Assembly: GCA_030537135.1 (NCBI GenBank)
Contig: JAUNOP010000020.1
Location: 8,043 to 42,834 of the forward strand
Length of the DNA: 34,792 nucleotides
Source: Eubacteriales bacterium
GTDB lineage: Bacteria > Bacillota > Clostridia > Lachnospirales > Lachnospiraceae
Direction of reading: 5' to 3'
A program made the translations under genes and the position numbers. Shown here in pieces: positions 1 to 34,792 of the stretch (its first letter is position 1; each line of letters opens with the position of its first letter). The notes beneath the pieces are model-generated. The model saw only the letters and a program-made list of their open reading frames with translations, was not told the DNA's origin and did no database searches.

Positions 1-104
1 ATTGCGGTGAATTTACCGGAACAGTGGTGGGAATGGCATGTACGGATGGGGTATATCGCAGAAAATACGCTGATTTTGATTATTTTGAAATAAAAGAAAT
101 CTGA
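1..104 (+). CDS. C-terminal end of a GH43-type glycosidase (partial)
   Basis: The frame beginning at base 3 is open from the window edge to a TGA at 102-104 and gives about 33 residues. They contain FTGTVVGMACTDG and RRKYADFDYFE, which resemble the C-terminus of GH43 beta-xylosidase/arabinofuranosidase-like proteins, where the domain ends with a G-M-x-C-x-D ... R-K-x-A-D-F-D-x-F pattern. This is a family inference from a short tail, so the exact substrate cannot be stated. The next gene begins about 40 bases downstream with no terminator between, so this enzyme is probably the upstream member of the same carbohydrate operon. The 5' part lies outside the window. Confidence 0.6.
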   Translation, partial: CGEFTGTVVGMACTDGVYRRKYADFDYFEIKEI

Positions 105-143
105 GAGGCCAGGGATGATTCACAGTTAATGGAGAGAATGGGT

Positions 144-1403
144 ATGGAGAAAAACAGAAAAAAATACAGGATCGATACGGAGGAAAACAAAGAGTTTTTA
201 AAGGAAATCCGTGAGAACCTTCTTGCTTTCGGACATAAGTTTCCATCGCCCCAGGGAAGCTCTTACTATCTGGGAGACGACGGGACACCATGGAAGGAGC
301 GCAAAAGAGAAACGTGGATCACCTGCCGTATGGCACATGTGTACAGTATCGGAACGTTTCTGGGGCATGAGGGGAGCAAAGAACTGGCGGATGCCGCGCT
401 GAAGGGGCTGAGAGGCGAACTGTATGACCAGACCAACGGAGGGTGGTATCCGGGGGTTACGGCAGAGGGAGCCGCCCTTCCTGATAAGCAGTGTTATGGC
501 CATGCGTTCGTAATCCTGGCGGCTTCTTCCGCGCTTCTGGCAGGAAGGCCGGGGGCACGGGAGCTTCTGGAGGAGGCATTGGAGCTTTTTGATCTCCGCT
601 TCTGGGATGAGAAGGAGGGGCTTGCCGCAGATACGTGGAATACGGATTTTTCGGTGTTAGATGACTACCGGGGGCTGAATGCCAATATGCATACGGTGGA
701 AGCATTTCTGGCTGTGGCAGATGCAATGGGAAGGGAGATGTACCGGACCAGGGCAGGACGTATCATCGACCATGTAATCTCATGGGCGGCAGCAAATGAA
801 TGGCGTATCCCGGAGCATTTTACAAAAGAATGGAAGCCTGAGCTTGAGTATAACAAGGAGCGCCCTGCAGATCCCTTCAAGCCATATGGAGCTACACCGG
901 GTCATGGAATCGAGTGGGGACGGCTGATCACGCAGTGGGCGCTGTCCGTATTCAGGGAGGATGAGCAGGCACGGAAACCTTATCTGGATGCGGCGGAGAA
1001 GCTTTATCAGAGAGCGGTCGGTGATGCATGGAATGCAGATGGGGCGCCGGGAATTGTATATACAACGGACTGGAAGGGTGAGCCGGTGATCCATGACAGG
1101 ATGCACTGGACGCTTGCAGAAGCCATTAATACATCGGCAGTTCTGTACCGTACCACCGGAAAAGAGAGGTATGCGTCCGATTATGCACAGTTTATGGAAT
1201 ACCTGGATAATCAGGTTCTTGATCATGTGAACGGATCCTGGTTCCACCAGATGAATGAGAAGGGAGAAGTAACCGGAAGCGTATGGCCGGGGAAATCGGA
1301 TCTTTATCATGCGTTCCAGTCCACCCTGATCCCTTACAGCAGGACAGACGTGTCGGTTGCTTCGGCAGTATACCGTAAGAGCTGTTGTCTGGAACAGGCG
1401 TAA
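144..1403 (+). CDS. AGE-family (N-acylglucosamine 2-epimerase-like) sugar isomerase
   Basis: This 419-residue protein has the (alpha/alpha)6-barrel signature of the AGE superfamily: NANMHTVEAFLAV near the middle, PGHGIEWGRLI about two thirds along, HDRMHWTLAEAI, and GKSDLYHAFQSTLIP near the end. The last motif resembles the aldose-ketose isomerase branch (YihS/sulfoquinovose and mannose isomerases) more than true GlcNAc 2-epimerases. That makes an aldose-ketose isomerase more likely, but the substrate is not readable from sequence. The start at 144 is preferred because GGAGAG lies at 131-136. An upstream ATG at 129 lacks a comparable ribosome binding site. No signal peptide is present, so it is cytoplasmic. 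It is the first complete gene of the uronate operon, 31 bases before the GH88 gene. Confidence 0.8.
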   Translation: MEKNRKKYRIDTEENKEFLKEIRENLLAFGHKFPSPQGSSYYLGDDGTPWKERKRETWITCRMAHVYSIGTFLGHEGSKELADAALKGLRGELYDQTNGGWYPGVTAEGAALPDKQCYGHAFVILAASSALLAGRPGARELLEEALELFDLRFWDEKEGLAADTWNTDFSVLDDYRGLNANMHTVEAFLAVADAMGREMYRTRAGRIIDHVISWAAANEWRIPEHFTKEWKPELEYNKERPADPFKPYGATPGHGIEWGRLITQWALSVFREDEQARKPYLDAAEKLYQRAVGDAWNADGAPGIVYTTDWKGEPVIHDRMHWTLAEAINTSAVLYRTTGKERYASDYAQFMEYLDNQVLDHVNGSWFHQMNEKGEVTGSVWPGKSDLYHAFQSTLIPYSRTDVSVASAVYRKSCCLEQA

Positions 1404-1434
1404 TAAAAGCAAAAACGGCAGGAAAGGAAATATC

Positions 1435-2601
1435 ATGGTAGAAAACAAATTAACGGGATATGAGGAATGGGCGGAAGGAATTGCTTCAAAAATCCGTAAA
1501 AAGATGGAATGGGTAAGTGAAAAGAATAAAGATAAGATCCCCTATACGACCAATGAGGCAGGAGATTACGACGACCGTTCCGATACAAACAAAAAATGGG
1601 CGTTGGATGATGGCCTTAACTGGTGGACAAACGGATTCTGGGGCGGCCTTATGTGGCTGCTCTATCAGGACACGAAGGATGGGCGTTATGCGGAGATCGC
1701 AAGAATTTCTGAATACAGGATGGAGAAATGCTTTGACGATTTTTACGGGCTGCATCATGATGTGGGATTTATGTTCCAGCTTTCCGCGGTCGCAGATTAC
1801 CGACTGACAAAGAATGAGCGATCCAGAAAGATCGGGCTGCATGCGGCGAATCTTCTTGCCGGAAGGTTTAATCCGGCTGGAAATTTTATCCGTGCATGGA
1901 ATGAGGTTTCCAATGAGGATACAACCGGCTGGGCGATCATTGACTGTATGATGAATATTTCCCTGCTGTACTGGGCGTGGGAAGAGACAAAGGATCCGAG
2001 ATTCCGCCATATTGCCATGGTTCATGCGGATACTGTGATGAAGCATTTTGTAAGACCGGACGGTTCTGTGAACCACATCGTGGAGTTTAACCCGGAAACA
2101 GGAGAAGCGGTGCGAAGCCTCGGCGGACAGGGATATGGGGAGGGTTCATCGTGGACAAGAGGCCAGGGCTGGGCAGTTTATGGGTTTATGATCAGCTACC
2201 GCCACACCGGAAAGCAGGAATATCTGGATACCGCAAAAAGAGTAGCCCATTATTGTATGGCCAATATCCCGGAAAATGGAATTATTCCGGTGGATTTCAG
2301 GCAGCCAAAGGAACCGGCGTATGAGGATTCCTGCGGAGCCTGCGTCATTGCCGGCGGGCTTCTGGAGATTGCGAAGTATGTGCCGGAACAGGAAAAAGAG
2401 ATGTATGTGAACTCTGCGGTAAAAATCCTGAAAGCAATCGACGAAACCCGTTCGGATTGGGGCAGAGACTGTGATGCGGTCGTACAGAACTGTACAGGGG
2501 CATATCACAGCCCGGAACATCACTTTACCATGACTTATGCGGATTATTTCTTTGCGGAGGCAATCTATAAACTAAAAGGAACCGGAACATTTCTCTGGTA
2601 A
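1435..2601 (+). CDS. GH88 unsaturated glucuronyl hydrolase
   Basis: The enzyme removes the 4,5-unsaturated uronic acid left at the non-reducing end by polysaccharide lyases, by hydrating its double bond. It releases 5-keto-4-deoxyuronate for the enzymes encoded next door. The 388-residue sequence carries LHHDVGFMF with Asp109 and WAIIDCMMN with Asp170. The 61-residue spacing equals that of the two catalytic Asp residues (88 and 149) described for the Bacillus sp. GL1 enzyme. SSWTRGQGWAVYGF is the usual conserved stretch further on. No signal peptide is seen, so it acts on imported oligosaccharides. The start at 1435 is preceded by a purine-rich GGAAAGGAAA ribosome site, whereas upstream in-frame starts lie inside the previous gene. 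GH88 and GH105 overlap in motifs, but length and spacing favour GH88. Confidence 0.9.
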   Translation: MVENKLTGYEEWAEGIASKIRKKMEWVSEKNKDKIPYTTNEAGDYDDRSDTNKKWALDDGLNWWTNGFWGGLMWLLYQDTKDGRYAEIARISEYRMEKCFDDFYGLHHDVGFMFQLSAVADYRLTKNERSRKIGLHAANLLAGRFNPAGNFIRAWNEVSNEDTTGWAIIDCMMNISLLYWAWEETKDPRFRHIAMVHADTVMKHFVRPDGSVNHIVEFNPETGEAVRSLGGQGYGEGSSWTRGQGWAVYGFMISYRHTGKQEYLDTAKRVAHYCMANIPENGIIPVDFRQPKEPAYEDSCGACVIAGGLLEIAKYVPEQEKEMYVNSAVKILKAIDETRSDWGRDCDAVVQNCTGAYHSPEHHFTMTYADYFFAEAIYKLKGTGTFLW

Positions 2602-2626
2602 AGTAATGGAAAAAAGAAGAAGGATT

Positions 2627-3490
2627 ATGGAATTGAGAACAGCAGCATCACCGAGAGACGTGAAGCATTATACAACAGAAAGACTCAGGGAGGAATTCCT
2701 GATTTCGCCTGTATTTTGCAGGGATGAGATCAAACTGGTATACAGTCATATTGACCGTATTATTACAGGAAGCGCCATGCCGGCAGAAAAAAGCCTGGTG
2801 CTGACAGCAGGACAGGAGCTCCGAGCCGAGTACTTTCTTCAGAGAAGAGAACTTGGGGTGATCAACATTGGCGGTCCGGGACGGATTCTGATCGATGGAA
2901 AAGTCTGGAACGTAGGGAGCAGGGACGGAATGTATATTGGCATGGGCGCAAAAGAGGTTATCTTTGAGAGCGAAGACAGCGGGAATCCTGCAAAGTTTTA
3001 TCTGAACAGCGCGCCTGCGCACATGGCGTACCCTACAAGGCTGATTAAGCCGGAGGGTGAACCGGAAGAGGGCGTTGTGATCGTTCACCCTGAAAATAAG
3101 GTGGAGCTTGGAAGCCTGGAAACATCCAACCACAGAACCATCTGCAAATATATCCTTCCGGGACAGGTGGAAAGCTGCCAGCTTGAGATGGGTATGACAC
3201 ATCTTGAATCCGGAAGCGTATGGAATACTATGCCGTGCCACACCCATGACCGGCGGATGGAGGTTTACCTGTATTTTGACATTCCGGAAGATGGATTCGT
3301 GATGCATTATATGGGGGAACCGACGGAAACCCGCCATATTATTGTACGAAACGAAGAAGCCGTCATTTCACCGAGCTGGTCCATCCATTCCGGCTGCGGA
3401 TCCCAGGCATATACATTTATCTGGGGAATGGTCGGAGAAAATCAGGATTTTGATGATATGGATAACATTGACAACCGGGATTTAAGATAA
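2627..3490 (+). CDS. kduI: 5-keto-4-deoxyuronate isomerase KduI
   Basis: KduI converts 5-keto-4-deoxyuronate (DKI) to 2,5-diketo-3-deoxygluconate, the first cytoplasmic step after lyase/GH88 action. The 287-residue protein follows E. coli KduI (278 residues) along its length. Matching stretches include LVYSHIDRIITG, RRELGVINIGG, TMPCHTHDRRMEVY, ISPSWSIHSG and the tail AYTFIWGMVGENQ. The zinc ligands are all present as His205, His207, Glu212 and His254 in the cupin barrel. I chose the ATG at 2627 because AGAAGG sits just upstream. The in-frame ATG at 2606 overlaps that ribosome site and has none of its own. It lies between the GH88 gene and the dehydrogenase that takes its product. Confidence 0.96.
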   Translation: MELRTAASPRDVKHYTTERLREEFLISPVFCRDEIKLVYSHIDRIITGSAMPAEKSLVLTAGQELRAEYFLQRRELGVINIGGPGRILIDGKVWNVGSRDGMYIGMGAKEVIFESEDSGNPAKFYLNSAPAHMAYPTRLIKPEGEPEEGVVIVHPENKVELGSLETSNHRTICKYILPGQVESCQLEMGMTHLESGSVWNTMPCHTHDRRMEVYLYFDIPEDGFVMHYMGEPTETRHIIVRNEEAVISPSWSIHSGCGSQAYTFIWGMVGENQDFDDMDNIDNRDLR

Positions 3491-3501
3491 GGAGAGGGAA
3501 A

Positions 3502-4302
3502 ATGGATATGTACAAAATGTTTTCATTGGAGGGAAAAACGGCTCTGGTAACAGGCGCGGCATATGGGATCGGCTTTGCGATCGCGGAAGCGCTTGCGGGA
3601 GCGGGAGCTAAGATTGCCTTTAACTGCAGAGGACAGGAGCATCTGGAAAAAGCCCTTGAGGCATACAGAGAAAAAGGAATCGAGGCGAAAGGGTATATCT
3701 GTGATGTGACGGACGAGCAGCAGGTAGTACAGATGGCTGCGGATATTGAGAGGGAGCTTGGAACTATTGATATTCTGGTAAATAATGCGGGCATCATCAA
3801 GAGAATTCCCATGCATGAAATGAGTGCGGAAGAATTTCGCCAGGTAGTGGATATTGACCTGAATGCGCCGTTTATCGTTTCCAAGGCCGTCATTCCCGGG
3901 ATGATCAAAAAAGGCCATGGAAAGATTATTAATATCTGTTCTATGATGAGTGAGCTTGGGCGTGAAACTGTATCAGCATACGCGGCGGCGAAAGGCGGTT
4001 TGAAAATGCTGACCAAAAATATTGCTTCCGAATACGGTGCGTACAATATCCAGTGCAATGGCATTGGTCCCGGATATATTGCCACACCGCAGACAGCGCC
4101 TCTCCGTGAAGTGCAGGCGGATGGTTCCCGCCATCCATTTGACCGTTTCATTATCGGGAAAACGCCCGCGGCGCGCTGGGGGAATCCGAAGGATCTGATG
4201 GGACCGGCAGTATTTCTTGCCTCGGACGCTTCTGACTTTGTAAACGGACATATTTTGTATGTAGACGGCGGCATTCTGGCATATATAGGTAAACAGCCGT
4301 AA
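3502..4302 (+). CDS. SDR dehydrogenase, KduD/DhuD type (uronate pathway)
   Basis: This classical short-chain dehydrogenase has 266 residues. It shows TGAAYGIG (17-24) for NAD(P) binding, NNAG (94-97) and the catalytic Tyr160/Lys164 in YAAAK. By position it should reduce the diketo sugar acid made by KduI or the DhuI-like isomerase to 2-keto-3-deoxygluconate. Its length and the ending DGGILAYIGKQP are closer to the proteins usually labelled gluconate 5-dehydrogenase, including streptococcal DhuD, than to the ~253-residue enterobacterial KduD. I therefore give no symbol. The ribosome site GGAGAGGG precedes the ATG at 3502, 11 bases after kduI. A 150-base structured gap follows it. Confidence 0.88.
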   Translation: MDMYKMFSLEGKTALVTGAAYGIGFAIAEALAGAGAKIAFNCRGQEHLEKALEAYREKGIEAKGYICDVTDEQQVVQMAADIERELGTIDILVNNAGIIKRIPMHEMSAEEFRQVVDIDLNAPFIVSKAVIPGMIKKGHGKIINICSMMSELGRETVSAYAAAKGGLKMLTKNIASEYGAYNIQCNGIGPGYIATPQTAPLREVQADGSRHPFDRFIIGKTPAARWGNPKDLMGPAVFLASDASDFVNGHILYVDGGILAYIGKQP

Positions 4303-4453
4303 TGCGGAAAATGTTATATGAAACGGAGAATATAAGTTATCGGAAGGAGAGGACGCTTGCGTACTCTCACCCGATAACTTAACGACAGAATCGTAGATTC
4401 TGGAGTGCTATGCGGTACGCATAGTGTTTGTTATCAGATGGAGGAAAATAAAG
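4303..4453 (+). promoter_or_regulatory. Structured intergenic region with three stem-loops
   Basis: This gap separates the SDR gene from the RpiB-fold isomerase inside an otherwise tightly packed operon. A perfect 10-bp inverted repeat (AAGTTATCGG at 4334-4343, CCGATAACTT at 4371-4380) encloses a smaller GAGAG/CTCTC stem. It is followed by CAGAATC-GTA-GATTCTG at 4386-4402 and GCTATGCG-GTA-CGCATAGT at 4407-4425; both have GTA loops. No run of T follows any of them, so they do not look like intrinsic terminators. They could be mRNA processing or stabilising elements, or a regulatory leader for the downstream gene. I recognise no known riboswitch class. Confidence 0.6.
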
Positions 4454-5104
4454 ATGAGAATCGCATTGATTAATGAAAACAGCCAGGCTGCGAAAAATGC
4501 TGTGATTGAAAAGGCATTGAGAAAAGTAGCAGAGCCAATGGGATTTGAGGTGAAAAACTATGGAATGTATACAGCAGAAGACGATTGCCAGCTTACCTAT
4601 GTTCAGGTTGGGATCCTGGCGGCAGTTCTTTTGAATTCCGGGGCGGCAGACTATGTAATTACGGGATGCGGTACGGGAGAAGGGGCAATGCTTGCCTGCA
4701 ATTCTTTCCCGGGTGTGATCTGCGGTCATGTGGAGGATGCGTTAGATGCTTATACATTTGCCCAGATCAATGATGGAAACGCGATAGCCATTCCGTTTGC
4801 CAAAGGATTTGGCTGGGGCGGAGAACTGAATCTGGAATATATTTTTGAAAAGCTGTTTTGTGAAGAAAGCGGGCAGGGATATCCGAGAGAGCGCGCGGTA
4901 CCGGAACAGAGAAACAAGAAGATCCTTGATGAGGTAAAAAAAGTCACATATAAAAACCTTACAGATATCCTGAAAGAGCTTGACCGGGAATTGGTGAGGG
5001 GCGCCTTATCCGGGGAACATTTCAGAGAATATTTCTTCCATGATTGTAAAAATGAGAGCCTGGCAGACTGTGTAAAAGAGATCATAGACCAGGGGGGGAA
5101 ATAA
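4454..5104 (+). CDS. RpiB/LacA/LacB-family isomerase, DhuI-like
   Basis: This 216-residue protein has the RpiB/LacAB sugar isomerase fold. It begins MRIALINENSQAAKN and has the phosphate/active-site loop GCGTGEGAMLACN, then HVEDALDAYTFAQINDGNAIAIP. It is about 65 residues longer than ordinary RpiB, with a helical C-terminal extension. Streptococcal hyaluronan clusters use a protein of this fold, DhuI, to isomerise unsaturated-uronate-derived DHU in place of KduI. Context therefore suggests the same reaction here, although a true KduI is three genes upstream. The ATG at 4454 has GGAGG at 4440-4444 with ideal spacing. It ends directly at the next start codon. The specific substrate is inferred from context. 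Confidence 0.8.
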   Translation: MRIALINENSQAAKNAVIEKALRKVAEPMGFEVKNYGMYTAEDDCQLTYVQVGILAAVLLNSGAADYVITGCGTGEGAMLACNSFPGVICGHVEDALDAYTFAQINDGNAIAIPFAKGFGWGGELNLEYIFEKLFCEESGQGYPRERAVPEQRNKKILDEVKKVTYKNLTDILKELDRELVRGALSGEHFREYFFHDCKNESLADCVKEIIDQGGK

Positions 5105-5899
5105 ATGCTTTGTCTGAAAATCATTGACAAAAATCAGATTACCGCAGCAGTCAGCAGGGGTGAGCATGAGGCAAATCTGGCTGTATCACGGGAATATGAG
5201 GAGGGTGACAGGATTTTTCTGGAAGTTTCTGAAAAGCCCTGTTTTGTATGGCTTCAGATGGATGACGCATTGGGAAAATCTCTAGTGTATGTGAAGGAGG
5301 ATATCCAGTATACGGTGCCTTTTGGGGAGCAGAGAATTAACCTGTCTCCCAAGGCTTTTTCCAGGAAACGCCATCTGGTCAGTGTCAGGGAAGCAAGAGA
5401 TTTTGAAATCAATACCTATAGAAATCTGGCATTGAATGTAAATGACCAGCACGGAAATACCATGTCTTTCCCTCATGCTTCTGCAAATGTGGAAACAAGA
5501 GGGGAGGCAGTTTTTGCCGCAAAAAATGCCATTGACGGAGTTACAGCAAATCACTGCCATGGAGAATGGCCTTTTGAATCCTGGGGCATTAACCGGAATC
5601 CGGATGCCAGAATGAAGCTTGAATTTGGAAGAGAAGTGAAAGTTGACAGGATTATTGTTTACCTTCGGGCAGATTTCCCACATGATAACTGGTGGGAAAA
5701 AGCCACAGTAACTTTTTCAAACGGAGAAAATATGGAACTTACGTTCAGAAAGACAGATGAGGCGCAGGAATTTGTTTTTGACGTAAAGAAAATAAGCTGG
5801 CTGGAATTGTCGCACCTGATTGCTTCCTGTGATCCCTCGCCGTTTCCGGCACTGACTCAGCTTGAAGTTTATGGGAAAGAAATAATGGAAGAGGAATAG
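5105..5899 (+). CDS. Uncharacterised protein with discoidin (F5/8 type C)-like C-terminal half
   Basis: I do not recognise a named family with confidence. The 264-residue protein has a beta-rich N-terminal half. The second half (roughly 105-260) reads like a galactose-binding or F5/8-type C jelly roll: ARDFEINTYRNLALN, then ANHCHGEWPFESWGINRNP, then ARMKLEFGREVKVDRIIVYLRADFPHDNWW, and a closing LTQLEVYGKE. There is no signal peptide or membrane segment, which is unusual because such domains normally act outside the cell. The gene abuts the isomerase stop codon and ends 3 bases before the aldolase gene, so it is co-translated with the uronate enzymes. It may bind an intracellular uronate oligosaccharide or be a partner subunit; this is inference. 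Confidence 0.6.
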   Translation: MLCLKIIDKNQITAAVSRGEHEANLAVSREYEEGDRIFLEVSEKPCFVWLQMDDALGKSLVYVKEDIQYTVPFGEQRINLSPKAFSRKRHLVSVREARDFEINTYRNLALNVNDQHGNTMSFPHASANVETRGEAVFAAKNAIDGVTANHCHGEWPFESWGINRNPDARMKLEFGREVKVDRIIVYLRADFPHDNWWEKATVTFSNGENMELTFRKTDEAQEFVFDVKKISWLELSHLIASCDPSPFPALTQLEVYGKEIMEEE

Positions 5900-5902
5900 A
5901 AA

Positions 5903-6541
5903 ATGAAAACAATGGAAGAACAGCTTTATAAACTTGGGGTAATGCCTGTTGTGGTTTTGAATGATGCAAAAGATGCACTGCCTCTTGCAAAGGCGCTTTG
6001 TGATGGCGGGCTTCCCTGTGCAGAGGTGACTTTCCGCACGGAAGCGGCAGAGGAATCTATCCGTATCATGAGCGCAGAATATCCGCAGATGCTTATTGGT
6101 GCAGGTACCGCCCTTACTAAGGAACAGATAGATTGTGCTGTGGCAGCAGGAGCGAAATTTATTGTAAGCCCGGGGTTTGACCCGGAGATTGTGGATTACT
6201 GTATGAAAAAAAATATCCCGATATTTCCAGGATGCATTACTCCTTCTGAGGTGGCGCAGGCAGTAAAGCGTGGGCTGAAAACTGTAAAATTCTTTCCGGC
6301 AGAGCAATTTGGCGGCGTGGCGGCGATCAAAGCAATAGCAGCTCCATATACAACTGTGCGTTTTATGCCTACAGGTGGCGTGAACGCTCAAAATCTTCAC
6401 AGCTATTTGGAGTGTGATAAAATTGTGTGCTGCGGCGGAAGCTGGATGGTAAAAAGCGAGTTGATCAAGGATGGAAAATTTGAAAAGATCAGGAAAATGA
6501 CAGAGGAAGCAGTCGCATTGGTAAAGGAAAGCCGCGGTTAA
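5903..6541 (+). CDS. eda: KDPG/KHG aldolase
   Basis: The aldolase splits 2-keto-3-deoxy-6-phosphogluconate into pyruvate and glyceraldehyde 3-phosphate, the last step of the uronate route. The 212-residue class I aldolase contains AEVTFRTEAA with the proton-shuttling Glu41 and LKTVKFFPAEQFGG with the Schiff-base Lys129, equivalent to E. coli Eda Glu45 and Lys133. GAGTALTKEQ and FMPTGGVNAQN form the phosphate-binding region. Length matches the family. It starts 3 bases after the previous stop, with AAGAGGAA as ribosome site, and is followed 11 bases later by the kinase that supplies its substrate. Confidence 0.96.
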   Translation: MKTMEEQLYKLGVMPVVVLNDAKDALPLAKALCDGGLPCAEVTFRTEAAEESIRIMSAEYPQMLIGAGTALTKEQIDCAVAAGAKFIVSPGFDPEIVDYCMKKNIPIFPGCITPSEVAQAVKRGLKTVKFFPAEQFGGVAAIKAIAAPYTTVRFMPTGGVNAQNLHSYLECDKIVCCGGSWMVKSELIKDGKFEKIRKMTEEAVALVKESRG

Positions 6542-6552
6542 GGAGGACACAT

Positions 6553-7650
6553 ATGAACTTGAATTTAAAACAAGCAGATGAATGCAGATATGATGCAGTT
6601 TCATTGGGGGAAGTTATGCTTCGGCTGGATCCGGGTGAGGGCAGAATCCGTACAGCCCGATCCTTTCGCGCATGGGAAGGCGGAGGAGAGTATAACGTAA
6701 TCAGAGGCCTTCATAAATGCTTTCGTTTAAACACTGCGGTACTCACGGCGTTTGCAGATAATGAAGTGGGTCTGCTTATGGAAGATTTTATCAATCAGGG
6801 CGGTGTGGATACTTCTCTCATTAAATGGATGAAGACGGATGGGATTGGAAGAATTTGCAGAAATGGCTTGAACTTTACGGAAAGAGGATTTGGAATCCGT
6901 GGAGCAGTAGGCTGTTCAGACAGAGCAAATACGGCAATTTCTAAAGCAACGCCGGAAGACTTTGATTTTGAGTATATTTTTGGCAAGTTGGGAGTCCGCT
7001 GGCTGCATACGGGAGGTATCTATGCCGCTCTTTCCGAACAGTCCTGCAAGACAGTGCTTGAGGCTATTAAAACTGCAAAAAAGTATGGAACCATTGTATC
7101 TTATGACTTGAATTATCGTCCTTCTATGTGGAGCGCAATCGGGGGGCAGGCGAAGGCACAGGAAATAAATAAAGAAATCGCAAAGTATGTAGATGTCATG
7201 ATCGGAAATGAAGAAGATTTTACCGCGTGTCTTGGTTTTTCTGTGGAAGGAAACGATGAGAATCTGCAAACCCTGAATTTGGACGGCTATAAGAAAATGA
7301 TCAATGAGGCGGCTAAGACTTATCCGAACTTTAAAGTAGTTGCAACCACATTACGGGAGGTAAAGACAGCCAGTGTCAATGACTGGAGCGCAATCTGCTG
7401 GGCTGATGGTGAAATATATAAAGCAAAAGACTATAAAGGATTGGATATTATGGATCGTGTGGGAGGCGGAGATTCTTTTGCATCGGGACTTATTTATGGA
7501 TTGATGACTACAAAAAATCCTGAGCTTGCCGTTAATTATGGCGCGGCACACGGTGCATTGGCTATGACGACTCCGGGCGATACTACAATGGTAAGTAAAA
7601 AAGAGGTAGAAGCTATTATGGATGGTGCAGGTGCCAGAGTACAGAGATAA
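6553..7650 (+). CDS. kdgK: 2-keto-3-deoxygluconate kinase (PfkB family)
   Basis: This PfkB-family sugar kinase has 365 residues. It opens with the substrate-binding region SLGEVMLRLDPGEG and WEGGGEYNVIRGL, has SYDLNYRPSMW in the middle, and ends with the signature DRVGGGDSFASG, whose Asp307 is the catalytic base. The protein is somewhat longer than the ~310-residue E. coli KdgK but matches the longer Firmicutes type. It would phosphorylate KDG to KDPG for the adjacent aldolase. The start has a textbook AAGGAGG site 6 bases upstream. Other sugar-acid kinases share the fold; the operon context makes KDG the best substrate call. Confidence 0.92.
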   Translation: MNLNLKQADECRYDAVSLGEVMLRLDPGEGRIRTARSFRAWEGGGEYNVIRGLHKCFRLNTAVLTAFADNEVGLLMEDFINQGGVDTSLIKWMKTDGIGRICRNGLNFTERGFGIRGAVGCSDRANTAISKATPEDFDFEYIFGKLGVRWLHTGGIYAALSEQSCKTVLEAIKTAKKYGTIVSYDLNYRPSMWSAIGGQAKAQEINKEIAKYVDVMIGNEEDFTACLGFSVEGNDENLQTLNLDGYKKMINEAAKTYPNFKVVATTLREVKTASVNDWSAICWADGEIYKAKDYKGLDIMDRVGGGDSFASGLIYGLMTTKNPELAVNYGAAHGALAMTTPGDTTMVSKKEVEAIMDGAGARVQR

Positions 7651-7669
7651 TGGAGGCAGGCAGATAAAA

Positions 7670-9025
7670 GTGAGAATCAGAATTTGTGATGCAGGTGCAG
7701 TAGGTGACGGAAAAACAAAAAACACCGATGTGATACAGAATGCAATTGATTGCTGTACCCAGAACGGTGGGGGAACGGTATTCATTGATCATGGAACTTA
7801 TGTTTGCGGAACCATTTATATGAAAAGCAATGTGACGCTGGAGATTGACGCGTCAGCGGTTCTTCTGGCAAGTCCGGACATCGAAGATTATGGAAAAGAT
7901 ACTCACCATAACCGCTACAGGAATGAAACAGACATTGACCGCTGCTGGATTTTTGCGTGTGACCAGTCCAATTTTGCAATTAAAGGAATGGGAGAATTAA
8001 ATGGGAATGCGGAAGCTTTCCCAAATGACGGGGATATTCATCGTCCCATGATGCTGCGATTTCTGCGATGCAGTAATATTCATCTGGAAGGAGTCAGGCT
8101 TTATAATGCGGCTGCATGGACAACGGCTTTTCTGGATTCTTCCTATATATGGGTAAGCAAAGTAAATATACAAAATGAAAAACGTTACAATGGAGACGGA
8201 CTGGATTTTGATGGCTGCAGCCACGTTTATGTGGATAGCTGTTATATTAAAGGGACAGATGATAATATCTGTCTGCAGTCAAGCGGCAGGGAATATGTGA
8301 CAGAAGATTTCCATATTAGTAATTGTACATTGACATCCGTTTGTGCGGGAATCCGTATCGGTCTGAAGTCAATCGGCCAGATCCGCAATGTAACAATTAA
8401 TAATTGTACACTGGAAAACATCTGGCGGGAAGGGATAAAGATAGAGTGTACGGAAGGCGGAGATATTTCCAACATTGTGGTAAGCAATCTGATCATGCGG
8501 AATGTATCCAGACCGGTTTATGCGCTGCTAAATAACCGTTTTTGTCCGGATGATCTTGGAAGTTCGGTAGAACTTATGGAAATGCCGGAAATCGGGACAA
8601 TGAGAAGGCTGCTGTTTACAAATCTTCTTATTGAAGATGAGGAGGAGATGAAGAACACGCATTACCGCTTTGAAAATGACATTATGGGATCACCACGTTT
8701 TAACGGAATTCGCTTTGATGCGGAAGAAAATCACAAAATTGAAGATGTGACTCTGCAAAATATTCGTTATACGACCGTTGGAGGAGTAAAGCGGAGCGAT
8801 ATTCCCCCGACATATCCCCAGGTGCTGGACCAGAAAAAATATCCGGGAGATGAGACTTCCTCAAATTATTATCCTGACTGGAGCAGAGTTTCCCATATGG
8901 ATATCAGAAATGTGGAGAATCTGTATATGGCGAATATAGGCTTGCGAAAGCTTTATGATGATGAACGGCCGGAATTCCTTTTGGAAGGATGCAGTATCCT
9001 GAAACAGGAAATAATGGCAGGATAA
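7670..9025 (+). CDS. Cytoplasmic GH28-like pectinase family protein
   Basis: The protein is a right-handed beta-helix of the polygalacturonase family, about 451 residues. It begins with the typical AGAVGDGKTKNT entry and carries NGDGLDFDGC (174-183), GTDDNICLQS with the paired Asp197-Asp198, CAGIRIG (225-231) and EGIKIE (254-259). In classical polygalacturonases the third motif is G-H-G; here the His is absent. Activity on plain polygalacturonan is therefore doubtful, and a rhamnogalacturonan-type or other uronide substrate is possible. There is no signal peptide, so it must act on imported oligomers. I favour the GTG at 7670, which leaves GGAGG at 7652-7656 upstream. An ATG at 7622 would overlap kdgK by 29 bases. 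Confidence 0.85.
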   Translation: MRIRICDAGAVGDGKTKNTDVIQNAIDCCTQNGGGTVFIDHGTYVCGTIYMKSNVTLEIDASAVLLASPDIEDYGKDTHHNRYRNETDIDRCWIFACDQSNFAIKGMGELNGNAEAFPNDGDIHRPMMLRFLRCSNIHLEGVRLYNAAAWTTAFLDSSYIWVSKVNIQNEKRYNGDGLDFDGCSHVYVDSCYIKGTDDNICLQSSGREYVTEDFHISNCTLTSVCAGIRIGLKSIGQIRNVTINNCTLENIWREGIKIECTEGGDISNIVVSNLIMRNVSRPVYALLNNRFCPDDLGSSVELMEMPEIGTMRRLLFTNLLIEDEEEMKNTHYRFENDIMGSPRFNGIRFDAEENHKIEDVTLQNIRYTTVGGVKRSDIPPTYPQVLDQKKYPGDETSSNYYPDWSRVSHMDIRNVENLYMANIGLRKLYDDERPEFLLEGCSILKQEIMAG

Positions 9026-9055
9026 AAATTTCATTGCTGCCGGAAAGGAGAACAG

Positions 9056-9892
9056 ATGAAAATAGGACTGCTTCAGACAAAGCAAAATGAGCTTTATGAT
9101 TTTACGCGGCCGGAAACGATGCGGACAGAGAAAGAAATTCTGAAATATCAGAAAGAAATGATAGATAAAAACCTGCAGCTTGCAAGAAAAGCGGCCGGAC
9201 AGGGAGCACAGGTTCTGGTAACGTCTGAGGCTGTGAACTATGCCGGGCGTCCGAAGCAATACAGAGGAAATTATAATACGCTTATCAGACAAACGCAAAA
9301 TGAGTTGTTAGAAGCATTTTCCCGGATCGCGGAGGAATTTAAGGCATATATCGTTTTAGGAATGTTTTTGGCTGATGCTGAGGATGAACTTTATAATTGC
9401 GCGCTTCTTCTGGAACCTCACGGAAGCATGAAAGCGTGTTATAAGAAAACACATCTGGCGGGTGAAGAAAAAGAGTATCTGAAAGCGGGAAATGATTTGC
9501 CGATTGTGGAGACTGAATACGGAAAATTCGGATTTGCCGTTTGTTGGGATATGCAATTTCCGGAAACAGCACGGATACTTGCGATAAAAGGTGCAGACAT
9601 TGTTTTCTGCCCCACATGGGGGTGGGAGTGGATCTATGGGCCTGCCAGAGCGTATGAAAATGGGATTTATGTCGCAGCTGCAATGGGCGTTCCTTATTGG
9701 ATGGACATTGAAGGGCTTCGCAGTCCCAGCCAGATCATTGCTCCGGATGGCAGTATTCTGGTATGTGGGAATATCTCTGATGATGAGGCAGTCGTCGGGG
9801 AAGCGGATATCAGAACAGCAAAAGTATATCGAAAAGCGCGGTTAGATGATCGCCGGCAGGAATTATACAGAAAAATCCGTAATACAGTCTGA
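9056..9892 (+). CDS. Carbon-nitrogen hydrolase (nitrilase superfamily)
   Basis: The 278-residue protein shows the Glu-Lys-Cys triad of the superfamily: VTSEAVNY with Glu58, CYKKTHLAGE with Lys131 and FAVCWDMQFPE with Cys163. It would hydrolyse an amide, carbamoyl or nitrile bond; the substrate cannot be read from sequence. Its ribosome site AAAGGAGAA lies 30 bases after the GH28 stop. It ends by overlapping the next possible start as TGATG. Its place at the end of a uronate operon is odd, since nothing in the pathway needs C-N bond cleavage unless the natural glycan carries an N-acyl, carbamoyl or amidated uronate group. That link is speculative. Confidence 0.85.
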   Translation: MKIGLLQTKQNELYDFTRPETMRTEKEILKYQKEMIDKNLQLARKAAGQGAQVLVTSEAVNYAGRPKQYRGNYNTLIRQTQNELLEAFSRIAEEFKAYIVLGMFLADAEDELYNCALLLEPHGSMKACYKKTHLAGEEKEYLKAGNDLPIVETEYGKFGFAVCWDMQFPETARILAIKGADIVFCPTWGWEWIYGPARAYENGIYVAAAMGVPYWMDIEGLRSPSQIIAPDGSILVCGNISDDEAVVGEADIRTAKVYRKARLDDRRQELYRKIRNTV

Positions 9893-9930
9893 TGAAGGAT
9901 GAAACAGCATTATACATAGGAAACTGTTGC

Positions 9931-10662
9931 ATGAGAATAAATGTAATTTCACCCAGATCGGAATTTGCCCATTCGATTAGCAGGAAGCTTGGAAAATATG
10001 AGATAGTTTGGCATGATATAAATAAGCTTCCGAGAAAGCCGGAGAATTTCCATGCTGATCACGATAGAGTAATCGGTTATCTTATGGAAACAGATTGTTT
10101 CTGTCAGGCAGACGAAAATCTGATAAAATATCTTAGAATGAATGCATATGATGGATTTATTCTTGTGGTTTCGAGAAGTAGACAACGGTACAGACAGATA
10201 GAAGAAAAAATTCAGGCAATCGATGCAGGCGCGGACGAATATATCGGATATATTCAGACGGATGAAGAAATTACAGCCAGTGTGAAAGCGTGGATTCGCC
10301 GGCTTTTCGTGATGGAAAACGGCGTTCTGGAGGTTGGAGGGGGAACATTTCAGGTCAATCTGAGGGAAAGAAAAGCTTATATGGACGGTACAGAGCTTCC
10401 GCTTACCAAGATGGAGTTTGACATTGTGAATTATCTGATGATACACAGGAACCGAGCCGTTTCTTACCAAGAGCTTTATGAAGCGGTGTGGGAGAAGGAA
10501 TACCTTCATGATGATATGAATATCATGGCGCATATCCACCGTATCAGAAAAAAGATGGGGGATGATACCAGAAAACCACGGTATATACAGAATGTATATG
10601 GAATCGGCTATATGATAGAGGGAAAAGCAGCGTACACTGCAGAAAAAGAAGAAAACCCATAA
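9931..10662 (+). CDS. Orphan OmpR-type transcriptional regulator with degenerate receiver
   Basis: The C-terminal ~100 residues form a winged-helix domain: LPLTKMEFDIVNYLMIHRNRAVSYQELYEAVW, then HIHRIRKKMGDDTRKPRYIQNVYGIGYMI. The N-terminal ~120 residues resemble a receiver fold (MRINVISPR at the front, AGADEYIGYI near its end). I see neither a convincing phospho-acceptor Asp nor the Lys of the usual KPF motif, so phosphorylation is unlikely. The start at 9931 has AGGAAA upstream and begins exactly at the first strand. An alternative ATG at 9892 overlaps the hydrolase stop. There is no histidine kinase nearby. As the last gene of the operon it may be its ligand-sensing regulator, which is inference. 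Confidence 0.82.
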   Translation: MRINVISPRSEFAHSISRKLGKYEIVWHDINKLPRKPENFHADHDRVIGYLMETDCFCQADENLIKYLRMNAYDGFILVVSRSRQRYRQIEEKIQAIDAGADEYIGYIQTDEEITASVKAWIRRLFVMENGVLEVGGGTFQVNLRERKAYMDGTELPLTKMEFDIVNYLMIHRNRAVSYQELYEAVWEKEYLHDDMNIMAHIHRIRKKMGDDTRKPRYIQNVYGIGYMIEGKAAYTAEKEENP

Positions 10663-10716
10663 GTGCATCTGTATGTGCCATGCGAACTCAAAAGCACAAT
10701 ATATTACATCAAATTC

Positions 10717-10745
10717 TTGACGCATACCATATCTTGTGTTAAGAT
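10717..10745 (+). promoter_or_regulatory. Sigma-A-like promoter of the ssb operon
   Basis: TTGACG at 10717-10722 and TAAGAT at 10740-10745 are separated by exactly 17 bases. It lies about 55 bases after the regulator stop codon and about 400 bases before ssb. Transcripts from here would run through the hairpin-rich leader that follows. Confidence 0.6.
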
Positions 10746-10862
10746 GATAATGAAATTTGTATTTGTATTCATCAGGAAGATGGATAATCATTTTTCGTTC
10801 CGGGTATGACCGGGAGACAATTATGAGGAACCTTTTATGTTCCTGGCTTATGGAAACGATGC

Positions 10863-10899
10863 GGCCATTTAGAATGAACAGTTCTAAGTGGCCTTTTTG
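10863..10899 (+). terminator. Terminator-like hairpin 1 upstream of ssb
   Basis: GGCCATTTAGAA at 10863-10874 pairs with TTCTAAGTGGCC at 10882-10893 through 12 pairs (one G-T) around a 7-base loop. It is followed by TTTTTGT. This fits an intrinsic terminator or attenuator. Confidence 0.65.
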
Positions 10900-11075
10900 T
10901 ATTGCCGGATATCTGGAAACGATGCGGCAGATCATTTGTCATTTCCATAAAAGTAATACAGATACAAAGATATTTTCAAAGAAGGGAGGGGAAAAATAAA
11001 GCGCAGGAAGTGAAGGCAGACGGGCAGGAGAGGATCGCAATTCAGAAAAAATATCATAATGGAAATCCGCAGGCA

Positions 11076-11109
11076 GGCATTTAGAAGGAAATTCTAAGTG
11101 CCGTTTTTT
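11076..11109 (+). terminator. Terminator-like hairpin 2 upstream of ssb
   Basis: GGCATTTAGAA at 11076-11086 pairs with TTCTAAGTGCC at 11092-11102 around a GGAAA loop, then GTTTTTT. The stem core is the same as in the hairpin about 210 bases upstream. It stands 36 bases before the ssb start, so it must be read through or bypassed for ssb expression from the upstream promoter. Confidence 0.7.
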
Positions 11110-11144
11110 ATGCGGAAAATCCCAAAATTACAGGAGGAAGGCAT

Positions 11145-11834
11145 ATGAACAAATCAATTTTTATGGGACGTCTGGTAAGGGATCCGGAAATCCGATATAC
11201 GGATACGGAGAAAGGGGAACTTGCGATTGCTAATTTCCGGATTGCGGTGGACCGGAAATTTGTAAGAAAAGACGGTGTCAAAACGGATTATTTTACCTGT
11301 TCCGCCTTCGGGCGGCTTGCAGAATTTGCGGAGAAATATCTTCTGCAGGGAATCAAGGTTGTTGTTAGCGGAAGGATGGAAAATGACAACTATAAAAATG
11401 AAGACGGCGAACAGGTCTATGGCATGCGGCTGATGGCGGAAGACATTGAGTTTGCGGAAAGTAAAAAGGCAATGGAGGATCGGATGGAAACAGAAGAGAA
11501 TGACCGCAGGGAACGTTCCTCCGGACAAAGCTCAGAAAGAGGCAGTTCCGGAAGAGCTGGCAGATCCGGTTCTTCATCCAGAGAAAGGGACAGTGAGAGA
11601 GGCAGAAGCTCCGGCAGTTCCAGACATCCTGTCAGAGATGAGGGTTATGAGAATGAAAGAGGGCAGGACAGGGATTCCGGCAGGAGAAGTTCCGGAAGAT
11701 GCACCGGCAGCAGAAGCTCCGGTGGAAGAACTAATGGAAGCAGAAGCTCCGGCAGTTCAAGGCCTGCAGGCAGGAGCCGCAGCGTGGATGAAGAGTATAT
11801 GGAGGCTCCGGATGACGATCTGGATTTTGATTAA
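11145..11834 (+). CDS. ssb: Single-stranded DNA-binding protein with long low-complexity tail
   Basis: Residues 1-110 are a bacterial SSB OB fold: MNKSIFMGRLVRDPEIRYT, then NFRIAVDRKF, YFTCSAFGRLAEFAEKYLLQG and VSGRMENDNY. The remaining ~115 residues are a Ser/Gly/Arg-rich linker built from repeated SSGRSS/RSSG units, longer than in housekeeping SSBs. The tail ends in an acidic DDDLDFD tip. The usual tip ends in Pro-Phe, so the partner-binding residue here is followed by an extra Asp and lacks the Pro. The gene has AGGAGG just upstream. It is likely an accessory SSB of a mobile or defence-like module rather than the chromosomal copy, because it heads an operon of unknown proteins. Confidence 0.9.
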   Translation: MNKSIFMGRLVRDPEIRYTDTEKGELAIANFRIAVDRKFVRKDGVKTDYFTCSAFGRLAEFAEKYLLQGIKVVVSGRMENDNYKNEDGEQVYGMRLMAEDIEFAESKKAMEDRMETEENDRRERSSGQSSERGSSGRAGRSGSSSRERDSERGRSSGSSRHPVRDEGYENERGQDRDSGRRSSGRCTGSRSSGGRTNGSRSSGSSRPAGRSRSVDEEYMEAPDDDLDFD

Positions 11835-11869
11835 AAAGTACCGGATTTTAAACGCGGGAGGGCTAATCA

Positions 11870-12079
11870 GTGTGCGAATTAGAGAGATGGATAGAAAGAA
11901 ATAAAAAGCTCTGTGTGCTGACAGGGATTTTCGGGCTGCTGGTATCGCCGTTTTTATGGCCGTTTTTTCTGGCGCTTATTTTCCAGTCCCTGTCGCTTGC
12001 CGTACCCATTATTATATCCCCTCACGAAGAAAATATGGAAGTGGAAGCGGATAGACCTGACGAACAGCAGATGGGATGA
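11870..12079 (+). CDS. Small single-pass membrane protein (possibly the N-terminus of the next frame)
   Basis: The GTG at 11870 has a strong GGGAGGG site 7 bases upstream and starts a 69-residue frame. A charged start (MCELERWIERNKK) is followed by one or two hydrophobic segments at about residues 13-48, then an acidic tail. The stop TGA at 12077 comes right after a GGG run at 12073-12075. Dropping one G would join this frame to the 398-residue frame below, giving one membrane-anchored protein that continues QQM-DDIYAWLPENEYDD. Either this is a separate small gene overlapping the next, or one gene split by a one-base shift. No family is recognised. Confidence 0.55.
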   Translation: MCELERWIERNKKLCVLTGIFGLLVSPFLWPFFLALIFQSLSLAVPIIISPHEENMEVEADRPDEQQMG

Positions 12080-13193
12080 TATTTATGCGTGGTTGCCGGA
12101 GAACGAATACGATGACTGTGTGCAGATAACATTGGAGGCGCTGACAGATACGGAAAAGCTTTCAAAAAGTCTGGAACGCTACCGGCAGCTTACTGGGAAA
12201 GAATACAGCCAGCGTTTTTGGGAAAGCCAGTCGCATCGGGACAGAAAGACCTTCCGGCATCTTGCGGGATATGGCATGCTGCCGGTTGTGGGATATATGG
12301 AACAGTTTCTGGAAGCGTTCCGCAAGGATGAGGAAAACGCAAAGGACGAGTGGAAAAACCTGCTCTGGTACCTGCACGATTATGTGAAAGAGGTCCAGTC
12401 CCATGAAGCATATGCGATACTGGAGCTTTATGTGAAAGAAATCGGCGTGAATGATCTGGATGGGATTTTTGAGATAACTTCAGTCATGGAATCGCTTTTC
12501 ACCGAAGCATACGGCTCATGGCATTACGGACGCAGCGCCCAAAAACTGGAATTTTTCCGGCCGTTTCTGGATACCAAAGAGTACAGGCAGGTTTTCCAAT
12601 GGATCGATGAATTTGTTTTCCGAAATGATACGGAGCATTATCTTCCGTTCCTGGCACGGTTCCTTTCCTATGAAGACCATCTTTTGTGGTTTCCAAAAGA
12701 GGCGGCACGGGAAATCTTCTTTTGCCTGCAGGCGGGTAAGGACGCAGAAAGGATGCAGGGGGCATTGAGGAGGCTGTATCTGACAGAGGAAGAGCAGAAG
12801 GAGCTGCGCAGCCGGGAACAGCTTATAAAAGACCGGCGGGAATTGAAGAAAAAAATGGACGCCGTAAAGGGCATGAAAAAGGCATTTACAAAAACTGTTT
12901 CCGAAAGCCGCCAGAAGGATGGGCAGTTTAAGGAAATCCAGACTTTTATCAAACATGCACTGTCTGAAAAAAAGGAGGCTGAAAAAAGTGCGGCTTCTTA
13001 TCTGTGCGCGTTTTTTTCAAAAGAAAGGGTCTTCCTGCACAGCAGGGCGGAGATGGAAGAATTGTTCCTGCTGCTTTCCACGCTGTATAGAAGCGGGGCA
13101 ATGGAACTGGAAACTGTGAAAGAATTTGTGGGTAAAACGGAGGAACTGCAGAATGGAGAAACAGATATTGAGGCACATACAGACGGTCAGTGA
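11997..13193 (+). CDS. Unknown helical protein of the ssb operon (start unclear)
   Basis: The open frame yields up to 398 residues and I recognise no family. It is rich in charged helices: DDIYAWLPENEYDDCVQITLE at the front, a Glu/Lys-rich stretch around residues 260-330 that could be coiled coil, and an acidic end. There is no ATG or GTG in the first 80 codons with a ribosome site. The only early start is a TTG at 11997 without a Shine-Dalgarno sequence, inside the preceding membrane-protein frame. This supports translation from the upstream GTG at 11870 with a frameshift near 12073-12075. The 3' end overlaps the 807-residue gene by 41 bases, so the two are translationally coupled. Confidence 0.6.
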   Translation: MPYPLLYPLTKKIWKWKRIDLTNSRWDDIYAWLPENEYDDCVQITLEALTDTEKLSKSLERYRQLTGKEYSQRFWESQSHRDRKTFRHLAGYGMLPVVGYMEQFLEAFRKDEENAKDEWKNLLWYLHDYVKEVQSHEAYAILELYVKEIGVNDLDGIFEITSVMESLFTEAYGSWHYGRSAQKLEFFRPFLDTKEYRQVFQWIDEFVFRNDTEHYLPFLARFLSYEDHLLWFPKEAAREIFFCLQAGKDAERMQGALRRLYLTEEEQKELRSREQLIKDRRELKKKMDAVKGMKKAFTKTVSESRQKDGQFKEIQTFIKHALSEKKEAEKSAASYLCAFFSKERVFLHSRAEMEELFLLLSTLYRSGAMELETVKEFVGKTEELQNGETDIEAHTDGQ

Positions 13194-15576
13194 TATGGAA
13201 AGGGCGCATATCCCGTACACATTTGTAAAAAAATTCGGGGAGGAACGGTGCGCGCAGGTAAGCAGGGCTATTATCGAGCTGGAGCTTCCCGGTATCATCC
13301 GGAAGCTGTCCGAAGACACCTGCGGCTATTTCATGAAGGATAGCAGGATGGTTGGTTACCTGAAACAGATGGAGCCGGTACTGGAGGAAAATGCCCTGAC
13401 GCGGCTCCAGAGCCTGTTCTATCAGGCAGGGGAAGAAAAACTGACAGAGAAGGAATGCAGGGATGTGCAGGAAGTACTCCTGAATGAAGAAATCCCGATC
13501 TTTACGCAATATTGGTTCCTGAAATACTTTAAGCACCGGAACCTGAATGAAACAGAACAGCACCAGGTGTATAAAAGCCTGGAAAAATACAGGAGATGGG
13601 AATTTGCTGATCTGGAAGAACTTTCGGATGAGGAGCGGATGATCCTGGCGCACCCATTATTTACGACTTCGCTTCTGGACTGCATATGGAGTATCCGGGA
13701 AGCGTGGACATTGTTGCTGGGTAAAGGGGTATTGCCCCTGCTTCAGATGATTTATGCCAATGCGGTTCCCGGACAGAGGATAAATGAAAACCAGCTGCGG
13801 CAGCTCGCAGAAAAAACGTCCCGGATCCAGATACTCTTACAGGATGTCTTAACGTTTTTTACGGAAGATCAGCGGCAGAGGTTTCTATCCCTGTGGCTGG
13901 GAAACAATGTGCTCCTTAAGGAGCTGGAATATCTGGCGAAATTACTGCCGGATATGGGAAAGGAACAGAAGGAATATATCCTGAGCGGAAGGCTGCCGTA
14001 TGCGTGCTGTGTGTACAGAATCCGAATGGAACAGCTTCCGGCCGGAAAACTTAACAGCCGGCAGGAGCAGCTCCTGATTTATGCAGTCGTCACAGGAAAA
14101 AAGCATTTCCTGAAGCTGGCAGATGAAAACAGTGAAACATTCCTTGCATTAAGCTGGAATTCTCTTTTGCTGGATCCGGATATTTACAGGAATTGCCTGA
14201 ACCTTAATACGCTGAATGAAAGGAACCTGAAAGAAGGCTGCTGTCTGGAAATGCGGCAAAGGGGAAAGCAGTACCTTGGCAGGGAAGCTTATACATTTGA
14301 AGAATTAAAAGTACTTGCGCCTTTAAATGAGTATCATTACCGGTTTTACGATCTCCTGGCAAATGAAAGAAGTGATGAACGGCTGCGCACGCTGAGGGAA
14401 TTTGTGAAGCGTAACTGCATCCTGTTTGACGGGAAAGAGGAGGAGACGCAGCTGCAGAGGATGGCATGCCGCCTGTCCGAAAAGCCGCTTTCCGTATGGA
14501 TACAAAGGGAACTGGGGCATATAAAGGATCTGGATACGGAAACAGCTTTAAGGCTTCTGGCCGGCTGGGAAGATTACCAGAGATTTGTGCCGGAGCTTTC
14601 CAACGGCTGGCAGGCAATGTACCTGGTAAGGAATAAAGAGATACTGCCAGGATACAAAACGCTGGCAGATTTCCAGAGTGACATACTTAGGAAAGATAAA
14701 ACCTGGCTGTGGCTGGAGAGCCATCTGGACATTCCGGAAGAATTTACAGAGAAATATGAAGGGAGAATCCGTCAGTTTGTGTGCCGGGGCGAGGCAAATA
14801 TCGTCTATCAGTTATGTGAGGACATGAACCACAGGCTGGTAACCGCAGAGCTGATGGGGGCATTTGAAAAATTGAAATACCATGAAGGCGACCTGGAGAA
14901 GGAAATTGCGTTCCCTGTCTCGGAAGGGCAGGAAAATTTGTGGAAGCAGAATCTGGAAAAACGGGAGCATGGATGCCGGCTGTGGGAAGAGGACCGTTTT
15001 ATTCCGGTACTGCAGATCGGGGAGATCCCGATGGAAACCTGCATTTCTTACCGCGGCGGGGTAAACAAGAACTGCCTCCTGTCCTGCTTTGACGCAAACA
15101 AGAAAGTAATTTATTTTGAAACGGATGGGAAAATTGTGTTCCGCGCTTTGATCCGGCTGACAAAAGGCTCTGTAAAGGAAAAACCGGTTCCATCAAAGAA
15201 AATCGAATTTGCGGACCTTACAAAGGAAACGAAAAAGGCAGAATCCGAGGAAGAACTGGTTTTATTTCTGGAGCGCCCTTATTTTGGGGGAATCAGCGAA
15301 AACAAAGAAAACGGGATCATATCTAGGGTTTTCCAGATGGTACAGGAAAAAGCAGAAATGCTGCAGGCACGCATAGTGATCAGCAACAGCTACCGGAAGT
15401 ATGAGGCATCTAAGAAGTATGAACTGACCGATTATTACGTTTATATCTCTGCATCAAAAAACGGGCAGCAGTATCTGGACAGCCTTGGTGGAAAGGCAAC
15501 GGTAAGCGATTCCGGCACATACGGGAAAAACAGTTTTCTGGTGCCAGGCATGAAAAAGGAAAAACTTGCGGCATAG
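13153..15576 (+). CDS. Large uncharacterised protein of the ssb operon
   Basis: This 807-residue protein matches nothing I can name. Most of it (about 1-560) is leucine/charge-rich and alpha-helical, like stacked helical repeats. The last ~230 residues look like a separate mixed alpha/beta domain, with CISYRGGVNKNCLLSCFDANKKVIYFE as its most distinctive stretch (cited in parts: CISYRGGVNKN, then CLLSCFDANKKV), followed by ALIRLTKGS, LFLERPYFGG and DYYVYISASKNG. The Cys-rich loop and ERPYFGG look like conserved active or binding sites, but that is impression only. There are no signal or membrane segments. The ATG at 13153 has GGAGG at 13139-13143, favoured over a TTG at 13126. A strong terminator follows within 30 bases. 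Confidence 0.7.
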   Translation: MEKQILRHIQTVSDMERAHIPYTFVKKFGEERCAQVSRAIIELELPGIIRKLSEDTCGYFMKDSRMVGYLKQMEPVLEENALTRLQSLFYQAGEEKLTEKECRDVQEVLLNEEIPIFTQYWFLKYFKHRNLNETEQHQVYKSLEKYRRWEFADLEELSDEERMILAHPLFTTSLLDCIWSIREAWTLLLGKGVLPLLQMIYANAVPGQRINENQLRQLAEKTSRIQILLQDVLTFFTEDQRQRFLSLWLGNNVLLKELEYLAKLLPDMGKEQKEYILSGRLPYACCVYRIRMEQLPAGKLNSRQEQLLIYAVVTGKKHFLKLADENSETFLALSWNSLLLDPDIYRNCLNLNTLNERNLKEGCCLEMRQRGKQYLGREAYTFEELKVLAPLNEYHYRFYDLLANERSDERLRTLREFVKRNCILFDGKEEETQLQRMACRLSEKPLSVWIQRELGHIKDLDTETALRLLAGWEDYQRFVPELSNGWQAMYLVRNKEILPGYKTLADFQSDILRKDKTWLWLESHLDIPEEFTEKYEGRIRQFVCRGEANIVYQLCEDMNHRLVTAELMGAFEKLKYHEGDLEKEIAFPVSEGQENLWKQNLEKREHGCRLWEEDRFIPVLQIGEIPMETCISYRGGVNKNCLLSCFDANKKVIYFETDGKIVFRALIRLTKGSVKEKPVPSKKIEFADLTKETKKAESEEELVLFLERPYFGGISENKENGIISRVFQMVQEKAEMLQARIVISNSYRKYEASKKYELTDYYVYISASKNGQQYLDSLGGKATVSDSGTYGKNSFLVPGMKKEKLAA

Positions 15577-15600
15577 AGATTTCTGACGCAGGAAGCAGAA

Positions 15601-15643
15601 AAAAGCAGGGAACGCCGGTTTATGGCGTTCCCTGCTTTTCTTT
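15601..15643. terminator. Bidirectional intrinsic terminator
   Basis: AAAAGCAGGGAACGCC at 15601-15616 pairs perfectly with GGCGTTCCCTGCTTTT at 15624-15639 around a 7-base loop, with A and T runs outside. It ends the ssb operon on the plus strand. On the minus strand it overlaps the last codons and stop of the XRE regulator, so one structure serves both convergent transcripts. Confidence 0.93.
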
Positions 15644-15847
15644 TGGCTCATCCGGCACATATTCCATGATATCTTCGATCCGGCAGTCAAGGATTTTACA
15701 GAGGGTGTTTAAGGTGACGGTCTTAACGACCATATTATGGCGCAGCCGATGCAGCTGTGCTTTATCAAAGCCATAGTCTTTAATCAGTTTGTACTGGCTG
15801 AGATTTTTCTTCTTGATTGTCGCCCACAGGCGGTCGTATTTTATCAT
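15620..15847 (-). CDS. Small XRE-family (Cro/CI-type) HTH regulator
   Basis: The 75-residue protein is almost entirely a helix-turn-helix domain. It has MIKYDRLWATIKKKNLSQYKL, then YGFDKAQLHRLRHNMVVKTVTLNTLCKILDCRIEDIMEY, the familiar order of the HTH_26/Cro-CI family, in which the regulator binds DNA as a dimer. The ATG at 15847 has AAGGGAG ten bases upstream. A longer frame to 15883 lacks such a site. The gene points away from a Cys-rich secreted protein. The 12-bp-arm palindrome between them is the natural operator candidate. Its last codons lie in the shared terminator stem. Confidence 0.88.
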   Translation of the reverse strand: MIKYDRLWATIKKKNLSQYKLIKDYGFDKAQLHRLRHNMVVKTVTLNTLCKILDCRIEDIMEYVPDEPKEKQGTP

Positions 15848-15891
15848 CTGTCGAACTCCCTTCCCTTGCATTTTAAACGGCAAGCCTTTAC

Positions 15892-15923
15892 AATAATATG
15901 GTGTGTGTACGCACCATATTATT
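15892..15923. promoter_or_regulatory. Long palindrome between divergent genes, probable XRE operator
   Basis: AATAATATGGTG at 15892-15903 and its perfect complement CACCATATTATT at 15912-15923 are separated by 8 bases. The element sits midway between the XRE regulator (start 15847, minus) and the secreted-protein gene (start 15970, plus), where both promoters must lie. Binding by the small XRE protein is an inference from position. Confidence 0.7.
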
Positions 15924-15969
15924 ATGAGCGGGAATCCGTAAAAATACGGTTTAAAATGGGAGGAATATT

Positions 15970-16686
15970 TTGACGGGAAAAATACAGGCTGCCTGCCTTG
16001 CGCTCATTTACTGCTGTTTGTATTCCGGATGCGGCAGGGCGCAAACCAAAACAATAAACACAATAAATGAGAGCGTAGAAAGTACAGCGGCACAGAACGA
16101 ATACCAAATGGATGCCACATCGCTGGTAGAAGGGGAGGATTGTTATATATGCGGAGAGAGGGAAGAAAGCCTGATGCCGTATTACGCAAAACGCGATTCC
16201 ATTGGCATTGTCCACTGGAATAATATGGAGATCATAGATTCTGGCGTAAGAGCTTATGACGATGACGGGAAGGAATTATTCGGACAGAAGAACAGTACCA
16301 TGAGCATCTGCTCTTTTTGCGAAGGCTATGGCAGCGTTACGGTGGATGGGACACCCAACAGGGGCTTTACTCATGTGAAAGCGTACTATAAGGAAAAGGA
16401 TGAACTGGATTTTGCGGCAGTCCGTGGGATGGTATGCCAGAAATGCATGGATAAAGCGGCAGAGTTTTATGAAGATCAGCGAAACGCCGGAAATGAGAAC
16501 CGGATCGCGGCAACAGGCTACTGCCTGGTGGATTTTTCGACCAGGGAGCTTTACACGTTGTCTGATCCGTACCGGGGATATTTTATCAGAGACTATTATG
16601 TGGAGTATGATATTGTGGAAGAATCCGAGGGGACGGATGGATACATAGAATTATTTATAATGTATGCTCCGAAGCGGGAATCGTAG
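15970..16686 (+). CDS. Cys-rich exported protein with CxxC pairs, unknown function
   Basis: A TTG at 15970 with GGGAGGA six bases upstream starts a 238-residue protein. The first ~22 residues (TGKIQAACLALIYCCLYSGCG) are hydrophobic and end in S-G-C, a weak lipobox, so it is probably a lipoprotein. The mature part has three Cys-x-x-Cys pairs: CYICGE at about 58, CSFCEGYG at about 116 and CQKCMDKA at about 156. This spacing suggests metal binding or zinc-ribbon-like structure. No family is recognised. It is divergent from the XRE regulator and is likely controlled through the palindrome upstream. About 640 bases without a gene follow. Confidence 0.65.
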   Translation: MTGKIQAACLALIYCCLYSGCGRAQTKTINTINESVESTAAQNEYQMDATSLVEGEDCYICGEREESLMPYYAKRDSIGIVHWNNMEIIDSGVRAYDDDGKELFGQKNSTMSICSFCEGYGSVTVDGTPNRGFTHVKAYYKEKDELDFAAVRGMVCQKCMDKAAEFYEDQRNAGNENRIAATGYCLVDFSTRELYTLSDPYRGYFIRDYYVEYDIVEESEGTDGYIELFIMYAPKRES

Positions 16687-16969
16687 TATATAAATAAGGA
16701 GCAGTCAGATTGTAGAAACAGAATATATGGAAATAGTGGATCTTCTCGTAAAAAAAACGTTGATTTTCCAGTTATTTTCGGAACTTTTGGGGAAAATGGA
16801 ATTGCACCCAAAGGGCATACATGTTTTTGCGAAGAAAACAGATATGAATTGAAAATTTTGCGACCGGTGGGGTAAGTGGAAAACAGGGTTTTGTTCCGTG
16901 GTATCCAGGAAATGTAAACCGCTTATTTGATACAAAGAGAATGAACAGAATATTGGGAAAACCGCTGAA

Positions 16970-17013
16970 AACAAGGGATCCCGGCACGTTGGGTGTTGCT
17001 GGAATTCCTTGTT
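16970..17013. repeat. 17-bp imperfect inverted repeat (stable RNA hairpin)
   Basis: Arms starting AACAAGG and ending CCTTGTT enclose a 10-base loop. Every mismatch within the 17-base arms is a G/A or C/T change, which in RNA keeps pairing as G-U. This pattern suggests selection for an RNA structure, or a transposable-element terminus, rather than chance. Confidence 0.55.
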
Positions 17014-17058
17014 TGCTTTTGGGGCTGCGTCAAGGCAGCATGGGAACAGCGGATGTAA

Positions 17059-17172
17059 ACAGCCACAGTGGTCATAAACCTGACCCCTCTGTGGCTGTTT
17101 TGACCCCTGCGGCTAAAAGTCTGACCCCAGTGGTCACGGTTTTGCCCCCTCCCCTTGCCCAGTTTGCCCCCT
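17059..17172. mobile_element. Probable remnant of an IS21-type element end
   Basis: Several copies of TGACCCC and TTTGCCCCCT alternate with CAGTGGTCA (at about 17066 and 17132) over roughly 110 bases. IS21-family ends commonly carry multiple repeats of GGTCA/TGACCCC type that bind the transposase. No transposase gene remains next to it. The call rests on the repeat style alone and could not be checked against a reference. Confidence 0.35.
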
Positions 17173-17252
17173 CTTCAGAAAAAATCATAAAAGAGCGTTG
17201 TGACAAATATGTGAAGCTTTTGTGTTCAAAGAGAAAAAACTCGAAAAACGGA

Positions 17253-17281
17253 TTGACACGGTGTCAGAGAAAATGTATAAT
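17253..17281 (+). promoter_or_regulatory. Consensus sigma-A promoter of the redox operon
   Basis: TTGACA at 17253-17258 and TATAAT at 17276-17281, both perfect, are separated by 17 bases. This is an intrinsically very strong promoter driving the flavin reductase and TetR genes. It is bracketed by two operator-like palindromes, which implies tight repression. Confidence 0.9.
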
Positions 17282-17303
17282 GCAATTACTGACACCGTGT
17301 CAG
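17253..17303. promoter_or_regulatory. Twin TetR-type operators
   Basis: TGACAC-G-GTGTCA at 17254-17266 overlaps the -35 box. TGACAC-C-GTGTCA at 17290-17302 covers the transcription start region. The two 13-base sites are identical palindromes apart from strand orientation, 36 bases apart centre to centre. The TetR-family gene two positions downstream in the same operon is the obvious ligand, which predicts autoregulation. Confidence 0.8.
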
Positions 17304-17330
17304 TGTCAAAATGATTAGGAGGTTACGGAT

Positions 17331-17885
17331 ATGAAAGAGAATATAGGACCGCAATTAGCATTATATCCGATGCCGGTAGCCGTTATCGGAGCCATGGACG
17401 GAGAGAAGCCTACATGGACACTGGTGGCGCACGTTGGCATCATCGGCCATGACCGGGTTCTGGTAAGCCTTGCGGCGCCGCATTTCATCAATGGCATCAT
17501 CAAGGAGAATAAAATGCTTTCCATCAATATTGTGGATGAGGGCATTTTGCCGCAGGCGGATTATTCGGGTTCTGTCAGCGGGGCGAAAACAGATAAAAGC
17601 AATCTGTTCGGATATGAGATCGGGGAGGCGGGGACGCCGATGATTCAAAAATCGCCGCTTGTCATGGAATGTACCGTGGTTGATGAATATGATTCTCCGG
17701 GCTTTGAAAGCTTTATCTGCACGATCAACAATACTTATGTAGAAGAACAGCATCTGAATGAAGCCGGGAAGATCAACTACCATACACTGAAGCCGGTACT
17801 GTTTGAGTTCCCGACTTATGAATACCTGAAAACCGGTGCGGTCATCGGAAAATGTCTGTCACTTAAGAACGGGGAAAGCATATAG
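17331..17885 (+). CDS. Flavin reductase family protein (flavoredoxin-like)
   Basis: The 184-residue protein has the FMN-binding split-barrel of flavin reductase/flavoredoxin proteins: LYPMPVAVIGAMDGEKPTWTLVAHVG at the front (the P-x-P-V-x-x-I-G type opening), then VSLAAPHFINGII, SINIVDEGILPQADYSGSVSG, and FESFICTINNTYVEE. It probably binds FMN and passes electrons between NAD(P)H-linked enzymes and flavodoxins. It is first in the operon after the strong promoter, with AGGAGG ahead of its ATG. It is followed 11 bases later by the TetR gene. Confidence 0.88.
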   Translation: MKENIGPQLALYPMPVAVIGAMDGEKPTWTLVAHVGIIGHDRVLVSLAAPHFINGIIKENKMLSINIVDEGILPQADYSGSVSGAKTDKSNLFGYEIGEAGTPMIQKSPLVMECTVVDEYDSPGFESFICTINNTYVEEQHLNEAGKINYHTLKPVLFEFPTYEYLKTGAVIGKCLSLKNGESI

Positions 17886-17896
17886 GAGGGCGTATT

Positions 17897-18520
17897 ATGT
17901 CAAAGGGATCAGAAGAACTGATAGCGGCAAGGAAAGAGGAGATCATAACAGCCTGTGCGGAATTGTATAAGACTATGAGCTTTAAGGACATCACCATTAA
18001 GGAAATCGGGAATGCGACTTCCTTTACACGGACTTCTATTTACAATTATTTCCAGACGAAAGAGGAGATCTTCCTTGCCCTGCTGCAGAGGGAATATGAA
18101 TTATGGAACGGCAGGCTTAAGGAGATCCAGGCAGGGCATGAAGAGATGACCGGGGAGGAATTTGCAGACGCGCTGGCCCATTCGCTGGAAGAGAGGAAGA
18201 ACCTGCTGAAGATCATGTCCATGAACCACTACGATATGGAGGAGAACAGCCGGATTGAACGCCTGATTGAATTCAAGGTCGTATATGGGCAGTCGCTGGC
18301 AGAGGTCAGGAACTGTCTGGATAAGTTTTTCCCGGAAATGATGGTGCAGGATAAGCAGGATTTTATCTTCTCCTTTTTTCCGTTCATGTTTGGAATTTAT
18401 CCCTATACAGTAGTGACGGAAAAGCAGAGGGAGGCAATGACACAGGCAAAAGTAAACTATGTATATATGTCAATTTATGAGATCACATATGCCGAGGTTA
18501 AAAAGCTGCTGGGTGTGTGA
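17897..18520 (+). CDS. TetR-family transcriptional repressor
   Basis: This is a 207-residue TetR/AcrR-type protein. The N-terminal HTH reads ACAELYKTMSFKDITIKEIGNATSFTRTSIYNYFQTKEEIFLALL (residues about 15-60; F-T-R-T-S-I-Y-N-Y-F is the recognition helix region). The remaining helical part is the ligand-binding and dimer domain. It lies in the operon it probably controls, with AGGAGGG ahead of the start. Two TGACAC-N-GTGTCA palindromes frame the promoter 600 bases upstream. Its inducer is unknown; an electrophile or quinone-like compound would fit the redox genes that follow. Confidence 0.92.
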   Translation: MSKGSEELIAARKEEIITACAELYKTMSFKDITIKEIGNATSFTRTSIYNYFQTKEEIFLALLQREYELWNGRLKEIQAGHEEMTGEEFADALAHSLEERKNLLKIMSMNHYDMEENSRIERLIEFKVVYGQSLAEVRNCLDKFFPEMMVQDKQDFIFSFFPFMFGIYPYTVVTEKQREAMTQAKVNYVYMSIYEITYAEVKKLLGV

Positions 18521-18544
18521 CTATGAGAAAGGATGGATCATAAA

Positions 18545-19477
18545 ATGAAAAATTTACCGAAAATTGCAATGGGCGCATGGGCTTGGGGCGACACCGACGG
18601 ATATTTTGGAAACACAATGACAGGGGAAGATTTCCGCCCGATCTTTGACGCTGCAGTAAAGGCGGGGCTGAATTTGTGGGATACCGCAACAGCTTACAGC
18701 AACGGGGAATCAGAGAAGATCCTCGGCAGGCTGGTAAACGATGCAGGGCGTGAAAAGATTATCGTTTCCACCAAGTTTACGCCGCAGATGGCAGGTATGT
18801 ATGGGGACAGCGTGGTAAAAATGTGCGAAGCGAGTCTGGAGCGCATGAACATGGAGTATTTTGACATTTATTGGATTCACAATCCTGTTGGTGCGCCGGA
18901 ATATGCAAAACAGCTTATTCCTCTGCTGCAGAGCGGCAAGGTAAAAAGCGTTGGTGTATCCAACCACAATCTGGCGCAGATCAAAGAGGCGGACGAAGTC
19001 CTGAAAGCGGCCGGTTCCCGGGTATCTGCCGTACAGAACCATTACAGCCTGCTGAACCGTTCCTCTGAGGAATCCGGCATTCTGGATTACTGCAGGGCAA
19101 ATGATATCGTGTTCTACGGTTACATGACGCTGGAGCAGGGAGCGCTTTCCGGCAGATATGATGCGGGGCATCCATTTCCGGAGGGCAGTGCAAGGGCAAA
19201 GGTATTCAACCCGATGCTGCCTCAGATTGAAGTGATCACTGCAGAATTGAAAAAAATTGCTGAGGCGCATGGCGTATCTGCGGCCCAGATTGCAACGGCT
19301 TATGCAGTGAATAAGGGCGTGCTTCCTATTCTGGGTGTGACCAAGATGTATCAGGTTGAAGAAGCTGTGAAGACAGTAGACATTGTCCTTGCGGCGGAAG
19401 AAATGGCATCATTAGAGGCTGCTGCTGACAGATCCGGCGTATCTTCCATTCAGTTTTGGGAGAGCAAAATGGAATAA
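18545..19477 (+). CDS. Aldo/keto reductase
   Basis: The 310-residue TIM-barrel reductase has the catalytic tetrad: LWDTATAYSNGESEKILG (Asp and Tyr), IVSTKFTP (Lys) and IYWIHNP (His). KSVGVSNHN and VLPILGVTK form the cofactor-binding end. It reduces carbonyl compounds with NADPH or NADH; the substrate is not evident. The ATG at 18545 is favoured because AAAGGATGG precedes it. An ATG at 18533 abuts that site. It is co-transcribed with the TetR gene 24 bases upstream. Confidence 0.92.
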   Translation: MKNLPKIAMGAWAWGDTDGYFGNTMTGEDFRPIFDAAVKAGLNLWDTATAYSNGESEKILGRLVNDAGREKIIVSTKFTPQMAGMYGDSVVKMCEASLERMNMEYFDIYWIHNPVGAPEYAKQLIPLLQSGKVKSVGVSNHNLAQIKEADEVLKAAGSRVSAVQNHYSLLNRSSEESGILDYCRANDIVFYGYMTLEQGALSGRYDAGHPFPEGSARAKVFNPMLPQIEVITAELKKIAEAHGVSAAQIATAYAVNKGVLPILGVTKMYQVEEAVKTVDIVLAAEEMASLEAAADRSGVSSIQFWESKME

Positions 19478-19504
19478 AAATGACTGCGTAGGAGGTGCAG
19501 GAAA

Positions 19505-20041
19505 ATGAAGATTTTGATACTGGAAGGCAGCCCGAACAGGAACGGCTCTTCCAATATGCTTGCAGAGGAATTTATAAAAGGTGCAAGGGAGGCAGGGCAT
19601 GAGGCCACTGCAATATCGGCCGCGCACAGTAAGATCAGCCCCTGTACCGGGTGCGTTTCCTGCGGTTATAACGGTCCCTGCGTACAGAAGGACGATATGG
19701 AACATATCCGGAAGGAAATCCTTGGGGCCGATATGTTGGTATTCGTCACGCCGCTTTATTACTATGGTATGTCGGCGCAGTTGAAGATCCTGATCGACAG
19801 GTTCTGTGCCATAAACGGCAGCATCCAGAGGAAGAAAATGAAGTCCGCCCTGATCTCGGCGGCATGGAACAGCGACGGCTGGACGTTTGACGCATTAGAG
19901 GCGCATTATCATACGCTTGTGAAATATCTGAACTTTCAGGATAAGGGTATGATCCTGGGAAAAGGCTGCGGGACACCGTCCATGACGGCAGGCAGCAGAT
20001 ACCGTGAGATGGCATACAAACTTGGAAAATCGCTGAATTGA
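19505..20041 (+). CDS. NAD(P)H-dependent FMN reductase / iron-sulfur flavoprotein-like
   Basis: The 178-residue flavodoxin-fold protein has the FMN phosphate loop EGSPNRNGSSN (7-17). A Cys-rich segment CTGCVSCGYNGPCV at about residues 46-59 is like that of Isf-type flavoproteins that carry an iron-sulfur cluster. FVTPLYYYGMSAQLKILIDRF is the usual FMN-contact region. It is a soluble redox carrier or reductase. It has GGAGG ahead of the start and lies 27 bases after the aldo/keto reductase. Confidence 0.88.
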   Translation: MKILILEGSPNRNGSSNMLAEEFIKGAREAGHEATAISAAHSKISPCTGCVSCGYNGPCVQKDDMEHIRKEILGADMLVFVTPLYYYGMSAQLKILIDRFCAINGSIQRKKMKSALISAAWNSDGWTFDALEAHYHTLVKYLNFQDKGMILGKGCGTPSMTAGSRYREMAYKLGKSLN

Positions 20042-20055
20042 TGATAAAAAGACGG

Positions 20056-20073
20056 CATCCCTTCCAAGGGATG
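20056..20073 (+). promoter_or_regulatory. Small intergenic hairpin
   Basis: CATCCCTT and AAGGGATG form an 8-bp stem with a two-base centre, just before the ribosome site of the flavodoxin lipoprotein gene. There is no T run, so it is more likely to affect RNA stability or translation than to end transcription. Confidence 0.35.
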
Positions 20074-20094
20074 AAGGAAAGGAGATTATGATCT

Positions 20095-20829
20095 ATGAAG
20101 AAATTATTTTCTGTTTTTATGATACTTGCCCTTGTACTGGGACTTGCCGCCTGCGGCAGTAAAAATGATGGGGAGGGAACTTCCCAGGGGACGGCGCCGG
20201 AATCCTCTGTGCAGACTGCAGGGGATGAAAGCGGTGCGGATGAGGACGCAGATGGAACAGAGGCATCATCTGATACACAGGAACCAGCACAGATGGAACC
20301 CGGTGAATCATCGCCGGAGGAAACGGAAGGAGCAGGAGCAAAGGCGCTGGTTGTTTACTTTTCAGCAACGGGAAATACCAAAGCAGTCGCGGAAACGCTG
20401 GCAGAGCTGCAGGGCGCCGATATTTATGAAATTGTGCCGGAGCAGCCTTACACGGATGAGGACCTGAACTATAATGACCGCACCACCCGTGCGACCGCAG
20501 AACAGAATGACCCGGATGCCAGGCCCGCCATCTCCGGCAGCATAACGGATTTTGAGCAGTATGAGATTGTCTATGTGGGATACCCGATCTGGTGGGGAGA
20601 TATGCCGAGGATCCTGTATACGTTTTTTGACGCCTACGATTTCAGTGGAAAGACCATCGCCCCGTTCTGTACCAGCGGTGGCAGCGGACTTTCGGGAACG
20701 CCGGGAACGATTGCGGAACTGGAACCGGGAGCAACGGTTCTTGACGGTCTCCATGTCAGTGGTTCCGCAGCGGACAGCTCGGAAAGCAGTGTGTCACAGT
20801 GGCTTGCGGATATCGGGCAGGCAGAATAG
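20095..20829 (+). CDS. Flavodoxin lipoprotein (extracytoplasmic)
   Basis: The 244-residue protein starts with a lipoprotein signal: MKKLFSVFMILALVLGLAAC, with Cys20 as the lipidation site. A Ser/Glu/Gly-rich linker runs to about residue 80. From there a flavodoxin domain follows: LVVYFSATGNTKAVAETLAE (FMN phosphate loop), VGYPIWWGDMPRILYTFFDAY and IAPFCTSGGSGLSGT. The enzyme would be anchored on the outer face of the membrane carrying FMN. The same domain occurs twice more downstream in other architectures. It is 9 bases before the FGE-flavodoxin lipoprotein gene. Confidence 0.92.
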   Translation: MKKLFSVFMILALVLGLAACGSKNDGEGTSQGTAPESSVQTAGDESGADEDADGTEASSDTQEPAQMEPGESSPEETEGAGAKALVVYFSATGNTKAVAETLAELQGADIYEIVPEQPYTDEDLNYNDRTTRATAEQNDPDARPAISGSITDFEQYEIVYVGYPIWWGDMPRILYTFFDAYDFSGKTIAPFCTSGGSGLSGTPGTIAELEPGATVLDGLHVSGSAADSSESSVSQWLADIGQAE

Positions 20830-20837
20830 GAGGCGGC

Positions 20838-22343
20838 ATGAGAAAGTTTGCAGCGTACCTGCTTTCTGTGGCCCTGTTGCTATCCCTCACAGCCTGCGGG
20901 AGCGCAGAAACGAAGCAGCAGGAAAACACGCAGGCAGGGGTACAGACAGAGAGCAGTGAAAACAGTGCACCGGACGCAGATGTGGAAAGCAGTGTGGAAT
21001 CGGGGCAGGCGGCGGATATAGACGACGGTTTTATCCTTATCACTGGTGGTACATTCCAAATGGGGAGTCCGGATACGGAAAACTGGCGCAGCGATGACGA
21101 AACACAGCATACGGTTACGGTCAGCGATTTCTATATGGCTCCCTATGAAGTGACACAGGCGGAGTATGAGGAAGTCGTGGGCAGCAATCCCAGCAGCTTT
21201 TCCGGCGGCAGGCTTCCGGTGGAGAACATCTCATGGCTGGATGCGGTTTCCTTCTGTAATGCATACAGTGAGGAAAAGGGGCTGGAGCCGGTCTATTCCA
21301 TCGATGGGCAGAATGTGAGCTGGAACCGGGGCGCGGACGGATACCGCCTGCCCACGGAGGCTGAATGGGAGTATGCCTGCCGTGCGGGGACAACGACACC
21401 GTTTTATATGGAAAAGTCCCCAAGCGCGGAAGAGGCAAATTATTACGGACACTATCCTTATGAAATCGAGGGCAATTACTTTTCGCAGGAGAACCTTGCC
21501 ACGAAACCAGGAGAGTATCGGCAGACCACAGTGGATGTGGACAGCTTTTCTCCGAATCCATGGGGCCTTTATAATATGCACGGCAATGTAGGCGAATGGA
21601 CATGGGATATCTATGGGGCATATCCGGACGGGGAGCAGACCGACCCTACGGGAGCGCAGTCCGGGACGCGCCGTGTCTACCGCGGCGGCGGGTGGAATGA
21701 TTTTGCCAAGAATATGCGCTGCGCCTACCGTGCCACGATGGATCAGGATAAGGGCAGTTTCAATATTGGCATCCGTCTGGTAAGGAATTCGGTTCCCGGC
21801 TTCGGAAGCGTGGAAGGCGCAGGCGGGCAGGATGGAGGCAATGAAAATGGAAGCAGTGTGCTGATCGCCTATTTCTCATGGGGCGGAAATACACGGGGGG
21901 TTGCGGAGGAGATCCAGAGCCAGACGGGTGCGGATCTGTTTGAGATTACTCTGGTGGAACCCTATTCCAGCGATTATAATACGGTTCTGGATGAGGCACA
22001 GCGGGACCAGAATGAACAGGCAAGGCCGGAACTGGCATCCCATGTGGAAAACATGGAGGATTATGATACCGTCATTCTTGGATATCCGAACTGGTGGGCG
22101 TCCATTCCCATGCCGATTGCTTCTTTTCTGGAAGAGTATGATTTCTCAGGGAAGACAATCATTCCCTTCTGCAGCCATGGGGGCGGCCGTTTCGGGCAGA
22201 GCCTGACAGCGATCGCAAAGCTGGCTCCGGATGCACAGATGGGGGAAGGGCTTTCCGTCCATTATTCCGGAGGGAACAGCCTGCCGGATGATGTGGTAGA
22301 GTGGCTGGAGGAAAACGGGATAGGGGAACCCGATGCCCAATAA
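20838..22343 (+). CDS. Lipoprotein fusing an FGE-sulfatase-type domain to a flavodoxin
   Basis: The 501-residue protein has three parts. Residues 1-20 are a lipoprotein signal ending LSLTAC. Residues about 50-315 are a formylglycine-generating-enzyme (SUMF1) fold: GGTFQMGSPDTENWRSDDE, YEVTQAEYEEVVG, YRLPTEAEWEYACRAGT, GLYNMHGNVGEWTWD and RGGGWNDFAKNMRCAYRA. Residues about 330-501 are a flavodoxin: VLIAYFSWGGNTRGVAEEI, LGYPNWWASIPMPIASFL and IIPFCSHGGGRFGQS. The Cys pair of true FGE (in the R-G-G-S...C...C-x-R-Y-R region) is not conserved; only one Cys remains, so sulfatase maturation is unlikely. AGGAGG precedes the ATG at 20838. Confidence 0.9.
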   Translation: MRKFAAYLLSVALLLSLTACGSAETKQQENTQAGVQTESSENSAPDADVESSVESGQAADIDDGFILITGGTFQMGSPDTENWRSDDETQHTVTVSDFYMAPYEVTQAEYEEVVGSNPSSFSGGRLPVENISWLDAVSFCNAYSEEKGLEPVYSIDGQNVSWNRGADGYRLPTEAEWEYACRAGTTTPFYMEKSPSAEEANYYGHYPYEIEGNYFSQENLATKPGEYRQTTVDVDSFSPNPWGLYNMHGNVGEWTWDIYGAYPDGEQTDPTGAQSGTRRVYRGGGWNDFAKNMRCAYRATMDQDKGSFNIGIRLVRNSVPGFGSVEGAGGQDGGNENGSSVLIAYFSWGGNTRGVAEEIQSQTGADLFEITLVEPYSSDYNTVLDEAQRDQNEQARPELASHVENMEDYDTVILGYPNWWASIPMPIASFLEEYDFSGKTIIPFCSHGGGRFGQSLTAIAKLAPDAQMGEGLSVHYSGGNSLPDDVVEWLEENGIGEPDAQ

Positions 22344-22422
22344 ATAGTGGTAAACTATGCAGCGGAACAGAGGCAGAAATGACTGATATGCGCCGGATGA
22401 CGGCATAAGAAGGGAGAAATAT

Positions 22423-23460
22423 ATGAAATATACGCAGCTTGGAAATTCGGATCTGAAGGTATCCCGTATCTGTATGGGATGCATGGGTTTTGGGGATGCG
22501 GCGAACGGGCAGCATTCCTGGACGCTTGACGAGGAGCATTCCCGTGAGATCATAAAGCGGGGGCTTGAACTTGGCGTCAATTTCTTTGATACGGCCATCG
22601 GGTACCAGAGCGGCACCAGCGAGCAGTACGTGGGCAGGGCATTAAAAGATTTTGCAAAACGGGAGAGCATCGTCGTAGCGACCAAATTCCTGCCGAGGAC
22701 TCCTGCTGATATTGAGGCGGGAATCACGGGGCAGCAGCACATCTGGCGCATGGTAAACAAAAGCCTTGAAAATCTCGGTATGGATTATGTGGATTTATAC
22801 ATTTACCATATGTGGGATTACCAGACGCCGCTTTATGACATCATGGAGGGACTGAACAATATCGTCAAAGCGGGGAAAGCGAGGTATATCGGCATTTCCA
22901 ACTGCTTTGCGTATCAGCTTGCGAAAGCGAACGCACTGGCGGAAAAAGAAGGCTTTGCAAAATTTGTTTCCATCCAGGGGCATTACAATCTGATCTTCCG
23001 TGAGGAAGAGCGGGAAATGGCGAAGCTGTGCGCGGAGGACAACATTGCCATGACTCCTTACAGTGCCCTTGCGGGAGGGAGGCTTGCAAAGCGTCCCGGA
23101 GAAACATCAAAGCGGTTAGAGGAAGACAGCTATGCAAAATTCAAATATGACGCTACGGCAGGGCAGGACGGCGTTATTATAAACCGTGTGGCGGAGCTTG
23201 CCGAAAAACACGGGGTTTCCATGACGGAGGTTTCCCTTGCGTGGCTTATGACAAAGGTAACATCCCCGGTTGTGGGCGCGACAAAGCTGCACCATATTGA
23301 GGGCGCGGCGAAAGCGGTAGAGCTGGCGCTTTCTGAAGAAGAATGCGCGTATCTGGAAGAGGCTTACGTTCCCCACGCTCTTGTGGGCGTCATGGCGCAG
23401 AATACCAGGGCGGCGTCAAAGGAGAAACATGTATGGGGTACCGGGAATCAGAAAATCTGA
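22423..23460 (+). CDS. Aldo/keto reductase (YajO-like)
   Basis: This 345-residue aldo/keto reductase is of the longer Tas/YajO-type branch. It opens MKYTQLGNSDLKVSRICMG and has FFDTAIGYQSGTSEQYVGR (Asp, Tyr), VVATKFLPR (Lys) and DLYIYHMWD (His). RYIGISNCFAYQ and SPVVGATK form the cofactor end. It probably reduces aldehydes or alpha-beta dicarbonyls with NADPH. The ribosome site GAAGGGAG lies ahead of the ATG. The 79-base gap from the previous gene contains no clear terminator. Confidence 0.92.
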   Translation: MKYTQLGNSDLKVSRICMGCMGFGDAANGQHSWTLDEEHSREIIKRGLELGVNFFDTAIGYQSGTSEQYVGRALKDFAKRESIVVATKFLPRTPADIEAGITGQQHIWRMVNKSLENLGMDYVDLYIYHMWDYQTPLYDIMEGLNNIVKAGKARYIGISNCFAYQLAKANALAEKEGFAKFVSIQGHYNLIFREEEREMAKLCAEDNIAMTPYSALAGGRLAKRPGETSKRLEEDSYAKFKYDATAGQDGVIINRVAELAEKHGVSMTEVSLAWLMTKVTSPVVGATKLHHIEGAAKAVELALSEEECAYLEEAYVPHALVGVMAQNTRAASKEKHVWGTGNQKI

Positions 23461-23483
23461 ACTGCTGTGGGAAGTGAAAGTTT

Positions 23484-25403
23484 ATGAGTGGAAAAACCAT
23501 ACAAAATGAAAATACCATGGGGACTGAAAAAGTAAGCAGGCTTGTCATTTCGACAGGCATCCCTCTTATGCTGAGCCTGCTGATCAATTCCATGTATAAT
23601 TTTGTAGATTCCGTGTTTGTATCCAGGGTATCCGAGGATGCCCTGACGGCTTTATCGCTGGCTGCGCCTGTGCAGGTCCTTGTATCAGCCATGGGGCTTG
23701 GAAATGCCGTCGGCCTTAATGCCGCAATTTCAAAGGCGCTTGGGGAGAAAAGACCGGATAAGGTACGAAAAGCGGCAGATGCGGCTATTTTTATAGCACT
23801 GTGTTCCTGGGTGTTTATTGCTGTTTTATGCGTGCTGTTTGTAAAGCCGTATTTTATCTGGCAGGCCGGAGGCAATGGGGTGATTGCCGCATATGGGCAA
23901 AGTTATCTTGCCGTATGTATGCTGTTTTCATTCGGGCAGATGGGACAGTGGGTTTTTGACCGCTTTGTAATGGCAAGCGGGAAGCCGCAGCTTTTTCTGT
24001 TCACGTTATCTGCCGCGTCCCTGACGAACCTGATACTGGATCCTGTTTTTATCTTCGGGATGTTCGGGGTGCCGCGGCTGGAGACCCTGGGAGCGGCCAT
24101 AGCAACCGTTATCGGTCAGATTGTCGGGATGATTGCGGGTATCCTGATCAATAGGAGATGGAACAGGGAAATTCCTTTTTCTTTTACCCTGCAGCCGGAT
24201 CAGGAGAGTATCTTTGCAATCCTCAGGGTTGGCATCCCCTCTACGATGGTCCAGATTTTAACGTCTGTTGTGAGCGTTATGATAAATTCCATTCTCCTTG
24301 CATTCTCATCCACGGCCGTGGCGGTCTATGGTGTCTGTGTGAAGATTCAGAGCATTGTAACGGTAGGATGCCATGGAATCAACAATGGAATGATCCCGAT
24401 TGTCGCCTATAATTATGGCGCACACAAACCGGACAGGATAGAAAAAGCCGTCAGGTGGGCGCTGCTGTATTCCGCATTATTATATCTGGCCTTTTTCATC
24501 GCTTTGACAGCCGCACCCGGAACAGTGCTAAAAATGTTTGATGCATCTGATTATATGCTGGAGATTGGGAAACCGGCACTCAGGATCCTTGCTGTGGCAT
24601 GGTTTTTCTCTATGCCTAATCTTGTTTATGCTGCATCTTTGCAGGGACTCTCCATGGGGATAAAAAGCATGTATCTGACAATGATGAGGCAGGCAGTGTT
24701 TCCGATTCTGCTGATCTTTATATTCCGCAGAATTGGCATTCTGAATCTGATCTGGTCTGCCTTTGCTTTGGCGGAATGTCTGGCGATACCGTTTGCACTG
24801 CATCTTTGGAGGGACTCCAAAACCGTATATATATCCGGCATGTATGAGAACAGAATAACGGAAAAACAGGCAATGAGGAAGATGACAGGAACACAGAAAA
24901 CAATTAAGGAGGATAACAGAATGATGAGTAGAAAATTAGTAGCTTATTTTAGTGCAAGTGGAGTAACCCGAAAGGCAGCGGAGACACTGGCGGGAGCAGC
25001 GGGCGCGGATTTATATGAAATCAGGCCCCAAATCCCATACTCGGCGGCAGACCTGAACTGGATGGACAAAAAGAGCCGCAGCAGTGTGGAGATGAACGAT
25101 TCTGCGTCCCGCCCGGCGCTGGCGGATATGGCAGCGGGCATTGAGAAATATGATGTGATTTTTATAGGTTTTCCGGTATGGTGGTATACAGCCCCGGCGA
25201 TCATCCGCACATTTTTGGAAGCGTATGATTTTGGTGGGAAAGTGATTGTGCCCTTTGCAACTTCCGGAGGAAGCGGGCTTGGGAATACGGCGAAGACCCT
25301 GCAGGAGCTTGTCCCTGCGGCGGCAGTGAAAGACGGGAAGCTCTTAAACGGCGGGCTGGATGCCGGAGAGCTGAAGAAATGGGCGGAAAGTTTTGAAAAC
25401 TAA
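23484..25403 (+). CDS. MATE-type efflux protein fused in frame to a flavodoxin domain
   Basis: Residues 1-450 are a twelve-helix MATE transporter: [41 protein letters not shown], and [22 protein letters not shown]. Residues 480-639 are a flavodoxin like the other two here: [40 protein letters not shown] and [13 protein letters not shown]. The joint is notable. TAAGGAGG at 24905-24912 followed by ATG at 24921 is a perfect internal ribosome site and start for the flavodoxin alone (160 residues). Loss of the MATE stop codon by a one-base change upstream would explain the fusion. Both a long fusion and a short flavodoxin may be made. Confidence 0.85.
24905..24923 (+). promoter_or_regulatory. Internal ribosome binding site and start codon for flavodoxin
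   Basis: AAGGAGG at 24906-24912, eight spacer bases and an ATG at 24921-24923 lie in the same frame as the upstream MATE coding sequence. The flavodoxin domain begins three residues later. This indicates that the domain is, or recently was, a separately translated gene. Confidence 0.8.
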
Positions 25404-25440
25404 CATTGTGTAAAATAAGTGAAAGGAAAAGGTGATAATA

Positions 25441-26193
25441 ATGGTAAAACAGACAGCAGGAAGGGACCAGCTTGGAGAATTTGCACCGAAATTTGCGCAG
25501 TTAAATGATGATGTCCTCTTTGGCGAGGTGTGGAACAGGGAGGAAAAGCTTTCCCTGCGGGACCGTTCCCTTGTGACCGTGGTATCTTTGATGGCGCAGG
25601 GGCTGGTGGATTCTTCTTTCCAGTATCATCTGATGAGCGCAAAAAATAACGGGATTACGAAGGAGGAAATTGCGGAAATCCTGACGCATGCGGCTTTTTA
25701 CGCAGGATGGCCGAAGGCGTGGGCGGCTTTTAAGATGGCAAAGGAAGTATGGGCAGAGGGGACATCTGCAGACAGCGCAAAGGAAGCGCATGAAAAAAGT
25801 ATGCTGTTCCCTGTGGGGAAACCGAATGACGGTTTTGCGCAGTATTTTATCGGACAAAGCTACTTAGCGCCGCTGTCCACGGAACAGGTGGGTATCTTCA
25901 ATGTCACTTTTGAGCCGGGATGCCGGAACAACTGGCATATCCACCATGCAAAAAGCGGCGGCGGGCAGATTCTTGTCTGCGTAGGCGGCAGGGGTTATTA
26001 TCAGGAATGGGGAAAAGAGGCGAGGGAGCTTCATCCGGGGGATGTGGTCAATATCCCGGCAGGCGTGAAACACTGGCACGGCGCAGCGCCGGATTCCTGG
26101 TTTTCCCATCTGGCGGTTGAGGTTCCGGGCGTGGATGGCTCCAATGAGTGGCTGGAAGCGGTGGATGATGCCGTATATGGAACCCTGAAATAA
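25441..26193 (+). CDS. Carboxymuconolactone decarboxylase-cupin fusion protein
   Basis: Residues 1-110 are an AhpD/CMD-like helical domain: FAPKFAQLNDDVLFGEVWNREEKLSLRDRSLVTVVSLMAQG, then EIAEILTHAAFYAGWPKAWAAF. The usual peroxidase C-x-x-C is absent, with H-A-A-F-Y in its place. Residues 130-250 are a cupin: NNWHIHHAKSGGGQILVCVGGRGYYQEWG and LHPGDVVNIPAGVKHWHGA, with the metal-binding His residues. This two-domain architecture is common in gut anaerobes; the reaction is not established to my knowledge. The ATG at 25441 is preferred over the GTG at 25432. Confidence 0.9.
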   Translation: MVKQTAGRDQLGEFAPKFAQLNDDVLFGEVWNREEKLSLRDRSLVTVVSLMAQGLVDSSFQYHLMSAKNNGITKEEIAEILTHAAFYAGWPKAWAAFKMAKEVWAEGTSADSAKEAHEKSMLFPVGKPNDGFAQYFIGQSYLAPLSTEQVGIFNVTFEPGCRNNWHIHHAKSGGGQILVCVGGRGYYQEWGKEARELHPGDVVNIPAGVKHWHGAAPDSWFSHLAVEVPGVDGSNEWLEAVDDAVYGTLK

Positions 26194-26212
26194 GAAAGGA
26201 TGGTGGGCGGAA

Positions 26213-26890
26213 ATGAAAGGAAAAGTGAAAATGGCTGTCGATATGCTGATGACGGCTGCCCTGCTGTTTTTGATGGGATACCAGTTCTGGGGCGAGACGG
26301 CTCATGAATGGGTGGGAGCAGGGATGTTTGCTTTGTTTCTGGCCCACCATATCCTGAATGGGGGCTGGCACAAAAATCTGTTCCGTGGAAAATATCCCCC
26401 GATGCGGATTTTTTTGGCAGTGATCGATGTGCTGACGCTGCTTTCCATGATCGTCCAGATGTACAGCGGTATTGTGCTGTCCCGTCATGTATTTGCGTTT
26501 CTGCCGATTAAAAGCGGGCTTGCGTTGGCAAGACGTCTGCATATCTTAGGCTCATACTGGGGCTTCCTTTTCATGAGCCTGCACCTGGGGCTGCACTGGA
26601 ACATGGTCATGGGAGCGGTAAAGAAAAAACTTCCTGCCGCGCCCCAGGGATTTCGGCATCTTGGTTTTGGCCTGGCACTTGCCGTGGCGCTGTATGGGGC
26701 ATGGGTATTCGTAAAGAGGGATTTTGCCGTCTATATGTTTTTACGGAGTGAATTTGTCTTTATGGATTATGAGGAAGCGAAAATCCTGTTTTATCTGGAC
26801 TACTTATCCTTGATGGGAACTTGCATTTTTATTTCCCATTATGCGGGGAAATTTTTACGGTCATGGAAAAAGAAGGAGTGCAGCCGATGA
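26213..26890 (+). CDS. DUF4405 membrane protein (flavinylation-associated cytochrome-like)
   Basis: The 225-residue integral membrane protein has about five hydrophobic segments. The conserved His residues of the DUF4405 family are visible: AHEWVG, LAHHILNGGWH, RRLHILGSYWGF and SLHLGLHWNM. They are expected to bind heme b within the membrane. Family members are often linked to extracytoplasmic flavin-based electron transfer. Here two flavodoxin lipoproteins are encoded in the same cluster, which fits a route carrying electrons across the membrane. The C-terminal third has further hydrophobic helices. The gene lies 19 bases after the CMD-cupin gene and is convergent with the LysR gene. Confidence 0.85.
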   Translation: MKGKVKMAVDMLMTAALLFLMGYQFWGETAHEWVGAGMFALFLAHHILNGGWHKNLFRGKYPPMRIFLAVIDVLTLLSMIVQMYSGIVLSRHVFAFLPIKSGLALARRLHILGSYWGFLFMSLHLGLHWNMVMGAVKKKLPAAPQGFRHLGFGLALAVALYGAWVFVKRDFAVYMFLRSEFVFMDYEEAKILFYLDYLSLMGTCIFISHYAGKFLRSWKKKECSR

Positions 26891-26963
26891 AAAGAGGTCT
26901 GGCTGCTTCGCTTGCCGCCTGTGTTGAAACCGGAAATGGGCGGGCCATCGGCACTCCTGATTC

Positions 26964-27851
26964 TTAGCCCGGATGTTGTAAATAATCCTGTAGATAAGCA
27001 ACAAATTCACTGATATCTGCCGGCCGGTTTTTTGAGGTAAGTATTCCATAGGGAAGGCCATAATCCCCGGTCAGAGGTATGGTGACCAGTCCGGGATGCA
27101 CTTCTTTCCAGCACTCTAAACTGAGGAGCATGGAATTACTTTCTACACATCGGTTAAAGGTATGGATACTGTAATGGGGCGGAATATCGATCAATGTTAT
27201 GCCTGGGTATCTGCCCTCTATCTCTGTACGGATCTGGTCGTTCACTTCGCTGTTGCCGCGCTTCATGATCATAAGCCGGTTTCCGGACAGATCATCAAAA
27301 CTCAATATTTTCTTTTTTGACAGGGGATGCTTTCTTGGCATTGCGATACAGAAATGGTATTTGCTGACAGGAATAAAAGGATAGGCAGCCCCACCGATCT
27401 CAGAATTATATGGTCCCACTAAAAAATCGTAGTCTTTATCCAGTCCGGAAAAGCGCTGCTCATCATTTTCAATGGGTACGATCTTTAATTGATATTGAGG
27501 GCAGTCGTCACTGATCGATTCCCATAGATCCATAAAAATATGGCAGGGATAAAACAGGGACGCCCCTACGCGGATCGTTTGCGGGGAGGCAAAGTGAACC
27601 TCCTGTATTTCCCGGATGGCTTTTTCTGAAAAACATATAATTTCCTCTGCTTTTCTGTATAAACACTGTCCTGCGGCGGTCAGGGTAACGCCTTGTTTGG
27701 AACGTCTGAATAATCTGACGCCTAAGTGTGCTTCCAGACTGTTCATTTGCTTAATGATTGCCGTATGGGAAATATAAAGCTGTTCTGATGCTTTTGTAAA
27801 ACTGCCGCTCTCTGCCACTGCTTTAAACGTATCCAGAGTTTTGTCATACAT
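26964..27851 (-). CDS. LysR-family transcriptional regulator
   Basis: The 295-residue protein has the LysR N-terminal winged HTH: LDTFKAVAESGSFTKASEQLYISHTAIIKQMNSLEAHLGVRLFRRSKQGVTLTAAG (residues about 6-62, with the S-F-T-K-A-S and H-T-A-I-I-K-Q helices). A periplasmic-binding-type effector domain follows, beginning IRVGASLFYPC. It is transcribed away from the second MATE gene. An 8-bp inverted repeat in the shared upstream region is the probable binding site. It likely senses a compound handled by the adjacent reductases or transporter. Confidence 0.95.
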   Translation of the reverse strand: MYDKTLDTFKAVAESGSFTKASEQLYISHTAIIKQMNSLEAHLGVRLFRRSKQGVTLTAAGQCLYRKAEEIICFSEKAIREIQEVHFASPQTIRVGASLFYPCHIFMDLWESISDDCPQYQLKIVPIENDEQRFSGLDKDYDFLVGPYNSEIGGAAYPFIPVSKYHFCIAMPRKHPLSKKKILSFDDLSGNRLMIMKRGNSEVNDQIRTEIEGRYPGITLIDIPPHYSIHTFNRCVESNSMLLSLECWKEVHPGLVTIPLTGDYGLPYGILTSKNRPADISEFVAYLQDYLQHPG

Positions 27852-27868
27852 AACGGTTCACCTCCCTT

Positions 27869-27889
27869 GTAGAAACTTCTGGTTTCTAC
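27869..27889. promoter_or_regulatory. Probable LysR operator (inverted repeat)
   Basis: GTAGAAAC at 27869-27876 and GTTTCTAC at 27882-27889 form a perfect 8-bp repeat around 5 bases. It lies just upstream of the LysR start codon, in the divergent promoter region shared with the MATE gene. This fits an autoregulatory LysR binding site. Confidence 0.7.
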
Positions 27890-27931
27890 TATCGTACCAT
27901 ATCGATACTTCCCTGTCAATCCGAAGGTAAC

Positions 27932-27937
27932 TATAAT
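27932..27937 (+). promoter_or_regulatory. -10 box for the second MATE gene
   Basis: A perfect TATAAT at 27932-27937 has only a weak -35 (TTCCCT, 17 bases upstream), as expected for an activator-dependent promoter. It includes the first bases of an upstream ATG (27936), so that ATG cannot be the start and the ATG at 27960 is favoured. Confidence 0.55.
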
Positions 27938-27959
27938 GAAAGCAGAAAGAGGTGGATTT

Positions 27960-29324
27960 ATGGAAGCAGTGGGAACAACAGAGGAAAATAAAATGGGGAC
28001 GAAGCCGATCTGGTCTCTGCTTATGACAATGGCGCTTCCGGTTGTGCTTTCTACTGCGGTGCAGTCCCTGTACAATATTGTGGATGGTATTTTTGTTTCA
28101 CAGATCAGCGAGGACGCAATGGCGGCCATTACCTTTGCCAATCCCCTTGTAACGATTCTGATTGCGGCGGGCAGCGGGATTGCCGTAGGAATGAACACGA
28201 TGTTGTCCCACGGCCTGGGGGAGAAAGATCAGCAGGGGGTAAATGATTCGGCTTCTGCCGCAATCTGGCTGATTCTCTTATGTGGAATGCTTTCTTTGCT
28301 GGCAGCTTTGTTTCTGGTACAGCCCTACATGGCGTTCCAGACAAAAGATGCACAGGTCAGGGCAGCGGGTGTCCGGTATCTGCAGATTTATTTCTGCATG
28401 GGAGTGGCAACGATAGCGCAGTTGGTTTTTGAACGTATGCTGATCTCTACCGGCAAGACCATGTACAGCATGGTCTCTCAGGGTGTGGGCGGCGTCATGA
28501 ATATTTTCCTTGATTATGTCCTGATTTTTGGGCATTTTGGCATGCCAGAGATGGGGGTAGCGGGGGCGGCAGCTGCCACGGTTGCCAGCCAGTCCTTTGC
28601 GGCTGTGATAGCCCTTTTCCTGAACATCAGGAAAAACAAAGAAGTACAGCTTTCCCTTACCCTGCGTCTGCCGTTTCAGGCAATGAGAAGGCTTCTGGTT
28701 CTTGGCGCCCCTACAGCGCTGATCATGTCTTTGAACAGCCTGATGATGGTCAATTATAATGCGGTACTGAACCGTTTTTCCAGTACAGCGGTGGCCGTAT
28801 TTGGGGCTTGCTGCCGCGTTACCGGTTTTTGCTATGCGATTTTGAATGCCCTGTGCAGTGCGACAATTCCAATCATCGCATACAATCACGGGGCAAAGAA
28901 AAAGAAAAGGATAGACCAGACGATCCGGTTCGGCTATTTATATGCCATGACCGTTATGGCAGTGGGGACGGTGTTTTGTGTGGGGTTTCCGGAAATGTTC
29001 CTGAGGCTGTTCAACGCTACCGACGAGATGATCGGGATTGGTATCTGGGGTATGCGGATGCTGACCTGCTGCTATGTGCTGTGCGCGGTAAGGAATATGA
29101 GCAATTGTATCCTGCAGGCTCTGGGACACAGCGTGACCGCGATGGCCTGCGATCTGTCAAGAAATTATCTGATTCTGATCCCGGCGGCATGGCTGCTTTC
29201 CCTGATGGGGATTCTGGACGCTGTGTGGCTTTCGGTTCCGGCCGCTGATATTGTGTCTGCAGCCACGGGATTCCTGCTGATGCTGCGTTTTTACCGCAGG
29301 GATGTTGAGCCTATGCAGGGCTGA
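27960..29324 (+). CDS. MATE-family efflux transporter
   Basis: The 454-residue protein is a full-length multidrug and toxic compound extrusion transporter. Twelve hydrophobic helices are visible, with MALPVVLSTAVQSLYNIVDGIFVSQ at the start of the first half, AAGSGIAVGMNTMLSHGLGEKD, and SATIPIIAYNHGAKKKKRID in the second half. It would export a cationic or aromatic compound using a Na+ or H+ gradient. The start at 27960 has AGAGGTGG upstream and lies downstream of a TATAAT box. Divergence from LysR suggests LysR control. It resembles the MATE half of the upstream fusion but is clearly a different gene. Confidence 0.93.
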   Translation: MEAVGTTEENKMGTKPIWSLLMTMALPVVLSTAVQSLYNIVDGIFVSQISEDAMAAITFANPLVTILIAAGSGIAVGMNTMLSHGLGEKDQQGVNDSASAAIWLILLCGMLSLLAALFLVQPYMAFQTKDAQVRAAGVRYLQIYFCMGVATIAQLVFERMLISTGKTMYSMVSQGVGGVMNIFLDYVLIFGHFGMPEMGVAGAAAATVASQSFAAVIALFLNIRKNKEVQLSLTLRLPFQAMRRLLVLGAPTALIMSLNSLMMVNYNAVLNRFSSTAVAVFGACCRVTGFCYAILNALCSATIPIIAYNHGAKKKKRIDQTIRFGYLYAMTVMAVGTVFCVGFPEMFLRLFNATDEMIGIGIWGMRMLTCCYVLCAVRNMSNCILQALGHSVTAMACDLSRNYLILIPAAWLLSLMGILDAVWLSVPAADIVSAATGFLLMLRFYRRDVEPMQG

Positions 29325-29391
29325 AAAATGGGATATATACAAATGGGTTCTGAACGTTCCCGTAAATTAAGATGACAAGGAGGAGACAAAC

Positions 29392-30069
29392 ATGATTCAG
29401 AAATTGGATGATACCTGCACCTTGCATAACGGGGTAAAAATGCCCGGATTTGGTTTTGGCACATGGCAGTCTGCCGCCGGGGATATTACCGTCAGTGCGG
29501 TTAAGGCCGCTGTGAAAGCTGGTTATCGTAACATTGATATCGCTGCCGCTTATCACAACGAAAAAAGCGTTGGGGAGGGTATCCGGCAGGCGGCGGAGGA
29601 TTACGGTATCAAACGGGAGGAACTGTATCGGGACGGGCGCGTAAAAGCCATCGGTGTCAGTAATTTCTTATCCCATCATGTGCAGGCGCTCATGGAGGAT
29701 GCGGATGTTGTGCCGATGGTCAATCAGATCGAATACCATCCCGGCTTTGGGCAGGTGGAGAGCGCAGGGTTCTGTCAGGCGAATGGGATCATCGTGCAGG
29801 CGTGGAGCCCTTTGGGGACCGGCGATGTGCTGAAGAATCATGTACTGGAGAAGATTGCGGCGAAGCATGGAAAGACCACAGCCCATATCTGCCTCCGCTG
29901 GCTGATCCAAAAGGACATCGTACCGCTGCCGAAATCCGTTCATGAAGAACGCATTATTTCCAATACGCAGGTTTTTGACTTTGAACTGTCCGCGTCAGAC
30001 ACGGCGGAAATTGATGCGGTTCCCTATTGCGGCGGGATGCGTTTTGACCCGGATGCGGCAAGATCATAA
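29392..30069 (+). pseudogene. Aldo/keto reductase with internal in-frame deletion
   Basis: The frame is intact (225 residues), but about 55 residues expected in this AKR family are missing. The start CTLHNGVKMPGFGFGTWQS and RNIDIAAAYHNEKSVGEG (Asp and Tyr) are normal. After IKREEL the sequence jumps straight to YRDGRVKAIGVSNF, which normally follows the third strand region. The segment with the catalytic Lys (F-I-T-T-K-V-W) and His (L-I-H-W-P) is gone. The likely cause is recombination between short GAGGAACTGT-like repeats near 29617-29626, since full-length genes have an EEL at both ends of the missing part. The protein probably folds poorly or lacks reductase activity. Confidence 0.8.
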
Positions 30070-30107
30070 CTGGAAATTTTTAGTTTTAAGGAAAAGAGGG
30101 CAAATTT

Positions 30108-30722
30108 ATGTTAAACGTATTATTGTTAGGAGCGACCGGAACTGCAGGCAGCGCCCTTGCGGAGAAACTGATGGCAGACACTGACTGCCATGTGACACTG
30201 TTTGCCCGTCATATGGATGGCGTAAAGACAGAACATGGCAATGTAACGGTCATCAGCGGGGACGCCGCCAAGGCCAGTGACTTAAAGGGTGCGATGGAAG
30301 GGCAGGATGTGGTCTATTCGGCTATCTCAGGGGAACAGCTTCCTGCCATCGCGGAAAATCTGGTAAATGTAATGTCGGAATGCGGTGTAAAGCGTCTGAT
30401 TTTCATGGGAGCCGTTGGTATTTATAACGAACTGCCCATTGGAAACGGAGCGGAATACAATGTGGATAATGAGCCGCCGCAGGTTCCAAACCGGAAGGCT
30501 GTTGATGTGGTAGAGGCCAGCAGCCTGAACTACACGATCCTGCGCCCTGGTTTCCTTCAGGATGGCGATGAGGATGATTTTGTGCTGACATTGAAGGGTG
30601 AGGCTGCAAAGGGATATGTCACCACCATCCCTTCCGTCATCAAACTGGCAGTGAGCCTTATCCATGATGAAATGCTGTATGCCCGTGAAAGTGTCAGTAT
30701 TACAAAGGATATGAGCAGATAG
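30108..30722 (+). CDS. NAD(P)-binding oxidoreductase (atypical SDR)
   Basis: The 204-residue Rossmann protein begins MLNVLLLGATGTAGSALAEKL, with the GxxGxxG cofactor loop at residues 8-14. It continues with VIGD-like VISGDAAKASDLKGAMEGQDVVYSA and LIFMGAVGIYNE. This fits the NAD(P)H-binding/atypical SDR group (YwnB/BVR-B-like) with no classical Tyr-x-x-x-Lys evident. Substrate is unknown; quinone or flavin reduction is typical of relatives. The ribosome site AAAGAGGG lies ahead of the ATG. It sits between the two aldo/keto reductase genes. Confidence 0.85.
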   Translation: MLNVLLLGATGTAGSALAEKLMADTDCHVTLFARHMDGVKTEHGNVTVISGDAAKASDLKGAMEGQDVVYSAISGEQLPAIAENLVNVMSECGVKRLIFMGAVGIYNELPIGNGAEYNVDNEPPQVPNRKAVDVVEASSLNYTILRPGFLQDGDEDDFVLTLKGEAAKGYVTTIPSVIKLAVSLIHDEMLYARESVSITKDMSR

Positions 30723-30784
30723 GGGGCCTATGGCAAAGAAAGTTTTGGGATCAATCAAATTGAAAAATAAGGAGGATTTTCAAA

Positions 30785-31627
30785 ATGGAAAAAATCATGT
30801 TAAACAATGGCGTGGAAATGCCGGTGCTGGGATTTGGCACTTACCAGGTTACTGATCCGGCAGAATGTGAAAAGAGTGTGGCAGAGGCAGTCAGGGCAGG
30901 GTACCGCCTGATCGACACCGCGCAGGCTTACGGCAATGAAGAAGCTGTCGGGGCTGGCATTAAAAACTGCGGTGTTCCAAGAGAGGAGCTGTTTATCACC
31001 ACAAAAGTGTGGTTCCGAAGCTATGAAACGGAGGATTGCCGGGCAAGCCTTGAGGAATCCATGCGCAAGCTGGGCGTGGATTACCTGGATATGGTGCTGC
31101 TCCACTGGCCTTTCGGCAATGTATACGCAGCGTGGCGTGTGTTGGAAGAATACAATGAAGCCGGTAAGATCCGTGCGATCGGTGTCTCTAACATGGAGGC
31201 CGACCGTCTGATTGACCTGATCACTTTTAACAAGGTAAAGCCTGCCCTTAACCAAATAGAGACCCATTTGTACTGTCAGAGACAGGCGGAGCATCAGTGG
31301 TTGGAGAAGTTTGGCGTGGCGCATCAGGCATACGCGCCGCTTGGGCAGGGAAGGGCTAACGAGATGTTCGGGGAAGATGCGGTGAAAACAATCGCGGCGG
31401 TCCATGGAAAAACACCGGCCCAGGTTCTGCTTCGTTTCCAGATTCAGAATGGCGTAGCCGTTATTCCGAAGTCTGTCCATGTGGAGCGCATTCAGGAGAA
31501 TATCAATGTATTTGATTTTGCGTTGAGTGATGCGGAAATGGCACAGCTTAAAGCGCTGGATACCGGCAGACCGATGATCGGGGATGCGGAGAACCCGGAT
31601 AAGGTTGAGTTTGCCATGACCTGGTAA
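30785..31627 (+). CDS. Aldo/keto reductase (full-length)
   Basis: The 280-residue enzyme has the complete tetrad: LIDTAQAYGNEEAVG (Asp, Tyr), LFITTKVWFRS (Lys) and VLLHWPFGN (His). IRAIGVSNME and VAVIPKSVHVERIQEN form the NADPH-binding end. It belongs to the AKR5-like group of 2,5-diketogluconate reductase/methylglyoxal reductase type. It is the intact relative of the deleted AKR 700 bases upstream and shows what that gene has lost. AAGGAGG precedes its ATG. Confidence 0.94.
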   Translation: MEKIMLNNGVEMPVLGFGTYQVTDPAECEKSVAEAVRAGYRLIDTAQAYGNEEAVGAGIKNCGVPREELFITTKVWFRSYETEDCRASLEESMRKLGVDYLDMVLLHWPFGNVYAAWRVLEEYNEAGKIRAIGVSNMEADRLIDLITFNKVKPALNQIETHLYCQRQAEHQWLEKFGVAHQAYAPLGQGRANEMFGEDAVKTIAAVHGKTPAQVLLRFQIQNGVAVIPKSVHVERIQENINVFDFALSDAEMAQLKALDTGRPMIGDAENPDKVEFAMTW

Positions 31628-31638
31628 GGCGGTGAGGG

Positions 31639-31830
31639 ATGAAACACTTGAAAATGTTGCTGTGTATACTTCTGACTTTATGTACAGCGATAGGTCTGTC
31701 AGGCTGTGGAAACGGCCGGCAGAATGCCGGCTCTGAGACGGAGCTGCCTCCCATATCCGAAACTGAGGAGAGCCAGACATCGGAGGTAATGGCGGATTAC
31801 CCGGCGCTGACGGAAGGAGGCGGTTCATGA
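31639..31830 (+). CDS. Short lipoprotein of unknown function
   Basis: The 63-residue frame encodes a lipoprotein signal, MKHLKMLLCILLTLCTAIGLSGC, whose lipidated residue would be Cys23 in L-S-G-C. About 40 mature residues rich in Glu, Ser and Gly follow. With so short a mature part it may be a lipid-anchored stub, perhaps what is left of a larger secreted redox protein. It overlaps the start of the dUTPase gene by 4 bases (ATGA) and is 11 bases after the aldo/keto reductase, so it belongs to the same transcript. Confidence 0.65.
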   Translation: MKHLKMLLCILLTLCTAIGLSGCGNGRQNAGSETELPPISETEESQTSEVMADYPALTEGGGS

Positions 31831-32241
31831 AGAGCAAGCTGATTGGACTTTGGCTTACCGGATTGCCACCGACCATTCCGGTCACACGGGAATGACGCCG
31901 GGGCGGATGTGTATATTCCCTATGACTGCACCTTGCAGCCGGGAGAAATTGCGAAGATACCGCTGGGTTTCGGGATCCAGGTGCCGGACGGGTATGCAGG
32001 CTATGTATTCCCACGCACCAGTATGGCGGTCAAGGGGCTTGTATGTGAACTGCCTCCTGTGGATTCCGGCTACCGCGGGGAAATCCACGCGATTATCATT
32101 AATGTAAGCGACAAACCGCACATGCTGCATAAAGATTCCAGGATTGGGCAGCTTATCATTATGCTGGTGGTAATCGCTGATTTTGTGACAGAATTTTCCG
32201 AAGGCCGGGGCACCGGAGCCTTTGGAAGTACCGGAGAATAA
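31827..32241 (+). pseudogene. dut: dUTP diphosphatase with a one-base frameshift near its start
   Basis: The gene starts at the ATG at 31827 with GGAGG upstream and reads MKSKLI, then hits a GG pair at 31845-31846. Removing one G restores the frame to DFGLPDCHRPFRSHGNDAGADVYIP and on to the normal stop at 32241. All five dUTPase motifs are then present: NDAGADVY, PRTSMAVKG, VDSGYRGEI, DSRIGQLII and RGTGAFGSTGE. As written, translation from 31827 ends after 22 residues; an unsupported TTG at 31843 could begin the long frame. It is either a genuine pseudogene or a sequence error. Intact, it would hydrolyse dUTP to dUMP. Confidence 0.8.
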
Positions 32242-32285
32242 CAGAAAAAGGCAACGCCTACCGTAAGTAAACGCCGCCCCTGTTC

Positions 32286-32552
32286 TTAAAACTGGTCTAA
32301 AATATCGTGATGCCCGACATCGACGAGGATAATCATTTTGTCGCCTTCATAGTACCAGATAATGCGGATGTCCATGTTGACGCTGCACTCAAACAAATCC
32401 CTGGTACCCTGGATGCGCTTGGTGCGTAAGGATGGGTGCATAGGATTTTCAGCTAAAATCTGCAATTTGTTTTGAAGCTGCTTTTTCTCCTGTGCGGTCA
32501 AATCCTTAAAGTGTTTTTGGAACCGTTTGGTAAAGGTAAACTGGTAGGCCAT
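32286..32552 (-). CDS. RelE/YafQ-type toxin of a toxin-antitoxin pair
   Basis: The 88-residue basic protein MAYQFTFTKRFQKHFKDLTAQ ... LRTKRIQGTRDLFECSVNMDIRIIWYYEGDKMIILVDVGHHD has the RelE/ParE-superfamily pattern: a basic N-terminal helix pair, then strands with R-I-I-W and V-G-x-H-D at the end. It is likely a ribosome-dependent mRNA interferase. The ATG at 32552 overlaps the antitoxin stop as TGATG, giving tight coupling and antitoxin-first order. The minus-strand promoter ahead of the antitoxin serves both. Confidence 0.88.
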   Translation of the reverse strand: MAYQFTFTKRFQKHFKDLTAQEKKQLQNKLQILAENPMHPSLRTKRIQGTRDLFECSVNMDIRIIWYYEGDKMIILVDVGHHDILDQF

Positions 32553-32812
32553 CAATCCGCCTCCAATTTCGCAAACAGTGCGTCCACACTGTCGAATACG
32601 GGCTGTTCGCCGGAGGCAATCTTTGCTTTTGCCTCGTCAATTTCTCCGCGGAGCTCGTCGAGGTACTTTTTCGGGTATACGACAACCGGCATCATGCAGA
32701 TGGTTCCGTCCTGCTCGAAAATGTCCAGCTTATCCCCTTCGGAGAGACCCAGTTTTACGATGATTTCTTTGGGAATGGTAATCTGTGACTTCTGACGTAA
32801 TTCGGCCAGCAT
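32552..32812 (-). CDS. AbrB/MazE-type antitoxin
   Basis: The 86-residue protein has an N-terminal SpoVT/AbrB swapped-hairpin DNA-binding domain: LRQKSQITIPKEIIVKLGLSEGDKLDIF (residues 4-31). An acidic helical tail from about residue 50 follows, which would wrap the toxin. It should repress its own promoter through the GAAAGT-type repeats just upstream and neutralise the RelE-type toxin encoded immediately after. AAAGGAG precedes the ATG. Confidence 0.9.
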   Translation of the reverse strand: MLAELRQKSQITIPKEIIVKLGLSEGDKLDIFEQDGTICMMPVVVYPKKYLDELRGEIDEAKAKIASGEQPVFDSVDALFAKLEAD

Positions 32813-32838
32813 ACAATCATCTCCTTTGCTGCAAGATT

Positions 32839-32898
32839 GAAAGTGGGAATTTCCAACTTTCTTACTTATAGTATACCCACTTTCCGGGGATTATGCAA
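32839..32898 (-). promoter_or_regulatory. Promoter and operators of the toxin-antitoxin operon
   Basis: On the minus strand TTGCAT (32898-32893) and TATACT (32875-32870) form a sigma-A promoter with 17-base spacing. Arms GAAAGTGGGAA and TTCCAACTTTC (32839-32861) make an 11-bp inverted repeat with one mismatch just downstream of the -10 box. A third half-site, CCCACTTTC at 32876-32884, lies in the spacer. Three related half-sites fit cooperative repression by the AbrB-type antitoxin or the toxin-antitoxin complex. Confidence 0.8.
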
Positions 32899-32951
32899 GG
32901 GGGTGCAAAAAAAATTTACAAAGTAAAACGGTCAGCTTGTACTGACCGCTG

Positions 32952-33179
32952 TTACTTGCTGTTCAGTTCTTTCATAATACCGAGGATGTACTGCATGGAT
33001 TTGGGATCAAGCCGCTTTGCCTCCGCGATAAATTCCCGCAAGGTTTCGGGGGAGGCGTTCCCTTCGTCAAAAAATTCCTGCGGCGTTACGCCAAGATATT
33101 CGCAGATATAGAAAAAGGACTGCATGGCAGGAAGTGACTTTTTATTTTCAATGTTATTGATGTAGTTGTTTATAAAATG
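32952..33179 (-). pseudogene. 3' fragment of an XRE-type regulator, cut by an insertion
   Basis: The minus strand encodes 75 codons ending ESKELNSK-like: INNIENKKSLPAMQSFFYI, then CEYLGVTPQEFFDEGN, and FIAEAKRLDPKSMQYILGI before the TAA at 32952. This is the C-terminal part of a Cro/CI HTH protein (helices 4-5 and the tail). The recognition helix and start codon are missing. Just upstream, at 33179-33180, the sequence changes to an IS21-like end (TGTCAAGACC) and the frame closes. The regulator was inactivated by insertion. Confidence 0.8.
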
Positions 33180-33857
33180 TCAAGACCTAATGTACAAAAA
33201 ATATTATATAAAAATGTACAATTAGTCTGTTTGTTTTAAGTGGTCTTTTAACCTATATGACTTTCCTGATATTAGTATTACATGTGCATGATGCAAAACT
33301 CTGTCCATAATGGCATTTGCAACAACCGCATCATAAAATATTCCATCCCACTCATTAAAGTTCATATTTGTTGTTAATATAGTGCTTTTCTTTTCATAGC
33401 ACATATCTATAAGCTGAAAGAACAGGTTGGAATCTTCTTTATCGATAGGCAGATATCCAAGCTCGTCTATTATAAGCAGGCGATAATGACAAAAATGCTT
33501 TAATCTTGCATCAAGCCTGTTTTCAAGCTTGGCTCGCTTTAGCTGTTGAAGCAGATCATTGCACTTTATAAAATATATACTTACTCTTTTTTTGGCGGCT
33601 GCAATACCGATGGAAGTTGCAAGATGTGTCTTTCCAACTCCACTCGGTCTAAGAAATACGATATTTTCACTCTTTTCAAGAAAACCAAGACTTGCAAGTT
33701 CCCTCATTTCCTGTTCATTCACACTTGGCTGAAATCCAAAATCATAATCTTTAAACTCTTTCACAAAAGGAAATGCTGCAGCCTTTATCATTGAACGTGA
33801 AGCATTCTGTTCTTTAAAATCCACTTCATAATTGCTGAGCTTTAGCAGACTGTGGTG
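33179..33857 (-). mobile_element. Truncated IS21-family insertion sequence
   Basis: One end lies at about 33179, where TGTCAAGACC begins and the direct repeat AATGTACAA occurs twice (33189-33197 and 33213-33221), as in the multi-site ends of IS21 elements. It contains only the 3' part of istB. The transposase gene istA, the 5' part of istB and the other end are missing, replaced at about 33857 by unrelated AT-rich sequence. It cannot transpose by itself. Confidence 0.65.
33222..33857 (-). pseudogene. istB: IS21-family helper ATPase IstB, 5'-truncated
   Basis: The open frame gives about 210 residues from a stop codon at 33858 (nearest plausible start GTG at 33824). It has the AAA+ helper motifs: Walker A FLRPSGVGKTHLA, Walker B YRLLIIDELGYLP, sensor TILTTNMNF and the final DRVLHHAHVI. 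The first ~50 residues of a normal IstB are absent. The Walker A loop has Arg where most IstB have Gly (L-G-P-S-G). The remaining open frame suggests recent decay. It is in the same direction as the toxin-antitoxin operon. Confidence 0.85.
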
Positions 33858-33932
33858 TTAGTATATAAGAATAGACATAAAAAGTTGAATAATCTATAAA
33901 TATAAAGTAAAATAGTAAAGAAAATATTCACA

Positions 33933-34073
33933 ATGGCAAAAAAGCAAAAATCCTATACTCCAGAATCTAAGTAACAAATCGTAAATTTATACAATGCTGG
34001 AGAAACCTCGTATCCAAAACTGGAGCATAAATATGACGTAAGTAAAAGTACTCTCACCTATTGGATAAAGTAG
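33933..34073 (+). pseudogene. Relic of an IS3-family transposase OrfA
   Basis: From the ATG at 33933 the sequence reads MAKKQKSYTPESK, a TAA at 33972-33974, then QIVNLYNAGETSYPKLEHKY and DVSKSTLTYWIK before a TAG at 34071. Ignoring the first stop, this is the N-terminal HTH of an IS3/IS150-type OrfA (pattern: T-P-E-F-K-x-x-I-V-x-L-x-x-x-G-x-S, then Y-x-V-S-x-S-T-L-x-x-W). The rest of OrfA, all of OrfB and the inverted repeats are not visible. It is a degraded fragment. Confidence 0.75.
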
Positions 34074-34300
34074 CTCTCAATACTCAAAATATCAAAAAAA
34101 GAGACCAACCTATTCTGTGATATGCTCCTCTTTTTCGATTCTCACAACTAAATAACAGAACTGGCAAGACTAACTTTCCCATGTTACTCTACATTTTTCT
34201 TATTAGTTCTATTATTTTATTCATAGCTAGATTTAACATATTTTCTATTGACTAAACTTTGCATTTTTAATTTTAATAAATCTATATTTTCTATCACTAA
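34074..34300. other. AT-rich non-coding stretch
   Basis: No gene is seen between the IS3-type relic and the replication initiator fragment. The only structure is a loose inverted repeat of AAAAAGAG with CTCTTTTT around 34095-34135, which could end transcription from either side. Confidence 0.4.
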
Positions 34301-34792
34301 TTATATACTAGACTGTTTCATATCATGATTAACCTCAGCCATATAATAACCATCTATTGTTGCCGAAGCATTGAACAAGGTCGCCAACATATATTTTTTT
34401 ATGTTTTTAACTTTTGTTGTATTCTTTTTCAAGCATTCTATGACATACTCTATGTGCCAATAATTCAATTTTAGGAATTTACTCCTCACCAACTCACTCG
34501 AATACTTATTACTTGCGATTAAAATTTTATCGCTTTGCCATAGCACTGTCTCCAAAATCAACTCATAAATTCCCTGAATTAATTGCTGCTCTTCTTTATG
34601 TACTATCATTAACGATGCATAATCAATGTTTTTCTTAATTAACTTTTCGTACCTGCTGTCACTTCTCATCTCATCGTTTTCATATTGTTCATCATCTGAT
34701 AGGATTGGATTAGATTCATTCTCATTTCTATAGATATTATTCATATTAGTATTATTAGAGTTTGTTTTATAAACTTCTTGAAGTTTATTTTT
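34301..34792 (-). CDS. C-terminal part of an ICE/plasmid replication initiator (DUF6017-like)
   Basis: The frame is open from the window edge (34792) to TAA at 34301, giving about 163 residues. From about residue 50 the sequence YEKLIKKNIDYASLMI, ELILETVLWQSDKILIASNKYSSELVRSKFLKLNYWHIEYVIECLKKNTTKVKNIKKYMLATLFNA (positions about 34345-34540) and YYMAEVNHDM matches the C-terminal domain of RepA-type initiators of Firmicutes conjugative elements. An Asn-rich linker precedes it. The N-terminal DNA-binding domain would lie beyond the window. The segment is AT-rich like its surroundings, marking an integrated conjugative element or its remains. Confidence 0.78.
   Translation of the reverse strand, partial: KNKLQEVYKTNSNNTNMNNIYRNENESNPILSDDEQYENDEMRSDSRYEKLIKKNIDYASLMIVHKEEQQLIQGIYELILETVLWQSDKILIASNKYSSELVRSKFLKLNYWHIEYVIECLKKNTTKVKNIKKYMLATLFNASATIDGYYMAEVNHDMKQSSI

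Follow-up and report, generated by a model that had tools for sequence, protein, structure and literature searches.

MoxR-vWA pairs have been described as chaperones that remodel partner complexes and also as the cores of conflict systems (Kaur et al. 2020, PMC7159879). In the ternary systems set out in that description, an AAA+ protein of the AAA_5 class stands beside a VWA protein and is accompanied by operon-specific alpha-helical partners. Polyvalent proteins of phages and conjugative elements, as described in PMC5512222, often bear zincin-like peptidases, and anti-defence genes in plasmid leading regions are the subject of PMC11541004. The locus reported here compares with the first of these groups through its intact relatives, in which AAA+ and VWA genes are adjacent; the genome that the analysed DNA comes from has no AAA+ match.

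The locus lies in a stretch of 34,792 nucleotides from a Eubacteriales bacterium of the Lachnospiraceae (the window, meaning the whole stretch analysed). A first-pass annotation had read it as a complete four-gene system, with its own promoter and a strong terminator. All four frames are present on the forward (+) strand: an SSB ORF of 229 aa (11145-11834), a hydrophobic ORF of 69 aa (11870-12079), a frame of 398 aa (11997-13193) and an intact frame of 807 aa (13153-15576), whose start overlaps the end of the 398-aa frame. They are followed by the operon terminator (15601-15639, +), with 17 pairs and a T-run. However, the membrane ORF and the 398-aa frame are incomplete, being the 5' remnant of a membrane-protein gene and a 5'-truncated gene respectively, and the reading as a complete system had to be rejected. 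We call the families of the two large proteins A (398-aa frame) and B (807 aa). As far as can be judged from sequence, the window very probably carries an internal deletion derivative, which holds the ends of a longer operon and has lost the middle: the SSB remains, B is intact, the membrane protein is reduced to its start and A to its C-terminal half. The four genes as they stand occur together in no other locus among those examined. Regarding the SSB, the earlier assignment was right, including the Ser/Gly/Arg-rich tail: the protein matches PF00436 (3e-23) and TIGR00621 (86.3 bits against a cut-off of 53.95), with an OB fold and, at the end of the tail, an acidic tip.

The longer operon can be seen in related genomes. 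In G004 the order is SSB, a 208-aa membrane protein, RecD2 (740 aa), a CobS/MoxR-like AAA+ protein of the AAA_5 class (596 aa), a CobT-like VWA protein (718 aa), two small proteins, A (730 aa) and B (811 aa). The same order is found in G125, and G001 holds the same genes; G001 and G004 belong to the same genus as the window genome. The RecD2 domains, AAA_5 and CobT_C VWA of these relatives were assigned by domain matches. The window SSB is 52-55% identical, tail included, to the operon SSBs of G001 and G004 (55% over residues 1-229), and the remaining SSBs among the top matches align mainly over the first 110-160 residues. When the AAA_5 protein was used as a query, 23 of the 397 genomes of the family gave a match (E<=1e-20), and in 7 of the 20 stretches fetched (L106-L112, with the look-alike pairs L106/L107 and L109/L110) the genes for SSB, membrane protein and RecD2 lie upstream of AAA_5. 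This core is followed by A-B in four of the seven. In L108, L111 and L112 other genes follow and there is no A-B within the fetched stretch, and therefore A-B may be an exchangeable module. All the AAA_5 proteins examined (11/11) have a Walker A motif, and all the VWA proteins examined (10/10) have both HECGH, which we take to be a zincin-type HExxH motif, and DxSxS, which is presumably a MIDAS.

We collected 78 loci with B, duplicates included, and A is present in 71 of them, upstream of B in the listed loci. Among the seven without A, four (L030, L077, L078 and L082) begin at a contig edge that falls within B or shortly ahead of it and L019 is a deletion remnant; the other two are L038 and L081. 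Judging from these sequences, A and B almost certainly form a near-obligate pair. Of the four genes, whose co-occurrence the first-pass annotation had proposed to check, A and B travel together, and the SSB and the membrane protein join them in one subgroup. The A frames are mostly 640-750 aa long and reach 814 aa; the longest frame is under 600 aa in 4 of the 71 loci (398 aa in the window, and L059, L080 and L029).

Relatives of B with 36-39% identity were found in 4 other genomes of the 61 searched (G001, G004, G016 and G036), with fragments in G005. B is also present in six plasmid records of 247-628 kb (Subdoligranulum, Alkaliphilus, two of Paenibacillus polymyxa, Rossellomorea and Virgibacillus), all six typed as non-mobilizable, as well as in 2 phage-collection contigs, 64 loci of bacterial genomes and 3 viral contigs. 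A-B is carried by clostridial mobile elements and Bacillales megaplasmids. Outside the subgroup with the SSB and the membrane protein, the DNA ligase LigA is close to A-B in 22 loci and PcfJ is within the fetched flank in 31. Some A-B loci have SSB and DnaG-zinc-finger genes and some have actin-like proteins; a T4SS coupling protein is encoded in the fetched flank of L065, and related ORFs (family F45) in four other loci. Elsewhere, on large Bacillales and Alkaliphilus plasmids, A-B has no LigA, PcfJ, actin-like or T4SS neighbours.

The two large proteins had not been placed in the first-pass annotation, and the library scans did not place them either: in Pfam, NCBIfam, PADLOC and PHROGs neither A, B nor the membrane protein has a match at E<=0.001. 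The best sub-threshold matches, which fall below the curated cut-offs where such exist, were those of A to HHH_6 (E=0.0012) and DndG (E=0.029) and of B to YfmH (0.0075). For ten members of the B family the best Pfam match had an E of 0.075, and no Pfam match of A or B was found to a VMAP, iSTAND, FtsH or beta-propeller component, the known third components of MoxR-vWA ternary systems. PADLOC (PADLOC-DB 2.0.0) gave no model for the window SSB, membrane protein or B, and for A only the DndG match. A relationship of A or B to PcfJ was also considered and rejected, with hhalign probabilities of 0.2-0.3% and no match to PF14284.

The intact A of L021 was modelled as all-alpha with a pLDDT of 88.6, so that A, about 730 aa long when intact, is an alpha-solenoid protein according to the model. 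In B, a predicted alpha-solenoid (residues 1-598) is followed by a domain (600-800) that very likely has a GNAT fold. This is the distinct C-terminal domain with a Cys-rich stretch and ERPYFGG already noticed in the first-pass annotation, and it is the most conserved part of B, since 34 of the 44 invariant columns (38 sequences) fall within residues 600-807. It has its own invariant set, namely C630, D647, N649, K650, K651, R664, R668, K671, K769, Y774 and D776. The acetyl-CoA motif usual in GNAT enzymes, Q/R-x-x-G-x-G/A, follows strand 4 and precedes helix 3. We did not see this motif by eye in an alignment of ten B sequences, where the window has ERPYFGGIS and the relatives have other letters, and therefore we do not file B as an active acetyltransferase.

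Regarding the role of the intact operon, we give about even chances to the processing of ssDNA or nucleoprotein, for example in element entry, replication or repair. This is suggested by the gene content (SSB, RecD2, AAA+, HECGH/VWA, and a scaffold plus a transferase fold) together with the mobile setting. The SSB would coat the ssDNA of the element, the membrane protein would anchor the assembly at the membrane and RecD2 would move along the DNA, while an AAA+ ring with its VWA partner would remodel DNA-bound proteins, which the HECGH domain would possibly cleave. A and B would form a solenoid scaffold presenting the GNAT-fold transferase domain of B to a protein or tRNA/peptide substrate, and the terminator in the folded leader described below would gate expression. 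The analysis shows homology, gene order, the shortening of both A and the membrane protein, folds (by prediction) and the covariation of the leader, and we infer the assembly, its substrates, the ssDNA-processing purpose and the attenuation. Two points weigh against such a role, namely that the plasmids with B are typed as non-mobilizable and that no GNAT acetyl-CoA signature was recognised by eye in the B domain. Furthermore, the core has no A-B in 3 of the 7 stretches, as far as these were fetched, and A-B occurs mostly without the core, so that the two need not form a single joint complex. We consider it reasonably probable that the window carries a deletion derivative, now crippled, of a mobile-element operon for ssDNA/nucleoprotein processing. 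More tentatively, the operon could represent an undescribed ssDNA-coupled AAA+/protease-like machine of gut clostridial elements, with such operons and RNase-A-like or other element genes switched by one family of leader RNAs with terminators, and with A-B as an exchangeable scaffold-transferase whose GNAT fold has turned to a reaction without acetyl-CoA.

The intact operon could instead be an anti-phage or anti-plasmid MoxR-vWA conflict system, in which SSB/RecD2 senses foreign DNA and A-B, with its GNAT-fold domain, is a swappable effector, and we regard this as unlikely. The conflict systems that have been described include MoxR-vWA pairs whose third component varies (PMC7159879), the replacement of A-B by other genes after the same core (L108, L111 and L112) would agree with a swappable effector, and recurrent internal deletions (window, G005 and L084) would suit a costly or toxic system. 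Nevertheless, the main neighbours of A-B are LigA and PcfJ, some loci have actin-like segregation genes or genes for T4SS coupling beside it, and it is found on large plasmids. When PADLOC was run on 8 proteins of the intact operon, only the RecD helicase gave a strong match, and the AAA+ protein had weak IetA/TRIP13-type matches with an E of 2e-4 or worse. The first-pass annotation had offered a DNA-processing, conjugation-related or defence role and had proposed looking for defence or conjugative neighbours. DNA processing and the mobile-element setting stand, with PcfJ, LigA and some T4SS coupling genes nearby, whereas the defence match is absent or weak in PADLOC; genes of the defence kind, Avs1a/LmuA-like and DSR2-like, were found downstream of the island in G001.

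Returning to the loss of the middle of the operon, the deletion could be followed from both sides. A clear match of the membrane frame to the intact 208-aa protein of G004 is confined to the first 47 residues (residues 3-47, to about 12010; 64% over 45 residues by tblastn, to L089). In the 398-aa frame, the A homology covers 12012-13193: it corresponds to residues 336-711 of the 730-aa A of L021 (40% identity, E=5e-91), from about 12012, and to residues 363-728 of the A of G004, from about 12042. Because BLAST weakly prolongs the membrane-protein alignment to residue 83, inside the acidic tail, we give the junction as a range, 12010-12042, without strand. In G004 the two junction points are separated by about 9 kb, as computed. 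No second A was found elsewhere in the window genome (G000), the G004 AAA_5 protein that had found the 23 genomes gave no match there, and for the VWA partner we obtained one weak match only, to a different VWA protein. With the AAA+/VWA/helicase part gone from the operon in this genome, the complete machine is not expected to function, although the cell may go on making the SSB and B. B shows no decay in the window (1 of 76 near-invariant columns); a stand-alone role that has been retained would also agree with this.

It is very doubtful that the window represents a natural compact version, in which a shortened A and B suffice together with the SSB. The intact and conserved B, the frames that remain open and the A frames under 600 aa of L029, L059 and L080 would be in line with it, but a single point interrupts the membrane frame as well as A in mid-protein, and A has 728-730 aa in the closest relatives (L021-L023). 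Moreover, the same operon suffered other internal deletions: in G005 a fragment of B comes directly after the leader, and in L084 the first ~80 residues of the SSB are followed by the end of B. An assembly artefact at the junction, with the full operon really present in the genome, is even more improbable, given that G000, in spite of being a draft in 103 contigs and 91% complete, has neither a second A nor an AAA+ match in its remaining sequence, and the missing pieces would be expected as separate contigs.

Upstream of the SSB, a consensus scan found a promoter-like site TTGACG-N17-TAAGAT (10717-10745, +) inside the motif ACCATATCTTGTGTTAAGATGAT (10717-10748), which is kept in G001, G004 and G005. 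The claim of an own promoter and a strong terminator holds for the terminator and, for the promoter, as a site that is conserved in relatives yet no commoner than in shuffles (8 such sites in the region, 7.2 expected). The motif lies no more than 70 nt ahead of 14 of the 19 leader copies, 5 of these 14 being those from which it was drawn, in comparison with 14 of 5000 random windows. Downstream of it lies a leader of about 150 nt (10754-10904, +) with three hairpins and an intrinsic terminator (stem 10863-10893). It scores 152.6 bits with the covariance model R1, which was built from four sequences, the window among them, with three hairpins and a terminator as common fold. A second terminator-like hairpin (11076-11110, +; hairpin 11076-11102), similar in sequence to the first, stands just before the SSB, and L084 and L106 have an equivalent one ahead of theirs. 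The two terminator-like hairpins had been missed in the first reading of the sequence.

The promoter-leader pattern was found in 4 of 98 genomes (G000, G001, G004 and G005), all of them carrying the operon or a remnant; it was not found in G016, whose operon contig stops in RecD2. With strict filters and E<=0.01, the covariance model had matches in 15 of the 397 genomes. In the 19 copies with E<=1e-3, 29 of the 32 pairs were changed on both sides and 95.7% of the cells pair. The covariation was 0.704, against 0.209 in shuffled alignments (0 of 500 as high) and at most 0.173 when slid. In the cells of the sense strand there were 59 G-T and one A-C, and such an excess, as expected for RNA, means that the sense strand folds. 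Rfam 15 gave nothing above the gathering score for window positions 10600-11200, with three sub-threshold matches. We are highly confident that the leader is a structured RNA, and it probably acts as an attenuator. Its copies are not confined to one operon: they precede the SSB, AAA_5 operons (L026, L028 and L033), an RNase-A-like gene in L021 (PF18431; similar frames in L028, L034 and L108), a gene in L134 whose product looks, on inspection by eye, similar to the Transposase_31-type protein of L031, and further genes.

If this reading is true, a MoxR-vWA machine built around ssDNA is added to the mobile-element repertoire of gut Clostridia and Bacillales megaplasmids, two large unannotated and nearly always paired protein families acquire a fold and a testable chemistry, and several operons of such elements have an RNA-based switch in common. 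As a caution for annotation, an operon read from one genome can be a deletion scar.

Compared with known systems, the B domain is closest to NatD/NAA40 among the GNAT acetyltransferases (4u9v, 7kpu; 14% identity), and differs from GNATs in being embedded at the end of a solenoid, in lacking the acetyl-CoA signature (by eye) and in its own invariant set. Nat complexes consist of a solenoid scaffold and a GNAT, and A-B likewise pairs an alpha-solenoid protein with a GNAT-fold protein, an analogy of architecture only. LoaP-type processive antitermination leaders, as described in PMC12691694, likewise carry hairpins together with terminators ahead of a long operon; however, of the 9 genomes in which the leader matches were best, 8 have no LoaP above the cut-off. 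The CobS/CobT-like pairs that phage genome papers name, as presented there, have the same CobT_C VWA and AAA_5 proteins, and the present operon is set apart from them, on the basis of descriptions, by its ssDNA genes and A-B. Finally, with respect to the MoxR-vWA systems, A-B is placed by no scanned library and the window copy is without the AAA+ and VWA genes, while the intact operon, seen in Lachnospiraceae, adds an SSB, a RecD2 helicase and a membrane protein, and bears HECGH on its VWA protein.

Loss of the middle of the operon seems to be a recurrent event; two further internal deletions were found. In the related genome G005 (locus L019, 11734-12416, minus strand) the leader RNA is joined to a fragment of the gene for B, the 807-residue protein, and in a second collected locus (L084, 3108-4087) the start of the SSB gene is joined to the end of the B gene.

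Regarding the upstream region, the promoter and the structured leader RNA with its built-in terminator (window 10717-10905) are conserved, and related mobile elements share this unit among several of their operons. The window's copy of the leader gave no above-threshold match in Rfam 15. An exact direct repeat, TGGAAACGATGCGG, lies on both sides of the first leader terminator (window 10851-10864 and 10914-10927), and with up to 2 mismatches allowed it was matched 5 times in the window vs 0.32 expected. The repeat extended by one base was present in only 2 of the 101 loci, both of them spanning the same stretch as the window repeat.

The leader also occurs upstream of a small gene in L021 (16168-16964), whose protein matches the bacterial RNase A-like domain PF18431, and the small genes behind the leader in L028 (17112), L034 (11703) and L108 (5067) have frames similar to it.

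At the other end of the window operon, a Cro/C1-type HTH protein (PF13443; 15620-15883, minus strand) is encoded convergently to the operon, followed by a 238-aa protein (15970-16686) that had no Pfam match at E<=0.001 (best E=0.071). Elsewhere, an element-borne NAD-dependent DNA ligase closely precedes the genes for the solenoid proteins A and B in 22 loci (L012, L013, L037, L041 and similar ones).

The SSB-membrane protein-RecD2-AAA+-VWA core is followed in L108, L111 and L112 by genes other than A and B. Finally, downstream of the intact island of G001, another relative (L015, 1200-5925), we found a metallo-beta-lactamase-fold protein resembling LmuA/Avs1a and a 1190-aa DSR2-like protein with an Avs1b-like N-terminus.
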